This document shows, one piece after another, positions 1 through 58,362 of a stretch of DNA of 58,362 bases. The stretch lies in contig NZ_NHSK01000069.1 of assembly GCF_016653355.1 (NCBI RefSeq), forward strand, positions 1 through 58,362. Direction: 5' to 3'. The DNA is from Rhodoplanes elegans. GTDB taxonomy: Bacteria > Pseudomonadota > Alphaproteobacteria > Rhizobiales > Xanthobacteraceae. Position 1 is the first letter of the stretch; each line of letters opens with the position of its first letter. A program made the position numbers and the translations under genes. The notes beneath the pieces were generated by a model. It saw nothing but the letters and a program-made list of their open reading frames with translations. It did no database searches and was not told the origin of the DNA.

Positions 1-189
1 CTGCTGGGCGGGCGGCTGGCCCGGCCGCGGCGGCGGCCGCTGCCCGGGCTTCTGCTCGTCGGTCGCGGGGGCCGGAGCCGGCGCCTGCGCCATCGTGGGC
101 GGGGCGACCAGCACCTGGGTCCCGACGAGACCGGACAGGACGGTGCCCGCGAGGAGCAACCGCTGGAGCTTGCACATACGAATCCTCAT
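1..189 (-). CDS. Secreted proline-rich protein, N-terminal part (cut by window edge)
   Basis: Only the first 63 codons are present; the rest lies left of the window. The start at 189 (ATG, MRIRMCKLQ) is followed by a typical signal peptide: basic N-terminus, a hydrophobic Leu/Val/Gly core, and a likely cleavage site near the APPTMAQA stretch at about residues 29-36. After it comes a low-complexity Pro/Ala/Gln segment (PAPAPATDEQKPGQRPPPRP). A second in-frame ATG lies four codons in. Secreted or outer-membrane OmpA-type proteins of Rhizobiales often begin this way, but no diagnostic domain is visible, so the function is left open. Confidence 0.6.
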   Translation of the reverse strand, partial: MRIRMCKLQRLLLAGTVLSGLVGTQVLVAPPTMAQAPAPAPATDEQKPGQRPPPRPGQPPAQQ

Positions 190-486
190 GGGTGACGAGA
201 CGGAGCTCGAGATCGGCGTGGACCTGACATCGTCGGCGAGCTGACGCGCGACGAGGCTGGTGGGATCGGCGCGTCGGAGGCGCTGCCGCGGGCGCCGCTC
301 GGGTTCTTCGGAGCGCTCCCGAGCGGGTACGTTCCTTACGATAATCAGGAGGTTGACCGGATTGCGGCGCGTCCGTGTCGGGCCTGTGCCGGTGGTCACG
401 GACCGGTGTGCACGGTGGTGTGGTGTGACGATACGGGGAGGTGGCGCGGCCGCTCGGCCGCGCGCGCCGCGATCTCCGGATCGCGT
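190..486. other. Intergenic region upstream of the left-edge gene
   Basis: This 297-base gap lies between the 3' end of the DUF3422 gene and the start of the left-edge secreted protein, both on the minus strand. It should hold the promoter of the latter. The open frames on the plus strand here are Arg-rich shadows. I see no convincing hairpin terminator or RNA gene. Confidence 0.4.
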
Positions 487-1779
487 TCAGTGCTCGCCGT
501 GGGCGACGCGCTTGCGGAAGCCGCGCAGCCCGAGCCAGACGGCCGCGGCGACCACCGGGATCGAGGCGCCCATGGCGATCTCCGGGCTGACCGGGAACCC
601 GGCCGTGTAGACCCCCTTGGCCAGATAGCCGATCAGGCCGACGACGTAATAGGTGACGGCGGCGACCGACAGGCCCTCGACGGTCGACTGCAGCTGGAGC
701 TGCAGCTTGGCGCGGCGGTTCATCGATTCCAGCACGGCGCGGTTCTGCCGCTCGCGGGTGATGTCGACCCGCGTCGACAGGAGCTGGGTCACCCGCGCCA
801 CCCGGTCGGACAGCGACTGCTGGCGCTCCGACACCGCCTTGCAGGTGTTCATGGCCGGCACCAGCCGGCGGTCCATGAACTCGCGCAGCGTCTGGATGCC
901 CTGGATGCGCTCCTCCCGCAGCTCGGTGATCCGGCGCTGGACCAGGTCGTGATAGGCGAGCGCGGCGCCGAAGCGGAACAGGTTCGCCGCCTCGCGGCTC
1001 TCGATCTCGGCCTCGAGCCGCGTCAGTCGCTCCAGCAGCACCGGCTCGTCCGCCTCGCCGGCGGCGACCAGCGCGTCGGTGACCTGCGCCAGCTCCTTCT
1101 CGCGATCGGCCAGGAACGGCGCCAGCTCGCGGGCGACCGGTAGCGCCAGCAGCGCCATCATCCGGTAGGTCTCGATCTCCAGCAGGCGCTGCACCACGCG
1201 GCCCGCCTGCAGCGGCGTCATGTGCCGGTCCTGGACGATGAAGCGGCCGAAGCCGTCGGCGTGGATGCGCAGATCCGTGAAGGCGACGGCGGCGCGGTCC
1301 GACACCGGGCCGCCGACCAGCGCGTTGCCGCGGAACAGCGTCGACGCGACGATGTCGGGATCGACCGGGCCGTTGTCGGCCTTCACCACGGCGGCATGCG
1401 CCGCGACGATCACCTGGCCGGGCCGGGCCGCCACCCAGCTCGCCGGGGCGAGCGCGATCGCCGGCTCGGCGAACGGGTCGTCGCTGCCGCCGAGGCCGGC
1501 GGCGATGAAGGTGTAGCGGGCGAACTCGCCGTGCCGCTCCCACACCAGGCGGAAGTCGCCGAGCTGGCCGGAATAATGGTTGGCGCCGGGGAACGGCGCC
1601 GTCGCGCCGAACCGGCGGGCGAGGTCGCAGACGCCCTGCCATTCGAGCTCGCGCTCCTCCCACGGCGACACCAGCGCCAGATAGGAGACGCGGCTCGGCG
1701 TGGTCAGCGCCTCGGGCGGGCGGGCATGGACCTCGTCGCTCAGGGCAAAACGCTGGGCGTGGTCGGCCGGAAGAGACAT
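487..1779 (-). CDS. DUF3422 family membrane protein
   Basis: The product is 430 aa from the ATG at 1779 (MSLPADHAQRF). The frame is open 26 codons further upstream, but the conserved family start is this Met. DUF3422 proteins of Proteobacteria begin with a conserved block containing the sequence seen here as LSDEVHARPPEAL, followed by an alpha/beta region (VSPWEERELEWQ). They end in a helical region with two C-terminal membrane segments, seen here as roughly residues 360-382 (AAVTYYVVGLIGYLAKG) and 392-412 (IPVVAAAVWLGLRG). Function is unknown; a role at the inner membrane is inferred. The gene stands alone. A palindrome resembling a PhaR site lies about 125 bases upstream. Confidence 0.85.
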   Translation of the reverse strand: MSLPADHAQRFALSDEVHARPPEALTTPSRVSYLALVSPWEERELEWQGVCDLARRFGATAPFPGANHYSGQLGDFRLVWERHGEFARYTFIAAGLGGSDDPFAEPAIALAPASWVAARPGQVIVAAHAAVVKADNGPVDPDIVASTLFRGNALVGGPVSDRAAVAFTDLRIHADGFGRFIVQDRHMTPLQAGRVVQRLLEIETYRMMALLALPVARELAPFLADREKELAQVTDALVAAGEADEPVLLERLTRLEAEIESREAANLFRFGAALAYHDLVQRRITELREERIQGIQTLREFMDRRLVPAMNTCKAVSERQQSLSDRVARVTQLLSTRVDITRERQNRAVLESMNRRAKLQLQLQSTVEGLSVAAVTYYVVGLIGYLAKGVYTAGFPVSPEIAMGASIPVVAAAVWLGLRGFRKRVAHGEH

Positions 1780-1903
1780 GTCGATGTTCAGCACCAAATT
1801 CGTGTCACCAATCAATCGTCGGTCAGACGGGCAAGGTCGGGCGGACGATGCCCGCATACGGGCCGAGACCCACTGCGGACCACATCATACTGCAGAAATG
1901 CGA

Positions 1904-1920
1904 ATGCTGCACTGCAGCAT
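1904..1920. promoter_or_regulatory. Palindrome with CTGC-N3-GCAG core (PhaR-like operator candidate)
   Basis: A perfect 7-base inverted repeat, ATGCTGC-ACT-GCAGCAT, lies in the 231-base gap between the end of dctM and the start of the DUF3422 gene. Its core CTGC-N3-GCAG matches the kind of site described for the PHB-responsive repressor PhaR in alphaproteobacteria. No phasin or PHB gene is adjacent, so the assignment is tentative. Confidence 0.3.
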
Positions 1921-2010
1921 CATGGCGAAGATCGGCCCGAAACACCCGCCTTTGTTGCCGGGCCGGGCCGGCCCGCGACATTTTCTCGAAACCGGTTCTC
2001 GAACCCGTCC

Positions 2011-3294
2011 TCAATACCCCAGAACGCGCGGCAGCCACAGGGCGAGCTCGGGCACGGCGATCAGCAGCACCAGCACGCCGAACATCGCGGCGATCAGCGG
2101 GCCGACCCAGCGCAGCGTCGCCTCCATGGGCACGCCGGCGATGCGGCACGACACCATCAGATTGACGGCCATCGGCGGCGTGAACTGGCCGATGGCGATT
2201 TTCAGCGTCAGCAGCACGCCGAACCACACCGGATCCCACCCGAACTTCTGTGCGATCGGCATCAAGAGCGGCAGCAGGATCAGGAACGTCGAGACGCCGT
2301 CCAAGAACATGCCGATGACGATCAGCATGGCGATCAGCATGGCGAGGATGACGTACTCGCTGCCGCCGGTCGCGACGATCGCGGTGGCGGCGCGGTCGAA
2401 CACGCCGAGCGTCGAGCCGGCGTAACCGAAGATCGCGGCGAGCGCGACGACGGTGAGGATCACGCCGGAGATCTCGGCCGCCTCGACGAGCATCTCGTAG
2501 AGGTCGCGGATCGTGAGGGTGCGATAGACCACGAAGCCGACGAACAGGCCGTAGACGACCGCCATCACGGCGGCCTCGGTCGGCGTGAACCAGCCGGCCC
2601 GCATGCCGCCGAGAATCAGCACCGGCGCCATCAGGCCCCAGCTCGCCTCCATCAGCGAGCGCCAGAACGGCGGACGCGGCAGATCCTTCTCGGCGAGGCC
2701 GAAGCCGTGCTTCTGCGACATCCAGAAGATCGGCCCCATCAGGGCGAGGCCGGCGAGAACTCCGGGGATCATGCCGGCGGCGAACAGCGCCGGCACCGAG
2801 GCCTGCGGCACCAGCACCGAGTAGATGATCAGGGCGATCGACGGCGGGATCAGGATGTCGGTCGCGGCCGCCGCGCCGATCACGCTCGCCGAGAAGGCGC
2901 GCGGGTAGCCGGCGCGCGACAGCGCCCCGATCATGGCGCCGCCGACGGCGGCCGCATTCGCCGGGCCCGAGCCCGAGATGCCGCCGAGGAACATGCTCAC
3001 CATCACGGTGACGGCAGCGAGCGCGCCGGGCCGGCGGCCGACCAGGACGGTGGCGAAGTTGACGAGCCGCAGCGCGACACCGGAGCGGTCGAAGATCGCC
3101 CCGACCAGCACGAACATGGGCACGGCCAGGAGCGGGTACTTGGCGATGCCCGTGTAGGCCTGGGTCGGCACGCTCATCACGCCGAGATCGCCGAGCCAGA
3201 TGGCGAGCGTGCCGGCGAGGCCGAGCGCCACGGCGACCGGCGTGCCCAGCACGAAGAGAACCAGAAACCCGAGAAACAGCGCCGCCGTGGTCAT
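2011..3294 (-). CDS. dctM: TRAP transporter large permease (DctM)
   Basis: This 427-aa polytopic inner-membrane protein is the large permease of a tripartite ATP-independent periplasmic transporter. It imports an organic acid using the ion gradient. It has about 12 hydrophobic segments and family-typical stretches such as FLGGISGSGPANAAAVG (about residues 100-116) and GMFLDGVSTFLILLPLLMP near residue 340. Length is normal. It is the last gene of dctP-dctQ-dctM on the minus strand, 249 bases after dctQ, an unusually wide gap filled by a palindromic repeat. Substrate cannot be read from sequence; C4-dicarboxylates, uronates and other carboxylates are all known for the family. Confidence 0.95.
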   Translation of the reverse strand: MTTAALFLGFLVLFVLGTPVAVALGLAGTLAIWLGDLGVMSVPTQAYTGIAKYPLLAVPMFVLVGAIFDRSGVALRLVNFATVLVGRRPGALAAVTVMVSMFLGGISGSGPANAAAVGGAMIGALSRAGYPRAFSASVIGAAAATDILIPPSIALIIYSVLVPQASVPALFAAGMIPGVLAGLALMGPIFWMSQKHGFGLAEKDLPRPPFWRSLMEASWGLMAPVLILGGMRAGWFTPTEAAVMAVVYGLFVGFVVYRTLTIRDLYEMLVEAAEISGVILTVVALAAIFGYAGSTLGVFDRAATAIVATGGSEYVILAMLIAMLIVIGMFLDGVSTFLILLPLLMPIAQKFGWDPVWFGVLLTLKIAIGQFTPPMAVNLMVSCRIAGVPMEATLRWVGPLIAAMFGVLVLLIAVPELALWLPRVLGY

Positions 3295-3343
3295 GACTGG
3301 TTCACAAGGCAGAAGAAATGAGTTTGAAGCGGCGGGCGATCTT

Positions 3344-3497
3344 CACCTCTCCCCGCGTGCGGGGAGAGGTCGACGTCCGCGCTCCAGCGCGGACGTCGGG
3401 TGAGGGGGCGTCTCCGCAACTCTCTGCGCAGGGAAAACGCCCCCTCATCCCGACCTTCTTGTCGCGCAATTGCGCGACCCCGCACGCGGGGATAGGG
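3344..3497. repeat. Palindromic intergenic repeat, ctctcccc family, between dctQ and dctM
   Basis: The element contains CCTCTCCCCGCG-TGC-GGGGAGAGG (3346-3369), then GACGTCCGCGCTC-CAGC-GCGGACGTC, then GGGTGAGGGGGCG and a distant complement CGCCCCCTCATCCC. The same nested layout recurs at 36542-36688, and the terminal hairpin alone at 19095-19119. It sits inside a transcription unit, where it could act as an mRNA processing or stability element. Confidence 0.7.
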
Positions 3498-3543
3498 AGC
3501 GCGGGCGCAGTGCTAGGCCGCTCAACGAATGACGACAGAGTCA

Positions 3544-4077
3544 TCACAGCGGCTCGACCCCGTCGTGGCTCGGCCGGCGTTTTGCGCGCAACGTCCGGAC
3601 GAGGTGGCCGATCGCGCGGGCGATCACGGCGAGCGAGAGCAGCGGCAGCGCGGCCGTGTAGATCCATTGCGGCTCGCCGAGCCCCGGCGACGTCACCTCG
3701 AAGCGGTACTCGTCCCACACCAGCCGGGCGCCGAGCCACACCAGGAGCCCGAACATCGCGATGGTGGCGAGGCTCGCGATCACCTCGGCGATCTTTTCGC
3801 CGGCGCGCGGCAGCAGGCTGGTGAAGAAGACGATGCGGATCTGCCGGTCGGCCGCCGTGGCGATGCCGGCGCCGAGCAGCGTCACCACCACCATCAGGGC
3901 GATGGAAAACTCCTCGGTGAAGGCGAAGGAGTAGTTGGTGAGGTATCGCGCGATCACGTTGCCCAGCGTGATCAGGCACAGGGCCGCCATCGCGGCAGCG
4001 GCCAGCACCTTCTCGAGCGTGAGTGGCACCCGCACGGGCGGGTCCTTGGTGATGAACGGATCGGGGTCGGCGGACAT
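3544..4077 (-). CDS. dctQ: TRAP transporter small permease (DctQ)
   Basis: A 177-aa protein with four predicted membrane helices, the normal size and topology for the DctQ small subunit that stabilises DctM. The start at 4077 (MSADPDPF) is chosen because the helix bundle begins soon after at LEKVLAAAAMAALCLITLG. The family's N-terminal pattern (helix, then NVIARYLTNYSFAFTEEF) is clear, with the usual acidic FTEEFS motif. It lies between dctP (186 bases upstream) and dctM (249 bases downstream) on the same strand. Confidence 0.92.
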   Translation of the reverse strand: MSADPDPFITKDPPVRVPLTLEKVLAAAAMAALCLITLGNVIARYLTNYSFAFTEEFSIALMVVVTLLGAGIATAADRQIRIVFFTSLLPRAGEKIAEVIASLATIAMFGLLVWLGARLVWDEYRFEVTSPGLGEPQWIYTAALPLLSLAVIARAIGHLVRTLRAKRRPSHDGVEPL

Positions 4078-4108
4078 GATCGGCGTCGAGAGAATGACGA
4101 GAGGCGAT

Positions 4109-4124
4109 GTCGACCCGGGTCGAC
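4109..4124. promoter_or_regulatory. Perfect 16-bp palindrome upstream of dctQ
   Basis: GTCGACCCGGGTCGAC is self-complementary over 16 bases and lies 32 bases before the dctQ start, inside the TRAP operon. It could be an operator or an mRNA structure; nothing in the sequence decides. SalI-like and SmaI-like words in GC-rich DNA can also arise by chance. Confidence 0.3.
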
Positions 4125-4135
4125 GCCCCGAACTC

Positions 4136-4212
4136 CGCTCATTCCCGCGCAAGCGGGAATCCAGATGGCCCGTCGTGCGGCCCCTGGGTCCCCGCTTTCG
4201 CGGGGACGAGCG
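4136..4212. repeat. Paired palindromic repeat between dctP and dctQ
   Basis: Two hairpins, ATTCCCGC-GCAA-GCGGGAAT (4141-4160) and GTCCCCGC-TTTC-GCGGGGAC (4189-4208), are flanked by related ends (CGCTC at the left, GAGCG at the right; CCAG and CTGG inside), so the whole 77-base unit is itself an inverted repeat. This resembles the dispersed REP-like elements common in Rhizobiales genomes. It lies in an operon-internal gap. Confidence 0.7.
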
Positions 4213-4263
4213 GATGCGGCAGGTCTCGGGCTGCGTTGCGGTGCGCCCGACACTTAACGATCG

Positions 4264-5298
4264 TTACTTCCGCGCCGCCACGGCCTTCTCGGCGGCGTCG
4301 ACGAGGGGCGCGCCGATGCGGGCCTTCCACTTGTCGTAGACGGCCTTGGTGGCGTCCTGGAACGCCTTCTGCTCGGCCGGCGTCAGGCGGATCACGGTGA
4401 CGCCGAGCGCCTCGATCGCCTTCAGGGTCGCCGGATCCGTCTCGGTGATGCCGGTGCGGGCGAGCTGCTTACTGTAGGCGCCGGCCTCCAGCGCGGTCTC
4501 GCGCAGGAGCTTCTGGTCCTCCGCCGAGAACGTGTCCCACACCGGCTTCGACACCGCGAAGATCAGCGGGTCGGCGACGTAGCCCCACAGTGTCAGGTGC
4601 TTCTGCCCGACCGTGTTGAGCTTGGCCGCGACATAGACGGCGAGCGGGTTCTCCTGGCCGTCGACGGCGCCGGTGGAGAGCGCCGGCTGCGCGTCGGCCC
4701 AGCTCATCTGGGTCGGGTTGGCGCCGAGCGCCGTGAAGGTCTCGTTGAACAGCGGCGAGCCGACGACGCGGATCTTCAGGCCCTTGAGGTCGGCCGGCGT
4801 GCGCACGTCGCGCTTGGAGTTCGACAGCTCGCGAAATCCGTTCTCGCCCCAGGCGAGCGGCACCACGTCCTTGGCGCCGACGACGTCGAACAGCTTCTTG
4901 CCCGCCTCGCCGCCCGTAATGGCGTCGATCGCCGCGTGGTCGGGCATCAGGAACGGCAGGGCGAACAGGTTCAGCTCCGCCACCTGGGGCGACCAGTTGA
5001 TGGTCGAGCCGACCGCCATGTCGATGACGCCCTGGCGCATCGCCGTGAATTCCTTGGTCTGGTCGCCGCCGACCAGCTGGGCGCCCGGATAGACCTTGAG
5101 GTTGATGCGGCCCTGCGAGCGCTCCTTGACGAGGTCGGCCCAGCGCTGCGCCGACACGCCCCACGGGAACGGCGCGCCGAGCACCGTCGAGACCTTGTAT
5201 TCGGGCTTGTAGGTCTGGGCCGCGGCGGGCGGCGGCAGCAGGGCGGTGGAGGCGATCGCGGCGCCGAGGGCGAGCGCAGCGAGCAGGCGCTTGGTCAT
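4264..5298 (-). CDS. dctP: TRAP transporter periplasmic binding protein (DctP)
   Basis: The 344-aa product starts at 5298 (MTKRLLAALALG) behind the ribosome site GGGAG. The longer open frame upstream is spurious. A signal peptide ends near PPAAAQTY (about residue 28). The mature protein has the DctP fold landmarks: an N-terminal strand with VSTVLGAPFPWG, GAQLVGGDQTKEFTAMRQG, and a central block DLKGLKIRVVGSPLFNE with the conserved Arg that binds the substrate carboxylate, followed by ALGANPTQMSWAD. It is the first gene of the TRAP operon. Its upstream region holds two TTGC(A)-type dyads that may be operators. Confidence 0.93.
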   Translation of the reverse strand: MTKRLLAALALGAAIASTALLPPPAAAQTYKPEYKVSTVLGAPFPWGVSAQRWADLVKERSQGRINLKVYPGAQLVGGDQTKEFTAMRQGVIDMAVGSTINWSPQVAELNLFALPFLMPDHAAIDAITGGEAGKKLFDVVGAKDVVPLAWGENGFRELSNSKRDVRTPADLKGLKIRVVGSPLFNETFTALGANPTQMSWADAQPALSTGAVDGQENPLAVYVAAKLNTVGQKHLTLWGYVADPLIFAVSKPVWDTFSAEDQKLLRETALEAGAYSKQLARTGITETDPATLKAIEALGVTVIRLTPAEQKAFQDATKAVYDKWKARIGAPLVDAAEKAVAARK

Positions 5299-5365
5299 GA
5301 AATGTCTCCCAGAAGTTCGGCGGTGGGGTTTTCGTCCGTCGCGGGCGGGTCGTCCAGTCATTTTC

Positions 5366-5432
5366 TTGCAGGGCCGGCGTGCCGGTGCAATTTTTCGCGC
5401 CCGCGAAGGCGGCGTGCTTGCACCGATCGCAA
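5366..5432. promoter_or_regulatory. Two TTGC...GCAA dyads between dctP and the small-gene cluster
   Basis: TTGCA...TGCAA (outer ends 5366-5370 and 5386-5390) and TTGC-ACCGATC-GCAA (5418-5432) lie 52 bases apart in the divergent promoter region, about 68 and 120 bases upstream of dctP. Such spaced dyads are typical operators, but no regulator gene is next to the TRAP operon, so its identity is unknown. Confidence 0.3.
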
Positions 5433-5469
5433 GGGGGCGGGGGCGGTGGTGGAACGGGACCCGTATTTC

Positions 5470-5823
5470 ATGGCGACGACCCCGTTCGCCGGGGCTCCGA
5501 CCGTTGTCTGCTGGCGGGAGACCTGGGAGCGCAAGCTCGGGCCGGCCGGCCGCACTGGCCCCGGGACCGAGAGCTTGGTGGTCCGGACACTCGCGGAGCC
5601 CACGGCGGTCGTTGCCGGCACGTCGAACCCCGGCTACCTTGCCTTCGTGAACGCGCGCGAGGTGTCGCCCGGGAGTGGCGCGCCTTTCGTCGTGTTCGTG
5701 GATCCGCTCGGTGTGCCGTGGCCGGCTGTCGCCAGCATCGGCTACCGACGGGATTTCAAAGATCTGACGAGGCACGTGCTGCTATGGCCGTCCCCGACCT
5801 CCGATCCCGGCTCGACGATCTGA
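5470..5823 (+). CDS. Small hypothetical protein (117 aa)
   Basis: I do not recognise this protein. The frame (MATTPFAGAPTVVCW...) has balanced amino-acid usage with aromatic residues and the ordered stretch FVVFVDPLGVPWPAVASIGY, unlike the Arg-rich shadow frames around it. In-frame GTG codons at 5446 and 5449, preceded by AAGGGGG, give an alternative start that adds eight residues. It diverges from dctP. Its last 40 bases overlap the next gene in another frame, suggesting translational coupling. A two-gene partnership, for example effector and partner, is possible but not supported by any motif. Confidence 0.5.
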   Translation: MATTPFAGAPTVVCWRETWERKLGPAGRTGPGTESLVVRTLAEPTAVVAGTSNPGYLAFVNAREVSPGSGAPFVVFVDPLGVPWPAVASIGYRRDFKDLTRHVLLWPSPTSDPGSTI

Positions 5824-6080
5824 GAGCCGAGTACGACGCGCGTGTCGACGTCCTGCACCTGATGCGGGGCGAGGCGCCGGTCGCGCTCGAAAGCGACGGT
5901 GGCCCACGCGGGGTCGAGCTCGTCTTTTCGGCTGCTGGCGTGCCGTTCGGCGTGACCGTGATCGGCTACCGGCGCAACGGATGGGACCGGACAGCGCCGG
6001 AGCTCGCCGACATCGTCGCCAGCCACCTGGAGGTTCCGGTGGGAGCTGCGCTGCGAACGATCGCAGCGGCGATGGCGTGA
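5784..6080 (+). CDS. Small hypothetical protein (98 aa)
   Basis: The frame starts at ATG 5784 inside the end of the preceding gene, with GAGG 11 bases upstream. The N-terminus is a charged helix (LRSRLDDLRAEYDARVDVLHLM), followed by a beta-rich part (VELVFSAAGVPFGVTVIGY) and a helical tail (ELADIVASHLEVPVG). There is no signal peptide or membrane segment. The family is not recognised. The overlap with the upstream gene and the shared strand imply co-expression. Confidence 0.5.
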   Translation: MAVPDLRSRLDDLRAEYDARVDVLHLMRGEAPVALESDGGPRGVELVFSAAGVPFGVTVIGYRRNGWDRTAPELADIVASHLEVPVGAALRTIAAAMA

Positions 6081-6124
6081 TGGAATAAGCGCGTCCGAGC
6101 GGCGCGGCCGGGAGAGAGGGTGCC

Positions 6125-6469
6125 ATGGCGGCAACCGATCAGACGGTGAGCCCAAAAATCTACTCCGTCATCGTCAAGTTCAGGGACGACGGCTCGCTCG
6201 CCCAGTGCGCGGCGGTGCGTCACGACGGCAAGCTGTGGCTGGTGCCGGAGTGGATCGACGATCCCGCGGCGCCGCTGATGCGACCGGAGCGGATGGTGTG
6301 CATCGAAGGGCTGCCGCTGAAGGACGGCGGCACGCTGGGTGCGCGAAAATTCGACTGGATTCTGCGGCCCGAGATCCCGAAGGCGGTGCTCACCGGCCCG
6401 CTGCCGCCGCCGCCCGAATGGCCTTTGCCGGTGATCGCGCGGCCGGACCTGCCGTTCCCGCGCGACTGA
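6125..6469 (+). CDS. Hypothetical protein (114 aa)
   Basis: The frame begins with ATG 6125 behind a strong ribosome site (GGGAGAGAGG). The product, with IYSVIVKFRDDGSLAQCAAV and LWLVPEWIDDP, looks like a compact beta-rich domain with a proline-rich C-terminus (TGPLPPPPEWPLPV). No family is recognised. It is 44 bases downstream of the two overlapping small genes and probably in the same transcript. Nothing indicates secretion. Confidence 0.65.
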   Translation: MAATDQTVSPKIYSVIVKFRDDGSLAQCAAVRHDGKLWLVPEWIDDPAAPLMRPERMVCIEGLPLKDGGTLGARKFDWILRPEIPKAVLTGPLPPPPEWPLPVIARPDLPFPRD

Positions 6470-6532
6470 CCTCGCGCCCGCGCGACTGATCCCGCGGCAC
6501 CCGGCCTCGCTCCGACCGGACGACAGGACGCA

Positions 6533-7741
6533 CTACGGCGCTTCCATCGCCTTGCGCCGGCGCACCGCCAGGATCCCCTCGCGGATCCCCATGATGGTGA
6601 GCGAGGTGGCGAACGGCACGACGAAATACATCAGCCGGAAGATCAAGAGCCCGGCGATCAGCTGCTCCTTGTCGAAGAAGGCGAGGCCGACCAGCATGGC
6701 GGCGTCGAAGACGCCGATCGAGCCGGGAGCGTGGCTGGCGAAGCCGAGCAGCGTCGCGGCGATGAAGATGCCGGCCAGCGTGAAGAAGTGGATGTGCGGC
6801 TCGGCCGGCACCAGCATGAACATGGCGAGCGAGCAGAAGGTCAGGTCGGTGATGCCGATGCCGATCTGCAGGAGCGTCGAGCGGCCGCCCGGCAGCCGCA
6901 CGTTGAGCTTCTTGACCCCGATGGTGCGGGGCGCGCCCCACACCCAGAACACCCACCCGGCGAGCCCGATCAGGAGCGCGACGCCGATCAGCCGGTTGAC
7001 CGACGGGGCGAGCTGGTCGACGGCACCGACCGCCACCGGATCGTAGATCATCGCCAGCCCGAGCACGGCGAGGTTGCCGAGCCAGAAGGTCAGGCCGGTG
7101 ATGAAGCAGATCTTCGCCACGTCGACGAGCCGCAGCCCGTAGGCCGAGTAGATGCGCCAGCGGATCGCGCCGGCCGAGAAGGCGGTGGCGCCGATGTTGT
7201 GGCCGATCGTGTAGCTGGTGAAGCTCACCATCGCGGCGACCCGGTAGGGGACGTGGCGGATGCCGAGCGTGCGCAGCGCGAACCAGTCGTAGAGGGTCAG
7301 CGTCGCATAGGCCATGGCGACGCACAGGCCGGCCTTGACCAGGTTCTCGGGGGGGATGCTCTTCAGCCCGACCCGGATCTTGTCGAGATCGATGTCGTGC
7401 AGGACGTTGTAGAGCACGACCGCCGAGATGCCGATGATCATGCAGGCGAGCGCGGCGCCGACCCAGTTCCACCGGACCCGGGCGAGGATGGCGCGGACCG
7501 GCGCCAGCCAGGCGGGGCCGGCGGACGGGCGCACCGCCTCGACGCCCGGCGTCGCGACGTCCGACGTCTCGACGCCCGGCGGATCGCCCGACAGCGCTGC
7601 CGGATCGTCGCCGCGGGAGCGCTCGCCGGGCGCGATGGGCTCGGGTCCTGGATTCAGCAAGGTCTTCGTCACACGTATTTTTCTGGCCGGCCGAAGGCCC
7701 GGGTCGCGCGGCATCGCGCCCGGCGGATCCGGATGTTTCAC
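6533..7741 (-). CDS. MprF/YbhN-type membrane protein (LPG synthase transmembrane domain family)
   Basis: A 402-aa protein with a charged, Pro-rich cytoplasmic N-terminus (about 85 residues) and then eight or so membrane helices. The family pattern of lysylphosphatidylglycerol synthase TM regions (UPF0104/PF03706) is clear: FTSYTIGHNIGATAFSAGAIRWRIY (shortened: NIGATAFSAGAIRWRIY) around residues 180-197 and GFASHAPGSIGVFDAAML near residue 335. The catalytic aminoacyltransferase domain of MprF is absent, so a lipid-flippase-like or hopanoid/lipid-linked role is more likely than lysyl transfer. The start could also be the Met ten codons in. It diverges from the GT4 glycosyltransferase, and a shared role in envelope lipids is an inference. 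Confidence 0.85.
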   Translation of the reverse strand: MKHPDPPGAMPRDPGLRPARKIRVTKTLLNPGPEPIAPGERSRGDDPAALSGDPPGVETSDVATPGVEAVRPSAGPAWLAPVRAILARVRWNWVGAALACMIIGISAVVLYNVLHDIDLDKIRVGLKSIPPENLVKAGLCVAMAYATLTLYDWFALRTLGIRHVPYRVAAMVSFTSYTIGHNIGATAFSAGAIRWRIYSAYGLRLVDVAKICFITGLTFWLGNLAVLGLAMIYDPVAVGAVDQLAPSVNRLIGVALLIGLAGWVFWVWGAPRTIGVKKLNVRLPGGRSTLLQIGIGITDLTFCSLAMFMLVPAEPHIHFFTLAGIFIAATLLGFASHAPGSIGVFDAAMLVGLAFFDKEQLIAGLLIFRLMYFVVPFATSLTIMGIREGILAVRRRKAMEAP

Positions 7742-7966
7742 AGCCGTGCGACAGAGACACGACAGGGAGGCCGCCCCGTAGCACGCCGCGGCGCGCCCGT
7801 CACGAACCTCGGCGTCGCAGACCGGACCGGCATCGCGTGCACGCCACGCCGGCGGGCGGCCGTCACGGTCCCGTCAAGGCGGCGTCATAGACCAGCGGGA
7901 CAACGAGAGGTGAATCGGGATGCGGCATCGTCGAGCGGACTGCGGGCCGGGACGTCGGAGGGCCCC

Positions 7967-9022
7967 ATGCGAATCCTGATCGCGACCGACGCCTGGCACC
8001 CGCAGGTCAACGGCGTCGTGCGCACCCTGCGCTCGCTCGCCGGGGCGGTCGAGACGCTCGGCGCCTCGATCGATTTCCTGACACCCGAAGGCCTGCGCAC
8101 CGTCGCGCTGCCGAGCTATCCGCAGATCCGCCTCGCGGTGCCGCCGCCCGGCGCGATCGCCCGCCGCATCGACGCGATCCGGCCCGACATCGTCCACATC
8201 GCAACCGAGGGGCCGATCGGCCATCTGGCGCGCCGGCACTGCCTGCGCACCGGTCGGCGCTTCACCACGAGCTTCCACACCCGCCTCGCCGACTACGCAG
8301 CGGCGCGCTGGCCGATTCCCGCCGACCTCACCTGGGGCTGGCTGCGCTGGTTCCACAATGCCGGCTGCGCCACCATGGCGGCGACGCCGTCGCTGGTCGC
8401 CGAGTTGCAGGGCCGCGGCTTCCGCAAGGTGATGCGCTGGCCGCGCGGCGTCGACGTGACGCTGTTCCGGCCGCGGCCGGGGCGCGACCTCGGGCTGCCA
8501 CGGCCGGTCTTCCTCAGCGTCGGCCGGGTGGCGGTCGAGAAGAACCTCGAGGCGTTCCTGGCGCTCGACCTGCCCGGCAGCAAGGTGGTGGTCGGCGACG
8601 GCCCGGCCCGGGCGGCGCTCGCCGCGGCCTATCCGGACGTCCATTTCCTCGGCGAGCGGCACGGCGAGGCGCTGGCCGAGGTCTATGCGGCGGCCGACGT
8701 GTTCGTGTTCCCGAGCCGCACCGACACGTTCGGGCTCGTGCTCCTGGAGGCGCTGGCGAGCGGCCTGCCGGTCGCCGGCCTGCCGGTCGCGGCGACCCGG
8801 GATGTCGTCGGCGACGCGCCGGTCGCGGTTCTGGACGAGGATCTGCGCGCCGCCTGTCTGGCGGCGCTCGCCATCGGGTCCGAGCCGTGCCGGGCCTATG
8901 CGATGACGCTCACCTGGGAAGAGAGCGCACGGCGCTTCCTCGCCAACCTGCAGGGTGCGGGCGTGTGGACGGAGCCGACCGGTCGGCGGGAGGAGCGGCG
9001 CTCGCATCTGGCGCGGGCGTGA
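7967..9022 (+). CDS. GT4 family glycosyltransferase
   Basis: The 351-aa protein starts at ATG 7967 behind GGAGG. The N-terminal half has the glycosyltransferase family 4 acceptor motif DAWHPQVNGVVRTL (residues 7-20) and HIATEGPIGHLARR. The C-terminal half has FLSVGRVAVEKNLEAF and the donor-site block FVFPSRTDTFGLVLLEALASG with the E-x7-E arrangement. This signature is that of the GDP-mannose-dependent/glycolipid mannosyl- or glucosyltransferases of alphaproteobacteria (MgtA/SqdX-like). The exact sugar and lipid are unknown. Its last 113 bases overlap the end of the convergent membrane-protein gene. Confidence 0.9.
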   Translation: MRILIATDAWHPQVNGVVRTLRSLAGAVETLGASIDFLTPEGLRTVALPSYPQIRLAVPPPGAIARRIDAIRPDIVHIATEGPIGHLARRHCLRTGRRFTTSFHTRLADYAAARWPIPADLTWGWLRWFHNAGCATMAATPSLVAELQGRGFRKVMRWPRGVDVTLFRPRPGRDLGLPRPVFLSVGRVAVEKNLEAFLALDLPGSKVVVGDGPARAALAAAYPDVHFLGERHGEALAEVYAAADVFVFPSRTDTFGLVLLEALASGLPVAGLPVAATRDVVGDAPVAVLDEDLRAACLAALAIGSEPCRAYAMTLTWEESARRFLANLQGAGVWTEPTGRREERRSHLARA

Positions 9023-10232
9023 CGGTGCCGGCGCCGGCGCGGGCCGTCGGGCGCTTGCGCACGATGCCGCCGACGATCAGGCCGACGAAGCCGAGAAGTG
9101 CGGCGAGCGTCAAAGGCCCGCTCCAGGCCCGGACCGTGTCCTCGGCCAGGATGTCGCCACCCACCCGCAGCGCCACCGCGAGGTGCAGGACGGCGAGCGG
9201 GAGATAGAGCCACGGCCGGTAGGCGATCCGCACCCGCGCCACCGCGGGCAGGATGATCAGCGCGTGGCCGAACACCATCGACAGCACGAAGCCGATCAGC
9301 ACGGCGTGCAGGGCGGCGTCGTAGCCGAACGTCGACGTCGCAGGCGGCATCACGATCAGAAGCAGGCCGGCGATGCCGAGCCAGAGATAGCCGGCGGCCA
9401 TGCAGGCCGCCATGAAGCGGGTCTGGCCGGTCTGGCGGATGGTGTGGCGGACGACGTCGTGGCGGACCAGCCAGACGGCCAGCGCGAGCAGGGCGGCGCC
9501 GTAGATCGCGGCGCCGAGCGTGAGGGTCAGGGTCAGGGCCGCGCCCGCGGCGAGCAGCGCGACGCCCGCGACGAACAGGAACTCGCTGCCGCGCTTCTTC
9601 GCCATCAGCCGTCCGAGCTCGAGCCGCTCGCCCGCGATGGTGAGCACGAGAAAGCCGATCCACCAGCCGGCGACATCGGGAACGTCGGCGCCGGCGGCCC
9701 AGAGCAGCGTGCCGGCGAGCCAGGACACGGCGCCGGCGGCGAGCGTCGCGTTGAACAGGGTGCGCTGGCGCGACGTGATCACGAGCGTCACGGCGATCAG
9801 CAGCGCGGCCGACATCGCATAGGCGGCGGCACCGATCGGGACCGGTGCGCCGGCGAGCAGCAATGCTGAGCCGGTGGCCGCGCAGGCCGGCGCGGCGTAG
9901 CCCCAGGTGCGCCCGAAGGCGACGGCGCGCTCGAGCCCGATCACGGTGCCGAACAGCCCGCAGATCAGCAGCGCGCCATGCAGCGCGGCGGCGTTCGCCG
10001 CGTGCGGGAGGTCGAAGCCGAGCCGGAACAGCCCGCCCCACAGGCCGCACAGCATCGCGACGATGCCGCAGGCGAGCAGGCCGGCGCGCAGCGCCATGCG
10101 GGGAGCGGGCGCGGCGGCGGGGGCCGCGCCGGGTGCCGCGCCGGGTGCCGTCCCCGGCGCCACGGTGGGCGCCGGGGAGGTCGCGAGATCCGCCTCAGGC
10201 GGTGAGACGATGGATGCGGACGCGCCAGACAT
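8910..10232 (-). CDS. Polytopic membrane protein of NO/anaerobic gene clusters
   Basis: A 440-aa protein with an Ala/Pro-rich N-terminus (PGTAPGAAPGAAPAAAP) and about 12 membrane helices from residue 46. Conserved-looking stretches are AALHGALLICGLFGTVIGLERAV (shortened: LICGLFGTVIGLERAV) and VLSMVFGHALIILPAVARV; several membrane His residues could bind haem or metal, as in NnrS-like proteins, but true NnrS motifs are not evident. Start 10232 is supported by GGAGGAAG nine bases upstream; it overlaps the DUF2249 gene by 38 bases, implying coupled translation. A role in nitrogen-oxide stress or anaerobic respiration is inferred from its neighbours. Confidence 0.8.
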   Translation of the reverse strand: MSGASASIVSPPEADLATSPAPTVAPGTAPGAAPGAAPAAAPAPRMALRAGLLACGIVAMLCGLWGGLFRLGFDLPHAANAAALHGALLICGLFGTVIGLERAVAFGRTWGYAAPACAATGSALLLAGAPVPIGAAAYAMSAALLIAVTLVITSRQRTLFNATLAAGAVSWLAGTLLWAAGADVPDVAGWWIGFLVLTIAGERLELGRLMAKKRGSEFLFVAGVALLAAGAALTLTLTLGAAIYGAALLALAVWLVRHDVVRHTIRQTGQTRFMAACMAAGYLWLGIAGLLLIVMPPATSTFGYDAALHAVLIGFVLSMVFGHALIILPAVARVRIAYRPWLYLPLAVLHLAVALRVGGDILAEDTVRAWSGPLTLAALLGFVGLIVGGIVRKRPTARAGAGTVTPAPDASAAPPADRSAPSTRPHPAGWRGSAVRSLPR

Positions 10233-10446
10233 CGGGGCCTTCCTCCAGATAGCTCCAGCCGAACGCGTCCGGGTGGGCGACGTCGAGATACTCGCGCAGC
10301 GGCGCCGGATCGTGCGGCGCGGCGACGATCAGATCGGTGTCGGTCGGCAGGTCCGTGATGGTGCGGATGATGGCGCTGCGGCAGGTGCCGGGCGGTAGCG
10401 CCCTCACATCGATCAGAATCTCTTTGCTGGCGGTCTCGGTGCTCAT
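10195..10446 (-). CDS. DUF2249 domain protein
   Basis: An 83-aa protein starting at 10446 (MSTETASKEILIDVRALPPG). The family has a TusA-like small alpha/beta fold with LIDVRALPP near the N-terminus and a C-terminal strand, here WSYLEEGPDVWRVRIHR. DUF2249 proteins are often encoded beside denitrification and NO-detoxification genes. It lies 10 bases after the DUF59 gene and overlaps the membrane-protein gene, so the three form one operon driven from the divergent promoter around 10810-10984. Confidence 0.88.
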   Translation of the reverse strand: MSTETASKEILIDVRALPPGTCRSAIIRTITDLPTDTDLIVAAPHDPAPLREYLDVAHPDAFGWSYLEEGPDVWRVRIHRLTA

Positions 10447-10456
10447 CGGAAAGTCC

Positions 10457-10810
10457 TCAGCGGGTTCGCGGTGGGCGGCCGAGCAGAGCGAGGCCGCGGT
10501 CGGTGATGCGATCCGGATCCCACGGCGGGTCCCAGACCAGGGCGACGTCGATTCGGGGGACCGACGGAAAGCGTTCCGCGAGCGCGGTTCTGGCATCGTC
10601 GAGGATCATCTCGCCGAGCGGGCAGGCCTGCGCCGTCAGCGTGAGCGCGACCGTGATCGCATCGGCCGAGCGTCGCGCCTCGTAGACGAGGCCGAGATCG
10701 ACGACGCTGAGCCCGATCTCGGGATCGATCACGTCGTTGAGTGGATCGAGGACATCGGGATCCAGCACGTCGGGATGGAGCGTTTCGACAGGCGTGACGG
10801 TGAGCGTCAT
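10457..10810 (-). CDS. DUF59/MIP18 family metal-sulfur cluster assembly protein
   Basis: A 117-aa protein, start at 10810 (MTLTVTPVETLH) with GAGG seven bases upstream; the open frame before it is not conserved-looking. The family signature is complete: NDVIDPEIGLSVVDLGLVYE near residues 24-43, then the LTLTAQACPLGEMI block with the conserved Cys, and VWDPPWDPDRIT at the end. Such PaaD/SufT-like proteins help mature Fe-S proteins. It is first in the DUF59-DUF2249-membrane protein operon and has an NnrR-like box about 60 bases upstream of its start. Confidence 0.92.
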   Translation of the reverse strand: MTLTVTPVETLHPDVLDPDVLDPLNDVIDPEIGLSVVDLGLVYEARRSADAITVALTLTAQACPLGEMILDDARTALAERFPSVPRIDVALVWDPPWDPDRITDRGLALLGRPPRTR

Positions 10811-10862
10811 GACGAACCTCGCGGTGACGCTCCGACCATGCCGCGGCGGCGCGCGGCGATCT

Positions 10863-10876
10863 TTGCCGGGGCACAA
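10863..10876. promoter_or_regulatory. FNR/NnrR-like box upstream of the DUF59 operon
   Basis: TTGCC-GGGG-CACAA is a 14-base dyad with TTG/CAA ends and four central bases, the layout of CRP/FNR family sites. It is close to the TTGCG-N4-CACAA form I recall for NnrR targets in Rhodobacter. Its centre is 59.5 bases before the DUF59 start, so a transcript starting near 10828 would place it at -41.5. Confidence 0.6.
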
Positions 10877-10882
10877 ACTGCC

Positions 10883-10894
10883 GTGCGATCGCAC
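10883..10894. promoter_or_regulatory. Perfect 12-bp palindrome between the two FNR-like boxes
   Basis: GTGCGATCGCAC is exactly self-complementary and sits between the two FNR/NnrR-like boxes in the 173-base divergent promoter region. It may be a second operator or the contact point of a bridging complex; this is inference. Confidence 0.35.
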
Positions 10895-10909
10895 CGTTCC
10901 GCCGACAGC

Positions 10910-10923
10910 TTGTGCCCGGACAA
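10910..10923. promoter_or_regulatory. FNR/NnrR-like box upstream of the DUF1858 gene
   Basis: TTGTG-CCCG-GACAA is a 14-base dyad of the same form as 10863-10876 and nearly its reverse complement (TTGTG-CCCC-GGCAA). The centres are 47 bases apart. It lies about 67 bases before the DUF1858 start, so the two boxes serve the two divergent transcripts symmetrically. Confidence 0.6.
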
Positions 10924-10983
10924 AGAGCGTTTCCGCCGCTCGCCTTACAACGGCAGGGTCGCAACGGCGCGAGGAGGCTTCTC

Positions 10984-11238
10984 ATGACGATCCGACCGAA
11001 CCGCCTGGTCGCGGACGTCCTCTCCGACGCCCCGGCGACGCTGCGCGTCTTCCTCGACTTTCACATGCGCTGCGTCGGCTGCCCGATCGCCAGCTTCCAC
11101 ACGCTGGCCGACGCGGCCCGCGAGCACGATGTCGACCTCGACAGCTTCCTCGCCGCGCTGCACGCGGCCGCCGCCGCGCCGGCACTCGGCCTCGTCCCGC
11201 CGCCCGTGGCCGGCGAGCAGACGCTCGAGCGCGGGTGA
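10984..11238 (+). CDS. DUF1858 domain protein (ScdA N-terminal-like)
   Basis: An 84-aa protein starting at ATG 10984 behind AGGAGG. It carries the DUF1858 core: LVADVLSDAPATLRVFLDFH, then the paired cysteines MRCVGCPIASFHTL and EHDVDLDSFLAAL. This domain forms the N-terminus of the di-iron repair protein ScdA/RIC and occurs alone near NO-reductase and denitrification genes. The Cys-x2-Cys pair may bind metal or act in redox chemistry. It diverges from the DUF59 operon and shares its regulatory region. Confidence 0.92.
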   Translation: MTIRPNRLVADVLSDAPATLRVFLDFHMRCVGCPIASFHTLADAAREHDVDLDSFLAALHAAAAAPALGLVPPPVAGEQTLERG

Positions 11239-11301
11239 GGGTGTGGGCACAGCCTCTCGACGGTCGTTGTCCGCGCCGGCGAAGCTTTCAGAATTGCTCG
11301 G

Positions 11302-11423
11302 TCGTCCCGGGGCGGCGCGTCAGCGCCGAGCCCTGATCCATACGCCCTGTCTCGCGTGAGCCTCTGATTCCGGGGGTATGGATCCCGGGCTCGCGGACCT
11401 GCGGTCCGCGCCCCGAGATGACG
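11302..11423. repeat. Dispersed palindromic repeat, copy 1 of family A
   Basis: The element begins GTCCCGGGGCGG and ends CGCCCCGAGATGACG, with an internal GATCCATAC ... GTATGGATC dyad and a second CGGACC-TGC-GGTCCG hairpin. Related copies lie at 13232-13352, 35041-35144 and 43084-43189. It fills the gap between the convergent DUF1858 and CRP/FNR genes. Confidence 0.75.
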
Positions 11424-11438
11424 AATGGTGCGTCCTGA

Positions 11439-12137
11439 TCACGTCTCGGCGTCGTCGGCGATCAGCAGGAGCTGATGCGGCTCGCGCACCGTGATCTTCT
11501 GGCGGCCGCTCTCGACCAGGCCGCGGTCCTCCCAGGCGCTGATGATGCGGCTGACCGTGTGGAGCGTGGTGCCGGTCATCTCGGCAATGTCCTGGCGCGA
11601 GATCGGGAAGTCGATGCGCACGCCGGTCTCGACCTTCTTGCCGGCCTGCTGGGCGAGGCGCAGCAGGGTGTGGGCGACGCGGCGCTCGACCTGCTCGGTC
11701 GACATCTCGACGACGCGGGTGTGGAGCTCCTGGATGCGGCCGCCGACCGTCTGCAGCGTGTTGGTGGCGAGCGACGGATGCGCCGCGACGAGCCGCGCCC
11801 ACGAGCCGGACGGCCATTGCAGCGCGATCGAGTCGACCACGGCGACGGCGGTGCCGGGATAGGTCGTGCGCCCGATCGCCGAGGCGACGCCGAACACCTC
11901 GCCGGGGGCGACGAAACGCACCACCACCTGCTGGCCGTCCTGGGTGAGCTTGAAGACGCGCAGGCGGCCGTGCAGCAGCACGAAGAAGGAGTGCGCGTCG
12001 GCGTCCTGCTGGAACACGGTCGTGCCCTTGGGATAGCGCACCGACTGCGCCTCCTGCAGCAGCGCCTCGCGCTCCTTCGGCGGCATGCCGGCGAACAGCG
12101 GCACGGCGGCGACCAGAACAGGATCGATGGCGGCCAT
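11439..12137 (-). CDS. CRP/FNR family transcription regulator (NnrR-like)
   Basis: A 232-aa protein starting at 12137 (MAAIDPVLVAAVPLF). Residues about 10-125 form a cyclic-nucleotide-binding-like sensor (FQQDADAHSFFVLLHGRLRV, PGEVFGVASAIG). Residues about 150-225 are the winged helix, with ISRQDIAEMTGTTLHTVSR as the helix-turn-helix. The recognition helix keeps the S-R pair of FNR/NNR proteins but has His where FNR has Glu, as I recall for NnrR-type proteins. The four N-terminal cysteines of FNR are absent, so it would not sense oxygen by an Fe-S cluster. NnrR-like boxes in the neighbouring promoter fit a nitric-oxide regulator. Confidence 0.88.
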   Translation of the reverse strand: MAAIDPVLVAAVPLFAGMPPKEREALLQEAQSVRYPKGTTVFQQDADAHSFFVLLHGRLRVFKLTQDGQQVVVRFVAPGEVFGVASAIGRTTYPGTAVAVVDSIALQWPSGSWARLVAAHPSLATNTLQTVGGRIQELHTRVVEMSTEQVERRVAHTLLRLAQQAGKKVETGVRIDFPISRQDIAEMTGTTLHTVSRIISAWEDRGLVESGRQKITVREPHQLLLIADDAET

Positions 12138-12174
12138 CAGGAGCACCTCGGCATGCGGACGCGACGAACGTGAT

Positions 12175-13137
12175 CTAGCACGCCGCTGCGGGAGCGTCGC
12201 CATCCGGCGCGCCGGCACGGGGATCGCCGGCGTCGGTGGTGCCATGGTCCTGATCACGGCCGAAGGTGCGCAGGATGTCGTCCATCAGGTCCTGGGCGGC
12301 GCCCGACAGCATGCGGTCGCGCCGCCGCATCAGGCCGATGGTGCGGGTGAGCGCCGGGCGGCGCAGCGGCACCGCGACGACGCCGGCCGCGGCGGCGCCG
12401 GCGAGCGCCGATTCGGGCAGCGCCGTCAGCCCGGCGCCGGCGGCGACCAGCGCGACGGCGGTGGACAGATGCCGCACCTCGATGCGCCAGCTCGCCTCGA
12501 CCAGCGTCTGGGCGAGGCCGGCCTCGATGATGCGGCGGTTCTCGCTCAGCGGGCCGATCGAGACCAGCGGCTCGCGGCCGAGCTCGTCCCACGACACGGC
12601 GCTGCGCCCGGCGAGCCGGTGGCCGCGCGGGCAGACGAGGAAGAACGGCTCCTCGGCGAGCGGGATGCACTCGATCTCCCACGGCTCGGAGCCGATGGCG
12701 GCGAGCGCGAAGTCGAGCCGGTTCTGCTCCAGCATGGCCCGGATCTCGGTGGCGGAGAGGTCGAACACCGTGATCTCGCCGCCCTTCCAGCCCTGCCGGT
12801 GGCGCGCGAGGGCGCCGGCGAGATAGCGCACCGCGAGCGTCGGCAGGCAGCCGACCGCGATGTCGTGGCCGCGGCTCGTGTCGCCGGCCCGCCGCATGGC
12901 GTCGCGCAGCCGTCCGATCGCGGCCTGCGCCTCCGGCAGCAGGGCGGCGCCGGCCGGGGTGAGCCGCACCGGCTGGGCGCGCCGGACCAGGAGCTTCTGG
13001 CCGACGATCTGCTCCAGCCGCTGCAGCCGGCGGGTGAGCGCCGGCTGGCTGATGCCGAGCCGGGTCGCCGCACGGTGGAAGGAGCCGAGGTCGGCGACGG
13101 CGATGAAGGCGTCCAGGCCGGGGAGGTCGAGATACAT
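12175..13137 (-). CDS. LysR family regulator, divergent from the CoA-transferase cluster
   Basis: A 320-aa LysR protein. The start at 13137 (MYLDLPGLDAFIAVADLGSF) matches the family N-terminus; upstream in-frame ATGs at 13152 and 13161 exist but lie at or inside a likely operator. The helix-turn-helix is RAATRLGISQPALTRRLQRLE. The effector domain follows from about residue 90 (HDIAVGCLPTLAVRYL) to 300. The end is Asp/Ala/Pro-rich. It diverges from the hydratase-CoA transferase-TctC-lyase operon, the normal arrangement for a LysR activator, and lies 37 bases before the CRP/FNR gene on the same strand. Confidence 0.93.
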   Translation of the reverse strand: MYLDLPGLDAFIAVADLGSFHRAATRLGISQPALTRRLQRLEQIVGQKLLVRRAQPVRLTPAGAALLPEAQAAIGRLRDAMRRAGDTSRGHDIAVGCLPTLAVRYLAGALARHRQGWKGGEITVFDLSATEIRAMLEQNRLDFALAAIGSEPWEIECIPLAEEPFFLVCPRGHRLAGRSAVSWDELGREPLVSIGPLSENRRIIEAGLAQTLVEASWRIEVRHLSTAVALVAAGAGLTALPESALAGAAAAGVVAVPLRRPALTRTIGLMRRRDRMLSGAAQDLMDDILRTFGRDQDHGTTDAGDPRAGAPDGDAPAAAC

Positions 13138-13155
13138 GCCGCGATGATGCATGCG

Positions 13156-13182
13156 ATGCATCGAGTTGTCATCTCGTTGCAT
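13156..13182. promoter_or_regulatory. 27-bp dyad, probable LysR operator
   Basis: Left arm ATGCATCGAG (13156-13165) and right arm CTCGTTGCAT (13173-13182) are complementary at nine of ten positions with a seven-base spacer. The dyad starts 19 bases upstream of the LysR start codon and has the size and place of an autoregulatory LysR site. A perfect palindrome, CGATGCATCG (13154-13163), overlaps its left arm. Confidence 0.55.
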
Positions 13183-13231
13183 TGGACGGTGCGCCGCACC
13201 CTGTCGCAGTCTCCTCCCAAGAACGCGCTCC

Positions 13232-13352
13232 GTCGTCCCGGGCCGACCCGAAGGGTCGCGCCCGGAACCCATAACCCCTGTCTCCCGTGAGCTACCGGCA
13301 CCGGGGATATGGATACCGGGCTCGCGCCTCCGGCGCGCCCCGGACTGACGAC
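13232..13352. repeat. Dispersed palindromic repeat, copy 2 of family A
   Basis: The element starts GTCGTCCCGGGCC and ends GCGCGCCCCGGACTGACGAC, with a GGGTTATGG-like centre (AACCCATAACCCC ... GGGGATATGG). It lies between the LysR operator and the hydratase gene, ending 33 bases before that start codon. It therefore separates the activator site from the promoter it should serve, or itself contains that promoter. Confidence 0.75.
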
Positions 13353-13385
13353 GTCGGGAGGCTGTCTCGGGAAGGAACGTACAAG

Positions 13386-14282
13386 ATGTCGTCCGTGACG
13401 CTCGCGCCATCCGACACCCTGCAGGGCTGGGTCGGCCGCCAGGAGTTCGCCGAGGACGAGGCCGCGGCCGTGCTGGTGCAGCGCGTCGCGGCGCTGCTCG
13501 ACCGCGACCCGGCGGCGTTCCGGACCGGCGCCAGCGTTCCCGAGGGCTGGCACGTCGCCTTCTTCACGCCGCTCGCCGTGCAGTCGCAGCTCGGCCCGGA
13601 CGGCCACCCCAGGCGCGGCGACTTCCTCCCCCCGGTGGCGCTGCCGCGCCGCATGTTCGCCGGGCGCCGGCTGCGGTTCCTGGCGCCCATCCGCATCGGC
13701 GCGTCGCTGCGCCGGACCTCGACCATCGCGGCGATCACGCCGAAGCGCGGCCGTTCGGGCGAGATGGTGTTCGTGCGCGTCGAGCACGCCATCGCGGCCG
13801 ACGGCACGCTCGCCGTGATCGAGGAGCAGGACATCGTCTATCGCGAGGAGGCGAGCGCCGCGCAGAAGCCCGCAGGCGAGCCCGCCGCCGCCGAGGCCAC
13901 CGAGGAGCTGCCGGAGCCGAACGACCGCGAGAGCTTCGTGCCCGACGCGACCACGCTGTTCCGCTACTCGGCCATCACGTTCAACGCCCACCGCATCCAC
14001 TACGACACGCCCTATACGCAAGGCGAGGAGGGCTATCCGAACCTCGTCGTCAACGGCGGGCTGACCGCGCTGAAGCTGTGCGAGCTCGCCAAGCGCAACC
14101 TGCCGGGCGGAAAGCTCGGACGGATCAGCCTGCGCAACGTCCGGCCGTTCTTTCTCGGCCGCAAAGCGGAGCTGCGCAGCCGCTGGGAGCCGGACGGGCG
14201 GGTGTCGCTGTGGTCGGTCGACGACCGCGGCCGCGTCCTCACCCAGGGCGAGGCCGCCGCCGAGCCGGGGAGCCCGGAATGA
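13386..14282 (+). CDS. MaoC/FAS1-like dehydratase (mesaconyl/itaconyl-CoA hydratase type)
   Basis: A 298-aa protein, start ATG 13386 behind GGAAGGAA. It has two hot-dog halves: an N-terminal FAS1-like dehydratase part (residues 1-150, with LPRRMFAGRRLRFLAPIRIG) and a C-terminal MaoC part containing FRYSAITFNAHRIHYDTPY, whose N-x-H-R-x-H supplies the catalytic residues. This is the form of mesaconyl-C4-CoA hydratase, 3-methylfumaryl-CoA hydratase and itaconyl-CoA hydratase. It overlaps the CoA-transferase gene by four bases (ATGA). With the transferase and lyase it would hydrate a C5 enoyl-CoA diacid to citramalyl-CoA; exact substrate is inferred. Confidence 0.88.
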   Translation: MSSVTLAPSDTLQGWVGRQEFAEDEAAAVLVQRVAALLDRDPAAFRTGASVPEGWHVAFFTPLAVQSQLGPDGHPRRGDFLPPVALPRRMFAGRRLRFLAPIRIGASLRRTSTIAAITPKRGRSGEMVFVRVEHAIAADGTLAVIEEQDIVYREEASAAQKPAGEPAAAEATEELPEPNDRESFVPDATTLFRYSAITFNAHRIHYDTPYTQGEEGYPNLVVNGGLTALKLCELAKRNLPGGKLGRISLRNVRPFFLGRKAELRSRWEPDGRVSLWSVDDRGRVLTQGEAAAEPGSPE

Positions 14283-15520
14283 TCACAACGACAGACAAGA
14301 CGTCCGACGGCGAGCCGCGCGGCCCGCTGGCCGGAATCCGGGTGCTCGACACCACCGGCGTGGTGGTCGGGCCAGTGGCGACCCTGATGCTCGCCGAGCA
14401 GGGCGCCGACGTGATCAAGATCGAGCCGCCCGAAGGCGATCTGATGCGGCGTCTCGGCGGGCGCCCGCGAAAGCCCGGCATGTCGCCGAAGTTCCTGCAC
14501 TTCAACCGCAACAAGCGGTCGATCGTGCTCGACCTGAAGTCGGACGAGGGCCGCGAGGTGATGGCGCGCCTCGTCGCAACCGCCGACGTCTTCGTCTCCA
14601 ACATGCGGCCGCGCGCCCTGCAGTCGCTCGGCCTCACCTTCGCGGCGATGGCGGCCATCAACCCGCGCATCGTCCACTGCACCATCTCGGGCTTCGCCAT
14701 CGGCGGTCCTTATGCGGGCGTGCCGGCCTACGACACCATCATCCAGGGCCTGTCAGGGGTCGCGGCCTGCCACGCCGAGGTGCTGGGCGAGCCGCGCTTC
14801 GCGCCCTTCGTGCTCACCGACCACCTGGTCGGCATCGTCGCCGCGCAGGCGATCTGCGCGGCGCTGCTCGGGCGGCAGCGCACCGGCGTCGGCGAGGCGA
14901 TCGAGGTGCCGATGTTCGAGAACGCGGCGGCCTTCGTGCTGTCCGAGCATCTCGACCAGCGCACCTTCGATCCCGACGGCCACATGGGCGATCCGCGCAT
15001 CATGAACCCGGACGCGCGGCCCCTGCAGACCCAGGACGGCTACATCTGCGTCTCCGCCAACACCGACGCCCAGATGCGCGCCTTCTTCGACGCCATCGGC
15101 CGGCCCGAGCTGAAGGACGACCCGCGCTTTGCGAGCGTCGCGTCGCGCGTCGTCCATGTCCGCGCGTATTTCGCCATCCGGGCGGAAGCGATGCGGGAGC
15201 GGACCACGGCCGAATGGGTCGAGATCCTCCGCCGTCACGACGTGCCGGCGATGCCCTATCACACGCTGCAGAGCCTGCTCGACGATCCGCAGCTCCGCGG
15301 CTCCGGCGTGCTGACGAACGAAATCCAGAACAACGAAGACGGCCAGGAGGAAAGCATGCTGGGGTTGCGACACCCGAACCGATATTCCAACACCGGCGTT
15401 CCCGCCTCGCGGCTGGCGCCGCGTTTCGGCGAGCACGGCGAGGAGATTCTCGCGGAGCTCGGCTTCGGTGCCGACGAGCGGCGGCGGCTCGCCGGCCGCG
15501 GTGCGGATGCCGCCGAATGA
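14279..15520 (+). CDS. CaiB/BaiF family CoA-transferase
   Basis: A 413-aa family III CoA-transferase. Landmarks are [19 protein letters not shown] near residue 17, [13 protein letters not shown] (about 43-55), [14 protein letters not shown], and the active-site aspartate in [13 protein letters not shown] near residue 155. Length is normal. The start ATG 14279 overlaps the hydratase stop, and the stop overlaps the TctC start (ATGA both times), so translation is coupled. It would activate a dicarboxylate with CoA from succinyl- or acetyl-CoA. In mesaconate, citramalate and itaconate pathways this enzyme works directly with the neighbouring hydratase and lyase types. Confidence 0.93.
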
Positions 15521-16497
15521 GGCGCCGTGATCTTCTGGCCGGGGCTGCCGCGATGCTCGCGGCCGGACCGGTCGCCCCGGCGTGGGCTCAGGGCGAGCCC
15601 TGGCCGTCGCAGAACATCAAGCTGATCGTGCCGTTCCCGCCGGGGGCCGCCAACGACACGCTCGGCCGCGCCGTCGCCGATCAGCTCGGGCCGCGGCTCG
15701 GCAAGACCGTCGTGGTCGACAACCGCTCCGGTGCCGGCGGCTCGCTCGGCTCCACCACGGTCGCGCGCGCCGCGCCGGACGGCTACACGCTGCTGCTCGG
15801 CCATATCGGCACGCTCGCCGTCAATCCGGCGATCTATCCCAAGCTCGCCTACGACCCGGTGAAGGACTTTTCCCCGGTCGCGATGATCGCGGCGGTCACC
15901 AACGTGATGGTGGTGCATCCCTCGCAGCCGTTCCGCGACCTGCCGTCGCTCGTCGAGTTCGCCCGCAAGAACCCGAACAAGCTGCGCTACTGCTCGGCCG
16001 GCAACGGCAGCGCCGGCCACATCGTGATGCTCGCCTTCCTGCAGGCGACCGGGGTGCAGATGGAGCACGTGCCCTATCGCGGGCTGGCGCAGGGGCTGAC
16101 CGATCTGGTCGCCGGCGTGGTCGAGCTGACCATCGGCGGCGCTCCGACCGTGATGCCGCTCGTCCAGCAGGGGCTCCTGCGCGCCATCGGCGTGTCGAGC
16201 CCGAAGCGGATGACGACGCTGCCCGAGCTCGCGACCGTCGCCGAGACGGTGGCGCCCGGCTTCGACGTGCGGCCGTGGTACGGCATCGCGGCGCCGGCCG
16301 GCACGCCGCCCGAGATCGTCGGGCGGCTCAACACCGAGATCAACGCCATCCTGGACACGCCGGCGGTCAAGAAGCGGCTCGACCAGGAGGGCGCCGAGGC
16401 GACGCCGATGACGCCGGAGGCGTTCGGCAAGCTGATCCAGTCCGAGGTGGTGCGCTGGGGCGACCTGATCCGGGCCGCCGGCATCACGGTGCAATGA
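15517..16497 (+). CDS. TctC/Bug family periplasmic substrate-binding protein
   Basis: A 326-aa protein with an N-terminal signal ([17 protein letters not shown]) that looks Tat-like, cleaved near WAQGEPW. The Bug/TctC family pattern follows: [39 protein letters not shown] and DGYTLLLG, which together bind a carboxylate ligand. No TctA/TctB membrane genes are adjacent, so uptake must use a permease elsewhere, or the protein acts as a sensor component. Its position between a CoA-transferase and a CitE-type lyase suggests that it captures the substrate of the pathway. Confidence 0.93.
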
Positions 16498-16546
16498 CGT
16501 GAGAGGAGGCGGGCGGCGCCGCGGCGCCGTCCGCCACGGAGGCTCG

Positions 16547-17416
16547 ATGTCGAAGTCCGGACGCGCCGCGCCGTGGCGCTCGCTGATGTATGTTCCCGCC
16601 AATGTGCGGCGCTTCGTCGAGAAGGCGCCGCAGGCCGGCGCCGACGCCGTGATCCTCGACCTCGAGGATTCGGTGCCGGCCGCCGCCAAGGATCTCGCCC
16701 GCGATGCGCTCGCCGACTCGGTCGCGGTCGTCCGGCAGGGGCCGTCGCAGGTTCTGGTGCGGATCAACCGGCCGTTGTCGCAGGCGGTGCGCGACGCCGA
16801 GGCGGCGGTCGCGGCCGGTGCCGACGGCATCGTGCTGACCAAGGCGATGGGGCCCGAGCACGTGACGCTGTTAGCGGAGCTGCTCGACGTCCTTGCGCCG
16901 GTACCGGACGGACAGCGCGGCATCGTCATCGTGCCGATCATCGAAACCGCCGAGGCGGTGCCGCTGATCGCCGCGATCGCCGCCGCCTCGCCGCGCGTCG
17001 CCGGCATGCTGTGCGGGGCCGAGGATCTGGCCGCCGAGCTCGGCTGCGCGCCGGACGACGAGACCGTGGCGATGATCAAGCGGCAGATGGTGATCGGCTG
17101 TTCCGCCGCCGGCGTGGCGCCGCTCGGCCTGCTCGGTACGGTCGCCGATTTCCGCGATCCGGAGGCGGTGCGCGCCGTCGCGCTCGCCTCGCGGCGCGCC
17201 GGCTTCACCGGGGCGACCTGCGTGCATCCGGCGATCGTGCCGGTGCTCAACGCCGCCTTTGCGCCGACCGACGCGGAGGTCGATCTCGCCCGGCGCCAGG
17301 TCGAGGCGGCCGAGGCGGCGGCGCGCGAGGGGCGGGGCTCCTTCGCGGTCGACGGCCGCATGGTCGACGAGCCGATTCTGCGCCGCGCCCGGCGCATTCT
17401 CGCGCAGGTGCGCTGA
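16547..17416 (+). CDS. CitE/HpcH-type acyl-CoA lyase (citramalyl/malyl-CoA lyase family)
   Basis: A 289-aa protein, start ATG 16547 behind GGAGG. It has the CitE family landmarks: [17 protein letters not shown] (about residues 10-26), [12 protein letters not shown] with the metal-binding acid, [19 protein letters not shown] and [10 protein letters not shown]. Length and motifs fit citramalyl-CoA, malyl-CoA or citryl-CoA lyases, which split a 3-hydroxy diacyl-CoA into acetyl-CoA and a keto acid. As last enzyme after CoA transfer and hydration, it would yield acetyl-CoA plus pyruvate (from citramalyl-CoA). It begins 49 bases after the TctC gene on the same strand. Confidence 0.9.
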
Positions 17417-17513
17417 GGTCCCCCGGTCGGGTGGCTTGCGCGGCGGGCGCAACGCGGTAGAGACCGGGGCCGCACGTCCGGCCCGGGCCGGGCGGCGCCA
17501 CCGGGAGCCGTCC

Positions 17514-19046
17514 ATGATCCTGCCTGCCCGCCTCTCGTCCCGCATTCTCGCTCTCGTCGCGCTGCTTCTCGCCGCGTGGCCCGCGCACGCCGCGAAAGTC
17601 ACCTTCGTGCTGGTCAACGACATCTACGAGATGGCCGACCAGCAGATGCAGGACGGCAAGACGCGGGGCGGCTTCGCCCGCCTCGCCGCGGTGGTGAAGG
17701 CGGAGCGCTCCAAGGCGGCGGCCGGCGGCGGAACCGTCATCGTCGCCCATGCGGGCGACACGCTGTCGCCCTCGCTGATGTCGGGGCTCGACCAGGGCGC
17801 CCACATCGTCACCCTCACCAACATGGTGGCGCCCGACATCTTCGTGCCCGGCAATCACGAGTTCGACTTCGGCAAGGCGGTGTTCCTGAAGCGCATGGGC
17901 GAGGCGCGCTTCCCGCTCTACGCCGCCAATCTGCGCGCCCCCGGCGACGCGACGGTGCCGGGATTCCAGGACCGCCGGATCGTCACGGTCGACGGGGTGA
18001 AGATCGGTCTCGTCGGGCTCACCTACGACGACACGCCGCGCGCCTCGAACCCCGAGGACCTCGTGTTTCGCGACTCGGTCGACACGCTGAAGGAGCAGGC
18101 GGCGGCGCTGCGCCGTGACGGTGCCGACTTCGTCGTCGCCGTCGTCCACGCCGATCGCGACCAGCAGCGCGCCATGCTGGCGACCGGCGTCGTCGACCTC
18201 GTGCTCGGCGGCCACAACCACGATCTGTTCATCAGCTACGACCAGAACGCCGCGCTGGTCGAGTCGAGCTACGAGGCGCTTTACGTGACGGCCGTCGACG
18301 TCGACGTGACGGTGACGACCACGTCCGAAGGTCGGCGCGCGATGGCGTGGTGGCCGCAGTTCCGCATCGTCGACACCGCGACCGTGACGCCCGATCCGCA
18401 GGTCGCCGCCGCCGTGAAGGGTTTCCAGGCCGAACTCGCCGCCGAAATGAACGTGCCGCTCGCCACCACGGCGGTCGAGTGGGACGCGCGCAGCGCGACG
18501 GTGCGGACCCGCGAGGCGGCGATCGGCAACGTCTTCGCCGATGCGGTGCGCACCACCATGAAGACCGACGCGGCGATCCTCAACGGTGGCGGCATCCGGT
18601 CCGGCCGGGTGTATCCGGCCGGCAGCGCGGTAACGCGCCGCGACGTGCTGGCCGAGCTGCCGTTCTCCAACCGCGTCGTGCCGGTCGAGATCGGCGGCAC
18701 CGAGCTGCGCGAGGCGATCGAGCATGGCCTCGCCAAGCTGCCCGACGCCTCCGGACGCTTCCCCCAGGTGTCCGGGCTCACGATCGAGGCGGACGTCTCG
18801 AAGCCGGTCGGCAGCCGTGTGATGTCGATCCTGGTCGATGGCAAGCCGCTCGACCCGCGGCGCACCTACACGGTCGCCGTCAACGACTTCATCGCCCGCG
18901 GCGGCGACGGCTACGCCATGGTGCGCGACGCCAAGCACCTCCTGCCGACCGACGACTCGCCGCTGCTCGCCAACGAGGTGATGGTCCATCTGCGCCGCCT
19001 CGGCACCGTGACGACCGGCGTCGAGGGGCGTATCAGGCTGAAGTGA
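17514..19046 (+). CDS. 5'-nucleotidase/metallophosphatase family protein (UshA-like)
   Basis: A 510-aa secreted enzyme, start ATG 17514 behind GGGAG, with a signal peptide ([20 protein letters not shown]). The N-terminal metallophosphatase domain lacks the usual D-x-H at the first strand ([10 protein letters not shown]) but has AHAGD (about residue 80), PGNHEFDFG (about 119), VVHADRDQQ and GGHNHD. The C-terminal 5'-nucleotidase domain (from about residue 325) has the substrate motifs LNGGGIRSG and [11 protein letters not shown]. It probably hydrolyses nucleotides or related phosphate esters in the periplasm. It is probably separate from the upstream lyase operon (98-base gap). Confidence 0.9.
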
Positions 19047-19094
19047 TCAGGCGGGAGCGCCGGGCACGAAGCGGTGCCGTCAATTGCCACTTTT

Positions 19095-19119
19095 CCCCTC
19101 TCCCGCGAGGGGAGAGGGG
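19095..19119. repeat. Short ctctccc hairpin between convergent genes
   Basis: CCCCTCTCCC-GCGA-GGGGAGAGGGG forms a 10-bp stem with a four-base loop in the 86-base gap between the convergent 5'-nucleotidase and chemoreceptor genes. There is no U-tract on either strand. The sequence matches the terminal hairpin of the family seen at 3344-3497 and 36542-36688, so it is listed as a repeat, although it may help end both transcripts. Confidence 0.6.
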
Positions 19120-19132
19120 AAGGGCGGAACGG

Positions 19133-20851
19133 TCACGCCGCCTCGGGCTGGGCGGACCTCACCAGCGTCGCGATGCGCCCGTGCAGGGCGTCGATCTCGC
19201 GGGTCATGCCGGCCACCGCCTCGCGCACCTCGACCGAGGCGCGGCCGACCTGGTCGGCATCGCTCGACACCTGGGCGATGCGGGTGGCGACCGCGTGGGC
19301 GGCCTCGTTGGTCTGCTGGATGCTGCGGGCGATCTCGCGGGTCGCCGCGCCCTGCTCCTCCGCGGCTGCGGCGACCGCGCCCGTGATGCCGTCGACGCCG
19401 CGGATGCGCTCGCCGATCTCCTCGACGGCCTTGACGGCCGCCTCGGTCGCGGCGCGGATGTCCTGGACGTGGCGGTTGATGTCGTCGGTCGAGCGCGCCG
19501 TCTGGCCGGCCAGCGTCTTGACCTCGGAGGCGACCACGGCGAAGCCCTTGCCGGCCTCGCCGGCGCGCGCCGCCTCGATCGTCGCGTTGAGGGCGAGCAG
19601 GTTGGTCTGCTCGGCGACGTCGCTGATCACGTGCGACACCTCCGAGATGCGGGCGACCGCCTCCGACAGCGAGCGGATCTTCGCCTGCGCGTCGGCGCCG
19701 GCCGCGACGGCGTCGCGGGTCGCGGCGCCCGTGCGGGCGATCTGGTCGGTGATCTCCTGCACCGAGGAGGACAGCTCCTCGGCCGCGGCCGCGACCGCCT
19801 CGGCCGTCGTCTTGGCCTGATCGGCGAAGCTCGAGACGCCGCGCGCCGCCTCGCCGACTGCGACGGCCCGGTTCGCCATGCCGGCGGCCGTGCCGCCGAC
19901 GCTGCGCGACACCTGGCCGATGCCTTCGATCGCGTCGAGCGACTGGCGCTCGACATTGCGGGCCATATCGAGCACGGCGGCCCGCCGCGAGCGGTCGGCC
20001 GCTTCGCTCGCCGCCTGTTGCTCCTGCTTCAGCCGCTCGTTCTCCAGCGCGTTGTCCTTGAACACCTGCACGGCCTTCGCCATGGTGCCGATCTCGTCGC
20101 CGCGGCCGATGCCCGGGACGGTCGTGGTCAGCACGCCGCGCGCCAGCGCCGTCATGGCCGCCGTCATGTCGAGGATCGGCTTCACGATGCCGAAGCGGGC
20201 GGCGAGAAATCCGAGCACCAGGGCGGCGCCGATGCCGGCGCCGGCGATCCCGAGAATGGTCCGGGTACCCGCCGTGTAGGTCGCCTGCGCGGCCTCCGAG
20301 AGGCGCAGCTTCAGCTTCTCCAACTCGCCGAAATAGACCCGGGTGCGGTTGCGGGCGTGGCCCTGCGCATCGCGGCTCTTCGCCGCCAGCGCCAGCAGCT
20401 CGGTGTGCTGCTCCGCCGTCACCGTCGCGCCGAGCGTCCCGGCGAAGCCGACGAGGGCGGCCGAGGCGCGCCGCAGCGTCTCGATGAGCGGTCCCTGCTC
20501 GGCGAGATAGCGCCGGTCGTCGTCGCTCGCCGCCATCCGGGCCAGCAGGGCGATGCGCTCGTCGACGAGCTTCCACTCGGCGCGGAGCTGCTCGGTCGCG
20601 TCCTTGATCACGGCCGGGCGCGGGTCGGCGACCAGCATCGCCTCGGCCCGTCCGATCGCCGTGAACGCGGTGTTGAGGCGCGAGCCCAGCACCGCCTTGT
20701 CGCCGGCGACGTCGGTCGCTCGTGCGGCGTTCCGCAGCTCCGACATGGCGTCGACGGCGACCACCACGACGGCGGCCGCGGCGATCGCGAGCAGGCCGAT
20801 CAGGCCGATGATCTTGGTGAGGATGCGAATGCGCGACAGCAGGGCGGACAC
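19133..20851 (-). CDS. Methyl-accepting chemotaxis protein
   Basis: A 572-aa chemoreceptor: TM1 ([21 protein letters not shown], about residues 11-31; quoted part [19 protein letters not shown]), a periplasmic four-helix-bundle-type sensor to about residue 188, TM2 ([20 protein letters not shown]), HAMP-like segment ([19 protein letters not shown]) and a signalling domain whose tip reads [20 protein letters not shown]. No C-terminal CheR-tethering pentapeptide is present (end AQPEAA). It is an orphan receptor, over 30 kb from the che operon in this window. Its ligand is unknown. Confidence 0.95.
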
Positions 20852-21080
20852 GGCGCAGCTCCGAGGTCAGTGGCCGGTGATCGACGGAGCGTTGCATGAA
20901 AACAATGCCACGAGGTAAATAACTGTATAATGATATCCTATAAGCAGAAGCGAGGTCGGTTATGTCATAAGGTCGATTTCTAGCCTCGTCTTGCGAGAGC
21001 TTCCGAATTGTACCGGTGTCACGGGGGATCGGCAGTATAGACGGTTCGGGCAGGGCAAGGGTCGGGATCGGGAGGAACGA
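20852..21080. other. AT-rich divergent promoter region
   Basis: The 229 bases between the chemoreceptor and the small membrane protein contain a local AT-rich patch (20895-20960) with TATAAT at 20926-20931 on the plus strand. No -35 hexamer at a good distance is obvious. The patch marks the promoters of one or both genes. Confidence 0.4.
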
Positions 21081-21338
21081 ATGGAGACTTGGCCGATTGG
21101 GCTGTTCCACTGGGTCGTCGACGGGGCGATCCTGGCCGCCGCTGTCTGGTATCTCGGTTGGGGGCGCAGGCAGGACGCGGCGCGCCTCGCGCGCCTGCGC
21201 GCGCCGGGAGCGCCGGCCGCTCCGACGACGCCGCTTGCGGGCTCCGGGGCCGGACCGCGGCCGGAGCGGCCGGTCGTCAGGCGTGGTCGTGACGGGTCCG
21301 CTGGAAGTCGAGGACCTGCTCGGCGGTCGCCCGCTTGA
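21081..21338 (+). CDS. Small single-pass membrane protein (85 aa, hypothetical)
   Basis: The ATG at 21081 follows a good ribosome site (GGAGGAACGA). The product has one hydrophobic segment (WVVDGAILAAAVWYLGW, residues 11-27), a basic stretch (GRRQDAARLARLRA), and a Pro/Ala/Arg-rich tail. No family is recognised. The last 62 bases overlap the end of the convergent DUF2336 gene. The N-terminal 45 residues look coding; the tail looks like low-complexity read-through. Confidence 0.45.
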   Translation: METWPIGLFHWVVDGAILAAAVWYLGWGRRQDAARLARLRAPGAPAAPTTPLAGSGAGPRPERPVVRRGRDGSAGSRGPARRSPA

Positions 21339-22371
21339 TGCGGTCGAAGCTCGACTTCAGGAGATCGAGGTCCTGGTCGTGCCCGCCAGGGCCGGCATCG
21401 TCGCCGTGCCGCATCTGCAGGATGCTGCGGGTGGTGGTCCAGCCGAAGCCGAGGGCCTTCGCCATGAACAGGAGCGACTCGGCGCGGTTCTGCAGCAGGA
21501 TGCGCTCGACGGTGGGCAGCGGCAGGTCGGCGAGGCGCGCCAGTGCCGCCGTCGTGTGCTCGAACTTGCCGGCGTTGGCGAAGCGCCGGACAGCCGTCTC
21601 GGTCAGGCCTCCGGCCTTCTCGAGCGCCGCGACCTCGGCGGTAGCCGCCGCGTAGTCGGTCGATTCGGCGGCCGTGCGGGCCGCGATCGCGTGGGTGACG
21701 CGCGCCACGATGCTGCGGATGTCGCCGGGCGGCTCGGCGTGGCCGTCCTGGAGCTGGGTCCGCACTGCGTCGGACGCCTTCGCCAGCAGCCGGACGAAAT
21801 GGTGCCGCGGCAGATCGGACCGTCGGCCGACCCGGGTCGCCAGCACGTCGTCGCCGTCGGCGCGCTCCACCAGCGCCTCGAATCCTTCCTCTGAGAACCG
21901 CGAGCCGGCGTTGTCGGCGACGCTGCGCACCACCATGTCGCTGCCGCGCGTCACCAGCACGTCGGTGATCGGCTCGCTCACCACGGGGCGCTTGGTGATC
22001 GCCAGGAGATGCACCTGGCTGCCGGCGCGGGCGCAGGCGACGAGGTCGGCCTCGTCGAGGCTGTCGGCGTGGATCAGCATCGGGGCGGCGACGGCCGGCG
22101 CCGCGTCGAGGGCCAGGCTGCGGGCGACCCGGGGCGGCGATACCGCCGCGCCGGCGAGCCGGCGGGCGAGCTCGCGCTTGGCGCTCTCCTCGATGTCGAC
22201 CAGGAGGCGGCCGAGCACGTCGTCGAACACCGCGACCTGCTCGTTCGTGTACTGCACGGCGCCGTCGAGAAACAGATCCGTGACCCGCAGCAGGAGCCGG
22301 GCCCGGTCGGCCGCCGTGCCGGTCGTCAGGGTTTCGTCCAGCTCGTCGATCAGGCGCGACGACTCGGCCAT
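21277..22371 (-). CDS. DUF2336 family protein
   Basis: A 364-aa soluble protein starting at ATG 22371 (MAESSRLIDELDETL); a TTG start 11 codons upstream is possible. The DUF2336 pattern of alphaproteobacteria is clear: helical repeats with LLLRVTDLFLDGAVQYTNEQ, VFDDVLGRLLVDIEESAKRELA, and a C-terminal part with LARLADLPLPTVERIL. The family looks HEAT-like and has been linked to cell-cycle or PHB-related functions only loosely; function is unknown. No neighbours on this strand share its transcript. Confidence 0.88.
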   Translation of the reverse strand: MAESSRLIDELDETLTTGTAADRARLLLRVTDLFLDGAVQYTNEQVAVFDDVLGRLLVDIEESAKRELARRLAGAAVSPPRVARSLALDAAPAVAAPMLIHADSLDEADLVACARAGSQVHLLAITKRPVVSEPITDVLVTRGSDMVVRSVADNAGSRFSEEGFEALVERADGDDVLATRVGRRSDLPRHHFVRLLAKASDAVRTQLQDGHAEPPGDIRSIVARVTHAIAARTAAESTDYAAATAEVAALEKAGGLTETAVRRFANAGKFEHTTAALARLADLPLPTVERILLQNRAESLLFMAKALGFGWTTTRSILQMRHGDDAGPGGHDQDLDLLKSSFDRIKRATAEQVLDFQRTRHDHA

Positions 22372-22767
22372 GTTGTCCACACGCCTTTCGACGAATGCGC
22401 GCAACCCGGCCGGGTGCGCGGCGACGCGCTCCGGCGGGCGCGACGCCGCGACGGCGTTCCGCTCCTCCCGGAGGCCAGATCACACGTGATGGTACTGGAC
22501 GTGATTTGAGCATCCGTTAACGCGCATTCGAAGGCATCGCCGCCGAACTGCGGCGAGAGCGGGCATCGTGATCAGTTTCGCGGCGGCGGACCTGCCGGGA
22601 CGCGAGCCGCGAACGTAGTTCCACCCATGATCGCGCGCGGCCGGCGCATGGGAGATATTCGAACGGCACCAGTAAGTTGTTCGTCGGATGGTTGAGCCAG
22701 GAGGGCGCGTATAAGTCGGCGGCGGCTGAATGAAGAACCGTGAACCCCCAACGACGAACGGAACGTC
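22372..22767. other. Intergenic region upstream of the CoA-transferase gene
   Basis: This 396-base divergent region holds ATCAC-AC-GTGAT (22479-22490) and CGTTAACG (22515-22522) as short dyads, and a TATAAG near 22710. It must contain promoters for both the DUF2336 gene and the CoA-transferase. No RNA gene was recognised. Confidence 0.35.
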
Positions 22768-24291
22768 ATGTCCAACGCCGCCCGTATTCTGAATCCCGCC
22801 CTCCGCTCGAAGATCATGTCGGCTGACGAGGCCGCAGCGCTCATCACGCCCGGCGCGAACGTGGGCATGAGCGGCTTCACGGGCGCCGGCTACCCAAAGG
22901 CCGTGCCGCTCGCGCTGGCGAACCGCATCGACGCGGCGCACGCTCGCGGCGAGCCGTTCCGGATCGGCGTGTGGACCGGCGCCTCGACGGCGCCCGAGCT
23001 CGACGGCGCCCTCGCCAAGGTCAACGGCTTCGCGATGCGGCTGCCCTACCAGTCCGATCCGAACTGCCGCAAGCAGATCAACTCCGGAGAGATGGAGTAC
23101 ACCGACATCCATCTCTCCCACGTCGCCCAGTACGCCTGGTTCGGCTTCCTCGGACACCTCGACGTGGCCGTGGTCGAGGTCGCGGCGGTGCTGGAGGACG
23201 GCCGGCTTCTGCCGGCCAACTCGATCGGCAACAACAAGACGTGGCTCGACCAGGCCGACAAGGTGATCCTCGAGGTGAACTCGTGGGTCAATGCCGGCCT
23301 CGACGGCATGCACGACATCTACTACGGGACCCGCCGTCCGCCGGACCGCCGTCCGGTGCCGATCAACAATCCGGGCGACCGCATCGGCGACCGCTACTAC
23401 ACGATCGACCCGAGCAAGATCGTCGCCGTGGTCGAGACCGACAGCCGCGACCGCAACAGCCCGTTCACGCCGCCCGACGCCAACTCGAAGCTGATCGCCG
23501 GCCACATCCTCGACTTCCTCGCCCACGAGGTGCGGCGCGGCCGCCTGCCGCGCAACATGCTGCCGCTGCAGTCCGGCGTCGGCAATGTCGCCAACGCCGT
23601 GCTGGGCGGCCTGATCGAGGGACCGTTCGAGGACCTGACGGCGTACACCGAGGTGCTGCAGGACGGCATGCTCGACCTGATCAAGGCCGGCAAGATGCGG
23701 TTCGCCTCGGCGACCGCCGTGTCGCTCAGCCCCGACGCCGCGCTCGCCTTCAACAACGACGCCCAGGAGATGAAGAAGAGCGTCATCCTGCGCCCGCAGG
23801 AGATCTCCAACCATCCGGAGGTGATCCGGCGGCTCGGCATCATCGCCATGAACGGGCTGATCGAGGCCGACATCTACGGCAACGTCAACTCGACCCACAT
23901 CGGCGGCACCGCGATCATGAACGGCATCGGCGGCTCGGGCGACTTCGCCCGCAACGCCTTCCTGTCGATCTTCATGACGCCGTCGACCGCCAAGAACGGC
24001 GCGATCTCGTGCATCGTCCCGATGGTCACGCATGTCGACCACACCGAGCACGACGTCCACGTGGTCGTCACCGAGCAGGGGCTCGCCGATCTGCGCGGCC
24101 TGTCGCCCAAGCAGCGCGCCAAGGTGATCATCGAGAACTGCGCGCATCCGGACTACAAGCCGGCGCTGCGCGAGTACTTCACCCGCGCGCTGGAAGAATC
24201 GCCCGGCCGCCACACGCCGCATCTGCTCGACGAGGCGTTCCGCTTCCTGCCCGAGTGGAAGGCCCAGCAGGCGAGCCGCGCGGCGGAGTAG
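22768..24291 (+). CDS. Succinyl-CoA:acetate CoA-transferase / acetyl-CoA hydrolase family
   Basis: A 507-aa class I CoA-transferase. It begins with the family pattern LRSKIMSADEAAALITPG and GMSGFTGAGYPKAVPLALA. The oxyanion and active-site region reads LQSGVGNVANAVLGGL then EDLTAYTEVLQDGMLDL, where the Glu of YTEV is the catalytic glutamate of AarC/Ach1-type enzymes. IGGTAIMNGIGGSGDFARNA and VDHTEHDVHVVVTEQG complete the signature. It exchanges CoA between succinate, acetate and perhaps propionate. It could supply the CoA donor balance for acetate use, and is a single-gene unit. Confidence 0.93.
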   Translation: MSNAARILNPALRSKIMSADEAAALITPGANVGMSGFTGAGYPKAVPLALANRIDAAHARGEPFRIGVWTGASTAPELDGALAKVNGFAMRLPYQSDPNCRKQINSGEMEYTDIHLSHVAQYAWFGFLGHLDVAVVEVAAVLEDGRLLPANSIGNNKTWLDQADKVILEVNSWVNAGLDGMHDIYYGTRRPPDRRPVPINNPGDRIGDRYYTIDPSKIVAVVETDSRDRNSPFTPPDANSKLIAGHILDFLAHEVRRGRLPRNMLPLQSGVGNVANAVLGGLIEGPFEDLTAYTEVLQDGMLDLIKAGKMRFASATAVSLSPDAALAFNNDAQEMKKSVILRPQEISNHPEVIRRLGIIAMNGLIEADIYGNVNSTHIGGTAIMNGIGGSGDFARNAFLSIFMTPSTAKNGAISCIVPMVTHVDHTEHDVHVVVTEQGLADLRGLSPKQRAKVIIENCAHPDYKPALREYFTRALEESPGRHTPHLLDEAFRFLPEWKAQQASRAAE

Positions 24292-24325
24292 GGCGTCGCG
24301 AGACGATCAGCTTTTAGGAACACAC

Positions 24326-24351
24326 GGGGCGGCGCACCGGTGCGTCGCCCC
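24326..24351 (+). terminator. Hairpin after the CoA-transferase gene
   Basis: GGGGCG-G-CGCAC-CG-GTGCG-T-CGCCCC folds into a stem of about 12 pairs (one G.U) 35 bases after the stop codon. It lacks a following U-tract, so it may end transcription only with help or simply protect the mRNA end. Confidence 0.45.
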
Positions 24352-24356
24352 GCGAC

Positions 24357-24510
24357 CCGAATACTCCTCCGCCCTCACACTGAGGAGGCCGCGCAGCGGC
24401 CGTCTCGAAGTGCGAGGGCGGCCTCCGCTTGCGGCCTCATGGTTCGAGACGCGGCCTTTCGGCCGCTCCTCACCATGAGGGTCGATCGATGCGATCGTGC
24501 GCCGCCCTCA
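24357..24510. repeat. Nested palindromic repeat, family D
   Basis: Several interlocked inverted repeats lie here: GCCCTCACACTGAGGAGGCCGC with its partners GTGCGAGGGC and GCGGCCTC, then GGCCGC-GCA-GCGGCC, GGCCTCCGC-TTGC-GGCC and CCTCATGGTTCGAGACGC ... CTCACCATGAGGG. Such mosaic elements are common between genes of Bradyrhizobium relatives. It separates the CoA-transferase from the convergent ABC transporter operon. Confidence 0.65.
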
Positions 24511-25308
24511 CTCGTGCAGCGACGACAGGAACTGCTTCAGCTCCGCCGTCTGCGGGGCGCCGAAGATGGCGTCGGGCGGGCCGGATTCGTGCACGCGGCC
24601 CTGATGCATGAAGATCACCCGGTCGGCGACCTTTCGCGCGAAGCCCATCTCGTGGGTCACCATCAGCAGCGTCATTCCCTCGTCGGCGAGGCTTTCGACG
24701 ACGCGCAGCACCTCGCCGACCAGCTCCGGGTCGAGCGCGCTGGTGATCTCGTCGCACAGCATCACGGCCGGATCCATGGCGAGCGCCCGGGCGATGGCGA
24801 CGCGCTGCTGCTGGCCGCCGGAGAGCTGATCCGGCATCGCGTCGAACTTCTCCGCGAGCCCGACGCGGGCGAGCAGCGCCCGGGCGCGCGCCTCGTTCTC
24901 GACGGGCTTGCGCTTCTTCACCAGCCGCGGCGCCAGCATCACGTTGCCGCCGACGGTGAGGTGCGGGAACAGGTTGAAGCTCTGGAAGATCATGCCGACG
25001 CGCTGGCGCAGCTCGCGCATCGCCTGGGCGCTGTCGTGCAGCAGCGGCTTGCCGTCGACCGTGAGCGAGCCTTCCTGGAACACCTCGAGCCCGTTGATGC
25101 AGCGGAGCAGGGTGCTCTTGCCGGAGCCGCTCTTGCCGATGACCGCGACGACCTCGCCGCGCATCACGTCGAGGTCGATGCCCTTGAGCACCTCGTGGGC
25201 GCCGAACGATTTGCGCAGCGCCGTGATGCGGACGATCGGGGCGCCGACTTCGGTGTGCGGGGTGGCGAGGGCGGCGTCTTCGGCGGGAGTGTCAGTGACG
25301 GCCGGCAT
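24508..25308 (-). CDS. Polar amino-acid ABC transporter ATP-binding protein
   Basis: A 266-aa ATPase of the GlnQ/HisP type. Walker A is [11 protein letters not shown] (about residues 58-68), the Q-loop is [12 protein letters not shown], the signature is [15 protein letters not shown], Walker B is [14 protein letters not shown] (with the usual PE-A family variation TSALDPE), and the switch His is in THEMGF. A 25-residue N-terminal extension is Ala/Thr-rich. It overlaps the second permease gene by 17 bases and is the last gene of a four-gene operon. Confidence 0.96.
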
Positions 25309-25945
25309 GGAGCTTCCTTTCGAGCGAGCCGGCGCACAGGCTGATCGGGAAGCACAGCGCGAAATAGATCAGCGCCACGCAGCCGTAGACCAGCAGCGGC
25401 TCGTAGGTGACGTTGGCGATCATTCCGCCCGCCTTGGTGAGCTCGACGAAGCCGATCACCGAGGCGAGCGCGGTTCCCTTGACGACCTGCACCAGGAAGC
25501 CGACCGTCGGCGGCACGGCGATGCGCAGCGCCTGCGGCAGCACGACATGGACGAGCTGCTGGCCGAAGCCGAGCGCGAGGCTCGCCGAAGCCTCCCACTG
25601 GCCGCGCGGGATCGCCTCGACGCAGCCGCGCCAGATCTCGGTCAGATAGGCCGACGCATAGAGGGTCAGCGCGGCGCAGGCCGCCACCCAGGGCGAGGTC
25701 TCGATGCCGAACAGCGCGATGCCGAAATACAGCAGAAAGAGCTGCATCAAGAGCGGGGTGCCCTGGAAGAGCTGCACATAGGCGGCGATTGCCACCTCGA
25801 CGAGCCGGTTGCGGCCGAGCCGCAGCACCAGAAGCGCGAGCCCGACGACGCCGCCGCCGACGAAGGCGATCAGCGACAGCACCACGGTCCAGCGCGCCGC
25901 GAGCAGCAGGTTGCGCAGGATGTCCCAGAGGGTGAACTCGACCAC
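25292..25945 (-). CDS. Polar amino-acid ABC transporter permease (second)
   Basis: A 217-aa inner-membrane protein with five helices and the HisMQ-type pattern: [20 protein letters not shown] near residue 55 and the EAA loop [17 protein letters not shown]. It starts 10 bases after the first permease gene and overlaps the ATPase gene. The two permeases would form a heterodimeric channel. Confidence 0.96.
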
Positions 25946-25955
25946 GGGTCTCTCC

Positions 25956-26618
25956 TCAGCGGCCGAAGACGAAGCGCGGGCCGGCCCAGGACAACAGTCG
26001 CCGGACCATCACGGCGAGGCCGAGATAGACGAGCGTCGCCAGGATGTAGGCTTCGAAGGCGCGGAAGTTGCGGCTCTGGATCAGGTTGGCGGCGTGGCTC
26101 AGCTCCTCCATCGAGATCTGGCCGCACACGGCCGAGCCGAGCATCACGATGATGATCTGGCTGGTCAGCGCCGGCCAGACGCGGCGCAGCGCCGGCGGCA
26201 GCACGATGTGCAGGAACACCTGGAGCCGGTTCAGCGCTAGGCTCTCGGCCGCTTCGATCTGGCCGCGCGGCGTCGCCTGGATGCCGGCCCGGACGATCTC
26301 GGTCGCGTAGGCGCCGAGATTGATGGTCATGGCGAGCACCGAAGCCGTGAGCGGCGTCAGCTTCACGCCCGCCGCCGGCAGCCCGAAGAAGATGAAGAAG
26401 AGCTGCACGATGAACGGCGTGTTGCGGATCAGCTCGACATATGCGGCGACCGGGATGCGCAACCCCAGGGGACCGGAAAGCCGGGCCCAGGCGCAGGCGA
26501 TGCCGATCGCCGAGCCGAGCAGGGCGGCGACGGTGGTGAGCCCGAGCGTCCAGGCCGCGCCTTCCAGAAGGAGCGGCCATTGGACGAGGACGGGCCAGAA
26601 GTCGAGCGCGACGCGCAT
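25956..26618 (-). CDS. Polar amino-acid ABC transporter permease (first)
   Basis: A 220-aa permease with the same architecture as its partner. YVELIRNTPFIVQLFFIFFG precedes the EAA loop GIQATPRGQIEAAESLALN. It follows the binding-protein gene after a 101-base gap and precedes the second permease by 10 bases. Confidence 0.96.
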   Translation of the reverse strand: MRVALDFWPVLVQWPLLLEGAAWTLGLTTVAALLGSAIGIACAWARLSGPLGLRIPVAAYVELIRNTPFIVQLFFIFFGLPAAGVKLTPLTASVLAMTINLGAYATEIVRAGIQATPRGQIEAAESLALNRLQVFLHIVLPPALRRVWPALTSQIIIVMLGSAVCGQISMEELSHAANLIQSRNFRAFEAYILATLVYLGLAVMVRRLLSWAGPRFVFGR

Positions 26619-26719
26619 GGCTTCATCCGGATGGCGGAGCGGGAAGGCCGGAGCGGGAAGGCCGGAGCGGCGGCCGCGGTCGCGGCGCGCCGTCCCGGGC
26701 GTGGATCACGGCACGCGGG

Positions 26720-27520
26720 TCACAGCGGCAGGTCGCCGGTGCCGCGCTTCAGCCATTTCTGCGACAGCGTCTCCAGCGTGCCGTCCGCCTTGGCGGCCAA
26801 AATGATCGCGTTGACCTTGCCGCGCAGCGCGTCCTCGCCCTTGCCGACGCCGACGAAGCACGGGCTGTCGCGCAGCAGGAGCTTGTACTCGACGCCGAGA
26901 TTCGGGTTCTTCTGGCTGAGCACGCCGATGTTCGAGACGCTGGTGGCGATCACCTGGGTCTGGCCGGAGGCGAAGGCGGCCGTGGTGGCGGCCTGGTCCT
27001 CGAACCGCTTCACGATGGTGGTCGGCGGCGCCACCTGGGCCAGCATCTCGTCCTCCATGGCGCCGCGGGCGACCGCCACGGTTTTGCCGGCGAGATCGGC
27101 GAAAGATTTGATCTCGGTCGCCTTGAGGGCGAAGACGCCCTGGTAGAAGGGCGCGTAGGCGTGGCTGAAATCGATGATCTTGGCCCGTTCCTCGTTGCGC
27201 CCGAGCGTCGAGACGATCAGGTCGATCTTCTTGGTCTGCAGGTAGGGAATGCGGTTGGCGCTGACCACCGGCACGAGCTCGGCCTTCACGCCCAGCTTGG
27301 CAGCGATCAGGTTGGCGATGTCGATGTCGAGGCCCATGGGCGCGAGGGTCGGCCCGACGAAGCCGTAGGGTGGATAATCGGTCGGAACGCCGATCCTGAC
27401 GGTCTTGGCCTTCAGGACGTCGTCGAGCGCGGTCTGCGCATGGGCCGCGCCGAACGGGAGCGCCAGGGCGGCGAGGCCGACGGCGACGACGAGGCTGCGC
27501 TTCGAAAGCTTCGAGTGCAT
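26720..27520 (-). CDS. Amino-acid ABC transporter periplasmic binding protein
   Basis: A 266-aa family 3 solute-binding protein, start at 27520 (MHSKLSKRSLVVAVG) with AAGGA upstream; the frame is open further upstream but the signal peptide fixes the start. Cleavage is likely after GAAHAQ. Binding-fold landmarks are VRIGVPTDYPPYGFV, GLDIDIANLIAAKLGV, LIVSTLGRNEERAKIIDFS and LAGKTVAVARGAMEDEML. The Arg in the GRNEER block and the downstream Asp normally hold the amino-acid carboxylate and amine. It is the first gene of the transporter operon. Specific substrate is unknown. Confidence 0.94.
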   Translation of the reverse strand: MHSKLSKRSLVVAVGLAALALPFGAAHAQTALDDVLKAKTVRIGVPTDYPPYGFVGPTLAPMGLDIDIANLIAAKLGVKAELVPVVSANRIPYLQTKKIDLIVSTLGRNEERAKIIDFSHAYAPFYQGVFALKATEIKSFADLAGKTVAVARGAMEDEMLAQVAPPTTIVKRFEDQAATTAAFASGQTQVIATSVSNIGVLSQKNPNLGVEYKLLLRDSPCFVGVGKGEDALRGKVNAIILAAKADGTLETLSQKWLKRGTGDLPL

Positions 27521-27869
27521 CGGGCGAGGATCCTTGGTCTCGTGGAACGACGGAAGGAGCGCGGGGGTTGCTGCTCGGGGGTGCCGCTGCAGAAGCAATC
27601 CTCGGGCCATGATCCGGCCGGACATCGGGCCTGCGGGGCGGCACGGAAGCGGGCCGTCCAACCGTCTCGAGGCGCTGCCGAGCGGCTTTTGCGGGTTTCA
27701 AATTGTGCAGGATGATCAGTAGGATAGGTCTAATGACGCCAGCCCCGCGATAGCCCGGGGCTTAAGTCCAAATTATCTAAGACTCGAACGTGCCCCGGAC
27801 TGTTAAGCCGAAAGAAACGGCGACAGAAAAAGATCGGGGCGCATTGTTAAGACACCCAAAACCAGTCCG
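27521..27869. other. Divergent promoter region of the ABC operon and the GGDEF-EAL gene
   Basis: The 349 bases hold an AGCCCCG ... CGGGGCT hairpin (27741-27762) and an AT-rich part next to the GGDEF-EAL gene. A near-match to the CtrA site, TTAA-GTCCAAA-TTAT (27762-27776, one mismatch), lies about 95 bases before that gene, and two further TTAAG words follow at 27803 and 27847. No RNA gene was found. Confidence 0.35.
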
Positions 27870-30515
27870 ATGACGCTGCCGATCCTCCAGTTGCCGAAGC
27901 TGATCGCCGAGCGGCGGAGCTCGGCGATTCTCGGCGTCGTCATCATCGCGATGCTGTGGGCCGGCATCGCCTGGAAATACTACGAGGGCGTGCGGGCCGA
28001 CGAGCGCGAGGCGGAGCGCACCAACCAGAACTTCGCCATGGTGTTCGAGGAGAACGTGCTGCGCTCGATCGGCGAGATCGACAAGGCGCTCCTCTACATG
28101 CGCCGCAGCATCGAGACCCGCAAGGATTCGACCGACTTCCACACCATCGTCGCCACCACCGACGTCCTCAGCGAGATCATCGTCCAGGTCGCGATCATCG
28201 ACGCCAAGGGCATCATGCGGGCCTCCAACGCCGGCCCGCAGCCGGCGCCGCCGACCGATCTGTCGGACCGCGAGCACTACCGGATCCATGTCGACAGCCC
28301 CGACGACGTGCTGTTCATCTCGAGGCCGCTGGTCGGCCGGATCAGCGGCAAGTGGTCGGTCCAGTTCACCCGGCGCTTCCTCAACACCGACGGCAGCTTC
28401 GCCGGCGTCGTGGTGGCCTCGCTCGATCCCGCCCACCTGACCCAGTTCTACGACAAGATCGATCTGGGCCCGTCGGCCTCGATCTCGCTGATCGGCAGCG
28501 ACGGCGTCGTCCGTTCGAGCGGCGGCCGGTCCGGTGGCCTCGGCCTCGGCACCGACCTGCGCGGCACCCGGGTCCACGACGCCATCGCGGCCGGAACGAA
28601 CACGACCTTCGACATGATCGATCCCGAGTCGGACGGCCCGCGGCTCGTCACCATCCGCAAGGTGAGGGGACACCCGCTGTGGGTGAGCGTCGGCGTCGAC
28701 AAGGCGGACATCTACAAGAGCGCGATCTCCACCCTGCAGCTCCACGTCACGGTCGGTCTCCTGCTCACGGTGCTGATCCTCGTCGCCGTCAACCGCATCC
28801 TGCGCTCCGAGGCGCGCGCCGTGCAGAAGAGCGAGCAGCTCCGGCTCACCCTCGAGCACATGAGCCAGGGCATCATGCTGGTCACCCGGAGCCACGAGAT
28901 CCCGGTGATCAACCGGCGCTGCGCCGAGCTCCTCGACCTGCCGCCCGAATGCTCCGAGCACCCCCCGCGGCTCGACGAGCTCGCCGAGCGGACCACCCGC
29001 CGCGGCAAGCTGCGCGACGTCCTGCTGCCGGCGCGCGGCAGCGCCGATCAGGCGCCGACGGCGGGCCAGCGCCGCGTCACCGTGTGCGAGCGCATCCTGC
29101 CGGACGGGACCGTGCTGGAGCTGCGCACCGCCCATCTCGACGACGGCACCTTCATCCACACGCTGACCGACATCACCCAGCGCTGGCAGGCGGAGGCGCG
29201 GGTCGCGCGCCTCGCCGCCGAGGATCCCCTCACCGGGCTGCCCAATCGCCGCGTCTTCCATTCCGCGCTGGAGCAGGTGGGCCGCGGCAGCACCGGCGGC
29301 GACGGCGTGCCGGTGCCGGACCACGCGGTGCTGTTCCTCGATCTCGACCGCTTCAAGGTGATCAACGACACGCTCGGCCACCGGATCGGCGACCGGCTGC
29401 TCCAGGAGTCGGCCCGCCGCCTGCGCGGCGCGATCCGCGACACCGACGTGCTCGCCCGCCTCGGCGGCGACGAGTTCGCCGTGGTCGTCTCGCCGGTCGA
29501 GTCCCGCGACGCGCTCGAGGCGCTCGCCGACCGGCTGGTCGAGACCATCGCCAAGCCCTGCGACATCGACGGCCACCACATCTGCCCGAGCGTCAGCATC
29601 GGAATCGCGGTCGGACCGCAGGACGGGCACGGCGCCGACGACCTGCTGATGGCGGCCGACCTCGCCCTCTACGCCGTCAAGGCCGAGTGCCGGGGCACCC
29701 ACAAGTTCTACCATCCCTCCATGAACAAGGAGGTCAGCGACCGCCGCCATGTCGAGATGGACTTGCGCGAGGCGATCGCCCGCGACCGGCTCGAGCTGCA
29801 CTACCAGCCGCTCGTCGACCTGAAGAGCGGCGCCATCACGGGCTTCGAGGCGCTCACCCGCTGGCGCCATCCCGACAACGGCATGGTGCCGCCCAACGTG
29901 TTCATCCCGGTCGCCGAGGACTCCGGCCTGATCCTGCCGCTCGGCGAGTGGGCGCTCGCCGAGGCGTGCCGGCAGGCGGTGCGCTGGCCCGAGCGCGTCA
30001 AGATCGCCGTCAACCTGTCGCCCGTGCAGCTCTCCGCCCCGAACCTCGTGGACATGGTCGAGCGCACGCTCGCGGCGACCGGCCTCGCCCCGGCCCGGCT
30101 CGAGCTCGAGATCACCGAGCGGGTGTTCCTGGACGACAGCGAGAAGACGCTGCGGACGCTGCGTCGCCTCAAGCAGGCCGGCATCCGCATCGCCATGGAC
30201 GATTTCGGCACCGGCTACTCGTCGCTCAGCTATCTGCGCAGCTTCCCGTTCGACAAGATCAAGATCGACCGTAGCTTCGTGATGGATCTCGACGACGGCT
30301 CCGACCGGATGGCGATCGTCCAGGCGGTCGTCCAAATGGCGCGGGCGCTGGGCATGACCACGACGGCCGAGGGCGTCGAGACGCCGCACCAGCAGGAGGT
30401 GCTCGCCGCGCTCGGCTGCGACGAGGCGCAGGGCTATCTGTTCAGCCGCGCCTTGCCGATCGACGAGATCGTCGGCCTGCTCGCCGACTGGCCGAAGCGC
30501 CGCTTCGTCGCCTGA
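27870..30515 (+). CDS. Membrane-bound GGDEF-EAL c-di-GMP protein with periplasmic sensor
   Basis: An 881-aa protein. TM1 is at about residues 17-34 (SSAILGVVIIAMLWAGIAW), a dCache-like periplasmic sensor follows, and TM2 is near 288-306 (VTVGLLLTVLILVAVN). A PAS-like segment follows (LTLEHMSQGIMLVTRSHEI). The GGDEF domain (about 445-615) has ARLGGDEFAVV with a RDTD I-site five residues before, so product inhibition is possible. The EAL domain (about 625-880) keeps FEALTRW, NLSPVQLS, EITERVFL, MDDFGTGYSSL, KIDRSF and EGVET. Both cyclase and phosphodiesterase sites look intact. It stands alone on its strand. Confidence 0.96.
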   Translation: MTLPILQLPKLIAERRSSAILGVVIIAMLWAGIAWKYYEGVRADEREAERTNQNFAMVFEENVLRSIGEIDKALLYMRRSIETRKDSTDFHTIVATTDVLSEIIVQVAIIDAKGIMRASNAGPQPAPPTDLSDREHYRIHVDSPDDVLFISRPLVGRISGKWSVQFTRRFLNTDGSFAGVVVASLDPAHLTQFYDKIDLGPSASISLIGSDGVVRSSGGRSGGLGLGTDLRGTRVHDAIAAGTNTTFDMIDPESDGPRLVTIRKVRGHPLWVSVGVDKADIYKSAISTLQLHVTVGLLLTVLILVAVNRILRSEARAVQKSEQLRLTLEHMSQGIMLVTRSHEIPVINRRCAELLDLPPECSEHPPRLDELAERTTRRGKLRDVLLPARGSADQAPTAGQRRVTVCERILPDGTVLELRTAHLDDGTFIHTLTDITQRWQAEARVARLAAEDPLTGLPNRRVFHSALEQVGRGSTGGDGVPVPDHAVLFLDLDRFKVINDTLGHRIGDRLLQESARRLRGAIRDTDVLARLGGDEFAVVVSPVESRDALEALADRLVETIAKPCDIDGHHICPSVSIGIAVGPQDGHGADDLLMAADLALYAVKAECRGTHKFYHPSMNKEVSDRRHVEMDLREAIARDRLELHYQPLVDLKSGAITGFEALTRWRHPDNGMVPPNVFIPVAEDSGLILPLGEWALAEACRQAVRWPERVKIAVNLSPVQLSAPNLVDMVERTLAATGLAPARLELEITERVFLDDSEKTLRTLRRLKQAGIRIAMDDFGTGYSSLSYLRSFPFDKIKIDRSFVMDLDDGSDRMAIVQAVVQMARALGMTTTAEGVETPHQQEVLAALGCDEAQGYLFSRALPIDEIVGLLADWPKRRFVA

Positions 30516-30522
30516 TCCGATC

Positions 30523-30549
30523 GCGGCCGCGCGCCGTCGCGGCGGCCGC
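30523..30549. terminator. Hairpin between convergent genes
   Basis: GCGGCCGC at 30523-30530 pairs with GCGGCCGC at 30542-30549 across an 11-base loop, in the 34-base gap between the GGDEF-EAL and DMT transporter genes. No U-tract follows, so this is a candidate bidirectional stop, not a certain one. Confidence 0.4.
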
Positions 30550-31539
30550 TCAGCGGCCCGCCGGCACGGCCGGAACGCTGGCCTTCGGGATCGCCGCCCC
30601 GCGTGCGTCGGCCAGTGCGGCGCGCTTGGCCCGCGCCTCGTGCCACAGCAGGAACAGTCCGGAGGCGACGACGACGGCGGAGCCTGCGAGCAGCGCCAGG
30701 GTCGGCTGGTCGTTCCACACCAGGAAGCCGAGCAGCATCGCCCAGACGAGGCTCATGTAATAGAAGGGCGAGACCGCCGCGGTCGGGCCGAGCGACAGGG
30801 CCCGCGTCCAGCAATACTGCTGGATCGTGTTCGCCACGCCCATGCCGACCAGCAGGCCCGCGTCGAACAGGGTCGGCATGCGGAAGCCGAACACCAGGAG
30901 GCCGGCGTGGCAGACCGACATGACGAGGAGCTGCCACATCAGCAGCGTGTTGGGTGATTCCGTCTTGGTCATGCCGCGCACCGCCACCGTGACGCTGCCG
31001 TACATCACCGCGTTGCCGAGGGCGAAGAGGGCGCCGAGGGAGAGCGAGTCGGCGCCCGGCTCGGTGACGATCAACACCCCGGCGAAGCCGACCAGTAGCG
31101 CCGTCCAGCGCGCCACGCCGGCCCGCTCGCCGAGCCACAGCACCGAGATCAGCGCTGCCCACAAGGGCGCCGAGAAGCCGATCGCGATGGCGCCGGCGAT
31201 CGGCATCATCGACACGGCGAGCACCGTCAGGGTCTGCGAGATCGCCTGCGAAACGCCGCGCGCGACGTGCTGGCCGGGCTTCCTGGTGGCGAACACCGAG
31301 AGGCCGGTGAACGGCAGCACGAACAGCGAGCAGACGAGGAGCGAGGAGATCGAGCGGAACGCCATCACCTCGCCGACCGGGTAGAGCGCCACCAGCCACT
31401 TGGCGAGCGCGCTCGACACCGCGAACATCACGGTCGAGCCGACCATGAAGAGGATGCCGAGCGGCACGTTGTCGACGCGCCGCGGCGCCGCGGCCGGGGC
31501 GGCCACGGCGGCGGTCGCCGGGAGAGCGGAGGCGGTCAT
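30550..31539 (-). CDS. EamA/DMT family transporter
   Basis: A 329-aa protein with ten membrane helices in two EamA repeats, start at 31539 (MTASALPATAAVAAPAA) with GAGGAT upstream. Repeat 1 begins at VPLGILFMVGSTVMFAVSSAL and ends near LLVGFAGVLIV; repeat 2 runs from LGALFALGNAVMYG to about residue 303. The N-terminal 24 residues are Ala/Pro-rich and the C-terminus is basic and cytoplasmic. DMT exporters move metabolites such as amino acids or small products. It begins 98 bases after the unusual gene at 31638-32555 and probably shares its transcript. Confidence 0.93.
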   Translation of the reverse strand: MTASALPATAAVAAPAAAPRRVDNVPLGILFMVGSTVMFAVSSALAKWLVALYPVGEVMAFRSISSLLVCSLFVLPFTGLSVFATRKPGQHVARGVSQAISQTLTVLAVSMMPIAGAIAIGFSAPLWAALISVLWLGERAGVARWTALLVGFAGVLIVTEPGADSLSLGALFALGNAVMYGSVTVAVRGMTKTESPNTLLMWQLLVMSVCHAGLLVFGFRMPTLFDAGLLVGMGVANTIQQYCWTRALSLGPTAAVSPFYYMSLVWAMLLGFLVWNDQPTLALLAGSAVVVASGLFLLWHEARAKRAALADARGAAIPKASVPAVPAGR

Positions 31540-31637
31540 CGTGGGATCCTCGTGGGGCGGCTCCGGCCGGCGCGCGGCGTCGGCCGGTTTGGTCGCTCGG
31601 CCGGTCCGGGCGTGGCGTGGGCGCGGCGCCGGCGCCA

Positions 31638-32555
31638 TCAGTCCGGCATGGTCTCGCCGCCGCGGCAGCGGCAGGCGTCCGGCCCGCACAGCTCCTGGTC
31701 GGCGGGCAGGAACCACGGCTTGACGCTGAAGCCCCGGCGCAGCGAGTACATGTAGAAGATCGGCATCCGGGCCGGGAACAGGCAGCGCAGCTTGCTGCCG
31801 TTGAAGGTGACGAAGATCGCGCCCGGGAAGGCGAGCTCGACGGCGCGCTTCTCCACCATGTTCATGCGGTAGTAGGCAAGCGCGCCGTCCTCGGCCGAGC
31901 CTTCGCCGCGGTACCACTTGCCGGCACTGGCGGCGAGGCTGTCCAGCACGTCGGGGGCGACCGGCGCGTCGAGATCGGCCGGCACCGCCGCGTCGCCGGC
32001 ATCGGCGACCACGCGGGACAGGCGGCAGGTCTGGAAGCCGCGTCGCGCCGCCTCGCCGGCGATCGCACCGAAGTAGGCGTCGATGCTCTCCTCCGGATGG
32101 CCGTTGTGGCGGGCATGGGTGTCGGTGAGGATCAACGTCACGGCGGCGCCCGGCCGATGCGCGTCGCGCACCCGCGCCATCATGCTCCCGACATAGTCGA
32201 GGCACTCGACGTCCTCCGGACCGAGGCTGCAGCGCGGTCCCTTGCCCCAGTACATCACGAAGCGCAGCGGCTCGGCGTGGCCGACCGCCGTGGCGGCCAC
32301 CTGCAGCAGCAGATGCGGGTTCTCGGGCTGCTCGCGCTTGAACGCCCAGGTGTTGAAGGCGCGCAGCAGGGCCTCGGCCGAGGGCTCGGGCGAGGGCCGG
32401 GCCGACGGCGCCGGCGCGCGCTTCGCGCGGGCGGGCTGCGGAAACGGCGTCCGGTTCGGCGCGGCCCGGTCGAAGGGCGAGGGGCCTGCGGTCCAGACGC
32501 ATTCGAGGTTGCCGGCCGCCGAGTCGGCGGCAGCAAGGACGGTGCTGCGGAACAT
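31638..32555 (-). CDS. Conserved-looking enzyme-like protein, distant resemblance to isonitrile synthases
   Basis: A 305-aa soluble protein; the start at 32555 (MFRSTVLAAADS) is preferred over the ATG four codons upstream because GGAGAGG lies just before it. I do not recognise a named family with certainty. The layout recalls PvcA/Dit1 isocyanide synthases: LRFVMYWGKGPR where those have a conserved K/S-P-N loop, then PGAAVTLILTDTHARHNG in the place of their PGA-x-V-DG-x-F segment, and a C-terminal FPGAIFVTFNGS and LRRGFSVKPWF. It ends in a Cys-rich tail (CGPDACRCRGG) that might bind metal. A DMT exporter follows on the same strand. The resemblance is by eye only. Confidence 0.5.
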   Translation of the reverse strand: MFRSTVLAAADSAAGNLECVWTAGPSPFDRAAPNRTPFPQPARAKRAPAPSARPSPEPSAEALLRAFNTWAFKREQPENPHLLLQVAATAVGHAEPLRFVMYWGKGPRCSLGPEDVECLDYVGSMMARVRDAHRPGAAVTLILTDTHARHNGHPEESIDAYFGAIAGEAARRGFQTCRLSRVVADAGDAAVPADLDAPVAPDVLDSLAASAGKWYRGEGSAEDGALAYYRMNMVEKRAVELAFPGAIFVTFNGSKLRCLFPARMPIFYMYSLRRGFSVKPWFLPADQELCGPDACRCRGGETMPD

Positions 32556-33215
32556 GTCCCTCTCCATTTGCGGGTGAGGATTAATATTCGTTAAGACATC
32601 ATCATCGTCAATTTGAATTAAACTTTAAGAAAATTTTAGCGATCATTAACCTTAATGACCAAGCAAGTCGCGCAGGATCGTCAATCTCGATCGGCGCGAC
32701 ATGAAAATTATGCGCGTTCGTGCCCAAGTCGTTCGGGCTAGGCCGGAATTCGCGCTCTCGTCATGCGGTAATACTGTAATTTGCTGTGCGTCGAGGTCGC
32801 AGAACTCGTTCGGCGCAAGCATTCCGCGCGCCCGCACACCTGCGGTTATCCTCGATCGACGCCGTGAGGATGGGGTCGCCGGCGTCCTCACCTCGGCGCC
32901 TGCAGCCATGTCGGCCTGTGGTCCCGGTCTGCGTTCCCGGAAATGCTCGCGACCTTGACGATAGGGGCACGCCGGTGGTCTTGTAACTAGACAGTTACTT
33001 GCCGCCGCTTTCGGCTTCGGCGGTTTCGCCTTCGTCCCGCCCGCCTGTTCACGCCATGCGAGACATGCCAATGGCCAGCGACGAGCTCGTCCGCGTCGGA
33101 TTCGCCGACGCGCCGCCGGAGCACGCGACGGAGCAGGGACGCACGCAGATCATCGACGGCGGGCCCCGCGCGGCGGCCGCCCCGGCCGTCGCCACCGGTC
33201 GAGGAGACTGATGAT
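32556..33215. other. Long divergent regulatory region with AT-rich core
   Basis: The 660 bases separate the isonitrile-synthase-like gene from the KDPG aldolase operon. Bases 32577-32660 are strikingly AT-rich with repeated TTAA words, including the dyad CATTAA-CC-TTAATG (32644-32657). The rest is ordinary GC-rich DNA with no good gene; a frame ending at 33211 (possible start ATG 33056, 51 codons) just before the aldolase start is at best a leader peptide. Confidence 0.5.
32983..32998. promoter_or_regulatory. Palindromic operator candidate upstream of the uronate operon
   Basis: GTAACT-AGAC-AGTTAC is a perfect six-base inverted repeat with a four-base spacer, 218 bases upstream of the KDPG aldolase start. 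The form fits GntR- or LacI-type operators that often control sugar-acid operons. No regulator gene is adjacent. Confidence 0.4.
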
Positions 33216-33887
33216 ATGGCACACGATCGCATGACCGTCCTGACGGCGATGATGGACCAGGGCGTGATCCCGGTGTTCTACCATCCGGACGTCGAGGTCT
33301 GCAGGAACGTCATCCAGGCCTGCGCCGACGGCGGCGCCAAGTGCATCGAGTTCACCAACCGCGGCGACTTCGCCTCGCAGGTGTTCCTCGACGTCGCCCG
33401 TCACTTCGCCAAGGCCGATCCGAGCGTGATCATGGGCGTCGGCTCGGTCGTCGACGCGCCGACCGCCGGCATCTACATCGCCAACGGCGCCAAGTTCGTG
33501 GTCGGCCCGCTGCTCAATCCGGACGTCGCCAAGGTCTGCAACCGGCGCAAGATTCCCTACAGCCCGGGCTGCGGGACGATGTCCGAGATCAGCCAGGCCG
33601 AGGAGCTCGGCTGCGAGATCGTGAAGATCTTCCCCGGCGACATCGTCGGCGGTCCGGCCTTCGTCAAGGCCGTGCTGGCGCCGTGCCCGTGGACGCGGCT
33701 GATGCCGACCGGCGGCGTCGACGCCTCCGAAACGTCGCTGCGCGCCTGGTTCGAGGCCGGCGTGGTGTGCGTCGGCATCGGCTCCAACCTGATCACCAAG
33801 AAGCTGCTCGAGGCGAAGGACTACAAGGGCATCGAGACCCGGGTGCGCGACACCATCGCGCTGATCCGATCGATCCGCGGCAAGTGA
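33216..33887 (+). CDS. eda: KDPG/KHG aldolase
   Basis: A 223-aa class I aldolase, start ATG 33216 with GAGGAG upstream. It has VIPVFYHPDVEVC, the catalytic-glutamate strand GAKCIEFTNRG, VVGPLLNPDVAKVC, SPGCGTMSEISQAEELG and the Schiff-base lysine in EIVKIFPGDIVGG (Lys about residue 139). It splits 2-keto-3-deoxy-6-phosphogluconate to pyruvate and glyceraldehyde-3-phosphate. Here it is the last step of an uronate route whose earlier enzymes are encoded just downstream; it is 34 bases before the kinase gene. Confidence 0.95.
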   Translation: MAHDRMTVLTAMMDQGVIPVFYHPDVEVCRNVIQACADGGAKCIEFTNRGDFASQVFLDVARHFAKADPSVIMGVGSVVDAPTAGIYIANGAKFVVGPLLNPDVAKVCNRRKIPYSPGCGTMSEISQAEELGCEIVKIFPGDIVGGPAFVKAVLAPCPWTRLMPTGGVDASETSLRAWFEAGVVCVGIGSNLITKKLLEAKDYKGIETRVRDTIALIRSIRGK

Positions 33888-33921
33888 TCATTCGCTGAAA
33901 CGACAATCCGGGACGACGACC

Positions 33922-35025
33922 ATGAGCGAGATTCTGAAGATCCGGCCCGCCTCCGAGACGAAGTGGGACTGCTGTTCGTTCGGCGAGGTGATGCTGCGCT
34001 TCGATCCCGGCTTCGGCCGGGTGCGCAACGCGCGCAGCTTCCAGGTGTGGGAAGGCGGCGGCGAGTACAACGTCGCGCGCGCCATGCGCAAGTGCTGGGG
34101 CAAGCGCGCCACCGTCGTCACGGCGCTGCCGCAGAACGACCTCGGCTGGCTGGTCGAGGACTTCATCATGCAGGGCGGAGTCGACACCTCACACATCCTG
34201 TGGCGCGAGTTCGACGGCATCGGCCGCAACACCCGCGTCGGCCTCAACTTCACCGAGAAGGGATTCGGCGTGCGCGCCGCGCTCGGCTGCTCCGATCGCG
34301 GTCATTCCGCCGCGTCGCAGATCAAGCCCGGCGAGATCAACTGGGAAAAACTGTTCGGCGAGGAGGGCGTGCGCTGGTTCCACACCGGCGGCATCTTCGC
34401 GGCGCTCGCCTCCAACACCTCGGAGGCCGTGATCGAGGCGGTCGAGACGGCGCGGAAATACGGCACCATCGTCTCCTACGACCTCAACTACCGCGCCTCG
34501 CTGTGGAAGAGCCAGGGCGGCAAGGCCGGCGCGCAGAAGATCAACCGCGAGATCGCCAAGTATGTCGACGTGATGCTCGGCAACGAGGAGGACTTCACGG
34601 CCTGCCTCGGCTTCGAGGTGGAGGGGCTCGACGAGCACATCTCGGCGATCGATCCCGTCAACTTCAAGAAGATGATCGCCACCGCCGTGAAGCAGTATCC
34701 GAACTTCAAGGTGGCGGCGACGACGCTGCGCAACGCCAAGACCGCGACCTTCAACGACTGGGGCGCCATCATCTGGGCCGGCGGGCAGTTCTACGAGGCG
34801 CCGATGCGCGAGAATCTCGAGATCTACGACCGTGTCGGCGGCGGCGACGGCTTCGCCTCGGGCCTCGCCTACGGCTTCCTCGAGGGCAAGGGTCCGCAGG
34901 CCGCGGTCGAGTACGGCGCCGCCCACGGCGCGCTCGCCATGACCACGCCGGGCGACACCTCGATGGTCAACGTCAAGGAGGTCGAGGCGATCATGAAGGG
35001 CAAGGGCGCCCGGGTGATCCGCTGA
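33922..35025 (+). CDS. kdgK: 2-keto-3-deoxygluconate kinase (PfkB family)
   Basis: A 367-aa sugar kinase. FGEVMLRFDPGFGRV and VWEGGGEYNVARAM form the N-terminal substrate site of KDG kinases, VSYDLNYRASLWKS follows, and the PfkB C-terminal signature with the catalytic Asp reads YDRVGGGDGFASGLAYG. It phosphorylates KDG to KDPG, the substrate of the aldolase encoded just upstream. Length is slightly above the bacterial norm (about 310-340 aa), consistent with the longer alphaproteobacterial versions. Confidence 0.93.
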   Translation: MSEILKIRPASETKWDCCSFGEVMLRFDPGFGRVRNARSFQVWEGGGEYNVARAMRKCWGKRATVVTALPQNDLGWLVEDFIMQGGVDTSHILWREFDGIGRNTRVGLNFTEKGFGVRAALGCSDRGHSAASQIKPGEINWEKLFGEEGVRWFHTGGIFAALASNTSEAVIEAVETARKYGTIVSYDLNYRASLWKSQGGKAGAQKINREIAKYVDVMLGNEEDFTACLGFEVEGLDEHISAIDPVNFKKMIATAVKQYPNFKVAATTLRNAKTATFNDWGAIIWAGGQFYEAPMRENLEIYDRVGGGDGFASGLAYGFLEGKGPQAAVEYGAAHGALAMTTPGDTSMVNVKEVEAIMKGKGARVIR

Positions 35026-35040
35026 TCTGATACTCTCGTC

Positions 35041-35144
35041 GTCATTCCGGGGCGCGGACCGAAGGTCCGCGAACCCGGAATCCATACACACAGACCGGGG
35101 TTATGGGTTCCGGGCTCGCCGCTGCGCGGCGCCCCGGAACGACC
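35041..35144. repeat. Dispersed palindromic repeat, copy 3 of family A
   Basis: The unit starts GTCATTCCGGGGCGCGG and ends GCGCCCCGGAACGACC, with CGGACC-GAA-GGTCCG and an AATCCATA ... TATGGGTT centre. It fills the gap between kdgK and the GH88 gene, so it lies inside the presumed uronate operon. Confidence 0.75.
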
Positions 35145-35163
35145 GGACAGGGGGCGAACGCTC

Positions 35164-36534
35164 ATGAAGATCGACACCGCACTCACGCCGAACGACCTTC
35201 TGCCGGCGATCCGCCGCATGTGGGATCTCTCGGCCGGCAAGATCACCTCCATCGACCGCACCATGGACCGCGCCGCCGGCGCGCCCGTCCACACGGTCGC
35301 GGGCCAGTACAAGCCGCGCGGCTGGACCGACTGGACTCAAGGGTTCGAGTTCGGCAGCGCCATCCTGCAGTTCGACGCCACTGGCGACGAGAGCTTCCTG
35401 GCGCTCGGCCTCGACCGCATCTGCTCCGACATGCCCGTGCACGTCACGCATTTCGGCGTGCACGATCACGGCTTCAACCAGGTCTCCACCTACGGCAACC
35501 TGCGCCGGCTGGTGAACGAGGGACGCCTCCCCGAGGACCCGTGGCAGATGGAGTATTTCGAGCTGGCGCTCAAATGCTCCGGCGCCGTGCAGGCCAACCG
35601 CTGGACCGAGCTCGGCGACAGCTACGGCTACATCCAGTCGTTCAACGGCCCGCACTCGCTATTCATCGACACGATGCGCACCCTGCGCGTGCTGGCGCTC
35701 GCCCATCAGCTCGGCCACGTGATGAAGGGCGAGGGCGACCAGGTGATCCCGCTGCTCGGCCGCCTGATCGCGCATGCCCGCACCACGGCGAAATACGGCG
35801 TGTTCTACGGCGAGGGCCGCGACATCTACGACGTGCGCGGTCGCACCGCGCACGAGGCGATCTTCAACACCGCGAGCAAGGCGTTCCGCTGCGTCGGCAC
35901 GCAGCAGGGTTATTCGGGCTTCTCGACCTGGACGCGCGGCCTCTCCTGGGCGATCACCGGCTACGCCGAGCTGCTGGAGTTCATGGAGACGCTCGACGAC
36001 GCCGAGGTCGAGGCCTTCGGCGGCAAGGCCGAGGTGATCGCCATGATGGAGAAGGCAGCGGCGGCGACCTGCGACTTCTACATCGCCCATACGGCGACCG
36101 ACGGCATCCCGTACTGGGACACGGGCGCGCCGGACCTGGCGAAGCTCGGCGACATCTACAACAAGGAGTCCGAGCCCGAGAACGACGTCGAGCCGGTCGA
36201 CTCCTCGGCCGCCGCGATCGCGGCGCAGGGCCTGCTGCGCTTCGGCGCCTGGCGCGAGGCGACCGGTCGGGCCGACGCGGCGCGCTACCGCCAGGCCGGC
36301 CTCACGGTGGTGCGCACGCTGCTCTCCGATCGCTACCTGAGCATCGACCCGGAGCATCAGGGGCTGGTGCTGCACAGCCAGTATCATCGTCCCAACGGCT
36401 GGGATCACGTGCCGCCGGGCCGCGCCAATCCGTGCGGCGAGGCGACCATGTGGGGCGACTATCACATGCGCGAAGTCGCCCTCTACGTGCAGCGCCTCGC
36501 CGAGAACGGCCCGTATCTGACCTTCTTCGGGTGA
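35164..36534 (+). CDS. Glycoside hydrolase family 88 (unsaturated glucuronyl hydrolase)
   Basis: A 456-aa cytoplasmic enzyme without a signal peptide. The (alpha/alpha)6-barrel landmarks of GH88 are present: GWTDWTQGFEFGSAILQF, HDHGFNQVSTYGNLRRL (with the Asp acid/base region), FSTWTRGLSWAITGYAEL, IPYWDTGAP and VDSSAAAIAAQGLLRFG. The enzyme hydrates and removes the 4,5-unsaturated uronate from oligosaccharides left by polysaccharide lyases. The product rearranges to 5-keto-4-deoxyuronate. GH105 is a close alternative, but the pattern fits GH88 better. It follows kdgK and precedes the SDR. Confidence 0.88.
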   Translation: MKIDTALTPNDLLPAIRRMWDLSAGKITSIDRTMDRAAGAPVHTVAGQYKPRGWTDWTQGFEFGSAILQFDATGDESFLALGLDRICSDMPVHVTHFGVHDHGFNQVSTYGNLRRLVNEGRLPEDPWQMEYFELALKCSGAVQANRWTELGDSYGYIQSFNGPHSLFIDTMRTLRVLALAHQLGHVMKGEGDQVIPLLGRLIAHARTTAKYGVFYGEGRDIYDVRGRTAHEAIFNTASKAFRCVGTQQGYSGFSTWTRGLSWAITGYAELLEFMETLDDAEVEAFGGKAEVIAMMEKAAAATCDFYIAHTATDGIPYWDTGAPDLAKLGDIYNKESEPENDVEPVDSSAAAIAAQGLLRFGAWREATGRADAARYRQAGLTVVRTLLSDRYLSIDPEHQGLVLHSQYHRPNGWDHVPPGRANPCGEATMWGDYHMREVALYVQRLAENGPYLTFFG

Positions 36535-36541
36535 TCTTGCT

Positions 36542-36688
36542 TCACCTCTCCCCAGCGGGGAGAGGTCGGATCTCGCGCCACCGCGCGAGATCCGGGTGAG
36601 GGGGTGCCGCGCTCTCAAACTGGCGCCGTAAACCCTCACCCCGGTGCGCGCTGACGCGCGCACCGACCCTCTCCCTCAGGGAGAGGTT
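36542..36688. repeat. Palindromic intergenic repeat, ctctcccc family
   Basis: TCACCTCTCCCC-AGC-GGGGAGAGG, then GGATCTCGCGC-CACC-GCGCGAGATCC, GGGTGAGGGGG, and a mirror half ACCCTCACCCCGG, GTGCGCG-CTGA-CGCGCGCAC, ACCCTCTCCCT-CA-GGGAGAGGT. The full element is a large inverted repeat of smaller hairpins. It lies between the GH88 and SDR genes. Confidence 0.7.
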
Positions 36689-36775
36689 ATCAGCAGCTCA
36701 CGGCCCAACTGGTCCGGCCACGCGGTCGTCTGACACGCCCGACCATGACGACCGAACGGCATCAGGAGACATCAC

Positions 36776-37552
36776 ATGAATCAGAAGACCAAGCGTCGCG
36801 TCGCCCTGGTGACGGGCGGACGCCGCGGCATCGGCCTCGCCGTCGCCGAGGGGCTGGCGCGGGACGGCTACGACGTCGCCATCACGGGCACGCGAGACGA
36901 CGACGTGGCGCAGGCGGCCGTGAAGACCCTCGAGTCTCACGGCGTCGCTGCGACCTACGTGGCCGGCAACGTGCAGGACGTCGGCGATCATGCCCGCGTG
37001 CTCGACGCGGTCGAGACCGCGCTCGGGCCGATCGACGTGTTCGTCTCGAACGCCGGCGTCGCCCCGCCGCAGCGGCTCGACGTGCTGGAGACGACGCCCG
37101 ACAACTTCGACTATGTGCTCGGCGTCAATCTGCGCGGCGCCTTCTTCCTCGCCCAAGCGGTGGCGAACCGCATGCGCAAGGTGCCGTCCGAGACGCCGCG
37201 CGCGATCGTCGTCGTGTCGTCCTGCTCGGCCGAGATGGTCTCCAACAATCGCCTGGAGTACTGCATCTCGAAGGCCGGCCTCGCCATGGTGGTCGAAGGC
37301 CTCGCGGCGCGGCTCGCCGGCGAGGGGATCGCCGTGTTCGAGGTGCGGCCCGGCATCATCAAGACCGACATGACGGCCGGCGTGACCTCGAAATACGACG
37401 CACTGATCGAGCAGGGCCTGGTGCCGGCGAAGCGCTGGGGCCGGCCCGAGGACATCGCCGCCGCCGTCTCGGCGCTGGCGAATCCGGCCGTGGTCTTCTC
37501 CACCGGCACGGTCGTCAACGTCGACGGCGGCCTCACCATCCCGCGGTTGTAG
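36776..37552 (+). CDS. Short-chain dehydrogenase/reductase (probable keto-deoxyuronate reductase)
   Basis: A 258-aa classical SDR. The cofactor loop is VTGGRRGIGLAVA (residues 12-24), SNAGVAPP follows, and the catalytic set is Ser in VVVSSCSAEM and Tyr/Lys in LEYCISKAG. The motif TGTRDDD after strand 2 gives no clear NADP preference. SDRs in this setting reduce 4-deoxy-5-hexoseulose uronate to KDG (DehR-type) or act as KduD. Because kduI is absent here, direct reduction is the simpler reading. It follows the GH88 gene after a 241-base gap with a repeat. Confidence 0.85.
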   Translation: MNQKTKRRVALVTGGRRGIGLAVAEGLARDGYDVAITGTRDDDVAQAAVKTLESHGVAATYVAGNVQDVGDHARVLDAVETALGPIDVFVSNAGVAPPQRLDVLETTPDNFDYVLGVNLRGAFFLAQAVANRMRKVPSETPRAIVVVSSCSAEMVSNNRLEYCISKAGLAMVVEGLAARLAGEGIAVFEVRPGIIKTDMTAGVTSKYDALIEQGLVPAKRWGRPEDIAAAVSALANPAVVFSTGTVVNVDGGLTIPRL

Positions 37553-37688
37553 GGCGCTGGTTGCGCGACACCGCCGTCGCGTGTCTCGACGAAACCCAAA
37601 CCGTACTCCTCCGGACTGAATCGCGGCGTCGACTCGTCTAATCAGCTCCGCCGATGATCACCACGACCGGCCCGGGGGCCATTCTTCC

Positions 37689-37949
37689 ATGACGACGCTG
37701 ACCGTGCTGGAGACGCTGCACAAGGCGCGGAGCCTTGTCGCGGATGGCACCTGTCCGGGCGTGTTCGAGGCGGTGCGCTCGCTCGCCGGCGAGGCGAGCG
37801 GGCTGACGCGCGACTGCGTCTACTATGCGCTGCTCGACACTGTGGCGACCGGCGGGGCCGCCTCGCTCTCCGGTTTGCAGCGCACCAACGGCGCGGCGCT
37901 CGCGCTGTTCGACGCCACCATCGCCCGCCTCGCCGCCCGGCTTCACTGA
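37689..37949 (+). CDS. Small hypothetical protein (86 aa)
   Basis: The frame (MTTLTVLETLHKARSLVADG) is helix-rich with normal composition: LVADGTCPGVFEAVRSLAGEA, DCVYYALLDTVATGG and ALALFDATIARLAARL (each shortened). No family is recognised and the ribosome site is weak. The codon positions show GC-rich third bases as in the neighbours, which supports coding. It lies 136 bases after the SDR on the same strand, but nothing links it to uronate use. Confidence 0.5.
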   Translation: MTTLTVLETLHKARSLVADGTCPGVFEAVRSLAGEASGLTRDCVYYALLDTVATGGAASLSGLQRTNGAALALFDATIARLAARLH

Positions 37950-38137
37950 GACGCCGCGGCCCGCCCCCGGGGGTGCGACAATCGTTCCCCCCGCCGCCGC
38001 ATCGGCGCCGCACGGTTGTCGGAAAACCGTCATCGAGCGTCGTTAGGGTCGCGTTTGGGTAACGGGCAGTGCGCCCGGTTGCTCACGGACCGCCGGGGGC
38101 TTGGAATTCGCTTTCGAGCCCCCATATGAGGTCCAAG

Positions 38138-38228
38138 CGGCACGCCGAAAGGTGATCGCCGCACCCGTTCTCACAGGCCGCCTGACCGCGGATGTACCGG
38201 CAGGCTCTGGCCGTGAGACGGGATCCGG
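38138..38228. repeat. Two-part dispersed repeat, copy A
   Basis: Part 1, CGGCACGCCGAAAGGTG (38138-38154), and part 2, starting TGACCGCGGATGTACC at 38183 and continuing through GGCCGTGAGACGGGAT to 38223, match copy B at 38380-38520. Part 2 is identical over 21 bases (38183-38203 versus 38480-38500). The spacing of the parts differs between copies. Confidence 0.7.
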
Positions 38229-38379
38229 CGCCGGGAGGCGCCGGCAGGTTTCCGCCTGACGAGCAGAGTTTCGGACCGGCAGATCATCGCGTGACCCGAG
38301 AGGTCGCGCGCCGCTCTGCCGACGTTTGCGGAACTCGTTTCGGTGGGGATCGTTGATCAGCAGCCGCGGTTCGATGCAT

Positions 38380-38520
38380 CGGCGCGCCGAAAGGTGTCGC
38401 TCGTGCCGACCCACGTTGCCGGACGGTCCCATCGCCGCTCGTCGGTGCGGGATGCCGTCCGTCCCCCTCACGCGACGTCTGACCGCGGATGTACCGGCAG
38501 ACGGCCGCCGTGAGGCGGGA
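38380..38520. repeat. Two-part dispersed repeat, copy B
   Basis: Part 1, CGGCGCGCCGAAAGGTG (38380-38396), differs from copy A by one base. Part 2 begins TGACCGCGGATGTACC at 38480 and continues with GGCCGCCGTGAGGCGGGA. The gap between parts is 83 bases here and 28 in copy A. Confidence 0.7.
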
Positions 38521-38588
38521 TGCGGCCCCGGCTTCGCCGGCGGAGCCGCTCCCTCTTCTGTTTTCCGTTCTTTTTTCACCCTCTCCGA

Positions 38589-40283
38589 TCAGCCCGGCGC
38601 GGCTCCTCCCGCCGGAACGCTTGCGCCGTGGTCGAGCACGCTGCGCAGCTTGGCGGCGAGGCCCGCATAGGTGAACGGCTTGGCGATCAGATGCAGGCCG
38701 GGGTCGAGTCGGCCCTCGTGGACGATGGCGCTGGTCGCATGGCCCGTGGTGAAGATCACCCGCACGTCCGGCCGGCGGCGCACCGCCTCGTCGGCGAGCT
38801 GGCGGCCGTTCATGCCGCCCGGCAGGCCGAGATCCGTGAACAGCAGCGTGACCGCCTCGCGCTCCAGCACGGCGAGCGCTGAGGGGCCGTTCTCCGCCTG
38901 CAGCACCCGATAGCCGAGCTCGCCGAGAATCTCGGCCGAATGCTCGCGCACGTCCGGATCGTCCTCCACCACCAGGATCGTCTCGTGCCGATGGCCCGAC
39001 GGTGTCGCATGCGCGGTCGGCTCGTGCTCGCCGGCGACATCCGCCTCGTCGAGGCGCGGCAGATAGATCTTCACCGTGGTGCCGTGGCCGACCTCCGAAT
39101 GGATGCGCACATGGCCGCCGGACTGCTTGACGAAGCCGTAGACCTGGGAGAGCCCGAGCCCGGTGCCGTGGCCGATGTCCTTGGTCGTGAAGAACGGCTC
39201 GAACGCCTGGGCGATCACGTCGCGGGTCATGCCGGTGCCGGTGTCGGTGACGGCGATCACCACATAGGGGCCCGGCACCACCTCGGCCTCGCGCGCCGCG
39301 CTCGCGTCGTCGAGTTCGGCATTGGCGGTCTCGATCACGATGCTGCCGCCGTTGGGCATGGCGTCGCGGGCGTTGACGGCGAGATTGAGGATCGCGCTCT
39401 CGAGCTGGTTCGGGTCGGCGTTCACGCGCCAGAGGCTGTCGGCCAGCATCGGCGTGACGGCGATCTGCTCGCCGAAGGTGCGGCGGAGCATCTCGACGAT
39501 GGCGCCGACCAGCGCATTGGCGTCGACCGGTTTGGGATCGAGCGGCTGGCGGCGCGCGAAGGCGAGCAGGCTCTGGGTCAGCGCCGAGGCGCGCCGGGCG
39601 CCGCGCGCGGCGTTCTCGAGCGCGCGCTGCAGCCGGTCGGGCGTGTCGTCCGGCAGGTGGCGCTGGAGGATATCGACATTACCCATGATGACGGTGAGCA
39701 GATTGTTGAAGTCGTGCGCGACGCCGCCGGTGAGCTGGCCGATGATCTCCATCTTCTGCGACTGCGCGAGCGCGGCTTCCGCCTTCTCGCGCTGGGCGAT
39801 CTCGTGGCGCAGGCGGGCGTTCGCGTCTTCGAGGTCGCGGGTGCGCTCCTCGACGCGGCGCTCCAGCGTCTCGTTCACGCGCCGGAGCTCGTCCTCGGCG
39901 CGGCGGATGCGCAGCAGCGCGCGGATGGCGGCGGCGAGCTCTTCGGGCTCGGCCGGCTGCACCAGATAGGAATCCGCCCCGCTGTCGAGGCCGGTGGTGC
40001 GGTCGGCCGACGTCGTGAAGGTCGCCGAGGTCTGCAGCACCATCACCTCGGGCCAGCGCGTCTTGATGGCGGCGCACACCTCGGTGCCGCTGCCGCTGAA
40101 GTCGGGCAGCTGCACGTCGAGCAGCACGACCTGCGGTCGATGCTCCTCCACCATCCGCAGCGCGTCCGAGCCGTTCGCCGCCTCGATTACGGCGAAGCCG
40201 GCCCGCATCAGGTCGCGGTTCTTGGTGTAGCGGCCGATCTCGCGGTCGTCGACGTTGAGGACCAGGGGCTTGCCGTCGGTCAT
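38589..40283 (-). CDS. REC-HisKA-HATPase-REC hybrid signalling protein
   Basis: A 564-aa soluble protein. The N-terminal receiver (residues 1-125) has VLNVDDREIGRYTKN and phospho-Asp in VVLLDVQLPDFSG. A coiled coil follows (about 130-175). The dimerisation/phospho-His segment is QLTGGVAHDFNNLLTVIMG (His near 191), and the ATPase has NLAVNARDAMPNGG, DTGTGM and GTGLGLSQVYGFVKQSGG. The C-terminal receiver (about 435-550) has ILVVEDDPDVREHSAEILG and LLFTDLGLPGGMNG. It is the last gene of the stressosome operon, overlapping the preceding kinase by four bases (ATGA). Confidence 0.95.
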   Translation of the reverse strand: MTDGKPLVLNVDDREIGRYTKNRDLMRAGFAVIEAANGSDALRMVEEHRPQVVLLDVQLPDFSGSGTEVCAAIKTRWPEVMVLQTSATFTTSADRTTGLDSGADSYLVQPAEPEELAAAIRALLRIRRAEDELRRVNETLERRVEERTRDLEDANARLRHEIAQREKAEAALAQSQKMEIIGQLTGGVAHDFNNLLTVIMGNVDILQRHLPDDTPDRLQRALENAARGARRASALTQSLLAFARRQPLDPKPVDANALVGAIVEMLRRTFGEQIAVTPMLADSLWRVNADPNQLESAILNLAVNARDAMPNGGSIVIETANAELDDASAAREAEVVPGPYVVIAVTDTGTGMTRDVIAQAFEPFFTTKDIGHGTGLGLSQVYGFVKQSGGHVRIHSEVGHGTTVKIYLPRLDEADVAGEHEPTAHATPSGHRHETILVVEDDPDVREHSAEILGELGYRVLQAENGPSALAVLEREAVTLLFTDLGLPGGMNGRQLADEAVRRRPDVRVIFTTGHATSAIVHEGRLDPGLHLIAKPFTYAGLAAKLRSVLDHGASVPAGGAAPG

Positions 40284-42043
40284 GGCATCGGCCTGTTCTC
40301 GGTGTGCCTGTTCTCGATGAGGTCGTCCAGAAGCATCGCCACGCGTTCGCGCGAAAGATCGCGCTTCGACAGGATGGGGACTCCGGGGCGGATTCGCGCG
40401 GCGATCTCGGGCGTGACGGCGAGCGAAGTCGAGACCACCACCGGGATCCGGCAGGCGCGCGGCTCGGCCTCCAGCCGGTTCAGCGTCGTGAAGCCGTCCA
40501 TCCGCGGCATCTGCAGGTCGAGCAGCACGAGGTCGGGCGCGTCCTCGCAGGCGCGGCGCAGGCCCGCCTCGCCATCGGCCGCCTCGATCACCTCGAAGCG
40601 GTCGCCGCCGATGAGCTGGCGGAAGACGTAGCGGAACGTCTCGTCGTCGTCGATCACCAGCACGCGCCGGCGCGTCGTCGCGGTGCCCTCGCCGACCTCG
40701 CCGAGCCGCGCAGGGATGGACAGGCGGAACACCGAGCCCTGGCCGACCACGCTCTCCACCGACAGCTCGCCGCCGAGCAGCGCCGCCAGGTTGCGCGACA
40801 GCGAAAGCCCGAGGCCGGTGCCCTTCACCTTGCGCTGGATCTGCGTGTCGATCTGGCTGAACTCCTCGAAGATGCGCTCCTGGTGCTCGGGCGGGATGCC
40901 GATGCCGGTGTCGCGCACCGAGAACACGATCCGGCCGCTCGCCTCGTCGTGCACGGCCGAGACGGCGACCTCGCCGGCCTCGGTGAACTTCAGCGCGTTG
41001 GAGATCAGGTTGCGGAGGATCTGCGTGACCTTCGCCTCGTCGGTGAACAGCGAGGGCAGGCCGGCGCCGCTGTCGAAGGAGAGGTCGACGGCCGGATTGG
41101 TCTGCAGCGGCTTGAGCGCACCGCGCAGGCCGCCGAACAGCTCGGCGACCGTGAACGGCACGGCGCGGATCTCGACCTTGCCGGCCTCGACCTTGGCGAG
41201 GTCGAGGAGATCGTTGACCAGTTCCAGGAGTCCTTCGGCGGAGCGGCGGATATAGCCGACCTGCTTCTCCTGCTCGGGGCCGAGATCGCCGTCGACCCGG
41301 TCGAGCAGCAGCCGCGACAGCGCCAGGATCGAGTTCAGCGGGGTGCGGAACTCGTGGCTCATGTGCGAGAGGAAGCGCGACTTCAGCTCACTCGCCTGGC
41401 GGAGCTGCTCGGCCCGCTCGTCGAGCTCGGCATAGAGCGCGACGACGCCGCGATTGGTGTCGGAGAGCTCGCGGTCGAGGGTCTGCGCCTCCTGCTCGCG
41501 CCGGCGCAGGGCGTCGAGCGTCTCGATCAGCTCGCGGTTCTGCTCGCGCAACGCGGCGAGCGGGTCGTCGCCGCCGGCCGCCGCGAGATCGCGGACGATC
41601 TCGGCGAGCCGCGCCGCCGTCACGGGTGCCGCGCGGGTCGGCAGGCGATGGCCGAGCGTCACCACGGTGCCGCCGCCGGCCGGGCAGGCGATGTCGAACC
41701 GGTCCATCAGCCGCTTCGCGCCGACGAGGCCGACGCCCATGCCTTCGGCCGAGCGCCAGCGTCCTTCGAGGACGGCGTCGAGATCGGCGATCCCGGGGCC
41801 ACGGTCGCCGATCCGGATGGTGAAGACCTGCCGGCCGTCGTCGCTGTCGACGATGAACTCGGCGCGGCCGCCCTTGCCGTAGCCGAAGGCGTTGCGGGCG
41901 ATCTCCGACACGGCGGTGGCGATGCGGGTCTGGTCCTGGCGATCGAAGCCGAGCTTCTCGGCGAGCAGGCGGGCGCGCTGGCGCACCGCGACCACGTCGG
42001 CCTCGGCGACGATCGCCATGGTGACGATGGGCCAGCTCGTCAC
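40280..42043 (-). CDS. RsbT-like ATPase fused to hybrid histidine kinase
   Basis: A 587-aa protein from GTG 42043, whose GTGA overlaps the stop of the phosphatase gene and is preceded by GGGGAG; ATG 42019 is the alternative. Residues about 10-125 are an anti-sigma-type kinase domain (AVSEIARNAFGYGKGG, GDRGPGI, GVGLVGAKRLMDRFDI) like RsbT. A coiled coil leads to HisKA (LSHMSHEFRTPLNSIL), HATPase (RNLISNALKFTEAGE, GIPPEHQERIFEEFSQ, GTGLGLSLSRNLA) and a C-terminal receiver (VLVIDDDETFRYVF, LVLLDLQMPRMDG). The fusion would let stressosome-released activity feed a phosphorelay. Confidence 0.93.
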   Translation of the reverse strand: MTSWPIVTMAIVAEADVVAVRQRARLLAEKLGFDRQDQTRIATAVSEIARNAFGYGKGGRAEFIVDSDDGRQVFTIRIGDRGPGIADLDAVLEGRWRSAEGMGVGLVGAKRLMDRFDIACPAGGGTVVTLGHRLPTRAAPVTAARLAEIVRDLAAAGGDDPLAALREQNRELIETLDALRRREQEAQTLDRELSDTNRGVVALYAELDERAEQLRQASELKSRFLSHMSHEFRTPLNSILALSRLLLDRVDGDLGPEQEKQVGYIRRSAEGLLELVNDLLDLAKVEAGKVEIRAVPFTVAELFGGLRGALKPLQTNPAVDLSFDSGAGLPSLFTDEAKVTQILRNLISNALKFTEAGEVAVSAVHDEASGRIVFSVRDTGIGIPPEHQERIFEEFSQIDTQIQRKVKGTGLGLSLSRNLAALLGGELSVESVVGQGSVFRLSIPARLGEVGEGTATTRRRVLVIDDDETFRYVFRQLIGGDRFEVIEAADGEAGLRRACEDAPDLVLLDLQMPRMDGFTTLNRLEAEPRACRIPVVVSTSLAVTPEIAARIRPGVPILSKRDLSRERVAMLLDDLIENRHTENRPMP

Positions 42044-43071
42044 GGTGCGCTCCCCGCCGCGGCCCCGTCGGCCGCCGCCGTGGTCGCGCGCGCGACCAGC
42101 ACCGTCACGTCGTCGCGCTGCCGCCAGAAGTCGCGGAACAGTACGGCCGCGATCAGGGTCGGATGGGCGCGCAGCAGGCCCGGATAGCGATCGAGCGACC
42201 AGCTCGTCGCGAGCCCGTCCGAATGCAGCACCACGACCCCGTCCTCGGCCGGATAGTCGAAGCTCTGGATCTTGCGGGCGACATGACCGGCCGTGCCGGG
42301 CAGCGACACCATGCGGCGGATCGCGGTCGGCGTCACCACGGCGCCGGCGACGTTGCCGATGCCGCCGAACTCGACCTGGCCGGCGGCGATGTCGATCCGG
42401 CCGACCGACACGGCCGCGCCGCGGGTGCCGCGCAGGCCGCCATGGATGTAGTCGAGCAGGGTCGGTACGCGGTGTCCCTTGTGGCGCTGGAACACCCGCA
42501 CGGCCTCGGTCGCCGCCGTCGCCGCGTCGGGGCCGTGGCCGAGGCCGTCCACCACCATCACGGTGCGGGCCGCGTCGGCGTCGTCGACGCTCCAGCCGTC
42601 GCCGCAGACGCTCTCGCCCTCCTTCGGCACCGAGACGACGCCGATGGTGGCGTCGCTCGGCTTGTTGGCCTGCGGCGGCGCGCCCGGCTCGAAACGGGCC
42701 ATCAGGCCGGTGCCGAGCGCCGGCCACGATACCAGCTCGACCGTGTGGGCCTGGCGGAACACCGCCCCCAGCCCGTGCCCGTTGGTGCCGGCGGTCGAGT
42801 AGCCGTCGGCCCGGCAGGCGGCGAGGTCGGCGATGCCGCGCCCCTTGTCGAGCGCCAGCACCTGGATGCCGGCGCCGTCCGGCTCCTCGAAGCCGCCGAC
42901 CAGGATGTCGCCGCCGCCGGCGTGCTTGATCAGGTTGGTGGCGAGCTCGGTGGTGGCGAGCGCGACGCGGCCGACATCGGTGGCGCCGAAGCCGTGCTGC
43001 TCGGCCCGCTCCGCCGCGGTGCGGCGCGCCTCCGAGACCTGGCTCGGCTCGTGGACGGGAACCCGGATCAT
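42040..43071 (-). CDS. RsbX-like PP2C phosphatase with N-terminal RsbT/RsbW-like ATPase domain
   Basis: A 343-aa protein. Residues 1-130 are an anti-sigma-type ATPase (ALATTELATNLIKHAGGG as the N-box, LDKGRGIADL, NGHGLGAVFRQ). Residues 140-330 are a SpoIIE/RsbX-type serine phosphatase with all metal-binding acids: CGDGWSVDD, MVVDGLGHGPDAA, VVVLHSDGLATSW and RDDVTVLVAR. In stressosomes RsbX dephosphorylates RsbR and RsbS to reset the complex. It follows rsbT after a 144-base gap holding a family-A repeat and overlaps the fused kinase gene. Confidence 0.92.
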   Translation of the reverse strand: MIRVPVHEPSQVSEARRTAAERAEQHGFGATDVGRVALATTELATNLIKHAGGGDILVGGFEEPDGAGIQVLALDKGRGIADLAACRADGYSTAGTNGHGLGAVFRQAHTVELVSWPALGTGLMARFEPGAPPQANKPSDATIGVVSVPKEGESVCGDGWSVDDADAARTVMVVDGLGHGPDAATAATEAVRVFQRHKGHRVPTLLDYIHGGLRGTRGAAVSVGRIDIAAGQVEFGGIGNVAGAVVTPTAIRRMVSLPGTAGHVARKIQSFDYPAEDGVVVLHSDGLATSWSLDRYPGLLRAHPTLIAAVLFRDFWRQRDDVTVLVARATTAAADGAAAGSAP

Positions 43072-43083
43072 GTCGGCTGACCG

Positions 43084-43189
43084 GTCATTCCGGGGCGGCG
43101 CGGCAGCGCCGGACCCGGAATCCAGCCCCGGATGCTGAATTGCTCGGCTGGATTCCGGGTTCGCGCCTTCGGCGCGCCCCGGAATGACG
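43084..43189. repeat. Dispersed palindromic repeat, copy 4 of family A
   Basis: The unit begins GTCATTCCGGGGCGGCG and ends GCGCGCCCCGGAATGAC, so its ends are inverted repeats of 12 or more bases; inside are GACCCGGAATCCAG and CTGGATTCCGGGTT, again complementary. It lies within the stressosome operon between rsbT and the phosphatase gene. Confidence 0.8.
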
Positions 43190-43215
43190 GGATTTCGATC
43201 TCGGGGCTCATTGGC

Positions 43216-43620
43216 TCACTTCCATCGCGCACAGACGACGCGGGTGCCCTCGCCGGGCTTCGAATCGATGGAGAACTCGTTGCACAGGCGTTTGGCTCCA
43301 CCCAGCCCGAGGCCGAGCCCGCCGCCCGACGTGTAGCCGTCCTTCAGGGCGAGCGGGATGTCGGCGATGCCGGGGCCCTTGTCCTCGAAGACGAGCCGCA
43401 GGCCGCGCCGGATGCCGTCCGCCACCACCTCGATCTCCGCGACCCCGCCGCCGCCGTAGTCGAGCATGTTGCGGGCGAGCTCGCTCGCCGCCGTGACGAT
43501 CTTGGTCTGGTCCACCAGAGAAAGGCCGACATCGAGGGCGCGCGCCCGCACCTGCTGGCGCACCCGCACGACATCGTCCGAGGAACGGACCTCCATGCGG
43601 TCACGCGTCGTCGTCGCCAT
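43216..43620 (-). CDS. rsbT: RsbT serine/threonine kinase, stressosome switch protein
   Basis: A 134-aa single-domain GHKL kinase: RSSDDVVRVRQQVRARALDVG, then VTAASELARNMLDYGGGG (N-box with the Mg-binding Asn), FEDKGPGIADI and GYTSGGGLGLGLGGAKRL (ATP lid). Length matches RsbT. It would phosphorylate RsbR and RsbS and be released to switch on a downstream target. The start overlaps the rsbS gene by 20 bases. Confidence 0.94.
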   Translation of the reverse strand: MATTTRDRMEVRSSDDVVRVRQQVRARALDVGLSLVDQTKIVTAASELARNMLDYGGGGVAEIEVVADGIRRGLRLVFEDKGPGIADIPLALKDGYTSGGGLGLGLGGAKRLCNEFSIDSKPGEGTRVVCARWK

Positions 43621-43990
43621 CGGCGCTCTCGGTCTCGGCGATCCGGCGTTCGAGCAGGGCCATGCCGCGCTCCACGTTGAGCGCGGTCTTCACGCCCGAC
43701 AGCGAGAGGCCGAGCTCGACCAGCGTGATGGCGACGGCGGGGCGCATGCCCACCACCACGGTCTCGGCGTCGAGCATGCGCGAGATCGCGGCGATGTGGT
43801 CGAGCATCCGGCCGATGAAGCTGTCGACGATCTCCAGCGCCGAGATGTCGATCAGCACGCCCCTGGCGCGCGCCGAGACGATCTTCTCGGTTAAGTCCTC
43901 CTGCAGGGCGGTGGCGAGCCGGTCGTGCATGTCGACCTGGATGGTCACGAGGAGCGCGTGGCCGAGCTTGAGGATCGGAATGCGGTCCAT
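43601..43990 (-). CDS. rsbS: RsbS STAS-domain stressosome protein
   Basis: A 129-aa single STAS domain: IPILKLGHALLVTIQVDMHD, then GVLIDISALEIVDSFIGRML, in which the Ser of DIS is the site phosphorylated by RsbT in Bacillus RsbS, and VGMRPAVAITLVELGLSL. It forms the stressosome core with RsbR. It starts four bases after the rsbR stop region and overlaps rsbT, giving the classical R-S-T order. Confidence 0.94.
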   Translation of the reverse strand: MDRIPILKLGHALLVTIQVDMHDRLATALQEDLTEKIVSARARGVLIDISALEIVDSFIGRMLDHIAAISRMLDAETVVVGMRPAVAITLVELGLSLSGVKTALNVERGMALLERRIAETESADGDDDA

Positions 43991-43994
43991 GTGG

Positions 43995-44882
43995 TCAGCC
44001 CGCCGGCTGCTCGCGGTCGCGCACCGCAGCCTTCAGGGGGGCCACGGTGCGGCCGATCCGGCGCAGCGCCAGCGCAAAGGCGTCCGCCAAGGTCGCCTTG
44101 GAGACGACGTTCAGCTCGACGCCGAGATGGACCATGGTCTGGGCGATCTGCGGGCGGATGCCCGAGATGATGCAGTCGGCGCCCATCAGCCGGGCCGCCG
44201 ACACGGTTTTCAGGAGATGCTGCGCCGTCAGCGTGTCGACGGTCGGCACCCCGGTGATGTCGATGATGGCGATCTCGGCCGTCTGCGCGACGATCGACTC
44301 GAGCAGGTTCTCCATCACCACCTGGGTGCGCTGGCTGTCGAGCGTGCCGATCAGCGGCAGCGCCAGCACGCCGTCCCACAGCTTGACCACCGGGGTCGAC
44401 AGCTCGGCGATCTCGCGCTGCTGCCGGATGATCGTCTCCTCGCGGCTCTTCTGGAACACCTCCATGGTATGAAGGCCGAGGGCGTCGATCATCAGGGTGA
44501 GGTCGCAGATGGTCCGGGTGGCGGCTGCCGGGTCCATTCCCTTGGCCGTGCCGATCGCCTCGAACAGCGGCGGCTTCAGCGAGAACACGAAGGACACGGT
44601 CTCGGTCGGCGTGAAGCCCTGTGCGGCGCGCGAGCGCGAGATGTCGGTGAGCATGTCGCGCAGCGGGCCGTAGGCGGGGCTCGCGGCGTCGAGACCGGCC
44701 GCCACGGCGGTCGTCAGGAGGTCGAGCACGGTGCGGCACTGCGTCTGCAGCTCGGCCTCGCGGATGCGACCGCTCGCCAGCGCGCCGCTCGCGCGCAGGC
44801 GCTCCGTCCAGTCGGACAGCAGCGCGGCGCTTCGCTCGGCGAGGATCGTGGCGAGGGGATTGGCTTGCGGGCGGGCGATCAT
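43995..44882 (-). CDS. rsbR: RsbR stressosome sensor protein
   Basis: A 295-aa protein from ATG 44882 (MIARPQANPL); the longer frame is not conserved-looking. The N-terminal half (1-160) is the helical RsbRD/globin-like sensor (WTERLRASGALASGRIREAE, ETVSFVFSLKPPLFEAI). A linker helix QREIAELSTPVVKLWDGVLA leads to the STAS domain, with IIDITGVPTVDTLTAQHLL and SGIRPQIAQTMVHLG, which keep both threonines phosphorylated in Bacillus RsbRA. It heads the six-gene operon. The signal sensed is unknown. Confidence 0.93.
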   Translation of the reverse strand: MIARPQANPLATILAERSAALLSDWTERLRASGALASGRIREAELQTQCRTVLDLLTTAVAAGLDAASPAYGPLRDMLTDISRSRAAQGFTPTETVSFVFSLKPPLFEAIGTAKGMDPAAATRTICDLTLMIDALGLHTMEVFQKSREETIIRQQREIAELSTPVVKLWDGVLALPLIGTLDSQRTQVVMENLLESIVAQTAEIAIIDITGVPTVDTLTAQHLLKTVSAARLMGADCIISGIRPQIAQTMVHLGVELNVVSKATLADAFALALRRIGRTVAPLKAAVRDREQPAG

Positions 44883-45266
44883 GGGCCGGCGTGACCTCTG
44901 GTGTCGGAGATGGAGACGGATGATGCCGGACGGGGCGCGAGCCCGCGGCAGGCGGGCGGCGTGCGCGACACGGTCCGGGAGCGAGTCATGAAGGGCGACC
45001 ATCGATGAGCGGGATCGATGTCGCCATCGATGGCCCTGATAGCGACTCGCCGCAGCGAGGTCGAGCGATCAGGACTCCGAACGGTCACTTGCCGAACAGA
45101 TCACGATGCTTGGACTCGACGGCGGTCACGTGCCGTCGGTAACGCGGTCCGCGGCGGATTGGTTCCGTCCGGAGACGACATCGATCGGTCGAGCATCGGT
45201 GCCGAGAATCGGTGCCGAGAATCGGTCGAACAGGATCGAGAGCGAGCCCATCGGAACCGAGGAATT
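44883..45266. other. Promoter region of the stressosome operon
   Basis: These 384 bases contain a short tandem repeat, ATCGGTGCCGAGA, present twice in full and a third time in part (45195-45226). The long frames crossing it are shadows. The stressosome promoter should lie here, or the operon may be read from the promoter of the tRNA-like gene upstream. Confidence 0.4.
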
Positions 45267-45344
45267 TGGAGGCTCAGCCTGGACTCGAACCAGGATAGGG
45301 GAGGGCGGTCGGCTCTCCCCGCGTCGCCATTCCGCCACCGAGCC
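45267..45344 (-). tRNA. Aberrant tRNA-like gene with encoded CCA (Leu-like D arm)
   Basis: Read on the minus strand, GGCTCGG and CTGAGCC form a seven-pair acceptor stem (one G.U), followed by T and CCA. The T arm, CCTGG-TTCGAGT-CCAGG, is perfect. The D region TGGCGGAATGGCGACGC strongly resembles tRNA-Leu. The anticodon arm does not fit: GGGGAG/CTCCCC encloses an 11-base loop, and the alternative five-pair fold GGGAG/CGCCC has an A.G mismatch, a loop AGCCGAC lacking U33, and a short variable region. No anticodon can be assigned safely. Total length is 78 with CCA. It may be a decayed tRNA or a tRNA-shaped regulatory RNA. Confidence 0.6.
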
Positions 45345-45354
45345 ACCACGGAGA

Positions 45355-45383
45355 ATGGTAGTAGTCGCGGCCACGCGCCGCAA
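45355..45383 (-). promoter_or_regulatory. Sigma-70-like promoter of the tRNA-like gene
   Basis: On the minus strand TTGCGG (45383-45378), a 17-base spacer and TACCAT (45360-45355) precede the first acceptor-stem base by 10 bases. Spacing and distance are those of a strong housekeeping promoter with a very short leader, which supports the RNA being transcribed. Confidence 0.5.
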
Positions 45384-45439
45384 CCGGAACCGGTGGTTAA
45401 CTTTACCATCGTGATAACCATGGGTTTACCGCGATGGCG

Positions 45440-46264
45440 TCACCGCGCGGGTGTCGATCGGCCCGCGTCGACGAACGCCCGAACGTCCGGGAGCGCCGCC
45501 CGCGCGATCGCCTCCGCCTCCCGCCGCGGCATGCCGGGCCGCATCCGCGGATGGTAGAGCAGGCCGAGCAGATAACGGTCGTAACGACCGAAGCGCCCGG
45601 TGCGCACCGCATCGTTGAACATCGTCCAGGGCAGTGTGGTGTCGTTGATCGGTCCGAGCGCCTGCAACGTCTCTTCGATCGTACAGTCCCGGAACGCGAA
45701 ATCGGACGTGTCGGCGACCAGGATCACGGCGGCCTGGCGGATCCGGAAGGCCTCGTCGCGCGAGAAGCCGCTGACGCAGTCGGGGGCGAGGCGGCGCAGG
45801 ATCGTGCTCGCCCGGTCGGGTCCGAAGACCGCGGTGACGGTCGCTGCGAAGGCGCGTCGGCGGACGATCAGGATCGTGAGATTCGCGTCGGCGCGGTCGT
45901 GCGTCGTCGCGATGTCGAGGTGCTGCACGCCGCGTCCGATCTCGGCCACCACGGCCTCGACCGTCGCGGTGCGCGCCGCCGCGAGGTCTGGCGGCGCCCC
46001 GGCGGCATCGACGAGCACGCGCACCGGGCCGTCGAAGCGGCGGATGCGATCGGTGGTGCCGGTGGCGTACTCGGCCCCGAAGGCGACGGCCAGGAAGCCG
46101 CGCACGATCTGACGATCGGTGAAACGCGCCGGGCCGGCGGCCGGCCGCCGCTCCGCCGCGGCCGCCGGGCTCGCCGCGGCGACCGGGATCAGGACCGCCA
46201 TGGCGAAAGCGACGGCGAGACGGACGGCGAGCCGCGTGGCGGCTCCGGCCGGGGTCCGGTGCAC
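45440..46264 (-). CDS. DUF2927 family secreted protein
   Basis: A 274-aa protein. The start is probably GTG 46264, 26 bases after the upstream stop, giving a signal peptide (RLAVRLAVAFAMAVLIPVAAA, cleaved near AAAAERR); ATG 46201 is too close to the cleavage site. The DUF2927 core is clear: FTDRQIVRGFLAVAFGAEY, then FDGPVRVLVDAAGA, and CVSGFSRDEAFRIRQAAV. Catalytic residues are not known; the fold looks like a metalloprotease-related putative lipoprotein family. It follows the coiled-coil protein on the same strand. Confidence 0.82.
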   Translation of the reverse strand: MHRTPAGAATRLAVRLAVAFAMAVLIPVAAASPAAAAERRPAAGPARFTDRQIVRGFLAVAFGAEYATGTTDRIRRFDGPVRVLVDAAGAPPDLAAARTATVEAVVAEIGRGVQHLDIATTHDRADANLTILIVRRRAFAATVTAVFGPDRASTILRRLAPDCVSGFSRDEAFRIRQAAVILVADTSDFAFRDCTIEETLQALGPINDTTLPWTMFNDAVRTGRFGRYDRYLLGLLYHPRMRPGMPRREAEAIARAALPDVRAFVDAGRSTPAR

Positions 46265-46289
46265 GGGATCGCGGCCGACGCCGCGCCGG

Positions 46290-47534
46290 TCAGGGGGCCG
46301 CCGCCGCCGGCTCCGGCAGCGCGCCGCTCGTCGCCGCGGGCTGGGCGACCCGCGAGGCGCGGGCCTGCAGGGCGCGGATGCGGCTGACCAGATCGCCGCC
46401 GCGGGCGGCGCCATCGGCTGCGGCCCGTCCGCCGGCGGACCGGTCCTCGGCGGGGCGATCGTCCGCCAGGATCGCGGTGATCGGCGAGGCGTCGCCCTCC
46501 AGCGCCATGGTGAGGCGCACCACCTCGGCGGCGACATCGTTGATGCGCTCGCGCAGCAGGGCGGTCTCCAGCCGCTCGGCGGCCCAGGAATCCTCGGTGC
46601 CCTTGCGGAGCGTGACGAGCTCCTGCTGCAGGCGGGCATTCTCGGCGCGTGCCGCCGCGAGCTCCTGCTCCAGCCGGGCGGCCTCGCCGCGCGAGCCTTC
46701 GACGACACCGGCCGCCTCCTCGCGGGCCTTGCGGGCGTCGTATTCGAATTCGACCAGCATGCGGCCCTGCTCGGTCAGCCGCTCCTCCAGCTCGCGGATG
46801 CGTTTGCCGAGCCCGTCCGCCTCGCCGGTCTGCTCGCCGAGCTGGCGCTCGAGCTCGACCGCGCGGGTGCCGAGCTCGGTCGTCCGGGTGCGCTCCTGGG
46901 CGAGCTCGGCCGCCGCCGCGGTGGCCGCGGCGCGCTCGCGGTCGAGCCGGGTCTTGGTGTCCTTGAGGTCGTGCTGGGCCTGCTCGACCCGCGACTTGAG
47001 CGACTCGATCTGGGTCTTGAGGGTGGCGATCTCGATGCGCTGGCTGTCCGACACCGAGCTGCGCTCGGTCAGCGCCGCCGTCAGCTTGGCGAGCTCGGCC
47101 TCCTTGCCGACCAGCACCCGCTCCACCGTCTGGGCCTTGTCGCTCTTGAGCGTGTACTCGTGCTCGGTCGACTGCAGCTGCTCCTGCAGGGTCCGCTCGC
47201 GCGCCTCGATGGCGGCGAGCGCGGCGGTCTTCTCGTCGAGCTCCTGCTTGAGGCGGCCGATCGCCATCGACTTGCGGCCGAGGTCGGCGAGCTGGCCGGC
47301 GGCCCGGCTCTTGAGCTGCTCGACGCTCATCTCGAGCCGTCGGGTCGACATCGCGAACTCGGCCCGGAGCTGGTCCTTCTCGGCCTGGATCTCGGCCATC
47401 GAGAACGGCGTCGAGGCCTCCAGCCGGCGGGTGGTGAGCCGCACCGCGCGATTATGGACCAGCGGCACGAACAACAGGTTGAACAGGCTCGCGACCAGGA
47501 ACCCGATCCCGAACAGCATGGCCTGTTCGATCAT
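46290..47534 (-). CDS. Membrane-anchored long coiled-coil protein
   Basis: A 414-aa protein starting at 47534 (MIEQAMLFGIGFLVASLFNLLF): one membrane segment at residues 5-25, then about 330 residues of uninterrupted heptad-rich helix (for example QLKSRAAGQLADLG, ARERTLQEQLQSTEHEY), and a C-terminal Ala/Arg-rich tail (SRIRALQARASRVAQPA). It looks like the conserved Rhizobiales inner-membrane coiled-coil proteins of unknown function, perhaps structural or polar. It precedes the DUF2927 gene by 25 bases, so the two are likely co-transcribed. Confidence 0.8.
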   Translation of the reverse strand: MIEQAMLFGIGFLVASLFNLLFVPLVHNRAVRLTTRRLEASTPFSMAEIQAEKDQLRAEFAMSTRRLEMSVEQLKSRAAGQLADLGRKSMAIGRLKQELDEKTAALAAIEARERTLQEQLQSTEHEYTLKSDKAQTVERVLVGKEAELAKLTAALTERSSVSDSQRIEIATLKTQIESLKSRVEQAQHDLKDTKTRLDRERAAATAAAAELAQERTRTTELGTRAVELERQLGEQTGEADGLGKRIRELEERLTEQGRMLVEFEYDARKAREEAAGVVEGSRGEAARLEQELAAARAENARLQQELVTLRKGTEDSWAAERLETALLRERINDVAAEVVRLTMALEGDASPITAILADDRPAEDRSAGGRAAADGAARGGDLVSRIRALQARASRVAQPAATSGALPEPAAAAP

Positions 47535-47753
47535 GACGAACGCCTCCGGCTCCGCGCCCCGCCGAAACGGCCGGCGGGCGAGTTGGTGTCGCGCTTCTAA
47601 AGGGAATTCAACAACCTGACCACTGTTTTGCAAGGGTCGGTAAAGCCGTTTCGCCGGCGATCACGCAACAGTGTCCGGGCCGCACGAGACCGGGCGGCGG
47701 GCCGGAGAGACCGTGCGGCAGGGCCCGGCGCCGCGCGGCGGCGCGCCGACGGC

Positions 47754-48362
47754 TCAGAACGGGTTCCAGGTCGATTGCGGCGTGAACTTCAGGTAGCCGA
47801 TGCTGGCCCCCAGCCGCAGCCCGACGCCGGAACGGATCGGCACCACCACGACATTGTTCGCGGTCAGGGCCGTCATGCCGAGCCCGCCGATGAAGTAGGC
47901 GGAGCCGTCGATGCCGCCGAAGCGCTGGTAGATCGCCTCGGTCGCCGGCAGGTTGTAGATCAGCATCATGGTGCGGGCGCCTTCGCCCCCCACGTCCCAG
48001 CCGAACGACGGGCCCTGCCAGTACACCTTCAGGTCGCCGGCGTTCTTGGTGTAGAGCACGCCCTCGCCGTAGCGCAGGCCGCCGAAGAAGGCGCCGCCGC
48101 CCTCCTCGCCGAGCACGTAGCCGTTGGGCAGGCCCCACTGGCTGGCGGCGCGCTCGACCAGGGTCGCCAGGCTGCGCGAGACGCCGCCGAAGAAGCGATG
48201 GCCGGCCGAGACGATCTCGCCGGTCGAGAAGGTGTCGTTGCGCTGCGGATGCGCCGGCACCGGCTGGCTCTGCGCGAAGGCCCGGGTGGGCATGGCGCAG
48301 GCCAGGGAGACCCCCGCGGCAAGGGCCACCGCGGCCGCGATCCGACGCCAAGCTGTGCGCAT
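47754..48362 (-). CDS. eipA: DUF1134 (EipA-like) envelope integrity protein
   Basis: A 202-aa secreted protein from ATG 48362 (MRTAWRRIAAAVALAAG) with a signal peptide cleaved near RAFAQS. The DUF1134 body is typical: NDTFSTGEIVSAGHRFFGGVS, GEEGGGAFFGGLRYGEGVLY, WQGPSFGWDVGGEGARTMML and GIDGSAYFIGGLGMTAL, and the C-terminal strands IGYLKFTPQSTWNPF. EipA is a periplasmic protein needed for cell-envelope integrity in Brucella. It diverges from the YHS-like gene and is followed, convergently, by nothing on this strand until the coiled-coil gene. Confidence 0.9.
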   Translation of the reverse strand: MRTAWRRIAAAVALAAGVSLACAMPTRAFAQSQPVPAHPQRNDTFSTGEIVSAGHRFFGGVSRSLATLVERAASQWGLPNGYVLGEEGGGAFFGGLRYGEGVLYTKNAGDLKVYWQGPSFGWDVGGEGARTMMLIYNLPATEAIYQRFGGIDGSAYFIGGLGMTALTANNVVVVPIRSGVGLRLGASIGYLKFTPQSTWNPF

Positions 48363-48473
48363 GTCCGACCTTTCCGACAACTCGACCCGTTTTTATCGAA
48401 GCGCGCTAACGGGATGATCACGAAGTCACGCTAGGACTGTCTCATCCGAATCGAGAGAGCTTCCGGCAACAGT

Positions 48474-48974
48474 ATGACGCCACGGCGGCGAACCCTGCAA
48501 ACTGCGCGCGTTCTCGCGGTCCTCGTCGTCTCGGTCCTCGCAGTCGCGTTCGCCCCGGCGGGCGGTCCGCTGGCGGCGACCAGCGAGCGCGTCGTCACCG
48601 ACCGCTATTCCGGCCTCGCCCTCGCGGGCTTCGACCCGGTCGCCTACTTCGTCGACGGCCAGCCCGAGCTCGGCCGTCCCGAGTACGAGTACGATCACCA
48701 CGGCATCGTCTGGCGCTTCCGCAACGAGGGCAACCGCAACGCCTTCGCGGACAATCCCGGCGTCTACGGGCCGCTGTTCGGCGGCTACGATCCGGTCGGC
48801 GTCGCCCGTGGCGTGTCGCGCCCCGGTCATCCCGAGATCTTCCTCGTCGTCCGCGGCCGGCTGATGCTGTTCTACAGCGAGACGGCCCGCTCGAAGTTCC
48901 TGGCCGACCCGGTCGGGGTGCTGACCGATGCCCAGTCCCACTGGCCGAAGGTGCAGTCGCAGCTCGCCCGGTGA
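48474..48974 (+). CDS. YHS-like secreted protein
   Basis: A 166-aa protein with a signal peptide (LQTARVLAVLVVSVLAVAF) and a YHS-type domain: LALAGFDPVAYFVDGQPELG, IVWRFRNEGNRNAFADNP and ADPVGVLTDAQSHWPKVQ. In most YHS (seleno)proteins the motif after the Asn-Arg helix is GGYC-A, with Cys or selenocysteine; here it is FGGYDPVGVARG, with Asp in that place, so metal binding may be lost or altered. It may be a periplasmic metal-related protein. No partner gene is adjacent. Confidence 0.82.
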   Translation: MTPRRRTLQTARVLAVLVVSVLAVAFAPAGGPLAATSERVVTDRYSGLALAGFDPVAYFVDGQPELGRPEYEYDHHGIVWRFRNEGNRNAFADNPGVYGPLFGGYDPVGVARGVSRPGHPEIFLVVRGRLMLFYSETARSKFLADPVGVLTDAQSHWPKVQSQLAR

Positions 48975-49031
48975 TCCGGCGCCGTCGCCGACGCTTCCGG
49001 TCTCCATCGCGCCGGCGGCCCGCCGCCCCGA

Positions 49032-49883
49032 TCACCGATCGGGCGGCGGCGGAGCCCCCCAGGCGACGAAGCCCGACACCAGAAAGCCTCCGGGACCATC
49101 CCCGTAGAGCAGCGGCGTGCCGTCCGGCCGCAGCACGGCGCCGCCGGCGGCCGCCAACACCGCGTCGCCCGCCGCCACGTCCCACTCCCGCACCGGCGCA
49201 AAGCGCGGATAGACGTCGGCCGTGCCCTCGGCCAGCAGCCCGAACTTCAAGGCCGATCCGCGCGGTATCCGCGCGACGACGCCGTGCGCGACAAGGAACC
49301 GGTCGCTCTCCGGATCGAGATGCGACCGGCTCACCGCCGCGACGAGGCCGTCGGCGGGCGGTCGCCGGGTCCGGATCGGCACCGCCGCACCGTCCTGGGC
49401 ACCCGCCGGCAGGGCGACGCGCTCGGCGCCGTGCCCGACCCGGCCGCGGTAGAGAACTCCGGATCGGGGAACGAAGACCACGCCGGCGACGGGCCGGCGA
49501 TTCTGCACCAGCGCGATGTTGACGGCGTAATCGCCGTTGCCGGCGACGAACTCGCGGGTGCCGTCGAGCGGATCGACCAGGACGAAGGGCGCGTCGCCGA
49601 AGTCGCGTCCGGCATTGTCGTCGCTTTCCTCCGACACCACCGGGACGCCCGGCAGCAGCCGGGCGAGGCCGCTCAGGATCACGTCCTGGGCGGCCTGGTC
49701 GGCCGCCGTCACGGGCGAATGGTCGGCCTTCTCGGTGACCCCGAGCGGCCCGCGGGCGACCTCGATGATGGCGTGACCGGCCTGCGATACCAGCGCCGAC
49801 AACGCGGCGATCAAGCCGTCGTCGAGCAGGTCGTCGCGGGCGGAGCAACGGGCGGCGTCGCGGGCGTCTCGGGTCGGCTCCAT
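49032..49883 (-). CDS. cysQ: 3'(2'),5'-bisphosphate nucleotidase (CysQ)
   Basis: A 283-aa member of the inositol-monophosphatase superfamily. The first metal motif is VVSEESDDN, the second is LVDPLDGTREFVAGNGDYAVNIALV (shortened: LVDPLDGTREF), and the third is VREWDVAAGDAVLAAAGG. KADHSPVTAADQAAQ precedes them. The GDYAVN block and the length match CysQ, which recycles PAP and PAPS from sulfate assimilation. The first 20 residues are variable. It diverges from chpT and converges with the YHS-like gene. Confidence 0.92.
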   Translation of the reverse strand: MEPTRDARDAARCSARDDLLDDGLIAALSALVSQAGHAIIEVARGPLGVTEKADHSPVTAADQAAQDVILSGLARLLPGVPVVSEESDDNAGRDFGDAPFVLVDPLDGTREFVAGNGDYAVNIALVQNRRPVAGVVFVPRSGVLYRGRVGHGAERVALPAGAQDGAAVPIRTRRPPADGLVAAVSRSHLDPESDRFLVAHGVVARIPRGSALKFGLLAEGTADVYPRFAPVREWDVAAGDAVLAAAGGAVLRPDGTPLLYGDGPGGFLVSGFVAWGAPPPPDR

Positions 49884-49997
49884 CGGGTCGGTCCGGCGAG
49901 TTCAACAGTGGTTTGCGTTGTCGCTCAGGGCCGGTGTATCACATCGCACCACCGCGGCGCGGCGCCGATTCGGTGGCCCCCGCGGAGACCAGACCCG

Positions 49998-50708
49998 ATG
50001 TCCAGCGCAGTGCCCGGCAGCACCGTGCCCTCCAGCACCGTGACGCTCGACCCGCTCGATCTCACCGCCCTGCTGTGCTCGCGGGTCTGCCATGACCTGA
50101 TCAGCCCCTCGGGAGCGATCGTCAACGGCCTCGAGGTCCTGGAGGACGCCCAGGACGAGGAGACAAAGACCTTCGCGCTCGACCTCATCAAGAAGAGTGC
50201 CGGGCGCGTCTCGGCCCGGCTGCAGTTCTGCCGGCTCGCCTTCGGTGCCTCCGGCTCGGCCGGCGCCCAGATCGATCTCGGCGACGCCGAGAAGGTGGCC
50301 CGCGGCGCCCTCGAGGACGAGAAGGTCAAGCTCTCCTGGAGCCTGCCGCGGCTCCTGCTGCCGAAGAACCGGGTCAAGCTGGTGCTCAACCTGCTGCTGC
50401 TCGCCGGGCAGACGATTCCGCGCGGCGGCACGCTCGCCATCGACCCGGTCGGCGCCGGCGAGGCCATGGGCTTCCGGGTGGAGACGCGCGGCATGAACGC
50501 GCGCGTGCCGCAGCATCTGCCTCGGCTGGTCGCCGGCACGCCCGAGGACCCGGCCCTCGATGCGCACGCAGTCCAGCCCTTCTATGCCGGCCTGCTGGCG
50601 CGGGCCTGCGGGCTCGACGTCGCCTTCGCCGTGGAGGGCGAGGCGGTCGTGATCACGGCGGTCGCGCCGGCCGGAGCCGGTGCCGAGCCGGTGGCGAGCG
50701 TCGGCTGA
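49998..50708 (+). CDS. chpT: ChpT histidine phosphotransferase
   Basis: A 236-aa protein starting at ATG 49998. The DHp-like helix LLCSRVCHDLISPSGAIVNGLEVL (shortened: SRVCHDLISPSGAIVNG) carries the phospho-His at about residue 32, and a degenerate, non-ATP-binding GHKL-like domain follows (VKLVLNLLLLAGQTIPRGG). This is the alphaproteobacterial phosphotransferase that passes phosphate from CckA to CtrA and CpdR. An exact CtrA-type site sits 110 bases past its end, in front of the che operon. Confidence 0.93.
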   Translation: MSSAVPGSTVPSSTVTLDPLDLTALLCSRVCHDLISPSGAIVNGLEVLEDAQDEETKTFALDLIKKSAGRVSARLQFCRLAFGASGSAGAQIDLGDAEKVARGALEDEKVKLSWSLPRLLLPKNRVKLVLNLLLLAGQTIPRGGTLAIDPVGAGEAMGFRVETRGMNARVPQHLPRLVAGTPEDPALDAHAVQPFYAGLLARACGLDVAFAVEGEAVVITAVAPAGAGAEPVASVG

Positions 50709-51066
50709 ACCCCCTCGTACGAAAGGGTTATTTCAAGCCTTTCCGAGTGTTAGTCGAGCCGCGCGAGCCCGGCGCCGCGCAAATTATTTTGCCGCCCGCG
50801 AGCCGCTGCCAACCCCCTTAAGGCGAGCTTAACGGCGCCGCTGGCGTCGCGATATTCCCTCTAATTTTCAACAATTCCGATCCTCCGTCGCGGACGTCGC
50901 GAGGGCGCTGCGTGGCGATTGCCCGCATCCCGAGCGCAAATACGACGACAAGAAGCGTGTTTCCGCGACCTCGTCCGCAACGAAACTTAAACGCTTTCCC
51001 AAGAGACTGCATTCGCTCCCGAATTCCTCTCCGGGCTGCGCGGGCCTGTAACGCGAGTTTTATCCG
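50709..51066. other. Promoter region of the che operon
   Basis: The 358-base gap holds a weak GAAAGG ... CCTTTC hairpin after chpT (50721-50743), AT-rich patches near 50780-50795 and 50855-50880, and the CtrA-type site (separate entry). No open frame on either strand looks real. Confidence 0.5.
50818..50832. promoter_or_regulatory. CtrA-type binding site TTAA-N7-TTAA
   Basis: TTAA-GGCGAGC-TTAA matches the full CtrA half-site pair with the exact seven-base spacing. It lies 235 bases upstream of the cheA start and 110 bases after chpT. In GC-rich DNA eight fixed A/T bases with this spacing are rare by chance. CtrA controls motility and chemotaxis genes in many alphaproteobacteria. Confidence 0.6.
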
Positions 51067-53781
51067 ATGGACGACTTGCTCCGGGAATTCCTGACCGAGA
51101 CGAATGAAAGCCTCGATGTCGTCGACGTCGAACTCGTTCGTTTCGAGCAGGATCCAAACAACGCCAAAATCCTCGACAACATCTTCCGGCTCGTCCACAC
51201 GATCAAAGGAACCTGCGGGTTCCTCGGGCTGCCCCGGCTCGAAGCTCTGGCGCACGCCGCCGAGACGCTGATGGGCAAGTTCCGCGACGGCACGGCCGTC
51301 ACGGGCGAGGCCGTGACCCTCATCCTCTCGACCATCGACCGGATCAAGTCGATCCTGGACGATCTCGAGCAGAACCAGGAAGAGCCGTCCGGCCAGGACC
51401 GCGATCTGATCGACGAGCTCGAGCGGCTCGCCATCAACGCTCCGGCGCCCGCCAAGGCGGCCGAAGCGCCGGCGCCCGCCGCCGCAGCCCCGGCCGCAAA
51501 GGCGGCCGATGTCACCCAGGGCGAGCTGACCTATCAGGTGCTGGAGCGCCAGCTGCGTCCGGGCGAGGTGTCGCTCGACGAGCTGGAGCGCGCCTTCCGC
51601 GAGACCCCCGGGCCGACCTTCAATCCCGACATGGCGCAGACGACCTCGGCCGCCAAGGCCGCCGCCGCGCTCGCCGCCAAGGCGACCGAGCCCAAGGGCG
51701 ACGACGACAAGAGTGGCGACGGCAAGGTCGCGAACCAGTCGATCCGCGTCAACGTCGAGACGCTCGAGCACCTGATGACGATGGTGTCCGAGCTGGTGCT
51801 GACCCGCAACCAGCTGCTCGAGATCGTCCGTCGTCACGAGGACAGCGAGTTCAAGGTGCCGCTGCAGCGGCTCTCCAACGTCACGGCCGAGCTGCAGGAA
51901 GGCGTCATGAAGACGCGCATGCAGCCGATCGGCAACGCGTGGCAGAAGCTGCCCCGCATCGTGCGCGATCTCGCCACCGAGCTCGGCAAGCAGATCGAGC
52001 TCGAGATGCACGGCGCCGACACCGAGCTCGACCGCCAGGTGCTCGACCTGATCAAGGACCCGCTGACCCACATGGTCCGCAACTCGGCCGACCACGGCCT
52101 CGAGTCGCCGGCCGAGCGGCGCGCGCTGGGCAAGCCGGACAAGGGCACGATCCGCCTCTCCGCCTATCACGAGGGCGGCCACATCATCATCGACATCTCG
52201 GACGACGGCCGCGGCCTGAACACCGAGAAGATCAAGGCCAAGGCGATCTCGAGCGGGCTCGCCACCGAGGCCCAGATCGAGAAGATGAGCGAGGCGCAGA
52301 TCCACAAGTTCATCTTCGCGCCGGGCTTCTCGACCGCCGCCAAGGTGACGAGCGTGTCGGGCCGCGGCGTCGGCATGGACGTGGTGCGCTCCAACATCGA
52401 CCAGATCGGCGGCACCGTCGACGTCAAGTCGGTGGCCTGCTCCGGGTCGAGCTTCGTCATCAAGATCCCGCTGACGCTGGCCATCGTCTCGACCCTGATC
52501 GTCGAGGCCGGCGGCGACCGCTTCGCCATCCCGCAGCTCTCGGTCGTCGAGCTGGTGCGCGCCCAGACCAACTCCGAGCACCGCATCGAGCGGATCAAGG
52601 ACACCCCGGTCCTGCGTCTGCGCAACAAGCTCCTCCCGCTGATCCGGCTCAAGAGCCTGCTCAAGATGGACGAGGGCGAGGTGCAGTCGACCGACGACGC
52701 CGAGAACGGCTTCATCGTGGTGACGCAGGTCGGCACTCAGACCTTCGGCATCGTGGTGGACGGCGTCTTCCACACCGAGGAAATCGTGGTCAAGCCGATG
52801 TCGAGCAAGCTGCGCGACATCGCGATGTTCTCCGGCAACACCATCCTGGGCGACGGCTCGGTGATCATGATCATCGATCCGAACGGCATCGCGCGTGCGC
52901 TCGGCACCATCGCCACCACGCAGGCGCAGTCCGAGGATGGCAACGCCGTGCAGCATCACGTCGGCCAGGACAACACGACCTCGCTGCTCGTCTTCCGGGC
53001 CGGCTCGCCGGAGCCCAAGGCGGTGCCGCTGTCGCTGGTCACCCGGCTCGAGGAGATCGACGCCACCAAGATCGAGATCTCCAACGGTCGTCGCCTGGTC
53101 CAGTACCGCGGCCAGCTGATGCCGCTGGTCCGGGTCAACGACGAGGTCCAGATCCGTACCCAGGGCACCCAGCCGCTGCTCGTCTTCTCCGACGACGGCC
53201 GCTCGATGGGCCTCGTCGTCGACGAGATCGTCGACATCGTCGAGGACAACCTCAACATCGAGGTGTCGAGCGAGGTCCCGGGCGTGCTCGGCTCGGCCGT
53301 GATCAAGGGCCAGGCCACCGAGGTGCTCGACATGGGCTACTTCCTGCCCATCGCCTTCGAGGACTGGCTGCGTCGCAAGGACAAGGCGCTCGGCGGGCCG
53401 GTGATCCGCACCCTCCTGTTCGTCGACGACTCGGCGTTCTTCCGCAACATGCTGACGCCGGTCCTCAAGGCGGCCGGCTATCAGGTCACCACGGTCGGCG
53501 CCGCCCAGGAGGCGCTCGAGGTTCTCAAGTCCGGCAAGCGGATCGACGTCGTCGTCACCGACATCGACATGCCGGGCATGAACGGCTTCGAGCTCGCCCA
53601 GGCGGTGACCAACGACCCGGAGACCAAGGACGTCCCGATCATCGCCCTGTCGGGCCTGACCTCGCCCGAGGCGATCGAGCGCGGACGCGAGGTCGGCTTC
53701 CACGACTTCGTGGCCAAGTTCGATCGGCCCGGCCTGATCGCCGCCCTGAAAGAGCAGACCGCCCACGCCGAGGCCGCGTGA
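51067..53781 (+). CDS. cheA: CheA chemotaxis kinase with two CheW-like domains and a C-terminal receiver
   Basis: A 904-aa hybrid kinase. The Hpt domain (1-115) has phospho-His44 in IFRLVHTIKGTCGF. An Ala/Pro/Lys-rich linker follows (130-220), then dimerisation (about 220-285), the ATPase (N-box DPLTHMVRNSADHGLE, DISDDGRGL, GRGVGMDVVRSNID), a first CheW-like domain (about 465-605), a second (about 630-760), and a receiver (about 779-900) with LLFVDDSAFFRNML and VVVTDIDMPGMNG. The duplicated CheW-like region plus REC is a recognised alphaproteobacterial variant; the receiver may act as a phosphate sink. It starts the che operon. Confidence 0.95.
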   Translation: MDDLLREFLTETNESLDVVDVELVRFEQDPNNAKILDNIFRLVHTIKGTCGFLGLPRLEALAHAAETLMGKFRDGTAVTGEAVTLILSTIDRIKSILDDLEQNQEEPSGQDRDLIDELERLAINAPAPAKAAEAPAPAAAAPAAKAADVTQGELTYQVLERQLRPGEVSLDELERAFRETPGPTFNPDMAQTTSAAKAAAALAAKATEPKGDDDKSGDGKVANQSIRVNVETLEHLMTMVSELVLTRNQLLEIVRRHEDSEFKVPLQRLSNVTAELQEGVMKTRMQPIGNAWQKLPRIVRDLATELGKQIELEMHGADTELDRQVLDLIKDPLTHMVRNSADHGLESPAERRALGKPDKGTIRLSAYHEGGHIIIDISDDGRGLNTEKIKAKAISSGLATEAQIEKMSEAQIHKFIFAPGFSTAAKVTSVSGRGVGMDVVRSNIDQIGGTVDVKSVACSGSSFVIKIPLTLAIVSTLIVEAGGDRFAIPQLSVVELVRAQTNSEHRIERIKDTPVLRLRNKLLPLIRLKSLLKMDEGEVQSTDDAENGFIVVTQVGTQTFGIVVDGVFHTEEIVVKPMSSKLRDIAMFSGNTILGDGSVIMIIDPNGIARALGTIATTQAQSEDGNAVQHHVGQDNTTSLLVFRAGSPEPKAVPLSLVTRLEEIDATKIEISNGRRLVQYRGQLMPLVRVNDEVQIRTQGTQPLLVFSDDGRSMGLVVDEIVDIVEDNLNIEVSSEVPGVLGSAVIKGQATEVLDMGYFLPIAFEDWLRRKDKALGGPVIRTLLFVDDSAFFRNMLTPVLKAAGYQVTTVGAAQEALEVLKSGKRIDVVVTDIDMPGMNGFELAQAVTNDPETKDVPIIALSGLTSPEAIERGREVGFHDFVAKFDRPGLIAALKEQTAHAEAA

Positions 53782-54257
53782 TGGAGACGAGGATGGCGAA
53801 CGACAACACTTCGAGCGACCAGCTCACCGAATACGTCACCGTCATGCTGGGCGAGCAGCTCTTCGGGCTGCCGATCTCGCGGGTGCAGGACGTGTTCATG
53901 CTCGAGCGTCTGACCCGTGTTCCGCTCTCGCAGCCGGAGATCGCCGGCGTGCTGAACCTGCGCGGCCGCATCGTCACGGCGATCGACATGCGTCGCCGGC
54001 TCGGCCTGCCGAAGCGCAACGACGGCAAGAAGCCGATGGCGATCGGCATCGAGTCGAAGGGCGAGTCCTACGGCCTGCTGATCGACTCGGTCGGCGAGGT
54101 TCTCAAGCTCGACGAGACGGCCCGCGAGCCGAACCCGGTCAATCTCGATGCGCGGCTCGCCCGCGTGTCGGCAGGCGTCCACCGGCTCGAGGGGCAGCTC
54201 CTGGTCGTCCTCGACGTCGACCGGGTGCTCGACATGGGCGAGGCCATCGCGGCCTGA
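53781..54257 (+). CDS. cheW: CheW coupling protein
   Basis: A 158-aa CheW. Its ATG 53781 overlaps the cheA stop (TGATG); a second ATG at 53793, with GGAGACGAGG before it, may be the true start (154 aa). The fold is typical: YVTVMLGEQLFGLPISRVQDVF, RIVTAIDMRRRLGLP and LLIDSVGEVLKLDE, ending DVDRVLDMGEAI. It links receptors to CheA. No receptor gene is in this operon. Confidence 0.94.
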   Translation: METRMANDNTSSDQLTEYVTVMLGEQLFGLPISRVQDVFMLERLTRVPLSQPEIAGVLNLRGRIVTAIDMRRRLGLPKRNDGKKPMAIGIESKGESYGLLIDSVGEVLKLDETAREPNPVNLDARLARVSAGVHRLEGQLLVVLDVDRVLDMGEAIAA

Positions 54258-54331
54258 GCCGAGGCGTTCAACGATTGCGGCTGCGCCGGCGGTACGATCG
54301 CGGCCGGGGCACGAGAGAGACGAGGCACGCG

Positions 54332-54718
54332 ATGAAGACTTGTCTGGTTGTCGACGACTCGAGCGTCATTCGCAAGGTGGCGCGGCGTATCCTGGAAGGC
54401 ATGGACTTCGCCATCACCGAAGCCGAGGACGGCCAGGAGGCACTCGACGCCTGCCAGCGCGAGCTTCCCGACGCGGTCCTGCTCGACTGGAACATGCCGC
54501 GCATGGACGGCTACGAGTTCCTGCGCACGCTGCGGCGCATGCCGGGCGGCGATCGTCCGAAGGTGGTGTTCTGCACCACCGAGAACGAGGTCGCGCAGAT
54601 CGCCCGCGCCCTCCACGCCGGCGCCGACGAGTACATCATGAAGCCGTTCGACAAGGACATCGTCGCGGCGAAGTTCCAGGAAGTCGGCCTCGTCGCCGCC
54701 GATCCGGTCCGGACCTGA
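54332..54718 (+). CDS. cheY: CheY single-domain response regulator
   Basis: A 128-aa receiver from ATG 54332 (MKTCLVVDDSSVIRKVARR). Phospho-Asp is in AVLLDWNMPRMDGYEFL, the switch Thr in VVFCTTENEV and Lys in YIMKPFDKDI. The composition WNMPxMDG is typical of alphaproteobacterial CheY. It lies 74 bases after cheW. Confidence 0.94.
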   Translation: MKTCLVVDDSSVIRKVARRILEGMDFAITEAEDGQEALDACQRELPDAVLLDWNMPRMDGYEFLRTLRRMPGGDRPKVVFCTTENEVAQIARALHAGADEYIMKPFDKDIVAAKFQEVGLVAADPVRT

Positions 54719-54798
54719 TCGGCGCGTCCCCGTAGGGACGCTCCACATTCGCAATCCATCCCTGTCGTCTCTTCGGACGTAACCGAGTATCTCGTGTT

Positions 54799-55989
54799 AT
54801 GGCACTCGCCGTCACATCCACGTCCAGGGCATCGACCGCCACCGGCGACCGGGTTCGGGTCATGGTGGTCGACGATTCGGTCGTGGTGCGCGGCCTGATC
54901 TCCCGCTGGCTCGAGGAACAGCCCGACTTCGAGGTCGTCGCCTCGCTGCGCACGGGCCAGGAAGCGGTCGACCAGGTCGAGAAGCTCGATCCGGACGTCG
55001 CGATCCTCGACATCGAGATGCCCGTGCTCGACGGGATCTCGGCCCTGCCGCTGCTGCTCGCGAAGAAGCGCGATCTCGTCGTGATCATGGCGTCCACGCT
55101 GACGCTGAAGAACGCCGAGGTCAGCCTGAAGGCGCTCTCGCTCGGTGCCGCCGACTACATCCCGAAGCCGGAGACGGCGCGCGGCGTCACCACCTCGGCC
55201 GACTTCAAGCGCGATCTCGTCGAGAAGGTCCGCCAGCTCGGCCAGCGTCGGCGGCGGATGCGCGGTCCGCGTCCGGCGACGCCGGCGGCGCCGGCCCATC
55301 CCGACACGCGCCTCGCCGGCGGCGGCGCCCGTCCGTCCGTCGCGCCGCTCGCGCACACGATCGAGAGGACGGCGGCCCTCAAGCTGCGGCCGTTCTCGCA
55401 CACCATGCCGCGCGTGCTGCTGATCGGCTCCTCGACCGGCGGCCCGCAGGCTCTCAACGAGGTGATCGCGCAGCTCGGCCGCGTGATCGATCAGGTACCG
55501 GTGCTGATCACCCAGCACATGCCGCCGACCTTCACCACGATTCTGGCCGAGCATCTGTCACGCGCCAGCGGTCGCACGGTCCGGGAAGCCCAGGATGGGG
55601 AACCGGTCGTCGCGGGTCGCGTCTACGTCGCTCCCGGTGCCATCCACATGCAGGTGGCGCGGCGCGACGGAAACCCGGTGATCGTCCTGCGCGACGGTCC
55701 CCTGGTGAACTTCTGCAAGCCCGCCGTCGACCCGCTGCTGTCGACGGCCGCGCAGGTCTGGGGAGGGGCGACGCTGTGCGTCATCCTCACCGGAATGGGA
55801 TCGGACGGGGCCAAGGGGGCGGCCGAGCTCGTCGCCGCAGGCGGCAGCGTCATCGCTCAGGACGAAGCCTCGAGCGTCGTGTGGGGAATGCCGGGGGCTG
55901 TCGCCCAGGCGGGATTGTGCTCCGCAATCCTGCCGCTGGGGCAGATCGCCCAGAAAGTAACGCGTATTTTCTCGGGAGAGCGCTCGTGA
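54799..55989 (+). CDS. cheB: CheB receptor methylesterase
   Basis: A 396-aa protein: receiver (about 15-130) with [16 protein letters not shown] and [13 protein letters not shown], a linker rich in Arg/Pro/Ala, and the methylesterase domain with [16 protein letters not shown] (catalytic Ser), [10 protein letters not shown] (His) and [17 protein letters not shown] (Asp). It removes methyl groups from receptors. It overlaps cheR by four bases (GTGA). Confidence 0.95.
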
Positions 55990-56876
55990 CGCCGTTCGAC
56001 TACGACTACCTGCGAAAGCTGCTCAAGGACAGGTCCGGCCTCGTGCTCTCCGCCGACAAGGAGTACCTTGTCGAGAGTCGCCTGCTGCCGATCGCGCGCA
56101 AGAACAATCTCGGCGGACTCAGCGAGCTCGTGCAGAAGCTGAAAGGTCCGGGTTCGGAGAGCCTGCTGGTCGCCGTCGTCGAGGCGATGACCACGAACGA
56201 GACCTTCTTCCTGCGCGACAAGGTGCCGTTCGATCACTTCCGCAACTCGATCATCCCGTCGCTGCTGAAGTCGCGCGAGGCCAAGCGCAAGCTGCGCATC
56301 TGGTGCGCCGCCGCCTCGACGGGCCAGGAGCCGTACTCGCTCGCGATGTGCCTGAAGGACATGGGCTCGCGGCTCGACGGCTGGCGCATAGAGATGATCG
56401 CCACCGACCTCTCGATGGAGGTGCTCGACAAGGCCAAGGCCGGCGTCTACTCGCAATTCGAGGTGCAGCGCGGCCTGCCCATCCAGATGCTGCTGAAGTA
56501 CTTCACGCAGACCGGCGAGACCTGGCAGATCTCCTCCGAGATCCGCTCGATGGTGCAGTACCGCACGCTGAACCTGCTCGGCGACTTCACCAGCCTCGGC
56601 CCGTTCGATCTCGTGTTCTGCCGCAACGTGCTGATCTATTTCGACCAGACCACCAAGGTCGACGTGCTGGAGCGGATCCGCAAGATCACCGAGCCGGACG
56701 GCTTCCTGGTGCTCGGCGCCGCCGAGACCGTGGTCGGCCTCACCGACGCGTTCAAGCCGGTGCCGGACCAGCGCGGCGTCTACGCGCCGAACGCCGCCTC
56801 GGCGGCCGGCCGGCCGGCCGGCTTCGCGATGCCGGCCACCCAGCGCCTCGCCGCCAATTTCGGCGCCCCGCGCTGA
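55986..56876 (+). CDS. cheR: CheR receptor methyltransferase
   Basis: A 296-aa protein from GTG 55986, which overlaps the cheB stop and lies after GGGAGAG. The N-terminal helical part ([37 protein letters not shown]) is followed by the SAM-binding domain: [36 protein letters not shown] and [14 protein letters not shown]. It methylates receptor glutamates. A terminator follows within 80 bases, closing the operon. Confidence 0.95.
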
Positions 56877-56891
56877 TCAGTTCGGTTTACT

Positions 56892-56912
56892 CGCGGTCCA
56901 GAAAGGACCGCG
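56892..56912 (+). terminator. Hairpin after cheR, first of two
   Basis: CGCGGTCC-AGAAA-GGACCGCG makes an eight-pair stem 16 bases after the cheR stop. Only AAAATCCC follows, so this one is more likely an mRNA-stabilising hairpin than the stop itself. Confidence 0.5.
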
Positions 56913-56930
56913 AAAATCCCCCCGACGAAG

Positions 56931-56959
56931 ACGCCCGGCGCAAGCCGGGCGTTTTTGTT
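56931..56959 (+). terminator. Intrinsic terminator of the che operon
   Basis: ACGCCCGGC-GCAA-GCCGGGCGT is a nine-pair stem with a tetraloop followed by TTTTGTTT, the classical rho-independent form, 55 bases after the cheR stop codon. On the minus strand the A-run precedes the stem, so it can also serve the convergent gene only weakly. Confidence 0.9.
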
Positions 56960-56994
56960 TGGTGGGCGGCGTGCGCGAATGCGATGGCGCGCCG

Positions 56995-58362
56995 CTATGG
57001 CGTGCCGTTGCCGCTCGGGGAGCTGGCGGGCATTTCGGGGACGGCTTCGATCAGGCGGCCGGAGGCGAGGACCGGGGTGGAGGGGCCGTCGATCGGCGAG
57101 CCGGCCTCGGCCTCGAGCGACACCGCGTAGACGGCGTCGGCGACCACGTCCGGCGGAAAGTCCGCGACCGCCGGCACGATGGTGAACTCGGCGGTGCCGA
57201 GCAGGCCGAGCGAGCGCGGCGCCGGATACTTGTCCGAGACCAGCCACAGCTCGTAGCGCTTGTCGCCCTCGTCGGCGGCCTTGACGCGGCGGACCATCAG
57301 GCTCTTGCGGTCGGGCTGCAGCGACACGATGAACGCCGGCGTCGTGCCCTCGGCCTGCAGCACCGCGACATGGCGGGCCGGGTCGGTCGCCGGCGCGGCG
57401 GGGGCCGGGGGCGGCGCGACCGGGACCTCGACGGTGCGCACCACCTCGCGCACCTCGACCCGCCCCGGGACGAGGCGCAGCTCCGGCGGCAGCCAGTCGG
57501 GGGCGAGCACTGCCGTCGCGGCGAGGCCGGCGAGCGCCAGCACGAAGGCGAGGAGCCCCACCGCGACGCTGCGCCAGCGCTGCACGCTGCGCACCAGCCG
57601 CCGCACCGTCGCGTCGTCGCCGGCGGCGGGCAGCGGGACCAGCGCGCCGCCGGTGGAGCCTTCCAACGGTCCGGACGCCGGTCCGAGGTCGGGCCCGCCG
57701 GCCGGACCGCGCGGATAGCCCGGCACCACGGCGTCGTCGTCCGGGAGGATCTTGATGTCGGGCGCCTTGCCGGCGCCGAAGCTCCCGTCCGCGTCCACGG
57801 CGCGGAGCTCGACGGCAGGGACGTCGATCTCGCGGGCGACCTTGTCGGGGGCGACGCCGGCGCGGGCGACGTCGTCGCCAGCGGCGGCGACCGGCGCAGG
57901 CTTGTCGTCTCGGCTCGATGCCGCGGGCAAAACGGCGGCCGAGGTGTCGGCCGCCGCGGCATTGCGACCGCCGGCGTCGTTCGGTGTGGGGCGGGGCGGC
58001 GCCGTCTCGGCAGCCGGCATCCCGGCCGCCACCGAAGGCGTCACGCGGCCGTCGGTCTCCGCGAGCGGCATCGCCAATGCCTCGGCGACGGCGCGCAGCA
58101 CATCGGGCGGCGATGCGGCCGGTTCGGGCGTCGGCTCGAAGGCCGGTTCGTGGGCCGGCTCCAGCGGCGGCGCCGACGGCGCAGCCGAGCCTAAGACCTC
58201 TGGAGCGATCAGCTCGGCCGGGATCGGCGCAAATGGGGGCGGCGGGGAGGGGGCTGGCGTCGCCGGTGCGACCGGCTCAGCGATCGGGACCTCGGGCGCG
58301 GCCGGCACCGGCAGCTCGGTTGGTCCGGGCGTGACGTCGGCCGGCGGAATCGCCGGCCGACG
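56995..58362 (-). CDS. Anti-sigma factor (RskA C-terminal domain) membrane protein, cut by the right edge
   Basis: The frame stays open to the window edge (456 codons shown), so the N-terminus is missing. The visible N-terminal 225 residues are Ala/Pro/Asp-rich and disordered-looking. One membrane helix lies where the sequence reads SVAVGLLAFVLALAGLAATA. After it comes the RskA-type domain: PARHVAVLQAEGTTPAFIVSL, RYELWLVSDKYPAPRSLGLL and DAVYAVSLEAEAGSP. Such proteins bind ECF sigma factors through an N-terminal zinc-finger domain, which would lie outside the window. The long Pro-rich region is unusual for RskA. Confidence 0.75.
   Translation of the reverse strand, partial: RRPAIPPADVTPGPTELPVPAAPEVPIAEPVAPATPAPSPPPPFAPIPAELIAPEVLGSAAPSAPPLEPAHEPAFEPTPEPAASPPDVLRAVAEALAMPLAETDGRVTPSVAAGMPAAETAPPRPTPNDAGGRNAAAADTSAAVLPAASSRDDKPAPVAAAGDDVARAGVAPDKVAREIDVPAVELRAVDADGSFGAGKAPDIKILPDDDAVVPGYPRGPAGGPDLGPASGPLEGSTGGALVPLPAAGDDATVRRLVRSVQRWRSVAVGLLAFVLALAGLAATAVLAPDWLPPELRLVPGRVEVREVVRTVEVPVAPPPAPAAPATDPARHVAVLQAEGTTPAFIVSLQPDRKSLMVRRVKAADEGDKRYELWLVSDKYPAPRSLGLLGTAEFTIVPAVADFPPDVVADAVYAVSLEAEAGSPIDGPSTPVLASGRLIEAVPEMPASSPSGNGTP

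Follow-up and report, generated by a model that had tools for sequence, protein, structure and literature searches.

We found that the minus strand of a 58,362-nucleotide stretch of Rhodoplanes elegans DNA (the whole stretch analyzed, referred to here as the window) carries a six-gene run from 44882 to 38589, in which rsbR, rsbS, and rsbT are followed by an rsbX-like gene, a hybrid histidine kinase (HK) gene, and a gene for a REC-HK-REC protein. In its gene order, domains, conservation, domain ancestry, and motif specificity, the system represents a known kind of stress-sensing machine in a variant that recurs. We put at about even the chance that it operates as an RSTX stressosome that has the HK as its client, in which the N-terminal domain of the HK (HKN) derives from RsbT and serves for docking or regulation, and the RsbX-like protein (X) is a kinase/phosphatase reset enzyme like SypE. 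The features are as follows.

43995..44882, minus strand: rsbR, RsbRD_N sensor domain plus STAS (Pfam)
43601..43990, minus strand: rsbS, STAS (Pfam), with the conserved VDSF serine
43216..43620, minus strand: rsbT, switch kinase, HATPase (Pfam), N-box SELARN
43072..43215, minus strand: rsbT-rsbX gap of 144 bp, with one copy of an intergenic palindromic repeat at 43085-43200
42040..43071, minus strand: rsbX-like gene, GHKL domain (about 42673-43071) fused to an RsbX-type PP2C (about 42082-42654)
40280..42043, minus strand: hybrid HK, in the order HKN, coiled coil, HisKA, HATPase_c, REC
41642..42022, minus strand: HKN, an RsbT-type GHKL domain at the N terminus of the HK (Pfam, residue motifs, tree, fold search)
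41384..41563, minus strand: predicted coiled-coil linker into HisKA, QNRELL... and then TNRGVVALYAELDE; helix-motif DNA at 41426-41449
38589..40283, minus strand: REC-HisKA-HATPase_c-REC protein (Pfam), a putative phosphorelay partner
45141..45166, minus strand: EcfG-type promoter-like motif GGAAC-N17-CGTT upstream of rsbR (pattern scan)

The Pfam domains bore out the six-gene composition proposed in a first-pass annotation, as well as its placement on a single strand. The overlaps of 4 to 20 bases described there for the whole operon held for rsbS-rsbT (20 bp), rsbX-HK (4 bp, assuming that the HK starts at the GTG at 42043, which overlaps the rsbX stop), and HK-REC-HK-REC (4 bp), but not for rsbR-rsbS, which are separated by 4 bp, or for rsbT-rsbX with its longer gap. 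A simple scan found neither a sigma-70-like promoter nor a terminator, and no Rfam family reached its gathering score within 38000-46000. The core of the REC-HK-REC protein is CckA-like, yet it scored below the CckA model cutoffs. Hybrid HKs usually require an Hpt protein; Pfam detected no Hpt domain in the six operon proteins.

The first three genes form a complete RsbRST set, comprising a sensor-plus-STAS RsbR, a STAS RsbS, and the RsbT kinase. At the positions equivalent to the known phosphosites, the window proteins have Ser (DSQR) and Thr (VDTL) in RsbR and Ser (VDSF) in RsbS. Over 56 loci, RsbR site 1 was S in 53 and T in 3, RsbR site 2 was T in 50 and S in 6, and the RsbS site was S in 46, T in 4, and another residue in 6. 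RsbR, through its RsbRD_N sensor, and RsbS would make up the STAS core, which RsbT, judging from its family, would phosphorylate under stress.

The order R-S-T-X(GHKL-PP2C)-HK is not due to chance, for it was found again in alpha-, beta-, and gammaproteobacteria and in an acidobacterial genome. Among 62 distinct stressosome loci, counted after the removal of duplicates (L021 [=L051], L034 [=L031, by strain and coordinates], and L101 [=L022]), 26 carried HKN, on three kinase core types; this neighborhood survey shows that the triple, which the first-pass annotation had not seen described, is not unique. A short HK lacking HKN was present in 17 of the 62 loci, which shows that the design can do without HKN. 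The 26 include a degenerate HKN (L075) that was kept out of the residue counts; L067_HKN was left out as misassigned, and L033, in which X and the HK lie in one broken-looking frame, was tallied separately. Nine genomes with weak RsbS matches (E 6e-14 or worse; G079, G334, G727, G454, G488, G516, G545, G547, and G599) were outside the survey and may hold distant modules. These counts bear on the idea that the HK is simply cotranscribed and senses by other means, while the stressosome acts via X or RsbT on an unlinked target and HKN is vestigial. Some loci do have other kinases, or none found, after X, and one HKN is degenerate, but HKN is retained in 26 loci on three core types, and 21 of 22 HKN rows in the motif table (misassigned L067 row dropped) keep the N-box Asn and G1 Asp, which makes this reading quite improbable.

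The ancestry of the three GHKL domains was assessed by trees and by fold search. The N-terminal domains fused to X and the HK are both GHKL domains of the serine-kinase type that split from HK ATPases (support, 99/96), and the five best PDB matches of the HKN model were all SpoIIAB, with HKs beginning at rank 6. Ordinary HK ATPase domains at the N termini of X and the HK, raised as a counterpossibility in the first-pass annotation, were not found and are ruled out by the tree and the SpoIIAB-like fold. The same annotation had viewed the three domains as RsbT-like modules produced by duplication of the switch kinase. All three are of the serine-kinase type and HKN is RsbT type, but the domain of X belongs to another lineage; only RsbT and HKN have the RsbT-type N-box. 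HKN and the N-terminal domain of X (XN) formed separate old clades, XN grouping with the free-standing T2 and not with RsbT, and the trees rule out a recent duplication in favor of three old, separate lineages. In a 74-row tree, HKN fell on the RsbT side (95/89), where the branching order of HKN versus RsbT is not settled. The trees left out near-duplicate loci and L075_HKN, and the 74-row tree also left out long branches. The R19-equivalent arginine and N-box R48 were each present in 42/42 RsbT rows of the main group (12 more rows were tallied separately) and in 21/21 intact HKN domains; in XN, the R19 equivalent was found in 42/44 rows and R48 in just 4/44.

X contains HATPase_c_2 (residues 8-112; E 1.3e-9) and SpoIIE (171-329; E 4.7e-7), with no RsbU_N match at E 0.001 (Pfam). 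Its PP2C half is RsbX type: the best PDB profile and Foldseek matches, and hence its nearest solved relatives, were 3zt9 (an entry whose title refers to the bacterial stressosome) and Bacillus subtilis RsbX (3w40); these structures, with chains of 193 and 199 residues, match that half only. The extra N-terminal GHKL domain sets X apart from single-domain RsbX. In the 32 sequences aligned from the 49 fused X proteins found, E42, N46, and D75 of the GHKL domain and D158, D175, D285, D320, and D321 of the PP2C domain were invariant (32/32), so that the catalytic residues of both halves are intact. Rv1364c (3ke6), matched by both the HKN and X searches, likewise has a PP2C (RsbU) and an RsbW-type domain in a single polypeptide; its phosphatase precedes the RsbW domain, the reverse of the order in X. 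No RST module is known to lie beside Rv1364c. Vibrio fischeri SypE (PMC10120452) combines an N-terminal serine kinase and a C-terminal PP2C and acts on a STAS serine; it differs by a central REC, whereas no REC was found in X, which sits in an RST operon. X would reset the STAS core by dephosphorylation, and its GHKL half may act on those STAS proteins as a kinase, in the way that SypE phosphorylates SypA. If so, the fusion would combine writing and erasing for the stressosome core in one protein.

HKN (HATPase_c_2, residues 16-131, E 3.4e-16, in an HK that also matched HisKA, HATPase_c, and REC) has the RsbT-type N-box (R before N) and the ATP-site E, N, and D in 21/21 intact domains. Such conservation would suit an active serine kinase that acts on RsbS/RsbR, the HK, or the HK receiver, giving stressosome feedback instead of docking. 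It is also expected, however, if a binding-only domain needs ATP for its shape, and the L075 lineage retains HKN although N and D of the ATP-binding motifs are lost (R14, E40, and R43 kept), a residue pattern that fits binding rather than catalysis in that lineage; we regard an active HKN kinase as unlikely. D92, the RsbT contact with the RsbU linker, is absent from HKN (0/21; Gly in 21/21), so HKN does not appear to touch its client in the RsbU manner. In operons with HKN, RsbT itself keeps D92 (22/22) and mostly R23 (19/22), which indicates that HKN has not taken over the role of RsbT; replacement of RsbT by HKN is not favored.

The HK model has an unbroken helix (154-240) from the linker to HisKA, in a prediction whose pTM of 0.49 makes domain placement unreliable. 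Preceding HisKA, the helix motif TN.GV.ALY.E was present in 20/20 HKs with HKN on HisKA/CckA-like cores, in 17/17 short HKs without HKN, and in the broken L033 frame, and was absent from RsbU_N-type HKs, HisKA_2 HKs, and four large HKs (L067 and L089-L091). Even at E 1, Pfam showed no RsbU_N on the HK of the window; elsewhere, HKs matched it above the Pfam cutoff (L065, L066, and L088) or below it (L053, L054, and L062). In a pattern search of 397 genomes, 16 of 19 motif matches were stressosome HKs, and the backward control gave 4 matches. RsbT R23 was kept in 38/38 motif loci and 6/6 RsbU_N-type loci and lost in 6/6 loci with motif-less HisKA_2 kinases; the other ten T-row loci, with none of these three, were mixed (R in L030, L064, L067, and L087; K in two; other residues in four). 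This correlation may reflect one event, because the T rows L058, L060, L061, and L063 group together in a single clade (98/97). R23 has been reported as an RsbT contact with RsbU. The motif helix is a likely RsbT docking or transmission site by analogy with the Bacillus RsbU linker. A heterodimer of freed RsbT and HKN could instead switch the HK with no stressosome contact; HKN and RsbT share a side of the tree, and the nearest fold of HKN is SpoIIAB, which is a dimer. The short HKs without HKN share the helix motif, however, and must be reached by another route, leaving the heterodimer an outside chance.

Two published systems resemble the arrangement in part. The Gram-negative RSTX modules of Heinz et al. 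(2022, PMC9237108) have the same R-S-T-X order followed by HisKA/REC proteins with no SigB branch, phosphorelay or c-di-GMP outputs, and RsbU_N in some downstream signaling proteins. They differ in their single-domain PP2C X and globin-type RsbR, compared with the X fusion and RsbRD_N here, and the text passages considered name no HK with an RsbT-like domain. The Vibrio study considered here reports that it was not possible to demonstrate binding of RsbT to the two-component protein downstream. In RsbT-RsbU activation (Baral et al. 2025, PMC12143880), an RsbT-type protein likewise acts on a helix feeding a dimeric effector, and RsbU_N-bearing HKs in stressosome operons are mentioned; the window HK differs in having no RsbU_N match, an RsbT relative in cis, and no D92 contact in HKN of the kind shown there.

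Searches of the 320-contig genome assembly found no SigB/F/G match above the model cutoff, one SpoIIE-type phosphatase domain and no second, and three STAS matches (rsbR, rsbS, and a third on contig C262). The sigma-B/RsbV/RsbW set that might have adjoined the operon did not appear in the SigB, SpoIIE, and STAS searches, nor was one found elsewhere; RsbV or RsbW could still be encoded at the third STAS match or among the 26 HATPase_c_2 open reading frames (ORFs) outside the window operon (29 matches in total), 6 of which were inspected. By eye, these six (L001, L003, and L005-L008) look like genes for HKs or other HK-like ATPases. The L006 ORF includes a LuxR-type helix-turn-helix stretch. The proposed lack of a sigma-factor link is weakened by the EcfG-type motif upstream of rsbR and by the presence of NepR in the genome.

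Window-wide, the EcfG-type motif had 2 matches versus 1.2 expected. As this is no excess, its weight comes only from where it lies and from its being seen again in relatives. Under a uniform definition (spacer, 16-17), it was present in 5/24 alphaproteobacterial loci (counting the window; three of these five belong to one genus), 1/6 alphaproteobacterial loci fetched later, and 0/32 others (reversed pattern, 0/62); a wider scan added L062 (18-base spacer). On both strands of 270 kb from 23 alphaproteobacterial loci, there were 9 matches, 4 of them upstream of rsbR, and the reversed control gave 10; non-alphaproteobacterial loci had 6 in 418 kb. EcfG control is kept only as a lead. It enters a broader and more tentative proposal, which we regard as possible though doubtful: the HK, through fusion of an RsbT relative to a histidine kinase, would be its own switch, caught and released directly by the stressosome; RsbT, the X GHKL domain, and HKN would compete for the STAS surface (RsbS Asp20/Asp23 versus the shared arginine); HKN and its coiled coil, as an input unit, would have been transferred to three types of kinase core, HisKA_2 among them; and the operon would be EcfG transcribed in some Hyphomicrobiales. 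The HisKA_2 kinases here belong to the family feeding the alphaproteobacterial general stress response.

In the stressosome-client reading that we prefer, there would be no sigma-B branch and the output would be two-component. HKN, a divergent relative of RsbT in which the arginine and ATP-site residues of the kinase family are retained, would dock the hybrid HK encoded by the adjoining gene on the STAS surface or sense free RsbT; its state would travel to the HisKA dimer through a single uninterrupted helix, and the HK would pass phosphate to the REC-HK-REC protein. These operons bear on how stressosomes without SigB deliver their signal. They provide natural variants of one operon, in which the HK has RsbU_N, a built-in RsbT relative, a degenerate RsbT relative, or the bare helix, and together with the short helix motif, which marks many stressosome HKs in raw genomes, they make the signal-transfer step directly testable. 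If true, EcfG transcription of the operon would close a loop between two bacterial general stress systems.

The operon lies on the minus strand (44882-38589) and comprises, in this order, rsbR, rsbS, rsbT, an rsbX-like gene (X), a hybrid histidine kinase gene (HK), and a REC-HK-REC gene.

Pfam domains of the operon genes and features of its intergenic regions
rsbR, minus strand: RsbRD_N and STAS
rsbS, minus strand: STAS
rsbT, minus strand: GHKL ATPase
X, minus strand: HATPase_c_2 and SpoIIE
Hybrid HK, minus strand: HATPase_c_2, HisKA, HATPase_c, and REC
REC-HK-REC gene, minus strand: REC-HisKA-HATPase_c-REC
43085-43200: palindromic repeat in the rsbT-rsbX intergenic region; very stable hairpin
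45166-45141: GGAAC-N17-CGTT, between tRNA-Arg and rsbR

A 4-bp gap separates rsbR from rsbS, rsbS and rsbT overlap by 20 bp, and the last two junctions are 4-bp overlaps, taking GTG 42043 as the HK start (our choice). The 144-bp gap between rsbT and X contains a long hairpin (-83 kcal/mol; z, -6), which belongs to a palindromic repeat family that occurs at least 40 times in this genome (80 matches, every copy being found in both orientations; 40 of 340 candidates scored). The repeat may affect the RsbT-to-X ratio; the corresponding junction of locus L052 does not carry it. A tRNA-Arg gene (CCG; 45267-45344) lies directly upstream of the operon on the same strand. Among named organisms, the nearest relative found was Rhodoplanes tepidamans, whose best-matching segment of X was 87% identical.

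An RsbS profile matched 16 of 387 class genomes, 36 of 397 phylum genomes, and 13 of 397 order genomes (overlapping sets). Fourteen loci obtained via X, 50 fetched stretches, and the window yielded 62 distinct loci after removal of three duplicates. The operon proposed in the first-pass annotation, with its domains assigned by Pfam, is real and also widespread. X was a GHKL-PP2C fusion in 49 of the 62 loci, and HK carried an N-terminal RsbT-type GHKL domain (HKN) in 26, on classical HisKA (17), CckA-like (3; L070, L082, and L103), or HisKA_2 (6; Pfam HisKA_2 in all six) cores. In 17 loci, HK had a short N-terminal helix only, and in six it matched RsbU_N, either above the Pfam cutoff (L065, L066, and L088) or below it (L053, L054, and L062; E, 3e-4 to 0.014). 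In the remaining 13, the stretch stopped before HK, was broken (L033), or contained other HKs or none that we found. The HisKA_2-type kinases (L058, L060, L063, L104, L105, and L106) lie directly 3' of X; inspection by eye of L058, L060, and L063, the loci with listed ORFs, found no receiver gene downstream. Two stressosome operons of differing type occur together in one genome from the window's genus (L054, G003:C8; L052, G003:C12), and L053 (G002) is of the same second type as L054.

In a 107-row tree, HKN formed a single clade (support, 98/97), as did 33 N-terminal GHKL domains of X (XN; 100/97; those of L092 and L093 fell outside) and the 32 rows of the main RsbT clade (99/98). All were apart from five ordinary HK ATPases (99/96), support at the deep forks being poor. 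A Foldseek search with the HKN model (pLDDT 83; pTM 0.49) ranked SpoIIAB 1 to 5 and HKs from rank 6. The tree split and this ranking speak against the N-terminal domains being ordinary HK ATPases. A 74-row tree with long branches removed separated XN plus T2 from RsbT plus HKN (95/89), T2 being a free-standing kinase that precedes a stand-alone PP2C in L053, L054, and L062. From this grouping and gene order, X looks like a T2-PP2C fusion. The N-box arginine was present in 42/42 RsbT rows of the main group, 11/12 remaining RsbT rows, and 21/21 HKN, and in 4/44 XN. Given the separate clades in both trees and this arginine distribution, the earlier idea that the three domains are recent duplicates of the switch kinase was rejected.

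The AlphaFold model of X was confident (pLDDT 91.8; pTM 0.91), and the closest matches of its phosphatase half, by profile and by fold, were 3zt9 and RsbX 3w40. Both catalytic sites, GHKL and PP2C, were invariant across 32 aligned members of the 49 fused X proteins found. We infer by analogy that X would be both kinase and phosphatase for RsbS/RsbR, with a working precedent in SypE, a kinase-REC-PP2C protein acting on the STAS protein SypA (PMC10120452, available portion). In L092 (3329-4372) and L093 (1513-2553), R-S is followed by the GHKL-PP2C fusion and a separate RsbT was not found; one protein may serve there as both switch kinase and reset phosphatase.

The HKN model predicts an unbroken helix (154-240) crossing the linker into HisKA. 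Immediately N-terminal of HisKA is the motif TN.G(V/I)(V/L)AL(Y/H).E, shared by 20/20 HKs that combine HKN with a HisKA or CckA-like core, by 17/17 short HKs, and by the broken frame of L033. None of the six HisKA_2 kinases or six RsbU_N-type HKs had it, nor did the large HKs of L067, L089, L090, and L091. As a DNA pattern, GV.ALY.E matched the window's genome once, in the window HK, and the phylum 19 times (18/397 genomes; backward control, 4 matches). Sixteen of the 19 were stressosome HKs (15 by coordinates plus the window); the other three lay outside any HK, judging by the ORFs read. A text search of the collected literature did not find the string GVVALYAELD.

RsbT contact positions were placed using the B. 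subtilis sequence as reference. The available part of PMC12143880 reports R19, R23, N24, and D92 of RsbT at the RsbU interface. R19 equivalents were retained in RsbT, HKN, and XN; R23 was retained in RsbT and, for the most part, in HKN (of 21 domains, 12 have R and 5 have K); D92 was retained in most RsbT and XN and was Gly in 21/21 HKN. By HK type, R23 of RsbT was retained in 38/38 loci with a helix-motif HK and 6/6 RsbU_N-type loci, lost in 6/6 HisKA_2 loci (three, L104 to L106, fetched only after the pattern was noticed), and mixed in ten further loci without those HK types (R, 4; K, 2; other, 4). This correlation may reflect a single event, because RsbT of L058, L060, L061, and L063 forms one clade in the 107-row tree. 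On the RsbS side, the Asp20 equivalent was Asp in 46/56 loci and Glu in 6 more, and that of Asp23 was retained in 54/56; acidic SypA residues contact SypE arginines in the SypA-SypE model (PMC10120452, available portion). In L075 (4660-5535), HKN has lost its ATP-binding motifs (N-box Asn, G1, and G2) and retains R14, E40, R43, and the linker.

SigB/F/G models found nothing above the cutoff in the window's genome (best, 135.8 of 234 bits), which has one SpoIIE and three STAS domains, the third (G000:C262:3621-3893; 24.6 bits) in a 464-aa open frame. The genome also encodes NepR, the anti-sigma factor of the general stress response in alphaproteobacteria. The GGAAC-N17-CGTT upstream of rsbR resembles the EcfG promoter, GGAAC-N16-CGTT (PMC7083833, available portion). 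With a spacer of 16 to 17, this pattern preceded rsbR in 5/24 alphaproteobacterial loci, 1/6 fetched later, and 0/32 others, and its reverse in 0/62. Because a single genus accounts for three of the six motif-bearing loci and the motif shows no enrichment when counted across the entire loci, such a promoter is suggested, not proven.

RSTX modules with phosphorelay outputs have already been described; in the accessible text of that study, some downstream proteins carry RsbU_N, X is single-domain, and no positive RsbT-D1 interaction is reported (PMC9237108). In the text passages covered by our literature search, no HK was described as carrying an RsbT-like domain of its own. We conclude that the operon is a real, widespread variant of these known stressosome modules, and its chief interest is the HK bearing an RsbT relative, together with the natural variants around such an HK.
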